Assembly (NCBI GenBank): GCA_015061915.1
Contig: SUVR01000010.1
Span: 1 to 64,000 of the forward strand
Reading direction: 5' to 3'
From: Lentisphaerota bacterium
GTDB taxonomy: Bacteria; Verrucomicrobiota; Lentisphaeria; Victivallales; UBA1829
DNA length: 64,000 bases
Shown: positions 1 to 64,000 of the stretch, piece after piece
Numbering within the stretch: the stretch's first letter is position 1
Layout of the letters: each line of letters begins with the position of its first letter
Program-made: the position numbers and the translations under genes
The notes under the pieces: generated by a model
Databases searched by the model: none
What the model saw: the letters and a program-made list of their open reading frames with translations, nothing else
What the model was told of the DNA's origin: nothing

Positions 1-43
1 AGTCCGGTTCGATGCTAATGTAATGATTCAGTTGATTGTTCAT
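1..43 (-). CDS. Start of a minus-strand CDS running off the left edge (MNNQLNHYISIEPD...)
   Basis: ATG on the minus strand at 43 preceded by AAAGGAG at suitable spacing; open to the window edge; too short to identify. Confidence 0.45.
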   Translation of the reverse strand, partial: MNNQLNHYISIEPD

Positions 44-226
44 GTTACTCCTTTCGTCTGGCGTAAAATGAACTTTCAGCTGACTTTTTTCAAGTAATTT
101 TAATTTTTTATTTTGAAATTACCTCATGCGCATATATATTTTAAAACGATCTGCCTTTTTTGTGGGCTTTTTGTTTAAAATAATATTGAATATAGAGTAT
201 AATAACAACAAAACCAGGAGATGTCT

Positions 227-3200
227 ATGAGGAAAAGACGGAACCAGTGGATGGCAGCATTGCTGCTGATCGGCGCTCTGTCGTCTCTGCCGCTGTATGG
301 GCAGAGTGCGTTGGAGAAGAAGGCGCAGGGGTTATACGCTGCGAAGGATTACAAGGCTTGCCTTGAGCTGTTGGAGAAGGAGATCCAGAAACCGGATGCC
401 TCCCCCATTGCTCTGCGTATTGCCATGAACGCAAACATGGAGCTTGGCAAACCGGTCACTGCTTCCCAGCAGGCTTCCGCTTTGCTGAAGAAGGTCGGCA
501 CAAAGAACAGCGAGATCGTGTTTGAAACGGCACAGATCGCAGAGCTGAACGGTGATGAAAAGATGGCGGTTGCCCGTTATCTTTCCTACATCCAGAAACA
601 GTATAAAAATCCGAGAGTCAAGCCCCGTCTGACCAAGGCGATCTCCTATACCAGCCAGCGCGGCACCTATGTGGATGTGCTGATCGCCCGGACCCGTCTT
701 GAAGGGAAAGATGCAGTTGCGCCCTCCATCAACTGGGCGATGCGTCATTATCTGGAGCGCGGCGACTTCCAGTCCGTGATCGAGCTGCTGGCATTTGTGG
801 TCAGCCCGGAAGGATTTGTTGAAAACACCCGCGTTCTGAACGAAACGTTGAACGCGATTTATGATCAGCGCAACAATTTCCAGCCTGCCGCAGCGAAGCG
901 TGCAGTGGAAATTCTCTGCAATGCGCCGCTGAAAGCCTCTCTGAACCTGAATGGCACATGGCGTGAAGGCACGATCTATGATCTCATCCGCAAAGCCAAT
1001 ATGAGCAACATGGACCGCTACTTTATGGCACAGAATATGATCAGGGCATGGGGCTATGTGCCGGAATCGGATCAGCTGTTCTTTGATGTGATCAACAAGC
1101 AGTTTGACAGCTGTCAGTCTGATGAAGCGAAGCTGGCTTTCGGTAAGGAAATGATGCTTCTCATGCCTCACTTCCTGGCGGAAAACTCCTCCACTTCTGT
1201 CGGCGCACACAGAAAATTCTTCTGGTTTATTCAGAGCAAGACCAAAGTCTTCCCGAAAGTCATCCCCCCGGAAATGCTTGGTAAGTTCCTGGCTGCTTAT
1301 GCCAAGAGAGCCAATGCCAGCCGTTATGACATGAACAACGGTAACGCGGAATTCAACAAGATCGTTGCCGGTGGTGAAAACGCTTATTACAACACCCTGC
1401 GGGAAAAAGGCAAAATTCAGGCGTTCTGTATCGCTTTCGGTAAGGATGCTCCCGCGTACGTGATCGATTATATGTCCCGTGAAGCGACCCACGTCGCAGC
1501 CCAGAAGGGCGGGATCATTGATACCTACCTCGGCGATCCCAAGGATCCCGGTTATGCCCTCCGTGAAGCACGGATCGCATGGGCTCTCGCCCGCACGCAG
1601 CGCCACAGACAGTTTGTCAGCGCCGCCCGGAACGTGATGCTTCTCTCCAACTACAATCCGGAAGATATCGCGAACATGATCCGCACGGCGAAACTGCCCT
1701 CCGATGCGGCAGTGACTCTGCTCAACAGTGTGATCATGCTTCAGGGCGCATCCGCCAAGATGGATGCGATCCTGGACAGCCTTTACAAGAAGGGCTATCC
1801 CCAGAACTCCAAGATCTCCGATCTGAAGAAAAAGAGAAATGCCGGCGGCAGTGCCGTTTATGCCGCAGCTGCCAAATGCTTCGCCATCGGTGGCGACAAG
1901 CCGGCAGAAGTGCATGCAGCAGCCATTGCCTTCACCAAGATCAGCAAGGCTTCTCTGCCCCAGCGTCATGAACTGGCGACTACGCCCGAAGAAGAACTGG
2001 CACTCAATGTGTTTGAATATCACAGACGTTATGTCTGGAACAACAACGCGCAGGCAAAAGAACTCATCCTTGCCTGGGCGCCGAAGCTGACGAGCGGCGG
2101 TAAGATCACCAATGAACTGCTTTCCCGCAGTGTTGCTGTGGACAAGGAATCCGAACGCCCTGGTGGTACTTATTATAAGATGATTAATATCGTGCTGCCC
2201 GCCATCGTTGCCTCCGGTGACACCTGGTTCGATTATTCCAATGACTTCCACTGGAATCCGGAACGCAGTCATCCGAAAGCAACGGATGTGAACCCGTTCA
2301 AGGGCAACTACGGCAGATTCAATGGCGATTTCGGCTTGAAGTACCTCTTCCGTGCCATGAGAAACGGCTGTTTCTCGCCCGCATTCGCTGCCAAGCAGAT
2401 GGAAGCCATGCTGGAAAGCGGCGATGGCTGGATCACGCCTCACTTTGTTAACTACGACATGAGCAACGACTTCGGTCGTCAGGAATTCACGGCGAAAGAT
2501 GCCATGCCTGCAAGTTTCTACGTCGCTCTGCTCAAGAGAATGGCGAAACAGGCGGACAAGTACAACTACCCGGAATATGCTGCGGAAGCCAAAATCCTCG
2601 GGTTCACTCCTGCTGACAAGAAGCAGGAAGTGATGAATGTCTATATCAGCATGATCCGCAAACGCCCCTACCGCGCGCAGATCAGCTCTATCAATACGGC
2701 ATTTGTTGATGCGATCCGCTACTCTTTCCCGATCCAGATGCGTCTGGACTTTCTGGAAAAGACCCTTGTGCCGATCCTCAAGGAAAATACGCCGAAGAAC
2801 CTGCAGTATGTTGTTCCCACCGGTTGCTTTGTGGAGCAGCTCAGCTGGATCGCCAGCCCGCATGTGAGGGAATCCACGCCGGAACAGAAGGCACAGGCAG
2901 TTGAGATCATGAAACTGCTTGCCAAGGCATACGCTGCCGGCAACATTATGCCCACACGGGATTCCAACGGCGGTACTGCTGCCGAAATCATCGAAAAATA
3001 TGCTCTGACGGACATCCTTGAATCCGGTAAGCTCGAACGGATCAATACTGCCGTCACGACCATGGCGATGGGCCATAAACATGATACAAACACCGGACGG
3101 TCCAGAGATATCATGAGCCGTACGGGTGCAAAACTGGATAAACAGGGAACCGAGCAGATCAAGTACGTGTATCTCTCGGTCCCTACCGAAGGGGATCGCG

Positions 3201-6200
3201 AGCACAACTCCAGTCTGAAGGGAACATTCAACCGTCAGATCGCAAAAGTAGCTCGCGCAATCCCCGGAATCGTCGCCGTAGACAAAAGTGATGCCGCATA
3301 CGACCTGTTCCTTGCGCAGCAGATGAAGCGTGAGGGCAACGCATTGCAGGCATGGAGTCATGTCCGCGGAAAACTTGATGTCCTCACCAGACGCTGGAAA
3401 GAATTTGATTTCGATTTCGTTGTCTGGTCCGTTGAACAGTGCCGTAAGAGCGGTCTGTTCAAGGAAGGTCTGGACCTTGCCCAGACCCTGTGGATGGAAG
3501 AAAATGCTCTCGCTCCGGTGGAAGCTGCAAAGCTGGCACTGAGCAAGGGCGACATCTATCGTGACTGGAAATCCTATCCCGCCGCGAAGATCGAATACGA
3601 AGCGCTTTCCCGGAACAAGCGCTACGAACAGACTGCATCCGGCAGACTGGCAAAGTTCCGTCTCATTGAACTGTTGATCCTGACGCAGGACTTCACCACG
3701 GCGCGGACGATGCTGGAAAGACTCCAGATGTCCACCCGTTTGGATGATCAGGCGGAAGCCTATTACCTGCAAGCCCGAATCGACTACGAACAGATGGATG
3801 ACGAAGCCGCTCTCGGCAACCTGGATGAAGTCTTCAAGCGGATCGCGACCCACCCGGAAGCCCGCCTTCTGGAAGGTCATATCCGGATCCGCAACAACGA
3901 CCTTTCCAATCTGACACTTCAGATCGGTCAGAGTATGCTTGCCACCATTGCGATCCCCGGCAAAACCATCAAGCTGGAGATCTACGACCGCAACCTGGCG
4001 ATCATCCGCGGCGGCAAGTCTCTCCCGGTCCTCGTGACCACTTCCCACGGGAAGGACAGCGAAATCGTCCAGCTGAATCCGGACCCGCAGAATCCCAACA
4101 AGTTCAGCTATGAGCTGATCACCACGCTGGGGAAAGCAGTGCCGTCCAACATGGTTCTGGAACTGACCGGTGATGATATTATCACCTACTGTGTGGAACC
4201 GAATTTTGCCAAGGAACACGGTCACACGGATATTCCCTCCAATCAGCTGGAAATCCGTTATCCGGCACGGATGTATGTCTCCTCCAAGCCCATTCTCTCC
4301 GAACAGGAACAGGATGATGCCGCATTGGCACGTTCCTACGACCTGATCGGCGGCAGAGCTTCGGATCGGGATATTTCCAAGATCGTCCGCCCCGGCAGCC
4401 CGTTCTATGTGCGTGTGATCGACTTTGACCAGAGTATTGATCCCAATGCTCCGGACAAGATCAATGTGGACATCACCTGCAGTTCCGGCGATGAAATGAA
4501 GGGCTTTGAACTGGTTGAAACCGGACCCTCCACCGGTGTCTTTGAAGCGAAAATCCCCACCGATATTCCGTTCCCCAGCATCAGCGTTTCCGATGCCGTG
4601 GAAGGTGTGGATTATACGGCAGTTATCAACTCTACCAAGACCGGTTCCTGGAAGAGTCTGCCGGACAGCAAGCGTCCCAAGTGGTTGGAAATCGACACGA
4701 TGACCAGCTGCAACATCAAGGATGCCACCATTGAAATGCCGGATCCCAATGCGATCAAGACGATGCGTGTGATCGCCAGTATTGACAAGAGCAGCGATGA
4801 GATCGCCGTTTATCCCGCATCCACGGAAAAGGTCAAGGGCGGTCTTTCGGTTCTTACCAAGGGCGTTTGGAACAGCAACCCCACGCTGGACAATATCCGC
4901 AAACAGTTTGTGGGTGATACAACGCAGGGTATGATCCTGCCCAAGACCTCCTTCTCCCGCGACATGGTCAAGAGCCTGCGCGGCAGAAATCAGTGGATCG
5001 TCGGTAAGATTTCCGGCGCGTTCTACCTTTCCGAACCCATGGAGCTGAACCTCAAGTTCACCCAGAAGGAAGTCCGCTACCAGACTGCCCACCTGATGAT
5101 CGATGATCGTGTGATCCTCTCCGGCACCATGAATGCCGCCGGTCTTGCCACCAAGCGGACCGTTACCCTCACCAAGGGTGTCCACGTTCTGACTGCCTAC
5201 TTCCTGGATCACGAAAAGAATTCTGCAATCGAAATCGGTATGCTCCAGCCGGATGGCTCTTACAGCCCCCTGCCGATGGACTGGTTTGATACGGAAAAGC
5301 ATCCGGAACTGGTTGAATTCCTGCAGCCGAAAGGCGTGATCGAAAAGACCGGCAACGGCTTCAAACTCACGATGAACGAAACCAAGCCAGGTCAGGAACG
5401 GCGTTACCGGAAACTGAGATGGTTGATCGAAAACTACAATGGCACACAGGTGGAAATCACCAAGGCGTCCATCACGGAACGCGGTCAGGAAGGCAAGCAG
5501 GACAAGATCGTTGTTCCTGTGACGCAGGACCTGACCAGCGGCAAGGAAAACAAGATCCTTGAAATTGCCGCTTCCGATACGATCACGGTGAAGTATCAGG
5601 ACAAGATCCGTATTGATGAAAACAAGGCAACGCTGGCGGAAAACCTCTCCAGCTCCTTCTGCAACGGCGGTGTGGACTTCCGTTTTGAAAAAATCACGGT
5701 CGATGAAGAAGGTGCCAGCTCCATTCAGTATGTTTCCGCAGCCCGCGTGATGCAGGGCGACAGTGTGGCAGTCTGGGTCACCGACCCGGATGAAGACCTC
5801 TCCGAAGAACTGGAAACGGTGAAGGTTCAAGTGTCCACGACCAGCGGTGAAAATATTGAAATGGAACTGCTGGAACGGGGCAACGCGCCCGCTACCCGCG
5901 GTCACTTTGTGGAAACGCTGGTGATCTCTGACAAAACCGATCCCAAGCGCCGTATGCTCAAAGTGGTTCCCGGCGATACGATCACGGTGCGTTATCTGGA
6001 CAAAGAAAACAATTCGCCCGGTATTCCGTACCACCGTATTGCCAAGGTTCTCTGCGAAGGCAAGACGGATCTGGATCTGGTTATTTTTGATACGGAACTT
6101 CTGAAGATCGAAGACCGCAGTCAGGCGGCGGAAGCAAGAAAACAGATGCTCAAGAGCCGTCTTGGTTCCCGCGTCGGCGAGATCAAACTTTATAAGGATC

Positions 6201-8050
6201 AGATTCAGGCGAAAGCATACGAATCCACCGATCCGAACGAAGTTCTGATCGTGAACAGCAAAGTTCCGCTGATGTTTGTGCTGCGCGATCCCTCCAGCGC
6301 AAAGCACGCTCAGAGTACGGTCACTGTTGATATTCTCACGGATACCGAAATCAAGGCAGCTCAGGAAGAACAGCGCGAACAGATGCCGCTGACGGTGGAA
6401 ATGCCGCTGGTTCATATCAGTCAACTTGCCGGTAAGAAGGGGTATCCCACGAGAATCCAGGGAGCCTTCCACCGTTACAGTCCGTTGAATACCGGTTACT
6501 TTGCCGGTCTGGTGCGCCTGCAGCTCGGTTCCGCCAACGATGAGATCAATGACCTTGTCTCCAGCAGCGAAACCTTCAACCTGCTCAGCAACAGCCATGA
6601 TGTGCGTCTGGACAGTGATGCGTTCAAGGTTCCGACCGTGATCGTTTCCGGTGCAGACAAAGTCTATCTCACCTATAAAGACTCCTCCGGAGCCGAACTG
6701 TGCAAACGTACGGTGCAGCTCCGTTCGGATGGAGATATGGAACTCTATGACAAGACCTATCAGATGCCGCAGACGGCAGTTCATCTCGGTCAGAACTATT
6801 ATGTTCAGGTTCATGACCCTGACCGCGACCGTACGCCGGAACGGGATCTGGTGGATGTGGTTGTCGGCAGTAAACTGACCAAAGATCAGATCTCGGTTCA
6901 GCTTTCTGAAACGCTGGTCCACTCCGGTATCTTCACCGGCACGATCAAGGTCGACATCAAACGTCCTGCTGCTCCGGGTGAAGAACAGAAGCGTGCCAGT
7001 GCAAACACGATCTGGTCCAACTTCGGCGATGAGATCACCTTCACCTACAAGGATGAGATCCCGCTCCACGAAACGGCTGCGAGAACGGTTACCCTCAAGG
7101 GTACGGTCTTTATCGGTGCGGATGGTGAACTTGCCGCCTTTACCAAGAAGTTCAAAGATCCTGACATGGCAGTGAAGACCAACTTCCTGATGGCGGAAGC
7201 TCTCTTTGAAATGGCGAAGAGTCACAAGGCGCTGAAGGGTGCGGACGGTAAGCCGGACAAGGACAAAGCCGTTCTTGCCAAGGAAGAAATTGCCAAGGGT
7301 AAGCGTGTACTGGAAGAAGCGCTGCGCGACTATCCCAATACCTCTCTCAAGGCACAAGGTGAATTCCTGCTGGCGAACCTCTCCCAGCAACTGGAAGATT
7401 ATCAGACCGCCATTTCCCAGTTCTCCACGGTCATCAGCCGTTATCCGGATTCGGAATATGCCCCCAAGAGTTATTATCAGAAGGGTGTCTGTTTTGAACG
7501 GATGGCAGCTCAGGAAAAGGATACGAACCTGAAGCAGCAGATCGGCGATATGGCTTGCGAAGAATATGTGCGTCTGACCTATCTCTACCCGAACAGTGCA
7601 CTTGCCACGGATGCAAAACTGCGTCTCGGCAACTACTACTACCGGACGAACCGCCACCGTCTTGCCGCCTCTGTGCTGGAAAAATTCGGTGTTGCTCATC
7701 CGGATCACAAGTACGCCGCCCAGGCGCTGATCCTTGCGGGTTACGCCAGTGTCCGTTTCGAGGAACAGAAGGTGAAGTACGCACAGATGGAAAAGAGAAC
7801 GTACAAGCCTGACTTTACGCAGGCGATCCGTATCTTCCTCGAAGTGGATGAAAAACACAAAGCCAATCCGGATTTCCGCGCGGAAGCCATGTACTTTGCG
7901 GGTGACTGTCTGTTCAAGCAGGGGACCCACGAAAGTCAGGTGAAGTCCTACCAGGTGTTCCAGCGTCTGGTTTGGGACTACCCGGAATCCAAGTGGGCAA
8001 AGCACGCCCGCGGCCGTATGGCAGCCAACCCGATCAAGAATGTCCGCTGA
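227..8050 (+). CDS. Giant exported TPR / beta-sandwich repeat protein (~2607 aa)
   Basis: Long ORF (221..8050). Start 227 preferred because AGGAG at 216-220 abuts the 221 ATG. Signal peptide MRKRRNQWMAALLLIGALSSLPLYG; TPR-like repeats at both ends; D-x-D-x-D ... G-x-F-x-G beta modules in the middle. Confidence 0.9.
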   Translation: MRKRRNQWMAALLLIGALSSLPLYGQSALEKKAQGLYAAKDYKACLELLEKEIQKPDASPIALRIAMNANMELGKPVTASQQASALLKKVGTKNSEIVFETAQIAELNGDEKMAVARYLSYIQKQYKNPRVKPRLTKAISYTSQRGTYVDVLIARTRLEGKDAVAPSINWAMRHYLERGDFQSVIELLAFVVSPEGFVENTRVLNETLNAIYDQRNNFQPAAAKRAVEILCNAPLKASLNLNGTWREGTIYDLIRKANMSNMDRYFMAQNMIRAWGYVPESDQLFFDVINKQFDSCQSDEAKLAFGKEMMLLMPHFLAENSSTSVGAHRKFFWFIQSKTKVFPKVIPPEMLGKFLAAYAKRANASRYDMNNGNAEFNKIVAGGENAYYNTLREKGKIQAFCIAFGKDAPAYVIDYMSREATHVAAQKGGIIDTYLGDPKDPGYALREARIAWALARTQRHRQFVSAARNVMLLSNYNPEDIANMIRTAKLPSDAAVTLLNSVIMLQGASAKMDAILDSLYKKGYPQNSKISDLKKKRNAGGSAVYAAAAKCFAIGGDKPAEVHAAAIAFTKISKASLPQRHELATTPEEELALNVFEYHRRYVWNNNAQAKELILAWAPKLTSGGKITNELLSRSVAVDKESERPGGTYYKMINIVLPAIVASGDTWFDYSNDFHWNPERSHPKATDVNPFKGNYGRFNGDFGLKYLFRAMRNGCFSPAFAAKQMEAMLESGDGWITPHFVNYDMSNDFGRQEFTAKDAMPASFYVALLKRMAKQADKYNYPEYAAEAKILGFTPADKKQEVMNVYISMIRKRPYRAQISSINTAFVDAIRYSFPIQMRLDFLEKTLVPILKENTPKNLQYVVPTGCFVEQLSWIASPHVRESTPEQKAQAVEIMKLLAKAYAAGNIMPTRDSNGGTAAEIIEKYALTDILESGKLERINTAVTTMAMGHKHDTNTGRSRDIMSRTGAKLDKQGTEQIKYVYLSVPTEGDREHNSSLKGTFNRQIAKVARAIPGIVAVDKSDAAYDLFLAQQMKREGNALQAWSHVRGKLDVLTRRWKEFDFDFVVWSVEQCRKSGLFKEGLDLAQTLWMEENALAPVEAAKLALSKGDIYRDWKSYPAAKIEYEALSRNKRYEQTASGRLAKFRLIELLILTQDFTTARTMLERLQMSTRLDDQAEAYYLQARIDYEQMDDEAALGNLDEVFKRIATHPEARLLEGHIRIRNNDLSNLTLQIGQSMLATIAIPGKTIKLEIYDRNLAIIRGGKSLPVLVTTSHGKDSEIVQLNPDPQNPNKFSYELITTLGKAVPSNMVLELTGDDIITYCVEPNFAKEHGHTDIPSNQLEIRYPARMYVSSKPILSEQEQDDAALARSYDLIGGRASDRDISKIVRPGSPFYVRVIDFDQSIDPNAPDKINVDITCSSGDEMKGFELVETGPSTGVFEAKIPTDIPFPSISVSDAVEGVDYTAVINSTKTGSWKSLPDSKRPKWLEIDTMTSCNIKDATIEMPDPNAIKTMRVIASIDKSSDEIAVYPASTEKVKGGLSVLTKGVWNSNPTLDNIRKQFVGDTTQGMILPKTSFSRDMVKSLRGRNQWIVGKISGAFYLSEPMELNLKFTQKEVRYQTAHLMIDDRVILSGTMNAAGLATKRTVTLTKGVHVLTAYFLDHEKNSAIEIGMLQPDGSYSPLPMDWFDTEKHPELVEFLQPKGVIEKTGNGFKLTMNETKPGQERRYRKLRWLIENYNGTQVEITKASITERGQEGKQDKIVVPVTQDLTSGKENKILEIAASDTITVKYQDKIRIDENKATLAENLSSSFCNGGVDFRFEKITVDEEGASSIQYVSAARVMQGDSVAVWVTDPDEDLSEELETVKVQVSTTSGENIEMELLERGNAPATRGHFVETLVISDKTDPKRRMLKVVPGDTITVRYLDKENNSPGIPYHRIAKVLCEGKTDLDLVIFDTELLKIEDRSQAAEARKQMLKSRLGSRVGEIKLYKDQIQAKAYESTDPNEVLIVNSKVPLMFVLRDPSSAKHAQSTVTVDILTDTEIKAAQEEQREQMPLTVEMPLVHISQLAGKKGYPTRIQGAFHRYSPLNTGYFAGLVRLQLGSANDEINDLVSSSETFNLLSNSHDVRLDSDAFKVPTVIVSGADKVYLTYKDSSGAELCKRTVQLRSDGDMELYDKTYQMPQTAVHLGQNYYVQVHDPDRDRTPERDLVDVVVGSKLTKDQISVQLSETLVHSGIFTGTIKVDIKRPAAPGEEQKRASANTIWSNFGDEITFTYKDEIPLHETAARTVTLKGTVFIGADGELAAFTKKFKDPDMAVKTNFLMAEALFEMAKSHKALKGADGKPDKDKAVLAKEEIAKGKRVLEEALRDYPNTSLKAQGEFLLANLSQQLEDYQTAISQFSTVISRYPDSEYAPKSYYQKGVCFERMAAQEKDTNLKQQIGDMACEEYVRLTYLYPNSALATDAKLRLGNYYYRTNRHRLAASVLEKFGVAHPDHKYAAQALILAGYASVRFEEQKVKYAQMEKRTYKPDFTQAIRIFLEVDEKHKANPDFRAEAMYFAGDCLFKQGTHESQVKSYQVFQRLVWDYPESKWAKHARGRMAANPIKNVR

Positions 8051-8073
8051 TCCGGAAGAAGGAGTGTTGACTT

Positions 8074-9708
8074 ATGCGTCTCAATAAAATCACATTCCTG
8101 ATTCTGCTCGCCTCGCTGCTTTTCAGCGGGGCGGGGGCAACGCTTTCCGCTCAAAACTATTGGAACGTGATGAGCAATAAGCGTTATGCTCAGATGAGTC
8201 AGTTTGAGCGGGTACAGTACGAAAAGGCACGCAAACTTCTGCAGGACCGCCAGTATCGTGCGGCAGCCACAGAGTTTGACCGGTTCCGGATCCAGTACAA
8301 GGAATCGCCGGTCCTGCCGTACATTGTGTTCCTCTGCGGGTATTCCTATCATTGTGCGAAGGACCGGTTCAAAGCCATTGGTTACTACAACGAGATCATT
8401 GACTTTTATCCCGGAGAGATCGAAGCAGCGGCGGTTGCCCTGTATTACCGTGGTGTTGCCCAGTTTGATAACGGTGACATCACGGCGGGTATGACCACGA
8501 TGAAACAACTGCTGGACGATCCGGAGTACAAGAAGCAGCCGGTTGCGGCTTCTGCTTCTCTTTCCCTTGTGTGGAACTACTGGCGCAACAAGGAACCGGA
8601 AAGAGCAGAAACTTATCTCAAACTGATTTATGAGACCCACTACGGTTCTGAAGCGGGACGGGATGCCCGGAATTATTACATTGCATCCTGTGCTTCGACC
8701 GGCAAATTGCTGAGTGCTTATCCGGTGTGGTATATCCGTGCCAACCAGCAGCTGCTGAAGGATAAGAAGATCACGCTTCCGGAACTGCGGGTGCGGATGG
8801 TGAATGAAGCATACGATGTGCTTTGGCAGCATTACAATCACTATTTCAACCGTGATGATCTGATCTTCAAATACCGTGGCGGCAAGAAACGCGGTCCCGA
8901 TCCGAAAAAAGTCTTCTGGGCATTTTTCCGTGTGAACAAAGAACATTATGAAAGTACGGGTAAGCTGTGGGATTATTATTACCGTGCGATCGAATTTGCC
9001 GCCTACTACGGAGTGATCTCCGGACAGGATCTCGATACGCTTGTTTCCCAGGCGATGGATTTTATTCTGAAGACGCCCAACACCAAAGACAAGAACGGCA
9101 ATCTGGTTGATAACCAGCAGAAACGGCTGGTTGCGCTGGTTGAAATGCTGTTCCGCCGTTATGCTTTTGCCCGTGCCGGTTATGTGAATACCCGGATCAA
9201 AGATGACAAGATCCGCACCTGGAACGAATACCGTGTTCTGGAAGGATTGAAAAAATGGGATGAAGCGTTGGTGCTTCTGGAGCAGATTTCCGGCAAATAT
9301 GCGTCGGATGCAGCTATGGTTGCCAAGTGCGGCTGGGCAACTGCCAGTATTTATCACTACCAGAAAAAGAAATATGATGAAGCGATCAAGGTTTACCAGT
9401 CGATCGGTCAACCGCCGGGAACGCTCTGGCGGATCGCGGATTGTCACCGTCTGAAAGGCGATATTGAATCTTCCGCCATGTCTTACAACGAGATTGAAAA
9501 TGCGTTCCCTGCAGAAGGAGCGAAGGCCGCACTTGCCCGCGGTATTCTCTATGAACGCGCCGGCAACAAGACACGTGCGATTGCGGAATTTCGCCGGATC
9601 ATGAAAGTCTATCCGAAACACCGGCATGAGACATCGCAGGCGCACCAGCGTCTGGAAAGTCTGGGTGTGGATGCCACCGGTCTCGGAGCAGTGGATGAAG
9701 CTTACTGA
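8074..9708 (+). CDS. Exported TPR-repeat protein
   Basis: 544-aa ORF with signal peptide and TPR-like helices; RBS GAAGGAG upstream; same operon. Confidence 0.88.
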   Translation: MRLNKITFLILLASLLFSGAGATLSAQNYWNVMSNKRYAQMSQFERVQYEKARKLLQDRQYRAAATEFDRFRIQYKESPVLPYIVFLCGYSYHCAKDRFKAIGYYNEIIDFYPGEIEAAAVALYYRGVAQFDNGDITAGMTTMKQLLDDPEYKKQPVAASASLSLVWNYWRNKEPERAETYLKLIYETHYGSEAGRDARNYYIASCASTGKLLSAYPVWYIRANQQLLKDKKITLPELRVRMVNEAYDVLWQHYNHYFNRDDLIFKYRGGKKRGPDPKKVFWAFFRVNKEHYESTGKLWDYYYRAIEFAAYYGVISGQDLDTLVSQAMDFILKTPNTKDKNGNLVDNQQKRLVALVEMLFRRYAFARAGYVNTRIKDDKIRTWNEYRVLEGLKKWDEALVLLEQISGKYASDAAMVAKCGWATASIYHYQKKKYDEAIKVYQSIGQPPGTLWRIADCHRLKGDIESSAMSYNEIENAFPAEGAKAALARGILYERAGNKTRAIAEFRRIMKVYPKHRHETSQAHQRLESLGVDATGLGAVDEAY

Positions 9709-9753
9709 TTGTTGAAAAATAAAAACAGATAAAAAGATAACAGGAAACGCAAC

Positions 9754-12051
9754 ATGAAACACATTTTAAGTTCAAATGTATGGCGCAGGGGAATGCTTGC
9801 GGCGGCACTTTGTTCTTTTGTGGTCGGCACAGCCTCTCTTGAAGCTGCTCCGGCACAGGAAGCGAAGAAAGCACCCGAAAGTTCCAAGAGCAATGCAGAC
9901 CACAAAGAAGTGGAAGCGAGCCGTATTCTGCGATCCGGTCAGGATCTGCTGGAAGCCAAGCAGGAAGAACGCGGAGTAAAGACACTGACTCAGCTGACAC
10001 AGCAGTATCCGGATACGAAAGCCGCTCTTCAGGCGGAACTGATCCTTTCCGAATATTTTATCGAAAAGAAGCAGTACGATGATGCGATCAAACACCTGCT
10101 CAAGATCCAGAAGGTGGAAGATGAAATGATCCAGGCGGATGCGCTTTACAAGATCGGGATCTGCTATTACAACCAGAGTCAGTACACACAGGCGTTCAGC
10201 CATCTGCGTCAGGTTGTGAACAAATATCCCGGCAGCGTGTATGCCAATGAAGCTTATTACTATATCGGGCTCTGCCATTTCCGCCTGAACCGCTGGCTGC
10301 CTGCAGTGGAAGCGCTGGAACGGGTCGGTACCAGTATCCCGAAAGAAGAACTTGCGGACGGCAAAGGTAAAGTGGTGCTTGCAGAGTCCGGACAGCGTCT
10401 TTTCATCAAGATCTACGATGAAGACCTGATCGTGATGTCTCTTGATGACAACAAGAAGAAACTGGTCGTTGTTATCAAGAATGAAAACGGCGATGCGGAA
10501 AAAGTAACGATGGAACCCCTCGGGAAAGATGGTGTTACCTTTATCGGATCCGTGCCGATGAAGCCGGGCGTTCCGGCTGCGGATGATGGTACGCTGCAGA
10601 TCAAGGGCGGAGATCTTGTTTCCGTTTCCTATCTGGACACGCACACGACCAGCGGCAAAACGGATCAGACGATGATCGCCCAGGTCAAGCTGGTTTCCAC
10701 TGCTACGGTCGGTTTCACCAACGGGAACTACGAAGATTACAGCAACGGTGTGCTTGCGGATCAGGATCTGTTCATGCGTGTGCGTGACCTTGACCGGGAT
10801 ATTACGCCCCAGAAGGATAAAGTGGAAGTTACGGTCAAGTCCATCTACAAGAAAGAAAAACCGAAAGATGAGTTGAGTACCGGGATCAATTTTGACGAAG
10901 AAGAACCGGAATTTTTGGTTCGTGACACCCGTACCTACACGCTGGTGGAAACGGAAGACCGCAGCGGGATCTTTGTGGGTTTTATCAAGCCCTATTTCTT
11001 TGATCCGGAAACCCAGCTTGCCACCACGGAAAAACGGGATAACGCCGATGCACCGGTGGAAGTTCATCCCGATGACCTGGTGCAGATCGAATATCAGGAT
11101 GAAGTTCATATGCAGGGACCGGATCCGGCACTGCGTTCGTTCAAAGTTCCCGTTCTGATCGGTACCTCCAACAATGTTACGATCCAGACACAGCACATTG
11201 AAGACCTGGAAATCAAAGCGAAAAAGAACCTGATCGAAGGTCAGCTTCTTCTGCAGCTTTCCCGTATCTTCAAAGAAATGGGGCTGACGGATCAGGCGAA
11301 CAAGCGTGCGACGGAAGGTCTGGAAAAGGTGGATGAAGTCCTCAAGATCAATGCGGAAGCCGCACTGGAACGTTCTCTGCTGGAAGATGCGTTCAATACG
11401 AAGTGGGAACTGCTGATCGTTCAGGACAAGATCAAAGAAGCGATTGCGGTTTGTACCACGCTGATCAAGACATTCCCGGAATCCGCGCTGGTTGACCGTG
11501 CGCTGATCAAGATCGCCCAGATCAAGATCGCTGAAGGATCCGACCGCTCCATTGCGGAAGGTCTGAACATCTACCGCGGTATTCTGCAGCTGCCCAAATC
11601 GGAACTGAAGGGTGAAGCACAGTATAATATCGCACTGGTTCTGGAAGACCTGACCATCAAACGTGCCAAAGAAAAACAGGCGACCGACCCGACATACCGT
11701 CCGAACTTCGGTCCTGTGATGCTGGAATACAAGAAATGCTCGGACAATTATCCGGACTCTCTCTTTGCGGGCAAATCTCTGGAAAAGATCGCCAACTTCT
11801 ACATCCAGCAGAAAGACTTTATGCGCGTGATCGAAATGATGGAACAGATCTTCCGGGATTATCCGGATGCCGACTTCCTGGATTCCATGCTCTTCATGTG
11901 GGCAGGTGCCGCATTCTCGCTCGGCAGACTGGATGAAGCCGCAGAAAAATGTAATCAGCTGATCAGTGAGTATCCCAACTCCCCGCATATGTCCAAGAGT
12001 CAGCGTCTGCTCAGCATGATCCGTGAAGCTCAGGCGGCAGCGGAAGAATAA
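9754..12051 (+). CDS. Exported TPR protein with beta modules, BamD/YbgF-like TPR segments
   Basis: 765-aa ORF with signal peptide; TPR motifs (YDDAIKHLLKI, YTQAFSHLRQVVNKYPGS); shares beta modules with the 2.6k-aa protein. Confidence 0.88.
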   Translation: MKHILSSNVWRRGMLAAALCSFVVGTASLEAAPAQEAKKAPESSKSNADHKEVEASRILRSGQDLLEAKQEERGVKTLTQLTQQYPDTKAALQAELILSEYFIEKKQYDDAIKHLLKIQKVEDEMIQADALYKIGICYYNQSQYTQAFSHLRQVVNKYPGSVYANEAYYYIGLCHFRLNRWLPAVEALERVGTSIPKEELADGKGKVVLAESGQRLFIKIYDEDLIVMSLDDNKKKLVVVIKNENGDAEKVTMEPLGKDGVTFIGSVPMKPGVPAADDGTLQIKGGDLVSVSYLDTHTTSGKTDQTMIAQVKLVSTATVGFTNGNYEDYSNGVLADQDLFMRVRDLDRDITPQKDKVEVTVKSIYKKEKPKDELSTGINFDEEEPEFLVRDTRTYTLVETEDRSGIFVGFIKPYFFDPETQLATTEKRDNADAPVEVHPDDLVQIEYQDEVHMQGPDPALRSFKVPVLIGTSNNVTIQTQHIEDLEIKAKKNLIEGQLLLQLSRIFKEMGLTDQANKRATEGLEKVDEVLKINAEAALERSLLEDAFNTKWELLIVQDKIKEAIAVCTTLIKTFPESALVDRALIKIAQIKIAEGSDRSIAEGLNIYRGILQLPKSELKGEAQYNIALVLEDLTIKRAKEKQATDPTYRPNFGPVMLEYKKCSDNYPDSLFAGKSLEKIANFYIQQKDFMRVIEMMEQIFRDYPDADFLDSMLFMWAGAAFSLGRLDEAAEKCNQLISEYPNSPHMSKSQRLLSMIREAQAAAEE

Positions 12052-12085
12052 ACAATATTGAAACAGAAACGAAGGAGAAATAACG

Positions 12086-12733
12086 ATGTTGCAATATATT
12101 TTTGATGGTAAAAGCATGATGTACCCGATCGTGCTGCTGTTTGTGATCGGGCTTGCGGTGATCATTGACCGCGCACTTGCCTTCCGGGCAGCGAGCCGCA
12201 ATAACAAAAAACTGACGGATGATGTGATCGAAGCGCTGTCTCAGAACAATATTGAGGGCGCAGCAGATCTCTGTACCACGATCGGCGGACCCGTTGCCGC
12301 GGTTCTGCTGGTGGGCGTCCAGAAGTTCGGTAAACTGGTGGGTACGGGTCGCTCCGTTGCAGAAATGAGTGCCATTGTCAAGACATCTATGGAAGATTTT
12401 GCACCGCAGATCATCGGTACGCTTGACCGCAATATCGGGATCCTGCCTATGGTCGCCGGCCTTTCCCCGCTGCTGGGTATGACCGGTACGGTTACCGGTA
12501 TGATCTCCTCCTTCGACTCCATGGCGACTCAGACCAACCTGGAAGCAACTGCCGTTTCCGGCGGTATCTCTGAAGCTCTGATCACGACTGCTGCCGGTCT
12601 GCTGGTGGCTATGCCTGCCGTGATCAGCTATAACATCTATTCCAAAATGGTGGAAGGTTATGTGGGCGAGATCGACAAAGCCTGCACCGCTCTGGTGGAC
12701 TTTATTGCTCTTGACTACAAGGAAGAAGCTTAA
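12086..12733 (+). CDS. exbB: MotA/TolQ/ExbB family proton channel protein
   Basis: 215 aa; ExbB/TolQ core GILPMVAGLSPLLGMTGTVTGMISSFDSMA...GISEALITTAAGLLVAMPAVISYN. Confidence 0.93.
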   Translation: MLQYIFDGKSMMYPIVLLFVIGLAVIIDRALAFRAASRNNKKLTDDVIEALSQNNIEGAADLCTTIGGPVAAVLLVGVQKFGKLVGTGRSVAEMSAIVKTSMEDFAPQIIGTLDRNIGILPMVAGLSPLLGMTGTVTGMISSFDSMATQTNLEATAVSGGISEALITTAAGLLVAMPAVISYNIYSKMVEGYVGEIDKACTALVDFIALDYKEEA

Positions 12734-12759
12734 TCTCTTTTGAACGGTGGTTTTGAAAT

Positions 12760-13233
12760 ATGATCAAAACAAAAGCAAGAGCTCCGCTGAATGACCTGGA
12801 TGTCGGTCCCTTTTCCGATGTCTCATTCCTGCTGATCATCTTCTTTATTCTCACGACCCAGATCATTTCCATGTCCGGGATGGTCCTTTCCATCCCTGCC
12901 GGTTCTCCCAACTCCGAGATCCAGGAAACGGAGGATGACAAACAGATCACGGTATCGCTCACCAATGAGTCGATCCTGCTCCGTCTTCCGAACGGCTCGG
13001 AATTTATGATCGAGGCGAAAAATGTTCCGGAATTCAAATCCTATCTGCTGGCAGAAAATCTTGCAGACAGAAAAAAGACCGTGAACGAACGCCTTGTTGT
13101 TCTGCAGAGTGCCCCGGATGTGAAGTATGATCTTTACTACAAGGTCATTACGGTGATCCAGAGTTGCGGCGGTCTGCTGGCTCTGGTGGAAGAAGACGAG
13201 CTGCCCGGCGCATCGGCGCAGAAAGGGGAATAA
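12760..13233 (+). CDS. exbD: ExbD/TolR family protein (first copy)
   Basis: 157 aa; N-terminal LNDLDVGPFSDVSFLLIIFFILTTQ transmembrane signature of ExbD/TolR. Confidence 0.88.
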   Translation: MIKTKARAPLNDLDVGPFSDVSFLLIIFFILTTQIISMSGMVLSIPAGSPNSEIQETEDDKQITVSLTNESILLRLPNGSEFMIEAKNVPEFKSYLLAENLADRKKTVNERLVVLQSAPDVKYDLYYKVITVIQSCGGLLALVEEDELPGASAQKGE

Positions 13234-13239
13234 GTAGTT

Positions 13240-13662
13240 ATGGGCTTGAAAATCAAACGCAGTCAAGGCGTAACGCTGGTGGTTCCGACATCGTCCATGG
13301 GTGACATTGCGTTTCTGCTGATCATCTTTTTTATGCTGACTTCCAAATTTATGCAGGAAGCGCGCGTGAAACATGAACTGGCATCATCCACGGAAATTGA
13401 CAAGGTGCAATCGCAGGAACTTTCGATCATTCTGGACGACAAAGGTGCACTTTGGGCGCAGGGTGAAGAAACGGACATCAATTCCCTGAAAGGGATCGTC
13501 GATAAACTTCAGGAAGGTAAATCCGAGGCGGAACGCAAGGAATTTACAGTTGTCTTCAAGGTGCATCACACATTGGAGTCCAAGGTTTACGAACCGGTGA
13601 TCCGGAAACTGGCGGAACTGGGTGTGAAAGTCACTTTCGTCGGAAAAATGGAAAAAAATTAA
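13240..13662 (+). CDS. exbD: ExbD/TolR family protein (second copy)
   Basis: 140 aa; TSSMGDIAFLLIIFFMLTSKF signature of ExbD/TolR. Confidence 0.88.
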   Translation: MGLKIKRSQGVTLVVPTSSMGDIAFLLIIFFMLTSKFMQEARVKHELASSTEIDKVQSQELSIILDDKGALWAQGEETDINSLKGIVDKLQEGKSEAERKEFTVVFKVHHTLESKVYEPVIRKLAELGVKVTFVGKMEKN

Positions 13663-13691
13663 GAAAAATTTAACTTCAGGAGCTGTATAAC

Positions 13692-14138
13692 ATGAAAGAT
13701 TACTTGAAAGTCGAACCCGAAAGTCTGGTAAAGGAAGTCGCAAAACCAAGACTTGTCATTTGCCTTGTGATCGCCTTTATTTTTACTCTCGTTTTTATCG
13801 GTGCAACCTCCATTTTCTTCATCAAGGATTGCTTTACTTATAACACGATCTACCCGGTGAAGGCGAAACGTGATCTGGAAAAGGCGGAAAAGGAAAAACA
13901 GGAAGCCGAAGCCAAGAAACAGCGTGAGCTGGAAGAACAGCAGGCAGCGAAACAGAAAGCCAAAGAAGCTGAAGAAAAGAAAGCCAGAGAAGAGGAAAAC
14001 AAAAAGCGTTCTGAAGAAGAACTGAAGAAGATCGATGCAAGAAAGAAACCTGCTGCTGAAAAACCGGCACAGGCTCCCGCTGCCGATGATCAGAATATTC
14101 TTCCCTCCAGCGCCGGAATGGACTTTAGTACATTGTAA
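13692..14138 (+). CDS. Single-TM protein with long charged coiled coil (TolA/TonB-like stub)
   Basis: 148 aa; one TM (LVICLVIAFIFTLVFIGATSIFFI) then Lys/Glu/Ala-rich helix; no recognisable C-terminal TonB/TolA domain. Confidence 0.75.
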   Translation: MKDYLKVEPESLVKEVAKPRLVICLVIAFIFTLVFIGATSIFFIKDCFTYNTIYPVKAKRDLEKAEKEKQEAEAKKQRELEEQQAAKQKAKEAEEKKAREEENKKRSEEELKKIDARKKPAAEKPAQAPAADDQNILPSSAGMDFSTL

Positions 14139-14159
14139 CACTCTTTGCTGAAACAGATT

Positions 14160-17100
14160 ATGAAGAATTCAAAAAGCAAAAACAACACTCCTGATCCGGC
14201 AGCGCAGGAAAAAAGAACTGCTCCCGGTATGCTGGATGGCGTGGATCCGGTACAGCTCCTGGTCCACTGGTCCAGGCTGGGTTTGGATTATGTCATCAAG
14301 GTGTGTCAATGGATCGGAATCGCTCTTGCGTGGGCGTTGAAAATGTGCCGTATCCCGTTCCGGTTTATCCCGGTCGGTTTCAGTTATGCGGTCGTTTTCT
14401 GCATTTTCGCATTTGCGCTGCTGCAGATCTACTGGACGGGTGACGGCGCCAAGCTCATGAAAAACGTTGGCGATCTTGTCCCGGCGATTCAAAAGAATAA
14501 CAATGAGATCTCCTTCCGGGAGTCCAATGTTGATTTGTTCCTGCGCACGCTGGATGATGAGAAAAATGCCGTCTTCCTGAATGTCCGGAAAGAATATGCG
14601 GATCTGCTCAAAAAGGCAGAAACGATCAATGCGATCCGGGAGAATACCGAGCTTGAGGAAGAAGCCCGGAAGGAACAGGAAGAGCAACTGGCGGAAGAAT
14701 TGAGCAGTCTCCGGAAACAGCTCCTCCGGAACGCTATGCCCCTGACCGGAATCGCACCGGATGCTTTTGACGGGATCCATTCCGTTGCTGTCAAGCCGGA
14801 GATTCTGGAAGTTACGATCGCTGTGATCAATGTCAATCAGGGCACGCCCCAGCATTTTACATTTCACCTGTACGATCCTGCAACGGACGTGGCGGCGGGG
14901 ATTTATCCGCAGGTCGATGCCGAGACCATCAGTAAACGTCTGACCGAATGGCAGGAGGCGCAGTTGGATCTTGCTGGTGCAAACCCGGCAACGGCGGCTG
15001 AATATGCCCATCTTGAATGGAAACTGGAAAATCTTGTCGCCGCTGAATTGTGTCACCGTATTTACGAAAACCGCTCTTTCTCCAGTGCATTGGATGAGGC
15101 GACAAAGCAGAAGGACGTGGCAGATAAAGCCGCTGATAAGCTCAAAGACGAAGAAAAACGCAATGCGATCAAGAGCAAACGCGTGGAAGATTATTTCTGC
15201 GATCCGGTCAATGCTCAGGAACGTTTGTTGCTGAAAGTGTTTTCCGGTGCCGTCAACAAAGAAGGCGACAGCGCAAACTCTGACAACCAGCACGAAACCG
15301 AAAAAGTTTATATCTATGTCAACCGGATCCCACGCCGGATCACAGTGGGATTCAATGCGATCCGACCGATGGTCCTGTCCAAAGGAGTTCTGGCTCTCGC
15401 CGGATATCCCGAAGATGATTTTGCCTTCTCAAGAGATGATGTCAGTAATCTGCAGGCGTGCTTTGATAATGTCAATTCCCGTATGATCTCCCCGGAAGAA
15501 CAAAGCCGGAAGATCCGTGCGTTCCTCAAGCGCGACATCGTGGCGGAGGAACTGGAAAAGATCAATGCACAGCTCGCTGCCGAGGCGGATCGTGCCAACC
15601 GGATCAATCAGGAACGGATCGAAAATAAGATCCAGCTGACGATCTCACAGCGTCCGGAAGGGATGAAAGCTCTGACCGAGGAAGGCAAGCAGAATATCCG
15701 GGAAGAAGTCATCAGGGAAATGGGACTCAAGCCTGTTATCCCCTCCCTGCGTTTGCGCAAGGATGTGACCGTGGAAGAAAAAGTGCGCTGGATCGAAAAT
15801 GCCCTCGCTGCCGAGGGGATCACTCCCGCCAACTTTTTCTATACGCCGCTGGTCATAGAAGCGATCCGGGAAAACAACGGTACCAGAAGTGCCGATATTT
15901 TCCTCGGCGGCGGTTTCCTGATCACAGTCGTGATCCTGCTTTTCCTTTGCGCTCTTGTTTCGCTGGCAACGGCGATCGGTAAATGGATCATTGTTATCCG
16001 GGAAAAAACCGGAGACAAATTCCCCGCAATGGCATGGCTGCAGGAAGATAACAGATATTACATCCTGCTTCACAAGATCGCCTTTTATGCGATCCCTGCC
16101 GGACTGCTGATCTTTATCGGCTATTGGTGCTGTCTCCTCTGGGCTTTGTGTGATGTGCCGGATCAGGTGTTGGCTGTCATCACGGAAAAAGAACTGTTCC
16201 AGCCCGAAGAAAAAACGCTGATCTGGCTGCACTATTTCTTCTATTGGCTGCCCGGAGTCATCCTCTGGGGTATCGCCATCCTTGTGTATTTTATGGCGGG
16301 TACCCGCGCCGCTCTGATGCAGGAAAAGAAGGACGCCAAAATCTTTACGATCCTCGCCTGCCGGACGGAAAATGGCGGTTTTACCCGTTCGTTCTACTGG
16401 ACAACGTTTGTATTGATCGTTTTGTTGATCATGCCGTATCTGGTGGACTTCCAATACCTGGGGCTGCTGAAAAACCCGTTTGCTCCGAATCAGGAAAACT
16501 ATATCCAGCAGGATGCTTACAATATCCCCGGTGGCGGTGGCGATGCCGCTCCTGCTCAGCCGGTGGTCGTTAAAAAGAAGAAGAAAAAGAAGAAAGTCAA
16601 GAAATATATCGTCAATCCCAGAACATCCATCATCTTCGATATCCCGGATCTGAACGACGAGGAACACTTGGAAGAGTTGGATGCCGCAACAGAAACCCAG
16701 TACACGACCGGAACGATGTTCGGCAAAGGCAAGAAGAAGGGGAAACCCGGCTGGGCTGGCGGTATGGAAGATGCCAAGATACGCTTTATCCGTCTTCAGT
16801 ATTCCGGCAACAGCTGGGATTGGAATATGGGGAAGGGCGCAGACTTCAATATGCTGATCTATCTCCGGGATAAAGTCGGATTCAAAATCGCTAATGATAC
16901 GGAATCCGTCACAGTCAATAAACTCGCTCGCGGCTTCCGTAAAGGCAAAAAACCGCCCTTTGTCTACCTGACCGGACGCGGTGCGATCAACCTCAGCGCC
17001 ACGGAAGTCAAGCAGTTGAATGAATATCTCCTGAAAGATGGCGGTATGATCTTTGCCGACAATGCCGGCGGTGATTTTGATCATCACTTCAGAGCTATGA

Positions 17101-17402
17101 TGAAGCGCGTACTGCCCAATCATAAATTGGTCGAGATCGCCAATGACGACCCGATCTATACCGCTCCTTATTTCTTCCCCAACGGCGCTCCCCGTTTCTT
17201 CCATCACAGCAGAAACAACAGCGGCGCTCTCGGGATCAAGAACAACGGTAGATGGGTGGTCTTCTATCATCAGGGCGATATCGGCGACGCCTGGAAGGGC
17301 GCAGGACTTACCGAACAGCAGCGGACAGACGCTTTCAAGATGGGCGCAAACGTCATTTCCTATGCGTTCGGGGCATATTTGGAAAACCTCAGTCAGGAAT
17401 AA
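14160..17402 (+). CDS. Large multi-TM membrane protein with DUF4159-like C-terminal domain
   Basis: ORF 14145 (TTG) or 14160 (ATG) to 17402; several TM segments; C-terminus AKIRFIRLQYSGNSWDWNMGKGADFNMLIYLRDKVGFKI...LTGRGAINLSATEVKQLNEYLLKDGGMIFADNAGGD matches the DUF4159 pattern as remembered. Confidence 0.85.
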   Translation: MKNSKSKNNTPDPAAQEKRTAPGMLDGVDPVQLLVHWSRLGLDYVIKVCQWIGIALAWALKMCRIPFRFIPVGFSYAVVFCIFAFALLQIYWTGDGAKLMKNVGDLVPAIQKNNNEISFRESNVDLFLRTLDDEKNAVFLNVRKEYADLLKKAETINAIRENTELEEEARKEQEEQLAEELSSLRKQLLRNAMPLTGIAPDAFDGIHSVAVKPEILEVTIAVINVNQGTPQHFTFHLYDPATDVAAGIYPQVDAETISKRLTEWQEAQLDLAGANPATAAEYAHLEWKLENLVAAELCHRIYENRSFSSALDEATKQKDVADKAADKLKDEEKRNAIKSKRVEDYFCDPVNAQERLLLKVFSGAVNKEGDSANSDNQHETEKVYIYVNRIPRRITVGFNAIRPMVLSKGVLALAGYPEDDFAFSRDDVSNLQACFDNVNSRMISPEEQSRKIRAFLKRDIVAEELEKINAQLAAEADRANRINQERIENKIQLTISQRPEGMKALTEEGKQNIREEVIREMGLKPVIPSLRLRKDVTVEEKVRWIENALAAEGITPANFFYTPLVIEAIRENNGTRSADIFLGGGFLITVVILLFLCALVSLATAIGKWIIVIREKTGDKFPAMAWLQEDNRYYILLHKIAFYAIPAGLLIFIGYWCCLLWALCDVPDQVLAVITEKELFQPEEKTLIWLHYFFYWLPGVILWGIAILVYFMAGTRAALMQEKKDAKIFTILACRTENGGFTRSFYWTTFVLIVLLIMPYLVDFQYLGLLKNPFAPNQENYIQQDAYNIPGGGGDAAPAQPVVVKKKKKKKKVKKYIVNPRTSIIFDIPDLNDEEHLEELDAATETQYTTGTMFGKGKKKGKPGWAGGMEDAKIRFIRLQYSGNSWDWNMGKGADFNMLIYLRDKVGFKIANDTESVTVNKLARGFRKGKKPPFVYLTGRGAINLSATEVKQLNEYLLKDGGMIFADNAGGDFDHHFRAMMKRVLPNHKLVEIANDDPIYTAPYFFPNGAPRFFHHSRNNSGALGIKNNGRWVVFYHQGDIGDAWKGAGLTEQQRTDAFKMGANVISYAFGAYLENLSQE

Positions 17403-17415
17403 GGAGAAAAAAGAA

Positions 17416-17454
17416 CGCTCATCCTGCGCACAGATTTGTGCGTGGATGAGCGTG
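17416..17454 (+). terminator. Stem-loop after the envelope operon (ACGCTCATCC...GGATGAGCGT)
   Basis: 10-bp outer stem plus inner CGCACA/TGTGCG; no immediate T-tract, so terminator function is uncertain. Confidence 0.4.
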
Positions 17455-17512
17455 AAAAATGAGAAAAAATCGAAAAAATACAAAAAAATCTCGTTTTTTT
17501 CTCGTTTTTCGT

Positions 17513-17541
17513 TTGACAAGCAGGGGACTGCGTGATATATT
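17513..17541 (+). promoter_or_regulatory. Sigma-70-type promoter for tRNA-Thr/tuf
   Basis: TTGACA (17513-17518), 17-nt spacer, TATATT (17536-17541). Confidence 0.75.
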
Positions 17542-17611
17542 ATTGGTCTTGACGCACAGGAATTGCACAAGATTTGTGTACGGATGTGTCAGGATTATGA
17601 CTGAATTTTGT

Positions 17612-17687
17612 GCCTATGTAGCTCAGTTGGTAGAGCACATCCTTGGTAAGGATGAGGTCACCAGTTCGACTCTGGTCATAGGCTCCA
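17612..17687 (+). tRNA. tRNA-Thr (GGT)
   Basis: Cloverleaf with 7-bp acceptor GCCTATG/CATAGGC, anticodon loop TTGGTAA, T-loop TTCGACT, encoded CCA. Confidence 0.95.
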
Positions 17688-17772
17688 TTTCGATAACTCA
17701 AAACACTAAACAATAAAAACAAAGGGTCAATAGACCCGGCTGAAACAAAACATCAGCAGAAGGAGCTAAAAC

Positions 17773-18978
17773 ATGGCAAAGGAACAGTTCGAAAGAACAA
17801 AACCGCATGTCAACGTTGGTACCATCGGACACGTTGACCATGGCAAAACTACGCTGACCGCCGCTATCACGCACGTTCAGAGCCTCAAGGGTCTCGCAGA
17901 CTACATCCCCTACGACCAGGTCGCAAAGGCTTCCGAATCTCAGGGCCGTCGTGACTCCACCAAGATCCTCACGATCGCAACTTCTCACGTTGAATACCAG
18001 AGCAACAACCGTCACTACGCTCACGTTGACTGCCCGGGCCACGCTGACTACGTCAAGAACATGATCACCGGTGCTGCTCAGATGGACGGCGCTATCCTCC
18101 TCGTTTCCGCTGTTGACGGCGTTATGCCCCAGACCAAGGAACACGTCCTCCTCGCTAAGCAGGTCGGCGTTCCCCGGATCGTTGTCTTCCTGAACAAGGT
18201 TGACCTGGCTGACCCCGAACTGCTCGAACTCATCGAAATGGAAATCCAGGAACTCCTCGATAAATACGATTTCGATGGCGCCAACACCCCGATCATCCGC
18301 GGTGCTGCTTATCCCGCCCTCCAGGCAACTGACCCGACCGCTCCCGAATGCGACTGCATCCAGAACCTCATGGATGCTATCGACAGCTGGATTCCTGAAC
18401 CGACCCGCGACGTCGATAAGGACTTCCTGATGCCCGTCGAAGACGTGTTCTCCATCGAAGGTCGTGGTACCGTCGTTACCGGTCGTGTGGAACGCGGTGT
18501 TGTCAAAGTTGGCGATGCTGTCGAAATCATCGGCCTCAAGGAAACCAGCAAGACCACCATCACTGGTGTTGAAATGTTCCGTAAAGAACTGCAGCAGGGT
18601 CAGGCCGGCGACAATATCGGCTGTCTCCTCCGCGGTACCAAGAAGGAAGAAGTCGAACGCGGTCAGGTTCTCGCAAAGCCGGGTTCCATCACCCCGCACA
18701 CGAAGTTCTCCGCTACCATCTACGTCCTCTCCAAGGATGAAGGTGGCCGTCACAGCCCGTTCTTCTCCAACTACCGTCCGCAGTTCTACTTCCGTACGAC
18801 CGACGTCACCGGTATCATCACTCTGCCCGAAGGCACTGAGATGGTTATGCCTGGCGACAACGTCACCATCACGGTCGAACTGATCGCCCCGATCGCTATG
18901 GAACAGAAACAGCGCTTCGCCATCCGCGAAGGCGGCCGCACGGTCGCTTCCGGTACGGTTGACGAAATCCTCGCGTAA
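17773..18978 (+). CDS. tuf: Elongation factor Tu
   Basis: 401 aa; [33 protein letters not shown]... Confidence 0.99.
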
Positions 18979-18987
18979 GTCTTTTCT

Positions 18988-19022
18988 CGGGGGAGGGCGT
19001 TTATCCGCTCTTCCCCCGTTTT
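18988..19022 (+). terminator. GC-rich stem-loop after tuf
   Basis: CGGGGGAGGGCG / CGCTCTTCCCCCG followed by TTTTG. Confidence 0.6.
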
Positions 19023-19063
19023 GACTTCAGCAAGGTAGCGCGTAAAGAGATCGGAAGAAGATC

Positions 19064-19213
19064 ATGCGCGAAATCATTACTTTGGAATGCACCGAGTGCA
19101 AGCGTAGAAACTACACGACCACGAAGGAAAAGAAAAATACTCCGGGTCGCTTCGAGATCAAGAAGTTCTGCAAGTTTGAACGCAAGCACACGATCCACAA
19201 AGAAACAAAGTAA
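19064..19213 (+). CDS. rpmG: 50S ribosomal protein L33 (bL33)
   Basis: 49 aa, below the ORF-track cutoff: [49 protein letters not shown]. Confidence 0.95.
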
Positions 19214-19263
19214 AATTTGTTTCGACGGAAAACCCTGCGGTTCCGTAATTACGCAGGGGTTGC

Positions 19264-19339
19264 AGGAGTGTAGCTCAGTTGGTAGAGCAGCGGTCTCCAA
19301 AACCGCAGGTCGTGAGTTCGAACCTCTCCGCTCCTGCCA
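19264..19339 (+). tRNA. tRNA-Trp (CCA)
   Basis: Acceptor AGGAGTG/CGCTCCT, anticodon loop CTCCAAA, encoded CCA; located rpmG-trnW-secE. Confidence 0.95.
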
Positions 19340-19416
19340 ATTTTTTTGGCCGCAATTCGCGGGTAATTGGGTAAGAAAAACGGGAATAACCGATAACAGA
19401 AAGCCGACAGATTCAG

Positions 19417-19608
19417 ATGAGTATTTTTGCTAAGATCCGTTCGTTTCTCTTGAACACGGTCGAGGAGATGAAGAAATGCACTTGGCCGAACCGGGATCAG
19501 CTGGTCGAATCAACGCTGCTTGTGATGATCACTTTGGTCATCCTGGCGGGGTACGTCGCACTTGTAGACCTCGGTTTTACAAGTTTTATTGACTGGATTA
19601 TTAAGTAA
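19417..19608 (+). CDS. secE: Preprotein translocase subunit SecE
   Basis: 63 aa; VEEMKKCTWPNRDQLVESTLLVMITLVILAGYV and gene context. Confidence 0.95.
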   Translation: MSIFAKIRSFLLNTVEEMKKCTWPNRDQLVESTLLVMITLVILAGYVALVDLGFTSFIDWIIK

Positions 19609-19657
19609 GGTGTGATGCTCCGGCGTCCGCCCATAATTTTCGGGAGTTGCTCAGAAT

Positions 19658-20248
19658 ATGTGTGAAATGATCGACAGAAGCAAGGGACAGTGGTTTGTTC
19701 TTCATACCCTTTCCGGCAAGGAAAACAAGGTTCAGGAAAAACTCAAATGCCAGATCGCTCTGGCTGATAAGGATATTCCGGTTTATGAAGTCCTTATCCC
19801 CATGGAAAAAGTTACTGAGCATAAAAACGGCAAAGCCCGTGTGATCAACAGAAAAATTTTCCCCGGTTATGTCTATATCCGGATGGATCTTTATTTTGAA
19901 AACGGCGATATGAATGAAAAAGCCTGGTACTTCGTGAAAGAAGTGCAGGGCGTTATTTCTTTTATCGGCGGAACGGATCGCCCCCAGCCCCTTACGGATG
20001 CAGAAGTTGAAGATCTGATCCGTCAGACGGAAGAAGTTGCAGATAAAGGTTCTGCTCCTGTCAAAGTGCCGCCCTACATTACGATCGGCGGTACGGTCCG
20101 TATTATCGATGGTGCCTTTGCAAACTTTGATGGTGTCATCGAAGAAATTGATGTGGAACATGGAAAACTCAAACTGATGGTTTCCATTTTCGGTCGCTCA
20201 ACCCCGGTTGAATTGGAGTTTTGGCAGGTCGGGCCTGACGAAGAATGA
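19658..20248 (+). CDS. nusG: Transcription termination/antitermination protein NusG
   Basis: WFVLHTLSGKENKVQEKL...KIFPGYVYIRMDL...KOW-like C-terminus; context. Confidence 0.97.
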   Translation: MCEMIDRSKGQWFVLHTLSGKENKVQEKLKCQIALADKDIPVYEVLIPMEKVTEHKNGKARVINRKIFPGYVYIRMDLYFENGDMNEKAWYFVKEVQGVISFIGGTDRPQPLTDAEVEDLIRQTEEVADKGSAPVKVPPYITIGGTVRIIDGAFANFDGVIEEIDVEHGKLKLMVSIFGRSTPVELEFWQVGPDEE

Positions 20249-20344
20249 CTCTTTGTCACCCGATAGAACTCAAGTGTATATAACTGAACCGTATCGCGGA
20301 AGAAGACCTGCCAGTTCGAACCACGTACGGTAACGGAGAAAGAA

Positions 20345-20773
20345 ATGGCGAAGAAGGTAACAGCGCAGATTCGCTTGCAGATCCCCGCTGGCGCAGCCAA
20401 CCCGGCACCCCCTGTGGGTCCGGCGCTCGGTCAGGCCGGTGTGAACATCATGGATTTCTGCAAGAAATTCAACGCCGCAACGCAGTCACAGGCTGGAATG
20501 ATCATTCCGGTCGTGATCACCGTTTACCAGGATCGTTCTTTCACGTTCATCACGAAGTCTCCCCCGGCAGCTGTTCTGATTAAGAAGGTTGCCAATCTGG
20601 CGAGCGGATCCAAGGCTCCCGGCCGCGAAAGCGCCGGCAAGATCACGCGCGCTCAGATCAAGGAGATCGTGGAGATCAAGAAGAACGATATCAATGCCCG
20701 CAGCGAAGAAGCCGCGATGAAGATCATCGAAGGCACCGCGCGCAGCATGGGAGTAGAGGTGATTGATGGCTAA
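20345..20773 (+). CDS. rplK: 50S ribosomal protein L11
   Basis: [36 protein letters not shown]. Confidence 0.98.
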
Positions 20774-21467
20774 GAGAAGCAAACTTTACAAGGCTCAGCT
20801 TGAAAAGTATGACAAGCTGAAACTGTATCCGCTTGCCGAGGCTGTCAAACTGCTGAAGGAGCTCCCCGCGGTCAAATTTGACCAGACGGTGGAACTTTCG
20901 TTCAAGCTCGGTGTGGACCCCAAACAGACGGACCAGACTGTCCGTGGTGCGGTTCCCCTGCCGAGAGGTACCGGCAAGAAAGTCACGATCGTTGTGATCG
21001 CGGACGATGAAAAACCCAGACTGGAAGCCCAGGAAGCTGGCGCTGATTTCGTTGGTTACGACGATATCATCGCGAAGATCAAGGGCGGCTGGACTGATTT
21101 TGACGTCCTCATCGCAACCCCGTCCGCAATGTCTCAGGTCCGTCCCCTGGGTCGTCAGCTCGGTCCGAAAGGTCTGATGCCGAACCCCAAGACCGGCACT
21201 GTGACTGACAAGGTTGGCAATGCTGTGAAAGAAGCAAAAGCCGGCCGTGTCGAATTCAGAGCTGACAAAGGTGCCTGCGTGCAGGTTCCGGTTGGCAAGC
21301 TTTCGTTTGATGCAGATGCTCTCTGCGAAAACGCACTTGCTGTTGTCAAGGCTCTCTACAAAGCCAAACCCGCATCCGCGAAAGGTGTTTACATTCAGTC
21401 ATTCACCGTTTCTGCTACGATGACTCCGGGTATCAAAGTGGACCCCCGTGAAGGTAGTAAGGAGTAA
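20766..21467 (+). CDS. rplA: 50S ribosomal protein L1
   Basis: [31 protein letters not shown]...; ATG at 20766 overlaps the rplK end by 8 nt. Confidence 0.98.
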
Positions 21468-21473
21468 TCAACA

Positions 21474-21995
21474 ATGAGATCTGAAAGAATCCAGATTGCA
21501 AAAGATATTGCTGCACTTCTCACTTCCTCGCAGTTCATTTATTTTGTGTCCTACAAAGGGCTCAAAGTGGCTGATTTCAACGTCTTCCGCAGCAAACTCG
21601 CCGAATGCGGCGCGGAATGTCACGTGTTCAAGAACCGTGTCGTTACGAAAGTTGCTGAACTCAATGGAATGACAGCGCTCGCCGAATACAAGCTCAGTGG
21701 TGACACTGCGGTTGTGGTCGGCACTGATGCAGGTGCTGCCGCGAAAGTGATTGACACTTTCTCCAAGGACACGAAAGGCGTTCTTTCCGCGAAGTGCGGT
21801 TATATCGAAGGTGCGATGCTCAGTGACAAAGATGTTGCTGCGATCGCCGGCCTTCCCTCCAAGGATGCCCTCCGGGCTCAGCTCCTTGGCCTGCTCGTTG
21901 CTGTTCCGACCGGTCTTGTCCGCGTCCTGAACGCAAAAGCATCCAGCATCGTAAACGTGATCAACGCTTACAAAAATAAACTTGAACAAAACTAA
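21474..21995 (+). CDS. rplJ: 50S ribosomal protein L10
   Basis: L10-like sequence and position between rplA and rplL. Confidence 0.95.
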   Translation: MRSERIQIAKDIAALLTSSQFIYFVSYKGLKVADFNVFRSKLAECGAECHVFKNRVVTKVAELNGMTALAEYKLSGDTAVVVGTDAGAAAKVIDTFSKDTKGVLSAKCGYIEGAMLSDKDVAAIAGLPSKDALRAQLLGLLVAVPTGLVRVLNAKASSIVNVINAYKNKLEQN

Positions 21996-22025
21996 AACAA
22001 AACAAACATATTTTGGAGGTCTACA

Positions 22026-22433
22026 ATGACTGAACAGGCAAATGTGGAAGTCTCGCAGGAAATGGAACAGTTCATCTCCTACGTTGAGAAGCTCTCTGTG
22101 CTCGAACTCTCTAAGCTCGTGAAAGCTCTGGAAGACAGACTCGGTGTCAGCGCTGCTGCTCCGGTTGCTGTTGCTGCTGCTGCTCCGGCTGCTGCCGCTG
22201 CTGCTCCGGCTGAAGAAGAAAAGACTGAATTCGACGTGATCCTCACCGATGTCGGTGCTGGCAAGATCAACGTCATCAAGGCTGTCCGTGAAGCTACCGG
22301 TTTCGGCCTGAAGGAAGCCAAAGATCTGGTTGAAGCTGCTCCGAAGGCTGTCAAAGAAGCAGTCTCCAAGGAAGAAGCTGCCAAGATCAAAGCCGCTCTT
22401 GAAGCTGCTGGTGCCAAAGTCGAAGTCAAGTAA
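22026..22433 (+). CDS. rplL: 50S ribosomal protein L7/L12
   Basis: Ala-rich hinge and [39 protein letters not shown]. Confidence 0.98.
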
Positions 22434-22469
22434 TTTGACTTTTGCTTACTGACCAGTAAAAATAGCCCG

Positions 22470-22501
22470 CGACGGGGGTGTCCGGAAGGATTCCCCCGTC
22501 G
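22470..22501 (+). promoter_or_regulatory. rplL-rpoB intergenic stem-loop (possible attenuator or processing site)
   Basis: CGACGGGGGTGTCC-GGAA-GGATTCCCCCGTCG with a two-base internal mismatch; no T-tract. Confidence 0.5.
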
Positions 22502-22613
22502 TTCGGCTGTCTCTATACAAATCTGCGGATAGCGCCCGCAGGTTGCGTTAACGGCGCGATGTCGGTAACGTTCCGCAATGACAGCTCTTGTGTAAATGAT
22601 AGGGTACGAAACA

Positions 22614-26438
<3,825 letters not shown>

Positions 26439-26460
26439 TTAACACGCGGAGGAATCCACA

Positions 26461-29400
26461 GTGATTGACAATAATTACAGCAAGGATATGCCGGGTCAGC
26501 AGCCGTACCAGCCGCTGAGCGCATTTGAAGCAGTCGTGATCAAGGTCGCCTCTCCGGAAGCGATCCGTTCCTGGAGTCACGGCGAAGTAAAGAATCCGGA
26601 AACGATCAACTACAGAAGTTTCAAGCCGGAGAAGGGCGGTCTTTTCTGCGAAAAGATCTTCGGTCCCACCCGCGACTGGGAATGTAACTGCGGCAAGTAC
26701 AAACGTGTCAAACACAAAGGCATTGTTTGCGACCGCTGCGGTGTGGAAGTGACCCAGGCGAAAGTCCGTCGTGAACGGATGGGGCATATTGAACTGGCAG
26801 TGCCGGTTTCCCACATCTGGTTCTTCAAGTGTATGCCCAGCCGTATCGGTCTGATGCTGGATATGACTGCCCGTACGCTCGAACGCATTATCTACTACGA
26901 AGACTGGGTTGTGACGGATCCGGGCGATACCCCGCTGAAGCTGGGTGAAGCGCTGGACGAAATGAACTACCGTCAGGCACGTGATGAATACCAGGAGGCT
27001 TTCAAGGCGGATATGGGTGCGCCTGCTATCCGTACGCTTCTGCAGATGATCGATCTGGAAACCCAGAAAGACGAAATTGTTGCAGAACTGGCAAAGACGA
27101 AAAACAAAGCCAGCCGCAGAAAGCTGACCAAGCGTCTGCGTCTCTTTGAAGGCTTCATCGCCAGCAATTCCCGTCCGGAATGGATGATTCTGGAAGTTCT
27201 GCCTGTGATCCCGCCGGATCTGCGTCCGCTGGTCCCGCTGGAAGGCGGCAGATTTGCCACCTCCGACCTGAACGACCTCTACCGTCGTGTGATCAACCGC
27301 AACAACCGTCTGAAAAACCTGCTTCAGCTCCGTACGCCGGAAGTTATTATCCGGAACGAAAAACGTATGCTGCAGGAAGCGGTGGACGCCCTGATGGACA
27401 ACGGTCGTCACGGCAGAGCGGTCACTGGTATCGGCAACCGTGCGTTGAAGTCTTTGAGTGATATGCTCAAAGGGAAACAGGGCCGTTTCCGTCAGAACCT
27501 GCTCGGTAAGCGTGTTGACTACTCCGGCCGTTCCGTTATCGTTGTCGGTCCGGAACTGAAACTGCATCAGTGCGGTCTGCCCAAGAAAATGGCGCTGATC
27601 CTGTTTGAACCGTTCATCATCCGTCACCTCAAGGGACGCGGCTATGCTCATACGGTCCGTGGTGCGAAGAAGATGATCGAACGCGGTGATACGGTGGTGT
27701 GGGATATTCTGGAAGAAGTCACGAACGGTCACCCGGTTATGCTGAACCGTGCACCGACCCTGCACAGACTTTCCATTCAGGCATTCGATCCCATTCTGAT
27801 CGAAGGTTCCGCCATCCGTCTGCATCCTCTGGTTTGTACCGGGTACAACGCTGACTTCGACGGTGACCAGATGGCTGTTCACGTTCCGCTGTCCCCTGCG
27901 GCTCAGCTGGAATGTAAACTGCTCATGCTGGCTACCCACAATATTTTCTCGCCTGCAAACGGCAAGCCGATCGCAACGCCGACGCAGGACATCACGCTGG
28001 GCGTGTACTACCTGACGCTTCCGCCGAGAAATCCGGAATCCGCCAGACTGTTCCGCGACATCAATGAAGTCCTCTTTGCTCTGGAAACCGGTCACATCAA
28101 GATCCATGATGCGGTCCGTATCCCCAACCCGGACTATGGCACAGATACGCCCCGCGGCGACAAGAACAGCAAGATCATCATCACCACTCCGGGTCGTTGT
28201 ATCTTCAACGGCATCTGGGACAAGGTCCTCGGTTTCTGGAACGAAATGCCGAAGCCGGATAAAGACGGCAAGTTGACCGGTGGTGTTGCCAAGAAGAAAG
28301 AAATCGGTAAACTCATTGCTCAGGCGTATGAATATATCGGTCACGACAAGACGATCCTGCTGCTGGATAATCTGAAGAACCTCGGTTACGAATATGCAAC
28401 CGTGGCTGGCTTCTCCATCTCCATTGCGGATATGTCCGTGCCGAAGGCGAAAGCGGAACTCATTGCTGCCGCCCGTGAAGAAGTCGATACCATCAATGGT
28501 CAGTATGCCAACGGTGCTTTGACCGATGGCGAACGCCACAACAAGGTCATCGACGTCTGGACCAGCACCTCCAAGAAAGTGGCTGATACCCTCTTTGCGG
28601 AATCCGAGGAAGCTCACAGAAAACAGATCAACTCTGTTTACTCCATGCTGGACTCCGGTGCCCGAGGCAGTAAGGACCAGATCCGTCAGCTTGCCGGTAT
28701 GCGTGGTCTTATGGCAAAGCCGAACGGCGAAATTATCGAACGGCCTATTCTCTCCAACTTCCGTGAAGGTCTGACCGTTCTCGAATACTTCATCTCCACT
28801 CACGGTGCCCGTAAGGGTCTGGCTGACACGGCTCTGAAGACCGCTGACTCCGGTTACATGACCCGTAAGCTGGTGGACGTGGCGCAGGACATCATCTGCC
28901 GTTGCGAAGACTGCGGTACTCTGAAGGGTATCTGGGTCAGCGCCATTATCGAAGGCGATGATGAAATGCTCTCCCTTAAGGATCGTCTCCTCGGTCGCTT
29001 CAGCGCTCAGGACATCCGTGACCCGGCGTATGATGACGGTCGTCTGATCGTTGCTGCCGGTCAGGAATTCACGCCCGAAATTGCAGACCGCATCAAAGCC
29101 TGCGGTATCAATCGTGTTCTCATCCGTTCTGTGCTGACCTGCGACATCGAACACGGTGTTTGCGTCAAGTGCTACGGTAAGAACCTGGCGACGGACCGCA
29201 ATGCAGAAGTGGGCGATGCCCTCGGTATCATTGCTGCTCAGTCCATCGGTGAACCGGGTACTCAGCTGACCATGCGTACGTTCCACATCGGTGGTACCGC
29301 ATCTTCCGCTTACAAAGAACCGGTCATCAACTCCCGTAGCGCAGGTGTGATCCGTTTTGAAAACCTCCGTCTCGTTGAAGACGAAAAAGGTCATACGCTG

Positions 29401-30885
29401 GTCGTCAACAAGAACGGCTTTATTGTGGTTTACGATGCTGCCAAGGCGAAAGCTGCGGAAGAAAAAGCCCGTGAACGTGCAAAACAGGAAGCCGCGATCA
29501 TCGGTACGATCTACAATCAGGATTATGATTACTGGGCCGATGCCATCAAGGAAGCGGAAATTGACCGCTATGTTCCCGAAGTCGGTGCGGTCCTCTTCAA
29601 GAAGGACGGCGATAAAGTCAAGGTCGGTGAAAAGATCGCTGAATGGGATCCCTACAACCTGCCCATTATCGCAGAAGAAACCGGTTATGTGGAACTGACC
29701 GACTTGATCGATGGTGTTACGCTCCAGAGTACCCGCCGCGGCGGTACGGAAGAAATCACCGTTATGGAACACCGTGAAGACCTGCACCCGCAGGTCGTCA
29801 TCCGGGACCTCGAAACGGGTAATGTGATCTCCAACTACCCGCTGCCCGCAGGTGCCTTCCTGGTGACCAGAAAAGATGCCAAGGTCCATCCCGGTATGGT
29901 TCTCGCCCGTGTCCCCCGTCAGACGCAGAAAAATAAAGACATCACCGGGGGTCTTCCCCGTGTTGCCGAGCTGTTTGAAGCACGCACCCCGAAGGAAGTC
30001 GCTGAAATTGCGACCATCGACGGTTATGTGGACTTCGGCAAGATGAACCGCGGTCGCCGTGTCCTGATCGTCCGTGATACGGATACGGATAACAAGCAGG
30101 AACATATCATTCCCGCCACGAAACACTTGATCGTCGGTAAGGGTGACTATGTGAAGAAAGGTCAGAAACTGACGGTCGGTTCAATCGTTCCGCAGGACCT
30201 TCTCGCAATCTGCGGTGCTCAGGAACTTCAGCGTTATCTCGTGAACGAAGTCCAGACCGTTTACCGGTCACAGGGCGTCGAGATCAACGATAAACATATT
30301 GAGATTATCATTCGCCAGATGATGCAGAAAGTGCGCATCACCGAGCATGGAGATACCAATTTCCTGCCCGGCGAACAGGTGGATCGATATGAGTTCGCCC
30401 GTGAAAACGAGCGCGTGAAATCCATCGGCGGCAAGGTCGCGGAAGCCGAGCCCGTCCTGCTGGGTATCACGAAAGCCTCGTTGGAAACGGAATCCTTCAT
30501 TTCGTCCGCATCCTTCCAGGATACAACCCGTATCCTTACAGATGCCGCCACGTTGGGTAAGGAGGACATCCTCCGCGGATTTAAGGAAAATGTGATCACT
30601 GGACACTTGATCCCCGCCGGTACCGGCTCCGAAAAATTCCAGCATCTCCACATGGTGAAACTGGGTGAAGTACTCCTGCCCGAAGTCGAAGAATTCGGGG
30701 AAGAGGAAGAACCTCAGCTCCCGGACGATCCCGATATCACTGATATCGATTTCGGCGATGAGGAAGACGATGTCTTCTCCGATATCGAAAACGGCTATGC
30801 CGATGACGATTTCGATCTGGAAGACGGCGATGAGCTCATGGATGAGTTCGATGATTCCTCTTTCGCAACCGATGATGAGGACTGA
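26461..30885 (+). CDS. rpoC: DNA-directed RNA polymerase subunit beta' (GTG start)
   Basis: [16 protein letters not shown] catalytic motif; zinc-binding [23 protein letters not shown]. Confidence 0.99.
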
Positions 30886-30931
30886 AAACAAAGAAAAAAC
30901 AAAAAAAAATTAAAAAAATAGCAAACAGCAT

Positions 30932-30959
30932 TTGATTACGACGGATTCCGGTGTATATT
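30932..30959 (+). promoter_or_regulatory. Promoter for the rpsL operon
   Basis: TTGATT (30932-30937), 16-nt spacer, TATATT (30954-30959) in the A-rich rpoC-rpsL gap. Confidence 0.6.
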
Positions 30960-31015
30960 ATATACCCGAATTCGTTGTAAACAAAACGCTAAAGCACACA
31001 GGTGAAGAGGAAAAT

Positions 31016-31417
31016 ATGCCGACAATCAATCAGTTGGTGAGAAGCGGTCGCAGACCGAAAGTCAGTAAGAGCAAGAGCAAGGCACTCCAGCAGTGCCCGC
31101 AGCGTCGTGGCGTTTGCCTTCAGGTCACGACCAGAACCCCGAAAAAGCCGAACTCCGCTATGCGTAAGATCGCACGTGTGCGTCTTACGAACGGTATCGA
31201 AGTTACCGCTTACATCGGTGGCGAAGGTCACAACCTCCAGGAACACAGCGTCGTCCTCGTGAAGGGCGGTCGTGTGCGTGACCTCCCCGGCGTTCGTTAT
31301 CACGTCGTCAGAGGCGCACTGGACAGCCTCGGTGTTGATGGCCGCAGACAGGGCCGTTCCAAGTACGGCGCAAAGCAGGCCAAGGGCGGCGATGCCGGTA
31401 AGGGTAAGAAAAAATAA
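31016..31417 (+). CDS. rpsL: 30S ribosomal protein S12
   Basis: [24 protein letters not shown]...[11 protein letters not shown]; the ORF track extends upstream to 30932 but 31016 is the conserved start. Confidence 0.98.
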
Positions 31418-31443
31418 GATAAAGCCAAGGTAACATACAAACA

Positions 31444-31914
31444 ATGAGAAGACGCAGAATTACAAAACGGGAACTTACGCCCGATGTCAAGTTCAACAGC
31501 GAACTCGTCGCACGCCTCATCAATATGCTGATGCGCTGCGGTAAAAAGTCCGTTGCTCAGAAGATCGTCTATGGTGCTTTCGATATCGTCAGCTCCAAGA
31601 AAAAAGACATGGAACCCCTGGAAGTCTTTATCCAGGCTGTCGAAAATGTCAAGCCCAAACTCGAAGTCAAATCCCGCCGCGTCGGTGGTGCCACCTATCA
31701 GGTCCCCCTGGAAGTCCCCGCTGACCGTCAGATCGCTCTCGCGATCCGCTGGATCGTGACCTACTCTCAGGGCAAGAAGGGCCGCAGCATGATGGATGCT
31801 CTCGCAAGCGAAATCCTCGAAGCGTTCGATAACACCGGCGCATCCGTCAAGAAGAAAGATGATACTCACAAGATGGCTCAGGCGAACAAGGCCTTTGCTC
31901 ATTACAGATGGTAA
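31444..31914 (+). CDS. rpsG: 30S ribosomal protein S7
   Basis: [43 protein letters not shown]. Confidence 0.98.
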
Positions 31915-31920
31915 TGCCCT

Positions 31921-34050
31921 ATGACTCATGAATTGAACAAAGACTACAAGGAAGCTGCCAGCCGCGGTACTGCGCTCGCCGATTACCGGAATATCGGTAT
32001 CATGGCGCACATCGACGCCGGCAAGACCACCCTTTCCGAACGTATCCTGTACTACACCGGCAAAAACCACAAGCTCGGGGAAACCCACGAAGGTGCTGCC
32101 ACGATGGACTGGATGGCGCAGGAACAGGAACGTGGTATCACCATTACCTCCGCTGCAACCACTTGCTTCTGGAAAAACAAAAGAACCGGCATCAAGCACC
32201 GTTTTAATCTGATCGACACCCCGGGTCACGTGGACTTCACTGCTGAAGTGGAACGTTCTCTCCGTGTTCTCGACGGCGCGGTCGCTGTTTACTGCTCCGT
32301 CGGTGGCGTTCAGCCCCAGTCCGAAACGGTTTGGCGTCAGGCGATGAAGTATAAAGTCCCCGTGATGGCTTTCGTCAATAAGATGGACCGTACCGGTGCT
32401 GACTTCTACAAAGTCGTTGCTGATATGAAGAAGAAACTGGGCGCAAAAGTCGTTCCCATTTCTCTCCCCATTGGCGCTGCTGAAACCTTTGAAGGCAATA
32501 TTCAGGTCATCGACATGAAGGCATACCGCTACAACGGTGCCGACGGTGCCGATATGCAGGAATATGACATTCCCGAAGATATGATGGATCTTGCCAACGA
32601 ATACCACGAATCCCTTATCGAAAACCTGGCGGATGTGGATGATGACATCGCTGAAATGTACCTGGAAGGCGAAATGCCCAACGCAGATCAGATCCGCGTC
32701 TCCCTTCGTAAGGCGGTCCTCGCCGGTAAGCTGATCCCCGCTCTCTGCGGTACTGCGTTCAAGAACAAGGGCGTCCAGCTCCTCCTCAACGCTATCTGCG
32801 ACTTCCTGCCGTCCCCGGTCGATATCTGGGAAACCCAGGGTATGGACCCCGTCACGGAAGAACCCAAGATGAGCTATTGCGGCGACGATAAGCCGTTTGC
32901 TGCTCTTGTCTTCAAGATCATGACTGACCCGTTTGTCGGTCGTCTGTCCTTCATCCGTATCTACTCCGGTATTGCCCAGAAGGGTGCTTCCGTCATCAAC
33001 CCGAGAACCCGCCGTAAAGAACGTCTCGGCCGTCTTCTCCAGATGCACGCGAACTCCCGTGAAGAACTGGACGAAGTGCTGTGCGGTGACATCGCCGGTC
33101 TGGTGGGTCTGAAGAACTCCACCACTGGTGACACGCTCTGCGACGAAAACAACCAGATCGTTCTCGAATCCATGTCCTTCCCCGATCCGGTTATCTCCAT
33201 CGCTGTCGAACCCAAGACTACTGCGGACCGTGATAAACTCTACGCAGCTCTCGGCGCTCTCTCCGATGAAGACCCGACCTTCACGATCCAGAGTAACGCA
33301 GAAACCGGGCAGACCATCATCTCCGGTATGGGTGAACTCCACTTGGAAATCATCCTTGACCGTCTCATTCGTGAATTCAAGGTCGAAGCCAACTCCGGTC
33401 AGCCGGAAGTTGCTTACCGTGAAGCGCTGCTCAAGCCCGCTTCCCACGACTCCAAGTTCGTCCGTCAGTCCGGCGGTCGCGGTCAGTACGGCCATTGCGT
33501 GCTGAACGTCAGCCCCCTGGAACGCGGTGCTGGTATCGTGATCGAAAACAAGATCGTTGGCGGTGCGATTCCCAAGGAATTCATTAAGCCGATCGAACAG
33601 GGTATCCGTGAAGCTGCCGCTACCGGCGTTCTCGCAGGTTATCCGCTGGTCGACTTCAAGGTCGAAATCGTTGACGGCTCCTACCACCCGGTCGACTCCT
33701 CTGAAATGGCGTTTAAGATCGCCGGTTCCATGGGTCTCAAGGAAGCTGCCAAGAAGGCAGGTATGGTCCTGCTCGAACCGATCATGAAGGTGGAAGTGAC
33801 CACCCCGGATGAAAACCAGGGTGATATCATTGGTGACATTACGAAACGTCGTGGTGCCATCGAATCCATCGAACCCCAGGACGGCAACGCCCGCATTCAG
33901 GCAAGCACGCCGCTCTCCGAGCTGTTCGGTTATGCCACTGCCATCCGTTCCCTGTCCAAGGGCAGAGCTTCCTACACAATGGAGCCCAGCCACTTTGAAC
34001 CTGTTCCGAAAGTTATTCAAGAGAAAATCGTGGAGAAGACTAACAAATGA
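31921..34050 (+). CDS. fusA: Elongation factor G
   Basis: [44 protein letters not shown]. Confidence 0.99.
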
Positions 34051-34382
34051 GTACTAAAACTGCTGCCAAGCCGGTGCAGAAGATCCGTATCAAACTGCAG
34101 GCTTTTGAACACCGCATTCTGGATCAGAGCGTTTCTGAAATCCTCAATACGGCGAAACGCACCGGCTCTATCGTTGCCGGCCCCATCCCGCTGCCCACGC
34201 GGATCGAACGCTTCACTGTCAACCGTTCTCCCCACGTTGACAAGAAGTCCATGGAACAGTTCGAGATCCGTACTCACAAGCGTCTGATGGACATCATCAA
34301 CCCCACTGCGAAGACGGTTGACGAGCTGAAGAAGCTCTCCCTTCCCGCCGGCGTTGATATCTCGATCAAGATCGGAAGCTGA
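34047..34382 (+). CDS. rpsJ: 30S ribosomal protein S10
   Basis: [68 protein letters not shown]. Confidence 0.98.
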
Positions 34383-34471
34383 AAAACCGGTGCTTCCTTA
34401 AGTATAACAACCGGTTAGTTTCGGCACCAAGGCTCCCTTTTCCGATGGAGCAAGTGCCTGAAAGGAGAATT

Positions 34472-35101
34472 ATGAAAGGTTTGATCGGAAAAAAAGTCGG
34501 TATGACACAGGTCTACGACGACAAGGGTGTTCTCATCCCTGTAACAGTCGTCGCGGCTGGCCCCTGCAAAGTGGTCGGTGTCAAGACAATTGAAAAGGAC
34601 GGCTACAGTGCTGTCCAGGTCGGTTTTGGCGAAAAGAAAGCCAAGAATGTGTCCAAGGCGGTCAAAGGCGCTCTGGCGAAGGCCGGTGTGGAAGAAAAGC
34701 TGCCTGCAGTGATCCGCGAATTCCGCGTGGCGGAAGGCGAATTTGAACTGGGCGCAGAACTCAAGGCTGATATGTTTGCTGAAGGTGAATTCCTCGATGT
34801 CACCGGTACCACCAAAGGTCGTGGTTACGCTGGCGTTATGGTCCGCCACCACTTCAAAGGCGGTCGTGACGGTCACGGTGGCGGCTGGCACAGAAAGCCC
34901 GGTTCAATCGGGTGCCGTGAATGCCCCGGCAACATTACCAAAGGTAAGAAGATGCCTGGTCAGCTCGGCAGCTGGACGAGAACGGTTCAGAACCTGAAGG
35001 TTGTGAAAGTTGACATGGAAGATAATCTGATCTTCGTCAGCGGTGCGATCCCGGGTCCGAACGGTGGTATGGTCCTCGTCAAGAAGGCGAAGAAGAAATA
35101 A
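34472..35101 (+). CDS. rplC: 50S ribosomal protein L3
   Basis: MKGLIGKKVGMTQVYDDKGVLIPVTVVAAGPC; GGAGAA RBS before 34472. Confidence 0.98.
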   Translation: MKGLIGKKVGMTQVYDDKGVLIPVTVVAAGPCKVVGVKTIEKDGYSAVQVGFGEKKAKNVSKAVKGALAKAGVEEKLPAVIREFRVAEGEFELGAELKADMFAEGEFLDVTGTTKGRGYAGVMVRHHFKGGRDGHGGGWHRKPGSIGCRECPGNITKGKKMPGQLGSWTRTVQNLKVVKVDMEDNLIFVSGAIPGPNGGMVLVKKAKKK

Positions 35102-35127
35102 TCAACCGACAACAGACAGGTGCTAAA

Positions 35128-35754
35128 ATGTCCAAAACAATTGACATACTGAATCTCAAGGGCGAGAAAGTCGGTGCTTATGAAATCGCCGATACCGCTC
35201 TCGAAATGGAAAGAGGCGCACAGGCTGTCCATGACGCTGTTGTCGCCTTCATGAACGAATGCCGTGCCGGTACTGCTTCCACGAAGACCCGTGGTGAAGT
35301 TTCCGGTGGTGGTAAGAAGCCGAAACGTCAGAAAGGTCTTGGCGGTGCCCGTGCGGGTTCCACCCGTAACCCGGTCTGGCGTGGTGGTGGTGTGGTCTTC
35401 GGTCCGAAGCCGCGTGACTACTCCCAGAAGATCAACGCCAAGGTCAAGAAACTGGCTCTGAAGCGTTCCTTCTCTGACCTCGTCTGCAGCGACAGTGTTG
35501 TTGTTGTTGATGATTTCGTGCTTGAAACTCCGAAGACCAAAGGTGCAGTTGCTGCGTTCAAGGCAGTCAACGCTCAGGGTAAGGTCGTCTGCATGGTGGA
35601 TGAATACACGGAAAACGCAATTCTTGCGACCGGCAACATCCAGTCTGTGTTTCTGACGAAGGCTTCCTGCGTGAACACCTTCCAGATCGTCTGGGCGGAC
35701 AAGCTTGTCTTCACCAAAGCCGCGCTTGACGCATTCATCAAGCGTATCAGCTGA
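35128..35754 (+). CDS. rplD: 50S ribosomal protein L4
   Basis: TKTRGEVSGGGKKPKRQKGLGGARAGSTRNPVWRGGGVVFGPKPRDYS. Confidence 0.98.
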   Translation: MSKTIDILNLKGEKVGAYEIADTALEMERGAQAVHDAVVAFMNECRAGTASTKTRGEVSGGGKKPKRQKGLGGARAGSTRNPVWRGGGVVFGPKPRDYSQKINAKVKKLALKRSFSDLVCSDSVVVVDDFVLETPKTKGAVAAFKAVNAQGKVVCMVDEYTENAILATGNIQSVFLTKASCVNTFQIVWADKLVFTKAALDAFIKRIS

Positions 35755-35771
35755 AGAAAGGACAGTGTAAA

Positions 35772-36056
35772 ATGCAGAAATCCGCATATGAAACAATCAT
35801 CCATATGATGATGACTGAAAAGAGTGCCGTGCTGAAAGAACAGAATCAGTATGCGTTCAAGGTCAGTCCGAAAGCGTCCAAATTTGAAATTGCCGCTGCG
35901 ATCGAAGAAATCTATGGCGTCAAGGTCAAATCCGTCAACACGATGAACTACCAGGGCAAGCCGAAACGCGCCGGCCGCTCTCCGATGGTTGGCCGCCGTG
36001 CCAACTGGAAGAAAGCAGTTGTGACGTTGTCCGAAGGCTCCATTGAGATGGCATAA
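35772..36056 (+). CDS. rplW: 50S ribosomal protein L23
   Basis: MMTEKSAVLKEQNQYAFKVSPKASKFEIAAAIEEIYGVKVKSVNTMNYQGKPKR. Confidence 0.97.
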   Translation: MQKSAYETIIHMMMTEKSAVLKEQNQYAFKVSPKASKFEIAAAIEEIYGVKVKSVNTMNYQGKPKRAGRSPMVGRRANWKKAVVTLSEGSIEMA

Positions 36057-36068
36057 GGAGAAACGATC

Positions 36069-36896
36069 ATGGCAATCAAATCGTTCAAGCCCTTTACGAA
36101 GAGCCGCAGATTCACGACGGTTCTTGATTATTCCGAACTGAGCGACGTGGCTCCGGAAAAGTCTCTGACCGTTGGTCTGAAGAAGACCGGCGGCCGTAAC
36201 AATATGGGTCGCGTGACCACCCGTTTCCGTGGTGGCGGCAACAAGAGAATCTACCGTAAAGTCGACTTCAAGCGTAACAAGTTTGATGTGACAGCAGAAG
36301 TGAAGACGATCGAATACGACCCGAACCGCTCTGCGTTCATCGCACTGATTGAATACGCTGATGGCGTGAAGTCCTACATTCTTGCCACGAACGGCATGAA
36401 GGTTGGTCAGATCGTCAGCAACGGTCCGAACGCGGAAATCAAAGCTGGCAACGCCATGCCGCTGCGCAGCATTCCGGTCGGTACGGAAGTTCACAACATC
36501 GAATTCATCCCGGGTCGCGGCGGCAAGATGGTCCGCGCAGCCGGTCAGAGCGCCACTCTCCGTTCCAAAGACGGCGAATATGCTCAGATCAAGCTGCCGA
36601 GCGGTGAAGTCCGTCTCGTTCACCTGAACTGCCTGGCAACGATCGGTCAGGTCGGCAATCTGGACCACATGAACGTGTCTCTGGGTAAAGCCGGCAAGAA
36701 GCGTTACAAAGGCTTCCGCCCGCACGTCCGCGGTGTTGTTCAGAACCCGGTCGACCATCCGATGGGTGGTGGTGAAGGCCGTTCTTCCGGTGGTGGCCAT
36801 CCGGTCTCCCCGTGGGGTCAGCTGGCAAAGGGTCTGCGTACCCGCAAGCCGAAGAAACCGAGCAAGAAGTTCATCGTCGAACGCAGGAGCAAATAA
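36069..36896 (+). CDS. rplB: 50S ribosomal protein L2
   Basis: [29 protein letters not shown]...[25 protein letters not shown]. Confidence 0.99.
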
Positions 36897-36899
36897 TCC

Positions 36900-37178
36900 A
36901 TGACAAGATCAATCAAAAAAGGTCCCTTTGTGGACTACTATCTCATCGAGAAGATCGAAAAGATGGAAAAGGCCGGCGGCGCCAAGAAGGCGATCAAGAC
37001 TTGGTCCAGACGTTCGATGATCATTCCGGAATTTGTTGGTTATACCTTCAACATTCACAACGGCAAGACCTTTGTCTCCGTGTTTGTCACGGAAAACATG
37101 GTCGGTCACAGACTCGGTGAATTCGCCCCGACCCGTACGTTCAAGGGTCACGGCGTTATCTCCGGTAAGACTGTCTGA
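36900..37178 (+). CDS. rpsS: 30S ribosomal protein S19
   Basis: [22 protein letters not shown]...[50 protein letters not shown]. Confidence 0.99.
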
Positions 37179-37208
37179 TAAAGTTCAGCAGTTTTTCAAC
37201 TGGACGTC

Positions 37209-37242
37209 AACGGGATGCAGGAAACTGCATCCCGTTTTTTTG
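37209..37242 (+). terminator. Strong intrinsic terminator after rpsS
   Basis: AACGGGATGCAG-GAAA-CTGCATCCCGTT, 12-bp perfect stem with GNRA tetraloop followed by a T-tract. Confidence 0.92.
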
Positions 37243-37270
37243 TGTTTAAAGAGTGTAAGTACGGAAAAAA

Positions 37271-37397
37271 GCGGCGCAGGCGCAGCAGCCGGACCGCCGG
37301 AAAGGCGGTCCGCAGCCCCTTTACGCTGGCGTAAAGGGGGCAGCCCTTGCAGTGACCGGATTCCGGTCACACAAGGGCGCTGCTGCGCCTGCGCCGC
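37271..37397. repeat. Nested palindrome (cloverleaf-like element 1): 19-bp perfect outer stem enclosing three hairpins
   Basis: GCGGCGCAGGCGCAGCAGC (37271-37289) pairs with GCTGCTGCGCCTGCGCCGC (37379-37397). Inside: CGGACCGCC/GGCGGTCCG (37290-37312), CCCCTTTACG/CGTAAAGGGG (37316-37339), GCCCTTG..GTGACCGG/CCGGTCAC..CAAGGGC (37343-37378). Confidence 0.85.
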
Positions 37398-37403
37398 GTG
37401 CTT

Positions 37404-39029
37404 TTACGCTTCGGTATGAAGGATCAGGGCGGAGGGACCGGTAATGATCGTGTTATGGGCAACTTTCGCCTGTGTCTGGAGGGCGAACAATCCTTTACAG
37501 TTGGTATGGGGGACATAATGTGGCCATGCGGAGGAGGAGACGTCGAGTCGGATTTGATCTCCGGGGAAGAACCGGATGGCGATCTCATCCATCATAAAAT
37601 CCAGTTCCGCTTCTGTGCCGGGGGTGTAATCGGGATGCTTTTTGCAGATGGAAAGGATATCGTCCCGCAGTCCGTATGCGATGCCATTATGGACTCGGCT
37701 CAACCGCACATAGAAACATGTATCTTCACAATCGCTTTTTATGGTCAGTTTCACGTGAGACCGCCCGAGCATAAGAAATGATTCTTCCAGCGGTTCGGAA
37801 ATGAACGACTTGATATCGTATCTGGAATTTGGCGGATCCTGTTCCTGTGAGCCGCCAAAATTGCAGCAGCATCCGCCCTTGAACGGAGCGGGTGCAAAGG
37901 GATTGTAGAGGTAGCTGACTTCACCGGTATCTGCAGTTGATCCCAGCGAGCCGTTGCTGTTCAGAAACCAGATTTTTTCTGTTTTACCCTCGTTGATGTG
38001 GTCTGCAGTAATCCATTTTCCCTCGTTAATGCTGTAATATTTCACTTTCCCAAGTTCGACGAAATCGGGGGTATCTTTTTTCCCAGCGGCGAAATTTGCC
38101 CAATCCTGACAACAATCTTTCCACACATCATCCAGTCTTGCGAACGGGTATGCGGTCTTACCGTTTCCTCCGGTGTAGCCATGATCGTATGGCGTGATGA
38201 CGAGTGCGCTTTTGGCTTTGAGTGCGGCAGGCATCCGGTTCCACATATCGATCACGCCGCCAGTATAGATATCGAACCATGAAGTAAAGAGCAGGACGGG
38301 CACATCCAGCCTATTGAGTGCGTCCACAAAATTTCCACCGCCTTCCTGTGTCTGCCAGTAGGGATCGTTTTCATCGGGATGCATCAATAGGTTATCGAGG
38401 ATGGGTACATCTTCGCCGAAGACCGCTTTAGAGAACCCGGACAGCGGGAGCATCCGGAAAGCATCGTCGGTATAATTTTTTTCTGCTTTTTTGTTGTACA
38501 TTTTTGCGAACCAGCTGCCATGGAGTCCGATTTTCAGGAATCCGTTCCGGTACGCGATCCGGTATCGGGTATCGTCCTGAACGGCGAGGACGCAGCCTTT
38601 GATACATTTCGGAGCATGTTTAAGATAGGAAAGATGTACGCTGGAAAGATAGCTGCCACCGTTGGGATAGATCTCTCCGTTGCTGTACGGCAGGGCGCAG
38701 AGGGCATCCAGCGTGTCGAGACCGTCGGCTTCCTCCTGCTGGTAGGTGAGATTTTTCCCTTCGCTGCGTGCGGTGCCGCGGCAGTGCTGAAGCACAACGC
38801 CGAATCCGCTTTTGAACGCGGAATAATGCCAGTTACAAGTTTCCTGATAAACAGGTTTGATGCCCTCGTACGGACTCCGGAGGAAAACCAGCGGGACTTT
38901 TTCCCTGTTGGCGGGGCGGACGATAAGCGTATAAAGCTTTACGCCATCGCGCATGGGCATCATCTGTTCTTCAATGATGAGGTCGATGGGGGGCTGCATA
39001 CCATCGCTGCCATAGGATGTGAGCTGCAT
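37404..39029 (-). CDS. CocE/NonD family hydrolase (X-Pro dipeptidyl-peptidase-like)
   Basis: 541 aa; MPMRDGVKLYTLIVRPANREKVPLVFLRSPY, nucleophile region GGSYLSS, C-terminal jelly-roll-like region. Confidence 0.85.
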   Translation of the reverse strand: MQLTSYGSDGMQPPIDLIIEEQMMPMRDGVKLYTLIVRPANREKVPLVFLRSPYEGIKPVYQETCNWHYSAFKSGFGVVLQHCRGTARSEGKNLTYQQEEADGLDTLDALCALPYSNGEIYPNGGSYLSSVHLSYLKHAPKCIKGCVLAVQDDTRYRIAYRNGFLKIGLHGSWFAKMYNKKAEKNYTDDAFRMLPLSGFSKAVFGEDVPILDNLLMHPDENDPYWQTQEGGGNFVDALNRLDVPVLLFTSWFDIYTGGVIDMWNRMPAALKAKSALVITPYDHGYTGGNGKTAYPFARLDDVWKDCCQDWANFAAGKKDTPDFVELGKVKYYSINEGKWITADHINEGKTEKIWFLNSNGSLGSTADTGEVSYLYNPFAPAPFKGGCCCNFGGSQEQDPPNSRYDIKSFISEPLEESFLMLGRSHVKLTIKSDCEDTCFYVRLSRVHNGIAYGLRDDILSICKKHPDYTPGTEAELDFMMDEIAIRFFPGDQIRLDVSSSAWPHYVPHTNCKGLFALQTQAKVAHNTIITGPSALILHTEA

Positions 39030-39038
39030 GATAGACTC

Positions 39039-40550
39039 CTATATTTTTCTGAAAATGAGTGGGCAATATTCGTTTTTGAGGCGATATGGATCGCGGTAAT
39101 GTTTTTCCACGTAGTAGTGATAGAGTTTTTTCCGGACGAGCATTTCCGGTTCTGCGGTGATTGCGGCGATATACTCCGTGATCAGGGAAAGTTTATCTTT
39201 GCAGTCGCTTCTGGAATCGCCGGGGATCATACGGTATCGATCGTTTCCGCGCATAAGGTCTTTGAGGTTGATGGCATTTGCATAGAAGATCCTGCGCAGA
39301 TTTTTCGTATGGTATCCGGGATCGTTTTCCAGCAGCCGGACGACACCCTGCTCGGGTGCGCAGGGCAGAAAATAGATCCGGTCCATATTTCGGCTGACCA
39401 CGTTGTGCTGCGACCGGTTTGGATCGGATGCGGTCCGTCGTACGGAGTATTCTGCATCCTTGTCCAACACCGCCCGTCTGTGAACATAGGGCGGGAAGAC
39501 TTTTGAAAGGTTATCCATGAGGATGATGACCTGCATATATCCGCCCACGGGGAGGATTTTTGTGTACGGAAAATCGGTTTCGGGCATAAGTCCTTTGAGT
39601 TTGGAAACGATCGCTTCCAGCAGCATAGCGGCTTCCGGATCTTCCACCAGCAGGATGGTTTCCGGCAGGATCTCTTCTGCGAATGCCATTTCGCCGAGGA
39701 TTGCGGCGGGATAGGTGTTTCGCCGGCAGACCATTCGTCCCAGTGCTTCATCGTCCTCAAGGAAGAGGATGTGTGCGGGGTCTGTGATTTTTATGAGGCT
39801 TGCAGACTGTGTGGAGACGATGATCAGCAGATTTTTCAACTTAGCGGCTTTTTCCAAATAGTAGACCAGACGTTTCTGTGCTTTGGGATGAAGCGCCATC
39901 TCTGCTTCATCGATGAGGACCAGGGAATTCCGTGCGATCTGCATGAGCTGATGCGCCAGCTGAATGACTGCCCGTTCCCCGGCGCTGAAATTGTTTTCGC
40001 TGAAGATATATTGTTTCCCGTTCAGTTCAATGGGGCGGAGAAACACATCTTTTCCTGTAGCGGGACTTGTTATAACTGCAAGTTTCCGGAAGTCTTCATC
40101 GTCGAAGATGCTGGCGACAGCCTCGCAGATCGGTTCCGGAGCGGGGCGGATGGAAGAACGGTCAAAGATTTCGCCGTCGATCGGTTTTCGTTTCGGACGG
40201 GCACCGGCGAACAGAGTTTCCACGAAGCCGAATGCAGGGAACGCCGTTTCGGGATCGCCTTCCACGACAGTCCAGGCGTTATCGCAGAAGCGGTATTCCA
40301 CGAACTGCTGTTCGTCAGCCGCATACCGGATCCTGGATTCGGAAAGAATGTTTTTTTCGTTGCGGAATGTGATATTCGGCTGAAAAAAATGAGCGAGCGC
40401 CCCCCGATCCCCGATTTGTGCCATTACGGAAAGCAGGGTGGATTTTCCCGCCCCGTTAGCCCCGGTCAGCAGGTAGACGCCATTGCCTGACGGCAGTTCC
40501 ATTGTCAGATCCGAGATCCGGCGCAGTTGTGAGATCGTAATTGTGCGCAT
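39039..40550 (-). CDS. AAA ATPase with TOPRIM-like C-terminal region (OLD-family-like)
   Basis: Walker A GANGAGKST, Walker B LVLIDEAEMALHP, then ILLVEDPEAAMLLEAIV ... AVLDKDAE resembling TOPRIM E and DxD motifs; start 40550 (MRTITISQLRRI) preferred over the ORF-track 40694. Confidence 0.7.
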   Translation of the reverse strand: MRTITISQLRRISDLTMELPSGNGVYLLTGANGAGKSTLLSVMAQIGDRGALAHFFQPNITFRNEKNILSESRIRYAADEQQFVEYRFCDNAWTVVEGDPETAFPAFGFVETLFAGARPKRKPIDGEIFDRSSIRPAPEPICEAVASIFDDEDFRKLAVITSPATGKDVFLRPIELNGKQYIFSENNFSAGERAVIQLAHQLMQIARNSLVLIDEAEMALHPKAQKRLVYYLEKAAKLKNLLIIVSTQSASLIKITDPAHILFLEDDEALGRMVCRRNTYPAAILGEMAFAEEILPETILLVEDPEAAMLLEAIVSKLKGLMPETDFPYTKILPVGGYMQVIILMDNLSKVFPPYVHRRAVLDKDAEYSVRRTASDPNRSQHNVVSRNMDRIYFLPCAPEQGVVRLLENDPGYHTKNLRRIFYANAINLKDLMRGNDRYRMIPGDSRSDCKDKLSLITEYIAAITAEPEMLVRKKLYHYYVEKHYRDPYRLKNEYCPLIFRKI

Positions 40551-40664
40551 ATAGAGACTCCTTTCCGTAACATTCGGAGAACTATAGGCGCGTGAGCGTA
40601 AAATTGCAAGCGGCAAAACGGAAAAATGCGTGAATTTTTGTGTGTTATCCTTTAAAATAAAAAA

Positions 40665-40694
40665 GTGCCGCCGAACCGTGAGGTCGGGCGGCAC
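40665..40694 (-). terminator. Intrinsic terminator for glgP
   Basis: GTGCCGCCGAACC-GTGA-GGTCGGGCGGCAC; on the minus strand followed by TTTTTTATTTT. Confidence 0.75.
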
Positions 40695-40716
40695 AATGGA
40701 ACGTATTTTCGGATCT

Positions 40717-43209
40717 TTATTTTACGCCATCTTCCAGTTCACCGGCAGACTGGGCAAATCCGTGGCTGTCGGAGAGGTCCACATGGACCGGCTGGATATT
40801 CCAGATTTTTTCCGCATAATCGCGGATGGACCGGTCGCTGGAGAACATACCCATTTTTGCGATATTGCACAGGCATTTTTCCTGCCAGCGGATGGGATCG
40901 CGGTAAAGTTCAGCGATCTTTTTCTGGGTTTCGGCATAAGATGCGAAGTCAGCTGCGACCATATAGTTGTCGTAGTTGAAGCTGTCGAGGATGGGGCGGA
41001 AGACATCGAATTCTCCTGGTGAGAAGAAGTTGTTGCGGATGAGTTCCAACGCACGCTGGAGCAGGGGATTTGCGGCGATGAATTCGCCGGGATTGTACCC
41101 CCGGTTCCGGAGCGCGGACACTTCATTCACATCCATACCGAAGATGAAGATATTATCTTTTCCGACGGCATCGTGGATCTCGATGTTGGCACCGTCCATC
41201 GTTCCGATGGTCAGAGCGCCGTTGAGAGCGAACTTCATGTTGCTGGTGCCGGAGGCCTCGGTCCCGGCGAGAGAAATCTGTTCGGATACATCGGCAGCGG
41301 GGATGATCTTTTCCGCTAGAGAGACCCGGTAGTTTGCCAGGAAGACGACTTTGAGTTTGTCGCCGATGGCAGGGTCTTCATTGATCACATCAGCCACAGC
41401 ATTGATGAGCTTGATGATCAGTTTCGCCATATAGTATCCGGGCGCGGATTTTGCACCGAAGATAATGGTGCGTGGCACGAAGTCGGCATCCGGATTGTCC
41501 TTGATTTCCAGATAGAGTGCAATGGCGTGGAGGATGTTGAGGAGCTGGCGTTTGTACTCGTGGAGCCGCTTCACCTGCACGTCAAAGATGGAGTCCGGGT
41601 TGACCTTGACGCCGTTGTGTTCCCAGATGTATTCCGCCAGTTTGACTTTGTTTTCCCGTTTGATCTCCGCCAGTTTCTTCAACACCTTCTTATCGCTTGC
41701 GAAGGGAAGCATTTTTTCCAGATCGTCCAGATTCCGTACCCAGTCTTCGCCGATCTTGCTGCTGATGAGTTTGCTGAGACCGGGATTCGCCTTGCAGAGC
41801 CAGCGGCGGGGTGTGATGCCGTTGGTCACATTGACAAATTTACCGGGATAGAAGTCGGCAAAGTCTTTGAAGAGCCCGTTCTGGAGCAGTTCGGTGTGAA
41901 GAGCCGCCACGCCGTTGACATGACCGCTGGCAACGACACACATATATGCCATCCGCACCATTTTTTCGTGTCCTTCCTGAATGAGTGACATTCTGGTGAG
42001 GCGGTCGTTGTCGCCGATGTAGCGTGTTGCCACATTGCGGAGGAAACGGAAGTTGATCTCGTAGATGATCTCCAAATGACGGGGCAGGAGTTTTTCCATC
42101 AGGGCGACAGACCACTTTTCCAACGCCTCGGACATAAGGGTGTGGTTGGTGTAGTTGAATGTCTTGCGGACAATGTCCCACGCTTCATCCCAGGTGAAGT
42201 TTTCTTCGTCGATGAGGAGACGCATAAGTTCGGGGATCGCCAGAGCCGGGTGGGTGTCGTTGAGCTGGATCACACATTCCCGGTCAAAGTTCCGCAGGTC
42301 TTCATCGTAATATTTCATTCTGCCGATGATGTCCTGCAGTGTTGCGGAAACGAGGAAGAACTGCTGTTTGAGGCGCAGCTCCTTGCCTTCGTAGTTGTTA
42401 TCATTGGGATACAACACACGAGTAATGTTCTGGCTCATGGCAGATTCCAGGTTCGCGCTGATGTAATCGCCCTGATTGAACTTGACCAGGTTGAAACCGT
42501 AGAGAGATTCCGCGGACCAGAGACGCAACGTGTTTACGGTGTTGTTCTTGTAGCCGGGGATGGGGGTGTCATAGGGCATGGCGAGGACATCCTGCGTGCC
42601 GACCCATTTGCGGCGATAGGGATTGGAATCATCGGGATGATGTTCCACTTTTCCCCCGAAATGGATAACGCGGGAAAGTTCAGGTCTGCGGATCTCCCAG
42701 GGGTTGCCGCGGCTGAGCCAGTTGTCCGGTTCTTCCAGCTGATAACCATTCTGGATGATCTGCTTGAAGATCCCGTAATCGTAGCGGATGCCGTATCCGT
42801 AGCTGGGCAGTTCCAGTGTAGCCATGGAATCGAGGAAGCAGGCGGCAAGTCGACCGAGCCCGCCGTTACCGAGTCCTGCATCCACTTCTTCATCGCGGAG
42901 CGCATCGGCATCGAATCCGAGTTCAGCCATTGCTTCTGCGGCGGCATCGTAGACGCCGAGGTTGATCATCGCGTTTCCGAGGGTTCTTCCCATAAGGAAT
43001 TCCAGAGAGATATAGGAAACAGTGCGGGGATGCTTTTCCTCATACTCATCTTTTGTGGCGATCCAGCGCTGCATCATCAGGTCACGGATCGCCAGTGCCA
43101 GCGCATGGTAGCGGTCCAGATCCACGGCTTTTTCCGGGCGTTTACACAGCGAGCAGGTCAAATGCCGCTTGAAGGACTCCAGGATCTGGTCTTTCATTGT
43201 TTTTTTCAT
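40717..43209 (-). CDS. glgP: Glycogen/starch/alpha-glucan phosphorylase
   Basis: 830 aa; EDAxLGNGGLGRLAACFLDSMATL-type region, PLP motif EASGTSNMKFALNGALTIGTMDGANIE. Confidence 0.98.
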   Translation of the reverse strand: MKKTMKDQILESFKRHLTCSLCKRPEKAVDLDRYHALALAIRDLMMQRWIATKDEYEEKHPRTVSYISLEFLMGRTLGNAMINLGVYDAAAEAMAELGFDADALRDEEVDAGLGNGGLGRLAACFLDSMATLELPSYGYGIRYDYGIFKQIIQNGYQLEEPDNWLSRGNPWEIRRPELSRVIHFGGKVEHHPDDSNPYRRKWVGTQDVLAMPYDTPIPGYKNNTVNTLRLWSAESLYGFNLVKFNQGDYISANLESAMSQNITRVLYPNDNNYEGKELRLKQQFFLVSATLQDIIGRMKYYDEDLRNFDRECVIQLNDTHPALAIPELMRLLIDEENFTWDEAWDIVRKTFNYTNHTLMSEALEKWSVALMEKLLPRHLEIIYEINFRFLRNVATRYIGDNDRLTRMSLIQEGHEKMVRMAYMCVVASGHVNGVAALHTELLQNGLFKDFADFYPGKFVNVTNGITPRRWLCKANPGLSKLISSKIGEDWVRNLDDLEKMLPFASDKKVLKKLAEIKRENKVKLAEYIWEHNGVKVNPDSIFDVQVKRLHEYKRQLLNILHAIALYLEIKDNPDADFVPRTIIFGAKSAPGYYMAKLIIKLINAVADVINEDPAIGDKLKVVFLANYRVSLAEKIIPAADVSEQISLAGTEASGTSNMKFALNGALTIGTMDGANIEIHDAVGKDNIFIFGMDVNEVSALRNRGYNPGEFIAANPLLQRALELIRNNFFSPGEFDVFRPILDSFNYDNYMVAADFASYAETQKKIAELYRDPIRWQEKCLCNIAKMGMFSSDRSIRDYAEKIWNIQPVHVDLSDSHGFAQSAGELEDGVK

Positions 43210-43283
43210 ATTCGTACTCCAATTCTATCCTGCGGGACAGTGTTTTTTTCGCTTTGACAAAGAAAAATCTGATGTGTTCTGCA

Positions 43284-46200
43284 TCAGTAAAGACGCAGAT
43301 CCTCTTCTTCAAAACTTTCTTCATCATCCTCAACAGCGTTGTCGTTATTCCCGCTGCTTTCTTCTTTTTCGGGTTCTTCCTGTTTTACAGGTTCCTCTTT
43401 TTCCTCTTCCGCTTCGCTTTCGGTCAGTTCCGGTTCTTCATCCGGAGCAGGCTGAGAGAGGACACTTTCATCAGCGGGATCAAGACCGGTTTCATAGACT
43501 TTGAGGAATGCGGCTTCGATGATATTGTTCAACTCGATGTTATTGCCCATCGTATCTTTCTGGATTTCTTTGAGCGCACGGAGAGTTGTGTTCAGATCGC
43601 CGTACCAGTGCGCCCAGTGTGCGACCAGAAGCCAACCTTGAGCGCGTTCCATTTCATCATCCTTCATTCCCTGTTTACCCACATCTTCCATTGTCTTTTT
43701 GGGCATGGCGGAGCGTTTTTCCGCGGCAGCGATCAGGATTTTAAGCATCTGACTTGCCGGATAACTGTTCCAGGCGGCAGTGGTTTCCGCTTCTTCCTGT
43801 ATCCGTTTTTCGTTCTCGAAAGAATGGGTAATCTTCATCTCGTACTGAGTGAACTGCATCTTTGCATTCTGATAGGTCTTCAGGGAACGGCGTGTGGATT
43901 TTTTCCGGCGTCTGACACTCTGGGTACGGCTGTTATCGCCGGCATTGGTTTCATCGGAATTTCTTGCCACGTAGGTGAGGCGGATCTCATCCAGCACAAT
44001 GGGTTCTTTTTCCGTGATCATCTGCAGGAATTTTTCCAGATTTTTCTGGATGTAGATCATGCGTTTTGCTTCTTCCACACGGACTGCCGGACTGACAGAC
44101 TGAACTTTCTTCAGGTAGTCCGTACTTCTGCCGCGTCCGAAGAAAAGATCGTAGGGCTGGGGCGCATTTTTCGGCTGCGGACGGTTCAGCGGGGCGTACG
44201 TTTTGAGATAGGCTTCTTTCAGGCGTTCCATCGAAATGATCGGACCGCCGATGATCTTTCCTTCTTCGTTGACCTGTTCCACTTTTTTGACTTCAGGTGC
44301 TTTGCTGAATTTCTGTTTCTTTTCCGCAGCAGCAAATTCCCAGGGGACGTCTTTTTGAATGAAATCGCGGAAAATCGGTTCCACTTCATTGATTCTTCCG
44401 GTGTGCTTGAAGAGCGCCTGTTCCCAGAAGGGGATACGGTCGTTGAAGGCTTCAAAGACCCAGCTTGCTTTTTGTTTTTCCAGTTCAGCCTTGAAATCGT
44501 CCAACAGATCTTTGTATTCTCCCGACCGTTTTTCGGTGATCGCAATGAGCAGATTTGCCAGAGCGCGCTTGAGTTTGAAGTCTTCACTGCGGGCAAAATG
44601 CTCCCCGCTGTCCAGCTGTCTGTCGTTGAGGGTTCCGGCAAGGAATTGCAGCAGCTGCATATTATCTTCCGCCCGGATCTTGTCGATGGGCTTCATATCG
44701 TTTTTCTGCGTAGCGAACAGGATTTCAACATATTCCTTCCCGGTCTGGCGCTTGATGCCGTCATCGATCTTGCGCAGATCCTGATTCAGGAAAGCGGCAT
44801 AAGCAGCCTGCAGGATCGCCTGATAAAGGGATTCGGTCGATTTTTTATCCTTGTTGGCAAGGATGTCTTCCGCCCCCTTCTGGGCATCTTCGGAATAGCC
44901 GCTCTGGAAACCGTTGACGATACTGGTGTTGAGTGTTCTTTCCGCTTTGGTTGATTTTTTGCTTTCCTGCATCCAGCGCGGGAAAAAGTCGATAATATCG
45001 TTGAGGCGGTCGAAATGATGAAGGATCCAGACCCCGACCATAAGAATCAGCAGCAGCGTGAGGATCTGGGAGATGACCTTCAGCGTAACGATCACAGGAG
45101 ACTGAGCCGCTTTCTGTTTGTGAACCAGCTGGGCTGCCACCGCATTGGCACCGCCGGCAGAGTTCCGCTTCGCCGGACGATGCGCACCGGCAGGGCGTTT
45201 GGCTCCGGTTCTTCCGGCACCTGCAGGATTCGCCAGATATTTATCCAGCGCACCAATGATTTCGCCGTAAATGGGGCGTTTTTCGGGATCACGGGACATC
45301 ATGGCAAGGATCAGATTGCTGATGGATTCCGGGATATTTTTACGGTGGTGCATCGGTGCCATGGGGTCGTTATTGACTTTGATCCGGAACAGTTCGTCCA
45401 AGTCATTTTCCGTGAAAGGAGTGGTTCCGGTGATCAGATGGTAGAATGTTGCGCCGAGGCTGTAAATGTCGCCGCGGAAGTCTTCTTTCCCATCGACCAG
45501 TTTTTCCGGGCTGACATAGTGGGGGCTGACCCAGGAACCGGTCAATTCTGCTGCCGTATCTGCTTTTTTGCCGGAGACGACCTGTGAGATCCCGAAGTCG
45601 CAGATCTTGGCTTTCCCTTCCTGGTCCAGCATAATGTTTGCCGGTTTGATATCATGGTGAATGATCCCGTGTTCGCAGGCATTCTGCAGCCCCATAGCGG
45701 TATCGCGCATCCAGGAGACCACATGAGCGATGGGCAGAGGTTCGGTACTTTTTTCCAGCAGGTCTTCCAGAGAGCCGCCGCTCATGAACTGCATCACGAT
45801 GTAGGTCTGGTCTTCAAAGATACCGCAGGTATAGATCGGAACGACCGCATGGTGGTTGATGGTAGCCGCAGTACGCGCTTCATGCAAAAAGAGTTCCGAG
45901 ACTTCCTGTTTGGAGCCCAGATCTGTATTCAGAACCTTGATGGCAACTTCCCGGTCGAGAGCCAGGTCAAGCGCCCGGTAAACCGTTGCCATACCACCTT
46001 CACCGCCGGCTTCTTCCAGCAGATAGTTGTCAAACCATTTCGGAACGATCAGTTCTGTGCCGCACTCCGGACAGGCAACGCGGGAAAATGCAGGAAAATT
46101 AGTCAGATCCAATTTCTGACCGCAGGAATGACAGGAGATCTTCAGAATTTTCGGTTCTGTTTCGGTGCGTGTTTCTCTGCGCTGTTCCTGCAGTTCCTGA

Positions 46201-46295
46201 TAGACAGGAGAATCCGCCGGCAGATCTGTTGTTTCGACCATCTCTTGCGGTAATTCGCTTCCAATGTTTTGCTCGGGTGTTTCGTCAGCCATCAT
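43284..46295 (-). CDS. Hanks-type Ser/Thr protein kinase with N-terminal zinc ribbon, TM segment and long C-terminal region
   Basis: CxxC...CxxC (SCHSCGQ...ACPECGT), VAIKVL, HHDIKPANIM, DFG, HYVSPEKL; TM VIVTLKVISQILTLLLILMVGVWIL. Confidence 0.92.
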   Translation of the reverse strand: MMADETPEQNIGSELPQEMVETTDLPADSPVYQELQEQRRETRTETEPKILKISCHSCGQKLDLTNFPAFSRVACPECGTELIVPKWFDNYLLEEAGGEGGMATVYRALDLALDREVAIKVLNTDLGSKQEVSELFLHEARTAATINHHAVVPIYTCGIFEDQTYIVMQFMSGGSLEDLLEKSTEPLPIAHVVSWMRDTAMGLQNACEHGIIHHDIKPANIMLDQEGKAKICDFGISQVVSGKKADTAAELTGSWVSPHYVSPEKLVDGKEDFRGDIYSLGATFYHLITGTTPFTENDLDELFRIKVNNDPMAPMHHRKNIPESISNLILAMMSRDPEKRPIYGEIIGALDKYLANPAGAGRTGAKRPAGAHRPAKRNSAGGANAVAAQLVHKQKAAQSPVIVTLKVISQILTLLLILMVGVWILHHFDRLNDIIDFFPRWMQESKKSTKAERTLNTSIVNGFQSGYSEDAQKGAEDILANKDKKSTESLYQAILQAAYAAFLNQDLRKIDDGIKRQTGKEYVEILFATQKNDMKPIDKIRAEDNMQLLQFLAGTLNDRQLDSGEHFARSEDFKLKRALANLLIAITEKRSGEYKDLLDDFKAELEKQKASWVFEAFNDRIPFWEQALFKHTGRINEVEPIFRDFIQKDVPWEFAAAEKKQKFSKAPEVKKVEQVNEEGKIIGGPIISMERLKEAYLKTYAPLNRPQPKNAPQPYDLFFGRGRSTDYLKKVQSVSPAVRVEEAKRMIYIQKNLEKFLQMITEKEPIVLDEIRLTYVARNSDETNAGDNSRTQSVRRRKKSTRRSLKTYQNAKMQFTQYEMKITHSFENEKRIQEEAETTAAWNSYPASQMLKILIAAAEKRSAMPKKTMEDVGKQGMKDDEMERAQGWLLVAHWAHWYGDLNTTLRALKEIQKDTMGNNIELNNIIEAAFLKVYETGLDPADESVLSQPAPDEEPELTESEAEEEKEEPVKQEEPEKEESSGNNDNAVEDDEESFEEEDLRLY

Positions 46296-46319
46296 TTCAC
46301 CTTGTTCCTGTATGTGTTA

Positions 46320-47114
46320 TTATACTTTTTGTTCATTCAGCCAGCAGGTTTCCAACGGTTCATCCTGCGCCGCAACAGCGATCCGGATATCGTTCCGGTT
46401 CAGACAGCACAGACATTCCTCCGCCATCTTCCGGACCAGATCCGGGCAGTTACATTCGCTGCTCAAGTGAGCGAAGACCAGATGTTCTGTCTGTTCGTTC
46501 AGCAGATCTTCCAGCGCCGCCATCGCATCCTGATTGCTCAGATGTCCGTGGCGGCTCATGATCCGGCGTTTTGTCTGCAGCGGTCTTGCGGATCGGCGCA
46601 GATATTCCGGCTCGTAATTGGATTCCAGCACCAACGCTTTGCAGTTCCGTAATTTGTTCATAACGAGCAAATTGGTGCATCCCAAATCGGTAGCATAACC
46701 CAGTTTGATCCCGTTCCTGCAGAAAGTGTATGCCACTGCATCCACCACATCATGGGATACGGAGAACGGTTCTACGGTCAGCCCGCACAGTTCAAACTTG
46801 TTGCCGGGCTGGATCAGTACCACATTGGCAGCATTCATTTTTTTGTGACTGATCGCCCGCGCCGTTTCCGCAGTTTCATAGACCGGGATCGAAAATCGAT
46901 CTGCAAAAACGCGGCATCCGCGGATATGATCCTCGTGTTCGTGGGTGATCAGCAGAGCTTGGATCGAGGCGGGATCAATGGCACGTTTTTCCATTCTGGT
47001 ACAAAGTTCCTTCGCAGAAAAACCAGCGTCCAGCAGCAGATTCCCGGCGGCGGTGTGAATGACCGTCGCATTGCCTCTGCTGCCGCTGCCGAGAATGGTA
47101 AAACCGAAATCCAT
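46320..47114 (-). CDS. MBL-fold metallo-hydrolase (YycJ/WalJ-like)
   Basis: FTILGSGSRGNATVIHTAAGNLLLDAGFSAKEL...LLITHEHEDHIRG. Confidence 0.9.
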   Translation of the reverse strand: MDFGFTILGSGSRGNATVIHTAAGNLLLDAGFSAKELCTRMEKRAIDPASIQALLITHEHEDHIRGCRVFADRFSIPVYETAETARAISHKKMNAANVVLIQPGNKFELCGLTVEPFSVSHDVVDAVAYTFCRNGIKLGYATDLGCTNLLVMNKLRNCKALVLESNYEPEYLRRSARPLQTKRRIMSRHGHLSNQDAMAALEDLLNEQTEHLVFAHLSSECNCPDLVRKMAEECLCCLNRNDIRIAVAAQDEPLETCWLNEQKV

Positions 47115-47133
47115 GACCACTGCCCGTCCGATC

Positions 47134-50100
47134 TTACGCCTGACCGGCTGCCTTGCGTTCCGCCGCCACCTTTTCGCTGATGGACCGCAGAACAGTCAGG
47201 TCCAGCTTGCCGCTGCCGAGAAGGGGCAGGGCGTCCACGGGATAGAAGTTGGTTGCTTTGGGGATCCAGAGGTTGGAGATACTTCTTTCCCGCAGTTCCG
47301 CCACAACTTCTTCCGGAGTCATCGGCATATCCGGCGTATAGAGGACCAGGAGAGCTTCGCCCTTCTGGGCATCCGGGATACTGCCGACAGCCACCACGCG
47401 GTTTTCCAGACCAAGCTGTTCGTTGATGATACATTCCACCAGCTCGTGGGGGACCATTTCCCCGGCGATTTTGCTGAACCGGGAGAGACGGCCGCAAATG
47501 GTCACATAACCGGTTTCGTCCATCTTGGCGATGTCGCCGGTATTATAGAAGCCATCGATCAGCACCTTTTCGGTCTGTTCGGGATCGTCCAGATAGCCCT
47601 TCATCACATTGGGTCCCTTCACAAAAAGGAGCCCTTCCGTATCAGGCGGGACCGGCTTGTAGGTCAGAGGATCCATAATGCGGATACACATAGTCTCCAG
47701 ACCGAGTCCGATCGCGCCTTTCTTACCGAATTTTGTGCCGGTATCCAGAATATTGGGGCAGAGGTTGATCGTGGTAACGGGGGAGAGTTCCGTACAGCCG
47801 TATCCTTCCAGCAGCTCCCGTTTCCCCTGAACTGTCTTGTAGAACTTTTCGGCGATGTCCGCACGCAGTTTTTCGGCACCGGAGATCACGATCCGCAGGT
47901 AATCGAACGCTTCAGGCTTGAACTTGCGCAGATAGGTCTGCAGGAAGGAGGGAGTTACCACCAGAATGGATGTTTTGTACTTGATCACGGCATCGCCGAT
48001 CAGAGTTGCATCCAGCGGGTTCTTCACGAACACCACTGCCTGCGTCCGGACGACCAGCGGCAGGATCACGCTGCAGGTCAGACCGAAGGAATGGAACATG
48101 GGCAGGTTCCCGAAGATACTGTCCTTGCTCTTGTCAATGGCAACCGCCTGCACCATGGCATCAATATCAGAATAAATGTTGTGGTGGGTCAGACGCACGC
48201 CCTTCGGAATACCGGTGGATCCGCTGGAGAAAAGCAGCACGGCATCGCCGCGGCAGTTATCGTAGCTCAACGGAGCGAGCATATTCAGCAGTTCCCGGTA
48301 AGGCAGGATCAGGATCCCGATCAGCGTTACGATCTTTTTCCAGGTGGGTACGCACTTGACAATATCTTCCAGAAAGACCATTTCAGGCGTGGGCTGAAGA
48401 CGGACTTTCGCCAGGAAGAGTCTGCTGGTCAGAACCAGATCGATTTTCGCCTTCTTGATGGAGAGTTCCAGAATCTCCTGGGACGTAGTGAAGTTCAGCG
48501 GACACGGCACCCGGTCGGCAAGCAGAGTCCCCATAATGGCGAGAACACCGGCGGTACAGTTGGGCAGCAGAACCCCCACATATTTACTGTCGGGACTGGT
48601 GCGTTTCCGGATCTCACGGCTGAACAGCACGGATGCCAGGAAGGTCTTGAAATAGGTAAAGGATTTTCCGTCATCGGCATCCCGCATGACCACGTGGAAC
48701 GGGTGGGTCTTGGCAAATTTACCCAGCAGGTAGTGGGCGGGGTGTTCGTGGGGATAAAGTTTCTTGATCGCCGTATCCGCTTTCAGTTCCGTGATCGTCT
48801 GGCGGACTTCAAAGGGCGTAGTCCCCTTTGCGATGGGATCGCCGATGGTGATCGTGGTGCAGAGCGGGAAGGAACGGGGCATACGGAACCGGATCGGACC
48901 GTGGAAGTAGGAGAAAACACTGCCCCAGGTGCCGCCGACAGCCACCGGGATCACCGGTACATCCAGATCGGCAGGAAGCATTTTTTCGTAAACCGCAGAG
49001 AACTTGCCCACGATCCCGTTATGAGAAGGAGTACCTTCCGGGAATACGCACACAATGTCGCCTTTCCGCAGGGCATCCTGCACCAGTTCAAACATTTCAC
49101 CGATGCTTTTGTATTTGCCGGAGGAGGGCACTTTGATGAACCCGGTCAGACGGGCAAGCCAGCGGAGACCCGGCTTCTTGAAGTATTCCTCCTGCATCAG
49201 GAACCGTACGCGGCGGGAAGTGCAGGAGCTGATCAGGATCGGATCAATGAAGGAGGCGTGGTTCGCCAGCAGCAGAGCAGGTCCCCGTTCCGGGATCTTT
49301 TCCGTGCCTTCCGCATCGATTTTGTAGAAGATCTTGCCCAGTGTGATCAGCAGGAAACGCAGAGCGAAATCCGGCATACCCCACATCGTGATGAATGTGA
49401 CGATCGCCGTGAACAGCCCCAGAGTCAACACCAACGTCTGCGGCTGGATCGCCGGAGAACTGGCAGCAAAACCATCCATCCATGCCGGAAGCTGGGCGGA
49501 ATCTTTCGCCAGACCGATCGAAAGCCAGAAAAACAGTCCGTTCACCAGCACCAGCGAGATGCTGCTGAAAAGATTGAGTACCGCCATAGCAGATGCCCGG
49601 TGGGCAGGCGCAAGACGCTGCAGGAAGAAGGCGCGGATCGGAATAATGAAAAGTCCCGCACTGACTCCGGCAAAGAAGAAACAGATGATCTGAGTCCAGT
49701 ACAGCTGGAAGACCATATTGTTTACCACGCCCGGAATAGTCACTTCAAGATAGGAGGCGGAACCGGAGGCATATACGCCCGCGATCAGGAACGCCGCCGC
49801 ACCGGCAGCACCGAAGGGAACCAGACCCAGTTCGATTTTTTTCTGGCTGAATTTTCCGGCAAGCAGACAGCCGATGATCAGACCGACCAGCGGGGCAAAA
49901 CGCAGCATCGCCACATCCTGTGCGTTCAGATCGGCATTCAAAGTGTACTTGGCGAAGAATCCCAGCATGATCAGAAACGCCGTGCCGAAACCGAAGAACA
50001 GCGCCTGTGCCGCCATCGTCATGATCTGACCTTTGCTGCGGAACAGTTCGTGGAAACCATTTTTCAGCGTTGCACTCATCGGGTAGATCAGGGCGCGGTT

Positions 50101-50706
50101 CTGCTGCATGACCGATGTGGTATGCGTGATGCACATACATGATGCAAAGCCGCAGAGCGTCATGAACAGAGGCAGGAAAAGAATGTTGTGGTAGGAAATC
50201 TGGTAGCCGATATGCATCACTGCCACAGTGGCGATCCCCACTGCTGAACCAAGCAGAGACGCCGCATGAAAATGACCGTTCGCACTGGAAAGTTCACTTG
50301 CGTGGAACGTTTCCGGCAGAAGACCGTTCAGCGCGGGCGCAAAGAAGGAGCCGGAAAGAGAATAGACCGCCAGCAGAATCAGGATCGCTGTCACGCTGCA
50401 GTTGTCACCATCCAGCACGGAGAAGCCGCAGAGCAGGACAATGAATTCCAGAATCAGCGCAAGCAGGGTGATATAACGTTTGGGAAAACGGTCACCCAGA
50501 AAACCGGCAGGTGTGATCAGGAGGATGGGCAGGACTTGCATCAGAACAGAGAAGAGCAGGATCCAGACACCATTGGCAATGGAGTTGGTCATGCTGCCGC
50601 AGGCGATCAGAAGGGCGATCGTCTTGATGGCGTATTCGTTGAATGAACTGAAGAACTGTGCCGATGAGATCGGCAGCATCCGGCGGTTGAAGGTGGTCTG
50701 GAGCAT
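47134..50706 (-). CDS. aas: MFS transporter - acyltransferase (PlsC) - acyl-ACP synthetase fusion (LplT-Aas type)
   Basis: 1190 aa; N-terminal 12-TM MFS-like, PlsC motifs NHASFID and FPEGTPSHNG, AMP-binding motif LLFSSGSTGIPKGV. Confidence 0.92.
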   Translation of the reverse strand: MLQTTFNRRMLPISSAQFFSSFNEYAIKTIALLIACGSMTNSIANGVWILLFSVLMQVLPILLITPAGFLGDRFPKRYITLLALILEFIVLLCGFSVLDGDNCSVTAILILLAVYSLSGSFFAPALNGLLPETFHASELSSANGHFHAASLLGSAVGIATVAVMHIGYQISYHNILFLPLFMTLCGFASCMCITHTTSVMQQNRALIYPMSATLKNGFHELFRSKGQIMTMAAQALFFGFGTAFLIMLGFFAKYTLNADLNAQDVAMLRFAPLVGLIIGCLLAGKFSQKKIELGLVPFGAAGAAAFLIAGVYASGSASYLEVTIPGVVNNMVFQLYWTQIICFFFAGVSAGLFIIPIRAFFLQRLAPAHRASAMAVLNLFSSISLVLVNGLFFWLSIGLAKDSAQLPAWMDGFAASSPAIQPQTLVLTLGLFTAIVTFITMWGMPDFALRFLLITLGKIFYKIDAEGTEKIPERGPALLLANHASFIDPILISSCTSRRVRFLMQEEYFKKPGLRWLARLTGFIKVPSSGKYKSIGEMFELVQDALRKGDIVCVFPEGTPSHNGIVGKFSAVYEKMLPADLDVPVIPVAVGGTWGSVFSYFHGPIRFRMPRSFPLCTTITIGDPIAKGTTPFEVRQTITELKADTAIKKLYPHEHPAHYLLGKFAKTHPFHVVMRDADDGKSFTYFKTFLASVLFSREIRKRTSPDSKYVGVLLPNCTAGVLAIMGTLLADRVPCPLNFTTSQEILELSIKKAKIDLVLTSRLFLAKVRLQPTPEMVFLEDIVKCVPTWKKIVTLIGILILPYRELLNMLAPLSYDNCRGDAVLLFSSGSTGIPKGVRLTHHNIYSDIDAMVQAVAIDKSKDSIFGNLPMFHSFGLTCSVILPLVVRTQAVVFVKNPLDATLIGDAVIKYKTSILVVTPSFLQTYLRKFKPEAFDYLRIVISGAEKLRADIAEKFYKTVQGKRELLEGYGCTELSPVTTINLCPNILDTGTKFGKKGAIGLGLETMCIRIMDPLTYKPVPPDTEGLLFVKGPNVMKGYLDDPEQTEKVLIDGFYNTGDIAKMDETGYVTICGRLSRFSKIAGEMVPHELVECIINEQLGLENRVVAVGSIPDAQKGEALLVLYTPDMPMTPEEVVAELRERSISNLWIPKATNFYPVDALPLLGSGKLDLTVLRSISEKVAAERKAAGQA

Positions 50707-50772
50707 AAGTTTCAGATTTCCTTGTGTTGTTGCTTGTTTTATTTCAAGTTACTTTATTTTTCGACGAAAAAT

Positions 50773-51333
50773 TTACTTTTTTTTGACCGGAATCAAAATT
50801 TTCTGCCCGATTTTCAGGAAATCGTTTTTCATTTTGTTGGCACGTTTGATCTCGGAAACGCTGACCCCGTACACACGGGAAATCACGCTCAAAGTTGCTC
50901 CCTTTTCGACGATATAAACTTCATATTCCTCCGGAGTCGTTTCGGTAACAGGAGTCAACTGCTGCTGCGGGGAAGCCGGAGCGGGAGTTGTCGCCGGAAC
51001 TGTGGGGACCGGCATATTGGCGAGCTTTTCCAGCTGATCGGAAAGTTTCCGCAACTGGGCATCGCGGGCGGCTGCATCATTTTTGACCAATTCCCGGATC
51101 TGGCGCAGTTCCCCGTGCAGTTTCTGATTGTCCTGATGAAGGTCGTTCTGTTTCCGGCGCAGCTCCGCAACCGCAGACTGATAGCTCGCATTTTCATCCT
51201 GAAGTGCATTCACCATCTGACGCAAACGGGCGATCTCCTCCTCCAGATAACGGGTATTATCCGCCGCACTCAACAGGGGCGCAGCGCTGCAGACAGCCGC
51301 CAGCAGCACAACCTTGAAAATATGTTTCAACAT
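50773..51333 (-). CDS. Exported coiled-coil protein with C-terminal LysM domain
   Basis: Signal peptide; EEYEVYIVEKGATLSVISRVYGVSVSEIKRANKMKNDFLKIGQKILIP. Confidence 0.88.
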   Translation of the reverse strand: MLKHIFKVVLLAAVCSAAPLLSAADNTRYLEEEIARLRQMVNALQDENASYQSAVAELRRKQNDLHQDNQKLHGELRQIRELVKNDAAARDAQLRKLSDQLEKLANMPVPTVPATTPAPASPQQQLTPVTETTPEEYEVYIVEKGATLSVISRVYGVSVSEIKRANKMKNDFLKIGQKILIPVKKK

Positions 51334-51370
51334 AAAAGTCTTCTCCTGAGTTAAACACTATTTATTATAT

Positions 51371-51398
51371 AATATAGCGCAGCCTTGAAAAAATGCAA
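51371..51398 (-). promoter_or_regulatory. Promoter of the LysM gene
   Basis: Minus strand TTGCAT (51398-51393), 16-nt spacer, TATATT (51376-51371). Confidence 0.55.
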
Positions 51399-51520
51399 GT
51401 AAATCAGACGAATTTGCCTTTTATCTTTCATTTTTTGTTTGAAAAACAACAACTGGCGGATTATTGTATAACAGAAAACATTTCTTTCACTAATAACCAA
51501 CAAGAAAACGAGGTATCATA

Positions 51521-52675
51521 ATGGCTACTCTCCTCCTCAAAAATTGTCATCTCATCTCGCCCGATGTGGATCTGCCCAACGCTGCAGTCCTGATCGAAGG
51601 CGAAAAAGTCAAACGCATCTTCGCTCCCGGCGATGCTCTCCCCGCTGCAGACTCCGTCATGGATATGGAAGGCGATATGGTCATGCCCGGTTTCGTGGAT
51701 GTCCATTGCCACGGCAGAAGCGGTGAAGATTTCTGCGATGCCACGGATAACGCCATCACCACTATGGCAGTCGATAAACTGAAAGAAGGCGTGACAACCC
51801 TCCTGCCCACCACCCTGACTCTGGCAGAAGATACATTGGCGACCGCTCTTCAGACCGCCGCAAATTATGTGAAATCCGGCGTCAAAGGCTGTAAAGTTCC
51901 CGGTGTCCATCTGGAAGGTCCCTTCATCAACCCGAAGTGCCTCGGCGCCCAGAATCCCGACTTTGTCCGCAAGCCGGATATTGAAGAAGTCAAACGCCTG
52001 AATGCCGTCTTCCCGGTCAGCAAAGTTTCCTTCGCGATTGAAATGGATGGCGCACCGGAATTTGCCGCTGAACTGCTCAGCGAAGGGATCACTCCCTCCT
52101 GTGTTCACAGCGCCGCCACCTTCAAACAGTTCCAGGAAGGCAAGGACCACGGTCTGGTCAACCTCAGCCACTTCTGCAACCAGATGACCGCTCTCCATCA
52201 CAGAGATATCGGTCTGGTCGGCGCCGGCTTCTTTTACGATGAAGTCTACATCGAATTCATCTGCGATACCCTGCACATCTGCCCGGATATGATCAGTCTC
52301 GTGTTCCAGCTCAAGGACATCGATCACATCCAGCTCATCACCGACGCCATGCGCGCCGCCGGTATGCCGGAAGGCGAATATACCCTCGGCGGTCTGCCCG
52401 TGATCGTGAAGGATGGCGCCGCACGCCTCGCCAGCAACGGCGCTCTCGCCGGCAGTACCCTGCAGCTTTGCGATGCCCTCAAAAATGTGTATGAAATCAC
52501 CGGAATGGATCTGGATGTCCTCGTCCGGACAACATCCTGGAACCAGGCTCGCGCCCTCGGCTTTGAAGGCATCGGTAAGATCGAACCGGGCTTCTTCGCC
52601 GATATCGTGGTTCTGGATGATGACTTCAAGGTCAAAAAGACCTTCGTCAACGGCGAACTGCGCTACTCCGCATAA
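51521..52675 (+). CDS. nagA: N-acetylglucosamine-6-phosphate deacetylase
   Basis: 384 aa; PGFVDVHCHGRSGEDF...HLEGPFINPKCLGAQN...ITDAMRAAG. Confidence 0.96.
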   Translation: MATLLLKNCHLISPDVDLPNAAVLIEGEKVKRIFAPGDALPAADSVMDMEGDMVMPGFVDVHCHGRSGEDFCDATDNAITTMAVDKLKEGVTTLLPTTLTLAEDTLATALQTAANYVKSGVKGCKVPGVHLEGPFINPKCLGAQNPDFVRKPDIEEVKRLNAVFPVSKVSFAIEMDGAPEFAAELLSEGITPSCVHSAATFKQFQEGKDHGLVNLSHFCNQMTALHHRDIGLVGAGFFYDEVYIEFICDTLHICPDMISLVFQLKDIDHIQLITDAMRAAGMPEGEYTLGGLPVIVKDGAARLASNGALAGSTLQLCDALKNVYEITGMDLDVLVRTTSWNQARALGFEGIGKIEPGFFADIVVLDDDFKVKKTFVNGELRYSA

Positions 52676-52687
52676 GCATAAGACGAC

Positions 52688-52861
52688 AGATCTGCGCATC
52701 AGCCGCAAGGCGGCGCAGCAAAAAGCCAGCCGGAAAGCCGGCTGGCTTTTTTGCGCTTTTTTCCGGACGGCAAAAATGCCGCCGTCCGGAAAAAAGAAAA
52801 ACGCAACTGCGCTTGCAGTTGCGTTTCGGCGCCGCCCTGCGGCTTGATGCGCTGTAGATCT
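52688..52861. repeat. Nested palindrome (cloverleaf-like element 2): ~28-bp imperfect outer stem enclosing three perfect hairpins
   Basis: GATCTGCGCATCAGCCGCAAGGCGGCGC (52689-52716) vs GCGCCGCCCTGCGGCTTGATGCGCTGTAGATC (52829-52860). Hairpins: GCAAAAAGCCAGCCGG/CCGGCTGGCTTTTTTGC (~52718-52754), CTTTTTTCCGGACGGC/GCCGTCCGGAAAAAAG (52756-52796), AAACGCAACTGC/GCAGTTGCGTTT (52799-52826). Confidence 0.85.
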
Positions 52862-52870
52862 TCCGCCCGG

Positions 52871-53611
52871 TCAGAACGAGACGTTCACATCGCCGGAGAG
52901 TTTCAGCGGTTTGGGAATGAGTTTGATCCCGGCGGGTTCGCCGGACCAGTCAAAGTTTTCCCACTTGTTGAACATCAGGGGATCGGTGGGGTCGCCCAGG
53001 GGGTTCAGATCGGTGATCAGAACTCTGCCGGAGGAGGTGTAATAGACATCCACCGCCACATCTTTCAGGGGCAGAGCCCAGCCGTTTTTTTCGATGAATT
53101 TTACTGCTTTTTCCCACAGTTTCTTTTCCTGTTTTTCAAAGCGGGCGTAATGACGCTTCAGCCAGTACTGGCTCATGGCAAACAGTTTGCCGTCCTTCAC
53201 GAACAAACGGAATTCACGGGCGGGTTCCATATTCCGGTACGGACGGATACAGATGCTGGTGACTTCGCCCCGTTTCGCGGATTCCCGCACTTTTTCGCTG
53301 GAGACAAGCACATCCCAGGCACTTTTGGCGGACCGGACTGCACCGCCTTTTTCTTTGAATCGTTCGGTGTCGGTCGGCGCTGCAAGGTCAACGGAGAAGA
53401 AGCGGAAATAGCTGAAATTTGCCAGCAGCGGTTTGATCCGGGCAATGACTTGTTTCGCAGCGGTACAACTGGATTTTTCACCGTCTGCCAGTGCTTTGAT
53501 CTCTTCCGGAGCAAGGGAAACGAAGGCAGTCGGCAGACTGAAGGCGGAAAGTTTCGGATACCAGTTCGGCAGTCGGCACTGATCGAGGGTCGGATCAAGT
53601 TGATTTGACAT
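52871..53611 (-). CDS. Bacterial CDC123/D123-like ATP-grasp family protein
   Basis: CIRPYRNMEPAREFRLFVKDGKLFAMSQYW ... VAVDVYYTSSGRVLITDLNPLGDPTDPLMFNKWENFDW, resembling the D123 EFR.FV and D.....V.L.DFNP motifs. Confidence 0.75.
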   Translation of the reverse strand: MSNQLDPTLDQCRLPNWYPKLSAFSLPTAFVSLAPEEIKALADGEKSSCTAAKQVIARIKPLLANFSYFRFFSVDLAAPTDTERFKEKGGAVRSAKSAWDVLVSSEKVRESAKRGEVTSICIRPYRNMEPAREFRLFVKDGKLFAMSQYWLKRHYARFEKQEKKLWEKAVKFIEKNGWALPLKDVAVDVYYTSSGRVLITDLNPLGDPTDPLMFNKWENFDWSGEPAGIKLIPKPLKLSGDVNVSF

Positions 53612-53635
53612 GATTCGTTTTCCTTTCATTTGTCC

Positions 53636-54628
53636 TTAAAAATCGTCATCTTCCGGAAAATCGTTCTGTTGCCGTTTATCCGGCGGATTCAGAAAGAGTC
53701 CCAGTTTTTTGAAGCTGAACAGTTGATAGATAAAAAATGCGATGAGAAACACGGTCTGGAAGGAAAGAAAAGTCTGTCCCAACAGAATGGAAAGAGATGC
53801 AATGATCATCGCAGGGAACATGGCATACAGGGTCAGCATATAAACTTTACCGAACGACAGTTTGTTAGGCATCATACGCAGATAGAGGAATTCCATCAAT
53901 GCGAAACACAAGCCGCCGAAGATCAGCATCAGGAGACATTCGGAAAGAAGCTGCAGAAACGCCAGAGACCAGAACAAAGTCAGCAGCCGGTACAGGATCC
54001 CCGCTGCATCCTGACGCTTGAATTCCGGGGCAGCTTTCTCCTGCCCGGTCTGTGGTGTATCGACTTTAGCGGCGGCAAGCAGCTCTCCCGCAGAACGGGG
54101 CGCTGAGGAGGCCTCACGGGCGATATCGTACAGTTTTTCTGTATGGTTTCCTTCCGTTGATTCCGGTTCCAGATAAGCCTGAACGATCTCTGCCGGAATG
54201 TTCCAGAACAGAAACGAATGATCCGGCGTTTTTGTCCAGAAGATCGCCTGATCTTTTGTCAGCAGTACGCCGGACTGTTCGCGCCAGTGATCCGGCTTCA
54301 TCTTTTCCAGCTGTTGCTTTTCCGTTACATAATCCAGCCGTACATCCGCGCCGAAAAGTTCAAACGTGTAATGCCGTTCTCCAAAAGATCCGCCGAAGCA
54401 TATTGTTTTTCCGCAGAATCCGAACCCGCCGCTTTCCTGTTCCAGCCGCTGCAGGGTATCGGCGCAGTCCTTCTTCTCCCGGCAGGTTTTTACCGTGGCA
54501 ACGAGGAAGGGGCAGAGCAGAGCCAGTAGCAGGCTGTGCAGGATCGCCCGCCAGACCGGAGTGCCGAGCATTTCCGGAAAGGCGCTTGTCCGCGTGCAGA
54601 GTGTATAGACTGTCCTGAAGAATCCCAT
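53636..54628 (-). CDS. Hypothetical membrane protein
   Basis: ~330 aa with N-terminal TM and several C-terminal TM segments; ATG at 54628 preferred to the TTG at 54640. Confidence 0.75.
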   Translation of the reverse strand: MGFFRTVYTLCTRTSAFPEMLGTPVWRAILHSLLLALLCPFLVATVKTCREKKDCADTLQRLEQESGGFGFCGKTICFGGSFGERHYTFELFGADVRLDYVTEKQQLEKMKPDHWREQSGVLLTKDQAIFWTKTPDHSFLFWNIPAEIVQAYLEPESTEGNHTEKLYDIAREASSAPRSAGELLAAAKVDTPQTGQEKAAPEFKRQDAAGILYRLLTLFWSLAFLQLLSECLLMLIFGGLCFALMEFLYLRMMPNKLSFGKVYMLTLYAMFPAMIIASLSILLGQTFLSFQTVFLIAFFIYQLFSFKKLGLFLNPPDKRQQNDFPEDDDF

Positions 54629-54632
54629 GATC

Positions 54633-55238
54633 TCAGACAAGCCTTTTGACTTTAAAGCCGCGGGGACCGTTCTTGCGGATCAGTTTTTCCACGCCGCTTT
54701 CGATCTTGCTGTAATCTTCCTCTTCCGCCTTCTGGACGAACACGATCCCATCCAGATGATCCAGTTCGTGCTGAAGCACCCGGGCGAGCAGCCCGCCGCA
54801 CTCGGCAGTGAGGGAGGAACCGTCCAGCAGTTGGGTCTTGAGGACGACCCGGGAGGGGCGCTTCACGTTGGCGTAAAGTTTCGGTACGCTGAGGCAGCCT
54901 TCATCGAAGTCGGAAAGATCATCCGAGTAAGACACGATCTCCGGATTGATGAGCGCCACGGGCATTTTCGGCAGCAGTTCCATTTCGCCGGGCGTAGAGG
55001 GCGGGATCGGTTTACCGTCTTCATCCTCTTCCGGACCGATGTCAATGACCACGATCTTGAGGGGCAGCCCCACCTGATTCCCGGCGAGTCCGATCCCGTT
55101 CTTTTCATACATCAGTTCCAGCATATCGGCAGCCAGCACGCGGATATCGTCCGTGATCTCCTCCACGGGCTTTGCTTTCGCCGCCAGGATCGGATCGCCG
55201 AAATAACGGATACTCAGTTTTTTACCTTTACCAAACAT
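54633..55238 (-). CDS. def: Peptide deformylase
   Basis: Motifs NGIGLAGNQVG, DEGCLSVP, LQHELDHLDGIVF. Confidence 0.96.
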   Translation of the reverse strand: MFGKGKKLSIRYFGDPILAAKAKPVEEITDDIRVLAADMLELMYEKNGIGLAGNQVGLPLKIVVIDIGPEEDEDGKPIPPSTPGEMELLPKMPVALINPEIVSYSDDLSDFDEGCLSVPKLYANVKRPSRVVLKTQLLDGSSLTAECGGLLARVLQHELDHLDGIVFVQKAEEEDYSKIESGVEKLIRKNGPRGFKVKRLV

Positions 55239-55249
55239 GGCAGCTTTCC

Positions 55250-56842
55250 TTATGCAAGAGGATTCTTTTCCAATGCGGTGCGGATCCGTTTTGCCGTTTC
55301 CGCCGTGCCCAGGATCAGCACCGTTTCGTACATGCCGGCGCCGACGGTCGTCCCGGTCGCCGCCACACGCAAAGGCTGATTCAGCTGGAACTCACCCATG
55401 CCGCACGCCTGTTCTGTGGCGCGGATAAAGTTTTCCACATCTTCCGGCGTGTTGAAGGTGCCGCTTTCCAGACCTTCCGCCAGTTTATTCAGACCGTCAC
55501 GCTGTTCGGTTGTTCCCATGAACTTGCGGACGCCTTTGGCATCGTATTCCAGTTCATTGTTGAAGAAATAGCCCCATGCGGCGAGGTCCGTAAAGACTTT
55601 TGTACGGCTCTTCATGAGTTTTGCAACATCATCAAATTTCACTTTTTCCGCCTTGCTGAACCAGTCCATGCGCTGTGCGAAATCCCACGCCAGTTCAATG
55701 AACCGTTCGTCCGGCATCTCGGCGATGTAAAGACCGTTCATATTGGCGAGTTTTGCCTGGTCGAACTGAGCGGGGGAGTGCTGGGCGCGTTCGATCTGGA
55801 ACGCTTCCACCAGTTCCGCTTTGGACATTTTTTCCCGGTCGTCGCCGGGCGCCCATCCGATCAGGGTCAGATAGTTGAACAACGCTTCCGGCAGGATCCC
55901 TTTATCCCGGAAATCGCCCACAAAAGCATCGCCGTCCCGTTTGCTGTACGGTTTGCCCTGCTTGTTTACGATCATGGGCAGGTGTGCGTAAACCGGAACC
56001 GGATAGCCCAGCAGATGGAACAGGAACAGGTGGCGGTAGGTGTTTTCCACATGGTCGTCCCCGCGGACGATGTGGGTGACACGCTGGTCAATGTCGTCCC
56101 AGACATTCGCCAGATGAAAGACCGGGCTTCCGTCACTGCGGATGATGATAAAGTCACGCATACTGTCCAGCGGCTTGGAAAGGTCGCCCTTGACCATATC
56201 GTGGTAGAACACTTCCCGCTTGGTATAAGTGATCTTTGCGGCGTTGTCGCACTCAAAGGTTGCGGAGCCGTCCAGAATTCCGGGGAGAGTTTCTGCGTTC
56301 AAAGCAAAAAGAATATTTCCATCGGCATCATAGACTTTCAGATCCTTGAACCCGGCGAGACACGCCTGTGTTTCCACGGGTTTGCCTTTTGCGCTGAGAG
56401 TGAAGAATGTCAGACCGGCACGATTGACAAGAAAATGCTGTTCTGCCGCCAGCGTGACTTCTGCGTTACCCACAGTCCGGACGAAGGGGAAATCATCGCA
56501 ATCCACCGGGATCCTGAAGTAGAGGGGAGATGCCTCCACAGCGGGATCTGCTTTGTACGCATTGCCCTGCGTGCGGATCGTCTCTGCCGCGGCGAGATGC
56601 TTGGCACACTGTTTGGTCTGATACATCGGCTCTTCATCGTAGTCCAGACCGAGCCACTGCATACATTCCAGCAGGGTATCGATCGCCTGTTTTGTGGAGC
56701 GTTCCAGGTCCGTATCTTCAATACGGAGCAGGAAGGTTCCGCCTGCATGACGGCAGCAGAGCCAGTTGAAGATGGCAGTACGGATATTTCCAATATGCAC
56801 CTGTCCCGTGGGGGATGGTGCGAATCTTGCACGGAATTCCAT
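55250..56842 (-). CDS. gltX: Glutamyl-tRNA synthetase
   Basis: RFAPSPTGQVHIGNIRTAIFNWL, KRDGDAFVGDFRDKG; start 56842 ATG or 56857 GTG. Confidence 0.96.
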   Translation of the reverse strand: MEFRARFAPSPTGQVHIGNIRTAIFNWLCCRHAGGTFLLRIEDTDLERSTKQAIDTLLECMQWLGLDYDEEPMYQTKQCAKHLAAAETIRTQGNAYKADPAVEASPLYFRIPVDCDDFPFVRTVGNAEVTLAAEQHFLVNRAGLTFFTLSAKGKPVETQACLAGFKDLKVYDADGNILFALNAETLPGILDGSATFECDNAAKITYTKREVFYHDMVKGDLSKPLDSMRDFIIIRSDGSPVFHLANVWDDIDQRVTHIVRGDDHVENTYRHLFLFHLLGYPVPVYAHLPMIVNKQGKPYSKRDGDAFVGDFRDKGILPEALFNYLTLIGWAPGDDREKMSKAELVEAFQIERAQHSPAQFDQAKLANMNGLYIAEMPDERFIELAWDFAQRMDWFSKAEKVKFDDVAKLMKSRTKVFTDLAAWGYFFNNELEYDAKGVRKFMGTTEQRDGLNKLAEGLESGTFNTPEDVENFIRATEQACGMGEFQLNQPLRVAATGTTVGAGMYETVLILGTAETAKRIRTALEKNPLA

Positions 56843-56886
56843 CGGAGTATAACTCACTTTCTTAAGGATTCAGCTGTTCCGCACGC

Positions 56887-58290
56887 TCAGAGAGAGTTGG
56901 TTGCGGCATCCAGCTGTGCTTTTGCGTTGTTCATATTGATAACGGCTTTGACCAGCGCATTTTCAGCGTCGATCAGGGCAGTCTGCGCTTCGTTGAGACG
57001 GGTGATGCCCGTGGAACCGGCTTTGTATTCACGGTCCACCAGGTCACGCTGCTTGCGGACAAGTTCCAGATTCTTCTGGTTCAGCTTGACCAGTTTCAGG
57101 TTGGTCTGGTAGTTTTCGTATGCCGTGCGGACATCCGTGATGACAGCGATCCAGGTGTTAGCCACGCTGTATTCTGCTCTGGTGACACCGGCTTCAGCTG
57201 CACGCATCGTGAAATATCTGCGTCCGCCGGAGAACAGTTCCCAATTCACATTCACGCCATAGTTCATGCCGAAGGAACGGGGCTTGGAAACGGAGCCGGT
57301 ATCCCGGTGCCACTGGTCGTGGTTGCGGTTTCTGCTGTGCGTATAGCTCAAAGCCATATTCAGTGTCACCGTGGGACCGAAAGCACCGATGGTGGAGTAG
57401 TAGGAATATTTTGCAGATTCATAAGCTTCCCGGTACTGTTTCAGGTCGGGACGGTTCTGCAGGGCGAGATCCAGATAATAATCAATGTTTTTCAGCATTT
57501 CGCCATCGGGAGACGGCATAGTGGGGAACTCGATGGAATCGGGAATGATCCCTTCCGTCAGCCCCAGCAGCTGTGCAAGTGCCAGTTTTGCTGCAGTGGC
57601 GGCATACTCTGCAGAGTAACGGGAGCTTTCCGCAGAGTTGTAATTGACTTTGAAGTTAAGTGCATCGGAGAGCGGGGAGGCACCGGCTTCAAACTTGAGT
57701 TCCGTTTCTTTCAAAAGAGCATAGTTGAACTTCATATTTGCTTTTGCAATGCGGATCTGGGCATTGGCGAGCATCACTTCGTTGTAGGCGTAAGCAACCG
57801 CCCGGAGCAGCAGACGGCGTGCATCCTGTTCCGATGCTTCCACTCCGCGAAGATCATGCTGGGCGGCGAGGATGTTCATTTCCCGCTGAAGACTGTCAAA
57901 GGCAACCCAGGAAGCGGAGATCCCCGGTTTGGAGGAGAGACCGCGCCCGCTGACGCCGGCATCCGGATTCTGTGTCCAGTTGTGGCTGCGGCTCAGGGAG
58001 TAAGTGAAGTTCACCGTGGGCATATACGCCGTGATCGCTTTCTTGAACTGTGCATCGGCGGCTGCAATGGCATAACGCATACTCTGGAACGAAGGATTGT
58101 TCTTCAGGGCGATCTGCCGGGCATCCTGCAGGGACAGCGTTTTGATCCCTTCCGGAAGAGTCTGGTGTTCCTCTTTTTTGATTTCGGAGAACGTGCCGCG
58201 GGAGATGGCAAGGGGTGTTTTTTCCGTAATACACCCGGTCAGCAGCAATCCGGCAGCTGCCGCCGCGAGGAAACTATAAGTATTTTTCAT
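56887..58290 (-). CDS. TolC-family outer membrane efflux lipoprotein
   Basis: Lipoprotein signal MKNTYSFLAAAAAGLLLTGC; TolC-like repeats; the ORF track over-extends to 58503, start 58290 preferred. Confidence 0.88.
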   Translation of the reverse strand: MKNTYSFLAAAAAGLLLTGCITEKTPLAISRGTFSEIKKEEHQTLPEGIKTLSLQDARQIALKNNPSFQSMRYAIAAADAQFKKAITAYMPTVNFTYSLSRSHNWTQNPDAGVSGRGLSSKPGISASWVAFDSLQREMNILAAQHDLRGVEASEQDARRLLLRAVAYAYNEVMLANAQIRIAKANMKFNYALLKETELKFEAGASPLSDALNFKVNYNSAESSRYSAEYAATAAKLALAQLLGLTEGIIPDSIEFPTMPSPDGEMLKNIDYYLDLALQNRPDLKQYREAYESAKYSYYSTIGAFGPTVTLNMALSYTHSRNRNHDQWHRDTGSVSKPRSFGMNYGVNVNWELFSGGRRYFTMRAAEAGVTRAEYSVANTWIAVITDVRTAYENYQTNLKLVKLNQKNLELVRKQRDLVDREYKAGSTGITRLNEAQTALIDAENALVKAVINMNNAKAQLDAATNSL

Positions 58291-58365
58291 TGCAAATACT
58301 CCTTTCGTTTCAGTTATGTCTTTTCTAATTTTGATCTGCAATAAATTTTTGAAAAATATTATATA

Positions 58366-58394
58366 AATATACACGCACAAAGGGGAGATGTCAA
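58366..58394 (-). promoter_or_regulatory. Promoter of the TolC-family gene
   Basis: Minus strand TTGACA (58394-58389), 17-nt spacer, TATATT (58371-58366). Confidence 0.7.
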
Positions 58395-58497
58395 GCGTGA
58401 AAAACATTTTTTGATGAAAAAATATTTTGATAATCGAATCAATAAAAGTGTGAGTCAGGATTTTGCAGCATAAGCCGGGGAAAATCAAGATTTTTTC

Positions 58498-58525
58498 TTG
58501 CAAAGACGGCGGAAGGGGTTATATT
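58498..58525 (+). promoter_or_regulatory. Promoter of the ABC transporter operon
   Basis: TTGCAA (58498-58503), 16-nt spacer, TATATT (58520-58525). Confidence 0.6.
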
Positions 58526-58563
58526 AAAAGGGTAAAGATAGGTGAACCAACGGTTGATACAGA

Positions 58564-60015
58564 ATGCAAACATTGCTTGAAATCAGAGAACTGACAAAAT
58601 CCTTTGGTGCGGCGCCGGTCCTTTCCGGTGTGACCCTGACGCTGGAACGGGGAAAGATCCTCGGTCTTGCCGGCGAGAACGGAGCGGGAAAATCGACACT
58701 TGCCCGGTTGATCAGCGGTCGGTTGAAACCGGACTCCGGTACGATCCGCCTGGATGGGAAATGTTATGTGCTGCCCCAGGAATTTGCTCAGATCCCCACG
58801 CTTTCCGTTTTTGAAAATATGTTTCTCGGCAAGGAACCCAGTTCCTTCGGATTGCTGAAACGCACGGAGATGATCCGGAAAACGGAAGAGATCTTTGCCC
58901 GTCTGGGCTTTCCGGTGGATCCCAAAGCGCCGGTGGCGGCATTGAGTGTGGCGGAAAAACAAATGCTTGAGATCGCAAAAGCCCTTTTGAATCAATCGGA
59001 TCTGATGATCCTGGATGAACCGACCACCGTCCTTTCCAAGGCAGAGGCGGCGCGGCTTTTTGAATTGCTCCGGGAACTGCGTGATAACGGAACATCTCTC
59101 ATTTTTGTTTCTCATAAACTGGATGAAATGATTGCCCTTTGCGATGAGGTCGCAGTCCTGCGGGACGGTGTGCTTGTCGCCCGTGACCCCGTTTCGGAAC
59201 TGACACCCATGGATATTGCGGGAAAGATGGTCGGCAGGAGTTTGACTCAGGTCTTCCCGCCGAAAACGGAAGTGCCGCCGGATGCCCCGGTGCAGTTTGA
59301 AGTGAAGGAGCTTTCCTCCTCCGATGATGTGGTGAAACAGGTTTCTTTTTCGGTCCGGCAGGGTGAGATCCTCGGTCTTGCCGGTCTTGCCGGAGCCGGT
59401 CGGACAGAGCTTGCAGAAACGATTTGCGGGTTGCGCCGCCGTAAAAGCGGGACGATCCTGCTGAACGGTCAGGATCTTTCCCGTGCGGGTGCCGGTGAGA
59501 TCTTCCGTCGTGGAATTTCTTATCTTTCGGAAGACCGTCAGGGAACAGCACTGCTGACGGAGGAAAATCTGATCAAAAATACCACATTGGCATCGTTGAA
59601 AAATTATCTGACACTCGGTTTTATCCGGGGTGGCAGAGAACGGGTCAGTACTGCAGAATATATCCGGCGTTTCCGGATCAAATGTGATTCGCCGGACAGC
59701 CTGATTTCCAGTCTTTCCGGCGGCAATCAGCAGAAAGTTGCCATTGCCAAGGGGCTGGATACCCACCCGCGCTTTTTTATTTTTGATGAACCTACCCGCG
59801 GTGTGGATGTAGGCGCGCGCCGGGAGATATACGATTTCATTCACGAGCTTGCGGAGAGCGGTGTTTCCTGCCTGCTGATCTCCTCCGATCTGGAGGAAGT
59901 TATCGGCAACTGCACCCGTGTCCTGGTGATGCATAACGGAACGGTCCGTGGCGAAGTCTCCGGTGCCGACATCAATGAAGAAAATATCATTTATTACGCA
60001 ACGGGCGTAAAATAA
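58564..60015 (+). CDS. Sugar ABC transporter ATP-binding protein (RbsA/MglA type)
   Basis: Two ABC domains: GENGAGKSTLARLISG; LSGGNQQKVAIAKGLDTHPRFFIFDEPTRGVDVGAR. Confidence 0.95.
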   Translation: MQTLLEIRELTKSFGAAPVLSGVTLTLERGKILGLAGENGAGKSTLARLISGRLKPDSGTIRLDGKCYVLPQEFAQIPTLSVFENMFLGKEPSSFGLLKRTEMIRKTEEIFARLGFPVDPKAPVAALSVAEKQMLEIAKALLNQSDLMILDEPTTVLSKAEAARLFELLRELRDNGTSLIFVSHKLDEMIALCDEVAVLRDGVLVARDPVSELTPMDIAGKMVGRSLTQVFPPKTEVPPDAPVQFEVKELSSSDDVVKQVSFSVRQGEILGLAGLAGAGRTELAETICGLRRRKSGTILLNGQDLSRAGAGEIFRRGISYLSEDRQGTALLTEENLIKNTTLASLKNYLTLGFIRGGRERVSTAEYIRRFRIKCDSPDSLISSLSGGNQQKVAIAKGLDTHPRFFIFDEPTRGVDVGARREIYDFIHELAESGVSCLLISSDLEEVIGNCTRVLVMHNGTVRGEVSGADINEENIIYYATGVK

Positions 60016-60031
60016 CCGTACAGGAGTTGAG

Positions 60032-61063
60032 ATGGGAAACTTTGAAAAACTGTCCGGACAGGACAATTTGAAGAATATTTTTGTGAATGCAGCCAGCTGG
60101 ATCGCACTGGTGCTGCTGCTGGTGGTCTGTGTGATCGTCAGACCGGAGTTCCGGAACCCCCAGACACTTCTGATGATTGCCAAGCAGGTTACGATCGTCG
60201 GGATCATTGCTCTGGGGATGACATTTGTGATCGCAGGCGGCGGGATCGATCTTTCCGTCGGCTCCCTTTTTGCATTTTCCGGTGTCTCTGCTTTGCTGGT
60301 GTTGAAAGATTTGCAGGAAGCGGGAATGGCACTTGCGTGGTCGGAAGGCGGCGTTTTTCTGATCGTGACGGTGGTCGCCCTCCTGGTGGGGGCATTGGGC
60401 GGTGCTTTGAACGGACTTCTGGTGGCGGTATGCAAGATCCCGCCTTTTATTGCCACTCTCGGTACGCTTTCGATCTTCCGGTCGCTCGCTCTGCACTTTG
60501 CGGAGTCCGGCACGCTTCCCCTGCGGAATGTGATCAACGGTACAGCCACACCCGGAATTTCGGAACTTGCCGCCCCGATGATCGGAAAATATGAGGTCAC
60601 TGCCGTGGTCTTCGTTGTTCTGACTGCGATTTGCTGGGTCCTGATGAAGTACACTGCATTCGGACGCCATGTGTGTGCAGTGGGTGCCAACGAAAAAGTA
60701 GCAAAGTTTGCCGGGATCAATACCGGGACAGTCAAACTGCTGACCTATACCCTGACCGGGCTGCTGGTTGGCGCCGGTGTTGTGCTGTTTCTGGGGCAGC
60801 TGGAATCCGTCCCGAACAATGCGGGCAATCTTTACGAGCTGGATGCCATTGCAGCAGTCGTGATCGGCGGAACAGCCATGAGCGGGGGAAAAGCCAATGT
60901 TTGGGGGACTCTCGCCGGCGCACTGATCCTGGGGCTGATCTTTGCATTTCTCAACTTTACCGGTACGGCGCCCGCACTCAAGGGGTTGGTGCAGGGTGTG
61001 ATCATTCTGCTTTCCGTACTGATCCAGGGATTTGCCTTTATGTTGAATCGGAAACGCGCATAA
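60032..61063 (+). CDS. Sugar ABC transporter permease (RbsC type)
   Basis: ALGMTFVIAGGGIDLSVGSLFAFSGV...AVVIGGTAMSGGKANVWGTLAGALILG. Confidence 0.95.
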   Translation: MGNFEKLSGQDNLKNIFVNAASWIALVLLLVVCVIVRPEFRNPQTLLMIAKQVTIVGIIALGMTFVIAGGGIDLSVGSLFAFSGVSALLVLKDLQEAGMALAWSEGGVFLIVTVVALLVGALGGALNGLLVAVCKIPPFIATLGTLSIFRSLALHFAESGTLPLRNVINGTATPGISELAAPMIGKYEVTAVVFVVLTAICWVLMKYTAFGRHVCAVGANEKVAKFAGINTGTVKLLTYTLTGLLVGAGVVLFLGQLESVPNNAGNLYELDAIAAVVIGGTAMSGGKANVWGTLAGALILGLIFAFLNFTGTAPALKGLVQGVIILLSVLIQGFAFMLNRKRA

Positions 61064-61104
61064 AATCAAAAAATATTTCATAAAAATCTGAAAGGAAAAA
61101 CCGG

Positions 61105-62043
61105 ATGAAAAAAGTATTTCTCATGACTTGCGCCGCATTTTGTGCCGCACTGTTTTTCTGCGCCTGTGGAGACGCCGGAAAAAGAACGATCGTGATCTCC
61201 ATTCCCTCTGCTGACCACGGTTGGACCGGCGGGATCGTTTCCTGGGCGGAAAATGCCGAAAAGGAAATCGAAAAGAAGTACCCCGATGTGGATGTGATCG
61301 TCCAGACCGGTAAGGATTCCCAGGAACAGGTCAATGGTATTGAAACAATGCTGGCAAAAGGCGTGGATACGCTGGTGATCCTGCCCCATGAACCTGCTCC
61401 CCTGACCAATATCTGCAAAAAAGCAAAAAAACAGGGCGTTTTTCTGGTGGTGGTGGACCGCGGACTGGCGGAACCGGTGTATGATTTTGAAGTGGTGGGC
61501 GATAACACCGGTTTCGGTGAAGCTGCCGCCCGCGCCATCGGCAAAGAACTGAATGGTACCGGTGATGTCGTTATTATGGAGGGCGTACAGTGTCAGGTCA
61601 ATACGGACCGTGTCAACGGCTTCAAAACCGTTCTCGCAAAGGAATTCCCCGGAATCCGGATCCTGCAGAGCGATAATGCGGACTGGAACGAGGAAAAAGG
61701 CATGAAAGTTATGGAAAATATGCTTTCCAAATACAGCAAACTGGATGCCGTCTGGACGGGTGATGACGATGTACTGAACGGTGCGCTGAAGGCTTATGAA
61801 AAGTCCGGCAGAACGGATGTGAAACTGATGGTTGGCGGCGGCGGAAGCAAGACCATCGTCAAGCGCGTGCTCGATGGCGATCAGCTGGTCCGTCTGACCG
61901 TGACATATCCCCCGAAAATGATCTATGATGCCGCCCTTATGGCTGTGGAAAAGAAAGCTCCGCAGAAAAAAGTGGTGATTCCCGCTGAAATCGTGGTCAA
62001 GGAAAACGCTGCCGATTTCTATTACCCCGATTCCCGCTATTGA
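61105..62043 (+). CDS. Sugar ABC transporter substrate-binding lipoprotein (RbsB-like)
   Basis: Lipobox FFCAC; periplasmic binding protein core VNGIETMLAKGVDTLVILPHEP...VDRG. Confidence 0.93.
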   Translation: MKKVFLMTCAAFCAALFFCACGDAGKRTIVISIPSADHGWTGGIVSWAENAEKEIEKKYPDVDVIVQTGKDSQEQVNGIETMLAKGVDTLVILPHEPAPLTNICKKAKKQGVFLVVVDRGLAEPVYDFEVVGDNTGFGEAAARAIGKELNGTGDVVIMEGVQCQVNTDRVNGFKTVLAKEFPGIRILQSDNADWNEEKGMKVMENMLSKYSKLDAVWTGDDDVLNGALKAYEKSGRTDVKLMVGGGGSKTIVKRVLDGDQLVRLTVTYPPKMIYDAALMAVEKKAPQKKVVIPAEIVVKENAADFYYPDSRY

Positions 62044-62070
62044 GTTGGATCAGGTCTGAATAAAAATAAT

Positions 62071-62107
62071 GGGCAGTGCTGCGGACAGCACTGCCCTCTC
62101 TCTTTTT
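62071..62107 (+). terminator. Intrinsic terminator of the ABC operon
   Basis: GGGCAGTGCTG-CGGA-CAGCACTGCCC then TCTCTCTTTTT. Confidence 0.9.
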
Positions 62108-62272
62108 GACACCCTTTATTATGTATCCGCTCCTTCCACTCCTTGTCCCTGCAGCATTGCGGCTGTCCCCATTTTTGTATCAGGATAACGAATAGTTTGG
62201 AATAAATATTGTAAGGATATAAAAAATATTTTGCCGGTATTTTGCCGGATTACGGAAAAAATATCCGACTGT

Positions 62273-62300
62273 TTGCAATTTTTTAATTCTGTGCTATATT
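62273..62300 (+). promoter_or_regulatory. Promoter of rex
   Basis: TTGCAA (62273-62278), 16-nt spacer, TATATT (62295-62300). Confidence 0.6.
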
Positions 62301-62344
62301 ACAAATGGAAAAAAATAGATTCAGCAACGAAAGGAAAAAGTCCG

Positions 62345-62980
62345 ATGGGCAGACATAAAGTATTGAATACGCCGGCGATTCGCAGAATGCCGACCTATTA
62401 TCACAAGCTCATGTTGATCCAGGCGCTTGGAGATGAGTATGTCTCTACCTCCAAACTTGCAAAGTATATGTCTATTGACCCGATCGTTGTCCGCAAGGAT
62501 TTTGAATTGACCGGTGCTACCGGCGACCGCGGGATCGGGTATCGCGTGGATACTTTGATCGAAGCGATCCGTAATTATCTCGGCTGGAACAAAAAATTGC
62601 GTGCCTGTCTCGTCGGGGCAGGGTCCTTGGGGTCTGCGCTTCTGGGTTTTGAAGAATTTTCCGAGTATGGTCTGAATATCTGCGAAGTTTATGATATTTC
62701 TGAAAAACGGATCGGCACAGAAATTTACGGACGAATGGTGAAAGATGTCCGGAATGTCCGGGTTTCTGTGGCGGAATCCAAAGTGGAAATGGCAATTATC
62801 TGCGTGCCTGCGGAAAGTGCGCAGGAAGTGGCGGATGAACTGGTTGCAGGCGGCGTGCGCCTGATCTGGAACTTCTCCAATACCTGCCTGCAGCTTCCGC
62901 CGGATGTGGTTGTCCAGCGGGAAGTCATTGCCGGGGGATACGCCCTGCTTTCCCGCAAGAGAAAAGAACATTTTTCCTGA
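62345..62980 (+). CDS. rex: Redox-sensing transcriptional repressor Rex
   Basis: MGRHKVLNTPAIRRMPTYYHKLMLIQAL...VRKDFELTGATGDRGIGYRVDTL...LVGAGSLGSALLGF. Confidence 0.95.
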   Translation: MGRHKVLNTPAIRRMPTYYHKLMLIQALGDEYVSTSKLAKYMSIDPIVVRKDFELTGATGDRGIGYRVDTLIEAIRNYLGWNKKLRACLVGAGSLGSALLGFEEFSEYGLNICEVYDISEKRIGTEIYGRMVKDVRNVRVSVAESKVEMAIICVPAESAQEVADELVAGGVRLIWNFSNTCLQLPPDVVVQREVIAGGYALLSRKRKEHFS

Positions 62981-62997
62981 TTTTTTCAAAAAATCTC

Positions 62998-63025
62998 TTG
63001 ACAATGCAGGAAACGGCTGTATATT
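62998..63025 (+). promoter_or_regulatory. Promoter of tRNA-Pro
   Basis: TTGACA (62998-63003), 16-nt spacer, TATATT (63020-63025). Confidence 0.7.
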
Positions 63026-63053
63026 ATCTGCATTGTGTTTCACCACAATATGT

Positions 63054-63130
63054 CGGGGCATAGCTCAGCCTGGTAGAGCGCTTGGTTCGGGACTAAGAGG
63101 TCGCAAGTTCAAGTCTTGTTGCCCCGACCA
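63054..63130 (+). tRNA. tRNA-Pro (CGG)
   Basis: Acceptor CGGGGCA/TGCCCCG, anticodon loop TTCGGGA, T-loop TTCAAGT, encoded CCA. Confidence 0.95.
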
Positions 63131-63397
63131 TTTCTTTTTTAAACGTTTGACATCTGCAAATAGCTTCATGTCGTATAAATTTTTCGATCCTTGCGCGCTT
63201 GTAAGGTCCCGGCGATGTGGCGACATATCGTTTGAGCTGTTTACCTGACTCTCGCAGTCGGCGGCGGTCTGCAGTCCTGAAGCGTGCATTTTTATTTTTG
63301 ACCATGAAACCCGTCAATGCAGAAAATAAGGGAAAAACCGTAAACATTCTGTGGGCGTATGCCGCAAATCCACTGATGGGACTGCAAATAACATAAA

Positions 63398-63428
63398 CCC
63401 GGCGGTCAGCACGAAACCAACCGCCGGG
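63398..63428 (-). terminator. Stem-loop downstream of the minus-strand membrane ORF
   Basis: CCCGGCGGT/ACCGCCGGG; on the minus strand followed by only a short TTT. Confidence 0.4.
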
Positions 63429-63433
63429 GGATA

Positions 63434-63997
63434 TTATGTCATAAACCTCGTAATAATCCCATAACACAAACCACATAAACTCAGAATTATGACTGGTCCT
63501 CCCAGAAGGCAACTTATTATGAATGTGATGTATTTGAAGCAATACTCCTTTCTAGACTTGCAACGGCGCACTTTCAACATCGGATAAGACCGATAGGTTA
63601 GTTTTTGGGGATCAAAGTCGCAGAGACTCTGAAGGAAAAGAATCGGCATCAAAATAACCCATGCAACACATGTAAATACAATAATCACACACTGTATCTT
63701 GGCCATCACATCGAAAAATGCCGAACCTTTAAGAAGAAAGAGGATTATTACAAATAAGGGCCACTCAATCGCAGAAAAGCAAATTAATATATGCGAGCAG
63801 AACCCCGCCCAGTATTTTTTCATCGAAAGTCCTTCTCCTCGTTTTAAGATCTCATCCGGATCGCAACTGATATGCACAGGAACAAAAGTCTTGTTCCTGA
63901 AATCAAAATAGTGTGGAATTTTCCGGATGATTATGATGTACACGATACCCCAAAGAATGCTTGCACACCAAAGGGGGAGCTCTATGCTTGCAAGCAA
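63434..63997 (-). CDS. Hypothetical multi-TM membrane protein, 5' end possibly outside the window
   Basis: 187-aa ORF with hydrophobic segments; the start is a TTG at the extreme window edge. Confidence 0.6.
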   Translation of the reverse strand: MLASIELPLWCASILWGIVYIIIIRKIPHYFDFRNKTFVPVHISCDPDEILKRGEGLSMKKYWAGFCSHILICFSAIEWPLFVIILFLLKGSAFFDVMAKIQCVIIVFTCVAWVILMPILFLQSLCDFDPQKLTYRSYPMLKVRRCKSRKEYCFKYITFIISCLLGGPVIILSLCGLCYGIITRFMT

Positions 63998-64000
63998 TAA

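What the first reader, a model, noticed from the sequence alone, without database searches (positions are those of the whole stretch)
37271..37397. Cloverleaf-like nested palindrome 1 between rpsS and the convergent hydrolase gene
A 19-bp perfect outer inverted repeat (37271-37289 / 37379-37397) encloses three back-to-back hairpins of 9, 10 and 7+8 bp; nearly every base is paired. On the minus strand the outer stem is followed by TTTTTT 7 nt beyond the hydrolase stop codon, so it could act as a very large terminator. A simple terminator would not need three internal arms. Alternatives are a dispersed mobile palindromic element, an attC-like folded-ssDNA recombination site, or a structured 3'-UTR/ncRNA. 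It also sits exactly at the S10 operon breakpoint.
Basis: seen in the sequence. Interest (0 to 1): 0.74.

Follow-up and report, generated by a model that had tools for sequence, protein, structure and literature searches.

The report
Dispersed three-armed palindromes ending convergent genes
A gut bacterium of the Lentisphaeria group carries many copies (about 80 by extrapolation) of a DNA element that always folds as one stem holding exactly three hairpins although the hairpin sequences differ from copy to copy; most copies sit between genes that run towards each other, where they look like two-way stop signals for transcription.

Summary
In detail: 37271-37397 folds into a 19-bp perfect outer stem enclosing three hairpins (z about -12, both strands). 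It is not a one-off. A structure scan of 1.13 Mb of this genome found 36 elements with an outer stem and exactly three arms (roughly 80 per genome by extrapolation), one of them at 52685-52863. None turned up in 441 kb of same-family genomes, in 535 kb of diverse bacteria, or in shuffled sequence. Arm sequences are mostly unrelated between copies; the outer stem shares a weak motif, CAGGGCGCRG. Twenty-one of 36 lie between convergent genes (odds ratio 9), close to stop codons. Twenty of those 21 carry T/A tracts in the arms against 6 of 15 elsewhere. Usually arm 1 is followed by T6-8 on the plus strand and arm 3 by T6-8 on the minus strand: two back-to-back intrinsic terminators. All nine orthologous sites checked in the sister species are occupied, with compensatory changes and, at two sites, loss or gain of whole arms. 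Best reading: a genus-specific family of bidirectional terminators or insulators with conserved three-arm topology. Neither the terminator function nor the reason for the outer stem and exactly three arms is shown. Copy 1 is atypical: only its minus strand has a T tract.

The parts
37271..37289 (.). element 1, outer stem 5' arm (19 bp, contains GGCGCAG motif)
37290..37312 (.). element 1, arm 1 (9 bp)
37316..37339 (.). element 1, arm 2 (10 bp; no T tract in this copy)
37343..37378 (.). element 1, arm 3 (15 bp, 7+8 with a bulge)
37379..37397 (.). element 1, outer stem 3' arm
37265..37270 (-). TTTTTT on the minus strand directly after the outer stem: possible terminator U tract for the hydrolase transcript
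37209..37242 (+). ordinary intrinsic terminator of rpsS (12-bp hairpin plus T7)
36900..37178 (+). rpsS (ribosomal protein S19), left neighbour
   Evidence: Pfam PF00203
37404..39029 (-). Peptidase_S15/PepX_C hydrolase, right convergent neighbour; stop codon 6 nt from the element
   Evidence: Pfam PF02129/PF08530
52685..52716 (.). element 2, outer stem 5' arm
52718..52754 (.). element 2, arm 1 (A5-hairpin-T6, followed by the T6 of arm 2)
52756..52796 (.). element 2, arm 2 (CTTTTTTCCGG...CCGGAAAAAAG)
52799..52826 (.). element 2, arm 3
52829..52863 (.). element 2, outer stem 3' arm

Best explanation
This is one copy of a genus-specific dispersed family of about 110-200 bp nested palindromes (outer stem plus exactly three arms), most of which act as bidirectional intrinsic terminators or insulators between convergent genes. 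In the common layout, plus-strand transcription meets hairpin arm 1 followed at once by the T6-8 that opens arm 2 and stops there. Minus-strand transcription meets arm 3 followed by the T6-8 that opens arm 2 on that strand. The T and A tracts pair with each other as the base of the middle arm. A polymerase that reads through makes an RNA that folds completely into the outer stem, a fail-safe terminator or a barrier to antisense RNA and to 3' exonucleases. In copy 1 the internal tracts are missing, perhaps because rpsS has its own terminator; only the hydrolase side carries a U tract, after the outer stem. Shown: topology, copy number, placement, T tracts, orthologous conservation with compensatory change. 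Inferred: termination itself, the fail-safe role of the outer stem, and why there are three arms.
For: 36 three-arm elements in 1.13 Mb; convergent context 21/36 against 70/401 gaps overall, odds ratio 9, p 5e-9; nearest inward stop codon usually 17-45 nt from the junction; T/A tracts in 20/21 convergent and 6/15 other copies, p 4e-4. Convergent gaps with an element have hairpin+T5 on both strands in 16/21, gaps without one in 11/54. Arm1-T and T-arm3 terminators found on both strands under a stricter rule. The sister species keeps the structure: all nine sites checked are occupied; stems change far less than loops (39 of 133 aligned loop sites substituted; 349 of 383 aligned stem pairs unchanged), with 8 double Watson-Crick changes and further ones in the outer stem and middle arm of the L241/L231 pair.
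Against: If termination at arm1-T were efficient, the rest of the element would not be transcribed, yet the outer stem and the inner part of arm 2 are also kept paired, so simple termination cannot explain everything. Fifteen of 36 copies are not convergent, nine of those lack paired T/A tracts, and two (L032:18071, L034:7899) lie in frame inside coding sequence. Loops show no GNRA/UUCG preference and wobble pairs show no strand bias, so RNA-level selection is not demonstrated. No transcript data exist.
Confidence: 0.62

Rival explanations
1. A dispersed palindromic element family that spread once in the ancestor of the genus (the outer stem acting like terminal inverted repeats with motif CAGGGCGCRG); convergent 3' ends are simply safe landing places and T tracts were acquired secondarily.
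For: Shared outer-stem motif in most copies; restriction to one genus; T tracts missing in most non-convergent copies; two copies in frame in coding sequence, as known for Rickettsia palindromic elements.
Against: No empty orthologous site among nine checked; arms are not homologous between copies; no linked transposase: Y1_Tnp is one truncated ORF here and absent from the sister assembly; no target-site duplication was evident in the flanks (by eye only).
Confidence: 0.3
2. The arms are perfect palindromes because of a DNA-level process (template switching / quasipalindrome correction at hairpins), and the three-arm cruciform or four-way junction is a DNA structure recognised by a protein (nucleoid, segregation or recombination), with termination a by-product.
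For: Arms are nearly perfect Watson-Crick and change in concert including length (window element 2 against L164, L036 against L178); no RNA loop or wobble signature; whole arms lost or gained at the junction (L039:2350, L026:2750); two synteny breaks coincide with elements.
Against: T tracts track convergent context, which a DNA-only role does not predict; SbcD, expected to cut extruded hairpins, is present in both species; no candidate protein was identified.
Confidence: 0.25
3. An ordinary large terminator with chance extra hairpins.
For: Copy 1 alone could be read this way: outer stem plus TTTTTT on the minus strand.
Against: 36 copies with exactly three arms, none in shuffled sequence (382 kb) or in same-family genomes (441 kb).
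Confidence: 0.03

Closest known systems
X-shaped / bidirectional intrinsic terminators of convergent genes (cf. PMC8355165, PMC5381666)
   Same: Hairpins with T tracts on both strands between convergent genes; compensatory evolution of the stems
   Different: Known forms are one shared hairpin or two hairpins on opposite strands; here T tracts point inward, pair with each other as a middle arm, and the whole is enclosed by a paired outer stem
REP / BIME / REPIN elements with RAYT transposases (PMC3733652)
   Same: Dispersed extragenic palindromes in many copies
   Different: REPs are 20-40 bp with conserved sequence and GTAG or CGTC tags; here topology is conserved, arm sequence is not, and no full RAYT gene was found
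Rickettsia palindromic elements (RPE, described in PMC3733652)
   Same: Palindromic repeat that can sit in frame inside coding sequence (two copies here)
   Different: RPEs share sequence; these share only topology and an outer-stem motif
Integron attC sites
   Same: Folded palindrome
   Different: A single imperfect hairpin with defined boxes and extrahelical bases (own knowledge); here a multi-arm structure with perfect arms

Membership tests
intrinsic transcription terminator | GC-rich hairpin directly followed by a T tract | tested here: met
   Both strands in 16 of 21 convergent gaps with an element; copy 1 only on the minus strand via the outer stem
intrinsic transcription terminator | located just after a stop codon | tested here: met
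   Nearest inward stop mostly 17-45 nt from the junction
intrinsic transcription terminator | RNA 3' ends map to the T tract | not testable with these tools
   No transcript data for this uncultured organism
REP/REPIN with RAYT | conserved short palindrome sequence across copies | tested here: not met
   Only 12 arm pairs share a 12-mer among 78 arms of 26 copies
REP/REPIN with RAYT | associated tyrosine (Y1) transposase gene | tested here: not met
   One truncated Y1_Tnp ORF in this genome, none in the sister assembly, which is 72% complete
MITE / mobile element | presence/absence polymorphism at orthologous sites | tested here: not met
   Nine of nine orthologous sites occupied, two of them with fewer arms
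known Rfam RNA family | match at or above the gathering score | tested here: not met
   Only tRNAs in the window; element 2 gives sub-threshold chance matches
integron attC | linked integron integrase and R/L boxes | not tested
   No cassette arrangement seen around the two window copies; integrase not searched for

The most novel reading that the evidence does not exclude
A dispersed element family defined by secondary-structure topology (a four-way junction with exactly three arms) rather than by sequence, whose arms are gained, lost and rewritten as modules while staying perfect palindromes, read at the DNA level by an unknown junction-binding factor and used by the cell as bidirectional terminators.
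Probability: 0.25. Interest if true: 0.85.

Novelty: new variant of a known kind. Interest (0 to 1): 0.68.

Why it matters
Bacterial repeat families are normally recognised by shared sequence. This one is nearly invisible to sequence search (blastn with copy 1 gave only weak partial hits) and shows up only as a repeated fold. If the terminator reading holds, about a third of the convergent gene pairs in this genome use an elaborate, genus-specific terminator design. The puzzle of why three arms and why the outer stem is conserved is directly testable.

Tried and rejected
Plasmid search with the element: no match. Rfam: no family. blastn in own genome: mostly noise, but L005 and L010 proved to be further elements on folding. 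First loose structure scan gave many background multiloops and was replaced by a strict Watson-Crick detector. Absence of SbcCD as the reason palindromes survive: rejected, SbcD is present in both species. RAYT link: rejected. RNA tetraloop and wobble-strand signatures: none. Element at the rplV side of the split S10 operon: none found. Literature searches found no description of such elements in Lentisphaeria or elsewhere (open-access papers only).

Full report
Observation. The structure is real and at the stated coordinates: 19-bp perfect outer stem, arms of 9, 10 and 15 bp, six unpaired junction bases, fold z-scores near -12 on either strand. Corrections: six nucleotides separate the hydrolase stop codon from the outer stem; the TTTTTT on the minus strand follows the far end of the element; rpsS has its own hairpin-T7 terminator at 37209-37242.

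Copies. The organism is a Lentisphaeria MAG; its closest held relative, G001, appears to be record JAGAPM01 (Lentisphaeria bacterium RGIG8655, water deer caecum): the relative's contig 15 and JAGAPM010000241.1 are both 14,856 bases and both hold the hydrolase orthologue. I scanned 836 kb and then another 295 kb of the genome for multiloops with Watson-Crick stems and completed the list by hand for interrupted arms: 36 elements, all with exactly three arms. The strict scan gave 26 three-arm hits and 3 weak two-arm ones. Second-order shuffles (382 kb) gave none. Same-family genomes (441 kb) gave none, 240 kb of same-order genomes gave one weak two-arm hit, and 535 kb of diverse bacteria gave only two- or four-arm hits in GC-rich sequence, no three-arm one. 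Extrapolated, the genome holds about 80 copies; sampled contigs were chosen because their lengths were known, so this is rough.

Anatomy. In the 31 cleanly parsed copies the median length is 156 bp, outer stem 25 pairs, arms 11, 18 and 12 bp; the middle arm is the longest or tied in 25 of 31; the junction has a median of 2 unpaired bases, at most 6. Arms differ between copies: few pairs share a 12-mer, mostly middle arms through their T/A-tract bases. The outer stem's 5' arm carries a weak motif CAGGGCGCRG, usually 2-5 nt from the junction. Because the arms are inverted repeats the motif reads the same on both strands, so the outer stem gives the element no direction. L026:2750 lacks the motif and overlaps another repeat, so it may be a look-alike.

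Context. With gene calls from a simple dicodon model trained here (my own script, not a published gene finder; spot checks with Pfam), 21 of 36 elements lie between convergent genes against 70 of 401 intergenic gaps of at least 60 bp (odds ratio 9, p 5e-9). The nearest stop codon pointing at the element is usually 17-45 nt from the junction. Internal T/A tracts occur in 20 of 21 convergent and 6 of 15 other copies (p 4e-4). The one convergent exception is the copy of this finding, where rpsS already has a terminator. Sixteen of 21 convergent gaps with an element have a hairpin plus T5 on both strands, against 11 of 54 without. These tests were chosen after seeing the data.

Evolution. Nine sites could be compared with G001: both window copies, L032:5441, L042:10423, L036:17174, L039:13433, L241:2662, L026:2750 and L039:2350. 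All are occupied; the first window copy is cut by a contig end. In the seven aligned, 39 of 133 aligned unpaired sites are substituted, while 349 of 383 aligned stem pairs are unchanged; 8 changed on both sides to another Watson-Crick pair. The middle arm of window element 2 was rewritten from a 41-nt to a 23-nt palindrome. At L026:2750 the relative lacks arm 3 and at L039:2350 it has only arm 1; assembly error at hairpins is possible. At L042:10423 and L039:13433 one flank is not homologous, so rearrangement ends coincide with elements.

Mechanism. The common layout, arm 1-T7 ... A7-arm 3, is two intrinsic terminators back to back, one per strand, with their T tracts paired to each other. That accounts for arms 1 and 3 and the tracts. 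It does not account for the paired interior of arm 2, the outer stem, or copies without tracts, two of which lie in frame in coding sequence: a Memo-AMMECR1 protein whose Memo domain starts right after the element, and a PMT_2-type membrane protein. Either read-through RNA folding has a function, or the DNA fold itself matters, or a DNA-level process keeps hairpins perfect. I found no RNA loop or wobble signature that would decide this. The explanations are not mutually exclusive: a family that spread once could now serve as terminators, so the confidences given do not sum to one.

Comparison. Nearest in function are bidirectional (X-shaped) terminators; nearest in distribution are REP/RPE-type repeats. 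Conserved arm sequence and an associated RAYT gene, which define REP, were tested and not met. I found no description of three-arm elements in open-access papers, which is not proof of absence.

Noticed in passing
window 37178; G000:C2:240090-240401: The S10 operon is split in this genome: it stops after rpsS in the window, and rplV lies on another contig.
   Followed up: partly
L036:9900-10490: A small gene, resembling four-helix-bundle/S23-type proteins by eye only, flanked by arrays of a 7-bp GCGGAAT-like repeat in inverted orientation; similar arrays occur at several contig ends of the sister genome.
   Followed up: partly
L039:8390-8520: Another dispersed repeat with several copies in the sister genome; it overlaps in sequence with the outer part of the L026:2750 element.
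   Followed up: no
G001 contigs C15, C191, C147: Contigs of the sister MAG end inside or close to three-arm elements, so these palindromes probably break short-read assemblies.
   Followed up: no
window 47134-50706: A 1190-aa protein joining MFS transporter, acyltransferase and AMP-ligase domains.
   Followed up: no

Follow-up and report, generated by a model that had tools for sequence, protein, structure and literature searches.

The gap between nagA and the convergent gene for a D123/CDC123-like protein holds a nested palindrome that folds as a cloverleaf, and the locus raises a question for which its genome offers many natural replicates: what does an outer stem add to a bidirectional terminator? 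The features concerned, numbered within the window (the whole 64,000-nt stretch of DNA that was analysed, contig C4 of a 2.49-Mb genome in 31 contigs), are the following.

51521–52675, + strand: nagA, N-acetylglucosamine-6-phosphate deacetylase (TIGR00221, 280.7 bits, above cut-off)
52688–52861, no strand assigned: the whole cloverleaf (four-way junction), element 2 (fold z and covariance-model match)
52688–52716, no strand assigned: outer stem, left strand, whose inner part GGCGGCGCAG contains the word CGGCGCAG (fold)
52718–52754, + strand: arm 1, a GC hairpin followed by T-tracts (TTTTTTGCGCTTTTTT, 52746–52762), an intrinsic-terminator-like site for nagA (terminator scan)
52756–52796, no strand assigned: arm 2, with a base formed by the left T-tract paired with the right A-tract and a G+C extension above it (sequence and sister comparison)
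52798–52827, − strand: arm 3, a hairpin followed by TTTTTCTTTTTT, an intrinsic-terminator-like site for the D123-like gene (terminator scan)
52829–52861, no strand assigned: outer stem, right strand (fold)
52871–53629, − strand: D123/CDC123-like (ATP-grasp type) protein (PF07065, E 1.6e-19), present in 35 of 41 sampled genomes (own genome counted)

Element 2 is a four-way junction in which an outer stem of about 28 bp with small bulges (52688–52716 paired with 52829–52861) encloses three near-perfect hairpins: arm 1 of 14–16 bp (terminator-scan stem 52720–52751, 14 pairs), which also has A/T tracts of its own; arm 2 of 16 bp, flanked by TTTTTTCCGG..CCGGAAAAAA; and arm 3 of 12–13 bp (52799–52826; terminator-scan stem 52827–52798, 13 pairs). 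The coordinates, arms and gaps that the initial annotation had given are correct (nagA stop at 52675, element start at 52688, opposing stop at 52871). The minimum free energy of 52670–52880 is −130 kcal/mol when folded as RNA, compared with −75.8 ± 4.8 for 200 dinucleotide shuffles (z −11.4), none of which (0/200) folds as low, and DNA parameters give the same fold with z −13.2. The idea that such structures are chance folds of G+C-rich intergenic DNA or an assembly artefact retains practically no likelihood; it is refuted by these values, by a shuffled genome that yields not one three-arm fold in the highest quality band, and by the recurrence of the elements in a sister-species MAG that was assembled independently.

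On both strands of element 2 the terminator scan detects a strong site, + (52720–52751) and − (52827–52798). Each is a G+C-rich hairpin followed directly by a T-tract on the strand of the gene it faces, and each lies just 3' of a stop codon, the element beginning ~12–13 nt past the nagA stop and ending ~9–10 nt from the opposing stop. Arm 2 has the wrong polarity for a terminator alone; its T- and A-tracts serve arm 1 (+ strand) and arm 3 (− strand), respectively.

When the whole window is folded in sliding 180-nt segments, elements 2 and 1 stand out as the two extreme outliers, and element 1 is the only peer of element 2 within the 64 kb. Its surroundings are as follows.

36900–37178, + strand: rpsS (ribosomal protein S19), to the left of element 1 (PF00203)
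37271–37397, no strand assigned: element 1, the second of the window, with the three-arm architecture and without T-tracts (fold)
37404–39029, − strand: CocE/NonD-type hydrolase (S15 peptidase), convergent with rpsS (profile match)

Folding of 858 kb of the same genome (the window plus L008–L027 and L059–L078; 34% of the genome) yielded 24 elements, about 28 per Mb, or ~70 genome-wide by extrapolation. Each of the 24 consists of an outer stem with exactly three arms, and strong one-, two- or four-arm structures were not found in the 858 kb; an independent scan of predicted intergenic gaps set 22 very-low-energy gaps apart from the rest, all of them three-armed, again with no strong one-, two- or four-armed forms. 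Junction linkers measure 0–3 nt (mostly 0), and the outer stem and arms are long and nearly all Watson-Crick, G-U pairs being rare (20/880 in the convergent elements). The sequences themselves share only short words (GCTTTTTT, CGGCGCAG and TTTCCGGC): CGGCGCAG is present in 10/24 elements, the most frequent 8-mers occur in 10–11 and at most 11 of the 24, and the best match between any two elements is 63 nt at 79%. The earlier observation that the two window elements combine one architecture with mostly different sequence is thus borne out, and extends to all 24. Gene context, which rests on a simple heuristic gene caller built for this analysis, is convergent for 13 elements (enrichment in convergent gaps, p = 1.8e-6), tandem for 10 and divergent for 1; the convergent setting described at the outset is therefore right for element 2 and for 13/24, while other elements sit in tandem gaps beside a single stop. 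In nine of the ten tandem gaps the element begins no more than 30 nt from the upstream stop, and these nine keep a distance of 69 nt or more to the next start.

The arrangement of T- and A-tracts across the 23 parsed elements points to transcription termination. A T-tract follows arm 1 in 15 of them and an A-tract precedes arm 3 in 13, compared with 6 of 92 for such tracts on all other arm sides (p about 1e-11 for the contrast), and these tracts are mostly the two strands of the arm 2 base (GCTTTTTT...AAAAAAGC). The complete two-strand signature, in which each strand has a terminator and the T- and A-tracts face each other, is present in 13/23 and absent from element 1; tandem-gap elements show the same two-sided signature though just one gene ends there. 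The bidirectional-terminator look that the initial annotation saw in two arms thus holds for element 2 in having sites on both strands, but not for arm 2 taken alone, and not for every element.

Judged from sequence, the element is probably, though by no means certainly, two intrinsic terminators set tail to tail and built up into a closed cloverleaf, and termination in both directions is its best-supported predicted function. The transcript of the left gene would run through one strand of the outer stem, arm 1 and the T-tract, and stop there; that of the right gene, on the other strand, would run through its outer strand, arm 3 and its T-tract, and likewise stop. Between the two hairpins the complementary T- and A-tracts would form the base of arm 2, and it is because the tracts between two facing terminators pair in this way that the arms would always number exactly three. 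This genus would have extended arm 2 with a G+C stem and turned the flanks into an outer stem of 15–30 bp.

That outer stem is where termination alone falls short. Where RNA polymerase stops at a T-tract, the outer stem cannot form in that RNA, so the longest and strongest helix of the element is not explained by termination alone; its place of action must then be read-through RNA or DNA, unless it serves as a symmetric 3' leader copy on both transcripts. With low confidence we favour a role in read-through RNA, as an exonuclease block or RNase III target: the whole would there fold into a compact four-way junction, perhaps blocking 3' exonucleases or offering RNase III a target, and so limiting antisense extension. 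Nor can termination be the whole story for the 8/23 parsed elements, element 1 among them, that have no T-tract after arm 1; and since element 1 has no T-tract of any kind and rpsS has an ordinary terminator of its own beside it (at about 37214–37241), termination cannot be the only role of element 1. These elements without T-tracts retain the full fold, which would suit an RNA-level 3' element in which the full cloverleaf sets mRNA ends, either by blocking 3'–5' exonucleases or through cleavage by RNase III, with the T-tracts secondary. The long, nearly all Watson-Crick outer stem and arms and the position right after stop codons fit this account as well, but pure stability does not require so strongly ordered a T-tract polarity and one mRNA has no need of two-strand symmetry, and we consider it unlikely.

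Comparison with a sister species supports the paired structure. The sister is represented by the water-deer caecum MAG RGIG8655 ('Lentisphaeria bacterium'), whose D123-like protein is 95% identical to the one here; the comparison is of this one species, through an incomplete MAG, at 16 loci (15 plus L029). A three-arm element is kept at 9 of the 12 scorable orthologous loci, unscorable loci being those (L112, L114, L121, L122) where the sister contig stops at or before the element. Contigs that stop at or near elements suggest, as an observation in its own right, that short-read assemblies break at these palindromes and that draft genomes contain too few of them. At the element 2 locus of the sister, arms 1 and 3 have identical stems, but the place of arm 2 is taken by another hairpin, TTTTCAGC..GCTGAAAA, which is shorter. 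Sequence-only alignment of the nine element pairs gives 442 unchanged base pairs, 67 single changes, of which 48 break the pair (many of them adjoining indels), and 28 double changes, of which 18 restore a Watson-Crick pair, compared with about 2.3 expected by chance. The stems are thus conserved, with the compensatory changes that the initial annotation had proposed looking for. When the count is instead conditioned on the fold and restricted to base pairs that both species form, double changes number 15 and single changes 4.

This excess of double over retained single changes, together with the very low number of G-U pairs in the convergent elements and a structure that works equally on both strands, is what might be expected of an element acting in DNA, as a cruciform or single-strand four-way junction (for protein binding, or as a topological or replication barrier) with the terminators as a by-product. 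Positive supercoiling between convergent genes, however, disfavours cruciform extrusion, and transcription is indicated both by the polarity of the T-tracts and by the plain terminator pairs of other genera (below), which makes a primary DNA-level role improbable.

The three loci at which the sister has no element (L109, L111 and L120) carry unrelated sequence there, which at L109 is an ordinary terminator just past the stop; no precisely joined empty site occurs among them, and no target duplication was noted. These absences at 3/12 orthologous sites, along with a uniform architecture in ~70 expected copies within a single genus and a Y1_Tnp domain fragment in the genome, could speak for a palindrome of the MITE or REP/BIME-like kind that is mobile and inserts itself behind stop codons. 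We give this only a slim chance: the copies have nothing but short words in common, their outer stems differ so that no terminal inverted repeats are shared among copies as in MITEs or IS derivatives, nine of the twelve sites are common to both species, and the tail-to-tail terminator logic is conserved. Nor are the arms independent insertions, as had been raised at the outset, the whole three-arm unit being present at orthologous sites. Both species also contain an intergenic repeat of another kind (GGAGGAGCGCGGGATCACAGCCTATGGGCTTGCCCATAGG..; beside the match at L111, and at L018:4387–5188), which in one case sits where the other species has a cloverleaf.

Three genomic explanations for such palindromes were also rejected. 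A RAYT/REP origin is contradicted by the content of the genome, which has only the one Y1_Tnp domain fragment; this Y1 transposase (PF01797) fragment lies in a 94-aa frame (G000:C1:73958–74134, L164), and no link to the elements was seen. Tolerance of palindromes through loss of SbcCD fails because the genus has SbcD and SbcC, and several element-free relatives are without clear matches. Compensation for loss of Rho fails because Rho is present.

The terminator-pair reading gains from the distribution of the elements. In 1.08 Mb scanned by folding, drawn from other families and from other genera of the same family, there were 0 elements, against ~30 expected at the density seen here. A covariance model built from ten elements, with both window elements left out, recovers element 2 on either strand (E about 1e-4 over 858 kb) and has many matches in genomes G000 and G001; element 1 was not listed at E <= 1. 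Multiple strong matches occur only in this genus, represented by two species, within a 61-genome set (60 relatives) and a 145-genome phylum sample, the other relatives and the phylum sample having only isolated weak matches, an absence that is relative since the model search has a prefilter and loses weak members. One weak match (L196) overlaps a tRNA gene. Most of those in other genera are plain tail-to-tail intrinsic terminators, running hairpin, T-tract, A-tract, hairpin, as in L187 (GCGTCCGG..CCGGACGC-TTTTTTTTT-GCGTGATCCAT-AAAAAAAA-CTGCGGC..GCCGCAG). The tracts of such plain pairs are able to pair as a minimal arm 2, and their flanks pair over 5–9 bp, compared with 8–26 bp for most pairs of this genus. 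A tail-to-tail terminator pair from another family (L217, genome G074) is flanked by 6 bp of complementary sequence (GATTTC/GAAATC), which may be a minimal outer stem or a coincidence.

What this genus adds is the long outer stem, together with the G+C portion of arm 2. We infer that plain pairs are ancestral and that the change ran from plain to closed, which offers a plausible evolutionary path from the back-to-back terminators of related genera to a closed four-way junction. A further proposal, which we hold tentatively and somewhat doubt, is that the closed cloverleaf constitutes a class of intergenic element in its own right, with conservation of architecture only; its outer stem and G+C arm 2 would serve a purpose additional to termination (forming a four-way junction, in RNA or DNA, that acts on transcripts that read through or converge) and would have evolved in this genus from plain tail-to-tail terminators. 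In either case the signal has a conserved architecture and nearly free sequence, and is repeated across one genome of a little-known gut bacterium (class Lentisphaeria).

Searches based on sequence repeats or RNA families would miss such elements, as Rfam does here, where nothing reaches the gathering score and the sub-threshold matches are generic hairpins; the tRNA model has no match at the element (the tRNA matches of the window lie elsewhere), and the phage collection has no match to it. In the open-access literature searched, no equivalent cloverleaf, nested-palindrome or four-way-junction terminators were found, and the known systems resemble the elements in part. The repetitive hairpin and double-hairpin elements of mitochondrial DNA (PMC2800124) are likewise structured intergenic palindromes; they are mobile organelle repeats, seemingly without terminator logic or a four-way architecture. 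REP/BIME and other intergenic palindromic repeats also place many short palindromes at gene 3' ends, but REPs are sequence families, whereas the elements described here conserve architecture instead of sequence and have no family-wide REP-like sequence. Paired DNA uptake sequence terminators of Neisseria and Pasteurellaceae are, like these elements, genome-wide palindromes enriched in tail-to-tail regions, and have a conserved word of 9–11 nt in hundreds to thousands of copies (PMC1852404); no single word of that length occurs in most copies here. The closest likeness is to the bidirectional intrinsic (Rho-independent) terminators of tail-to-tail genes surveyed with TransTermHP (PMC1852404), which share the GC hairpins, the T-tract downstream on each strand and the location in convergent gaps or past stops. 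Those consist of one hairpin with A/T tails or of two hairpins (PMC1852404), whereas the elements of this genus combine two terminators with a T/A-based central arm and a 15–30 bp outer stem that closes a four-way junction, with three arms throughout.
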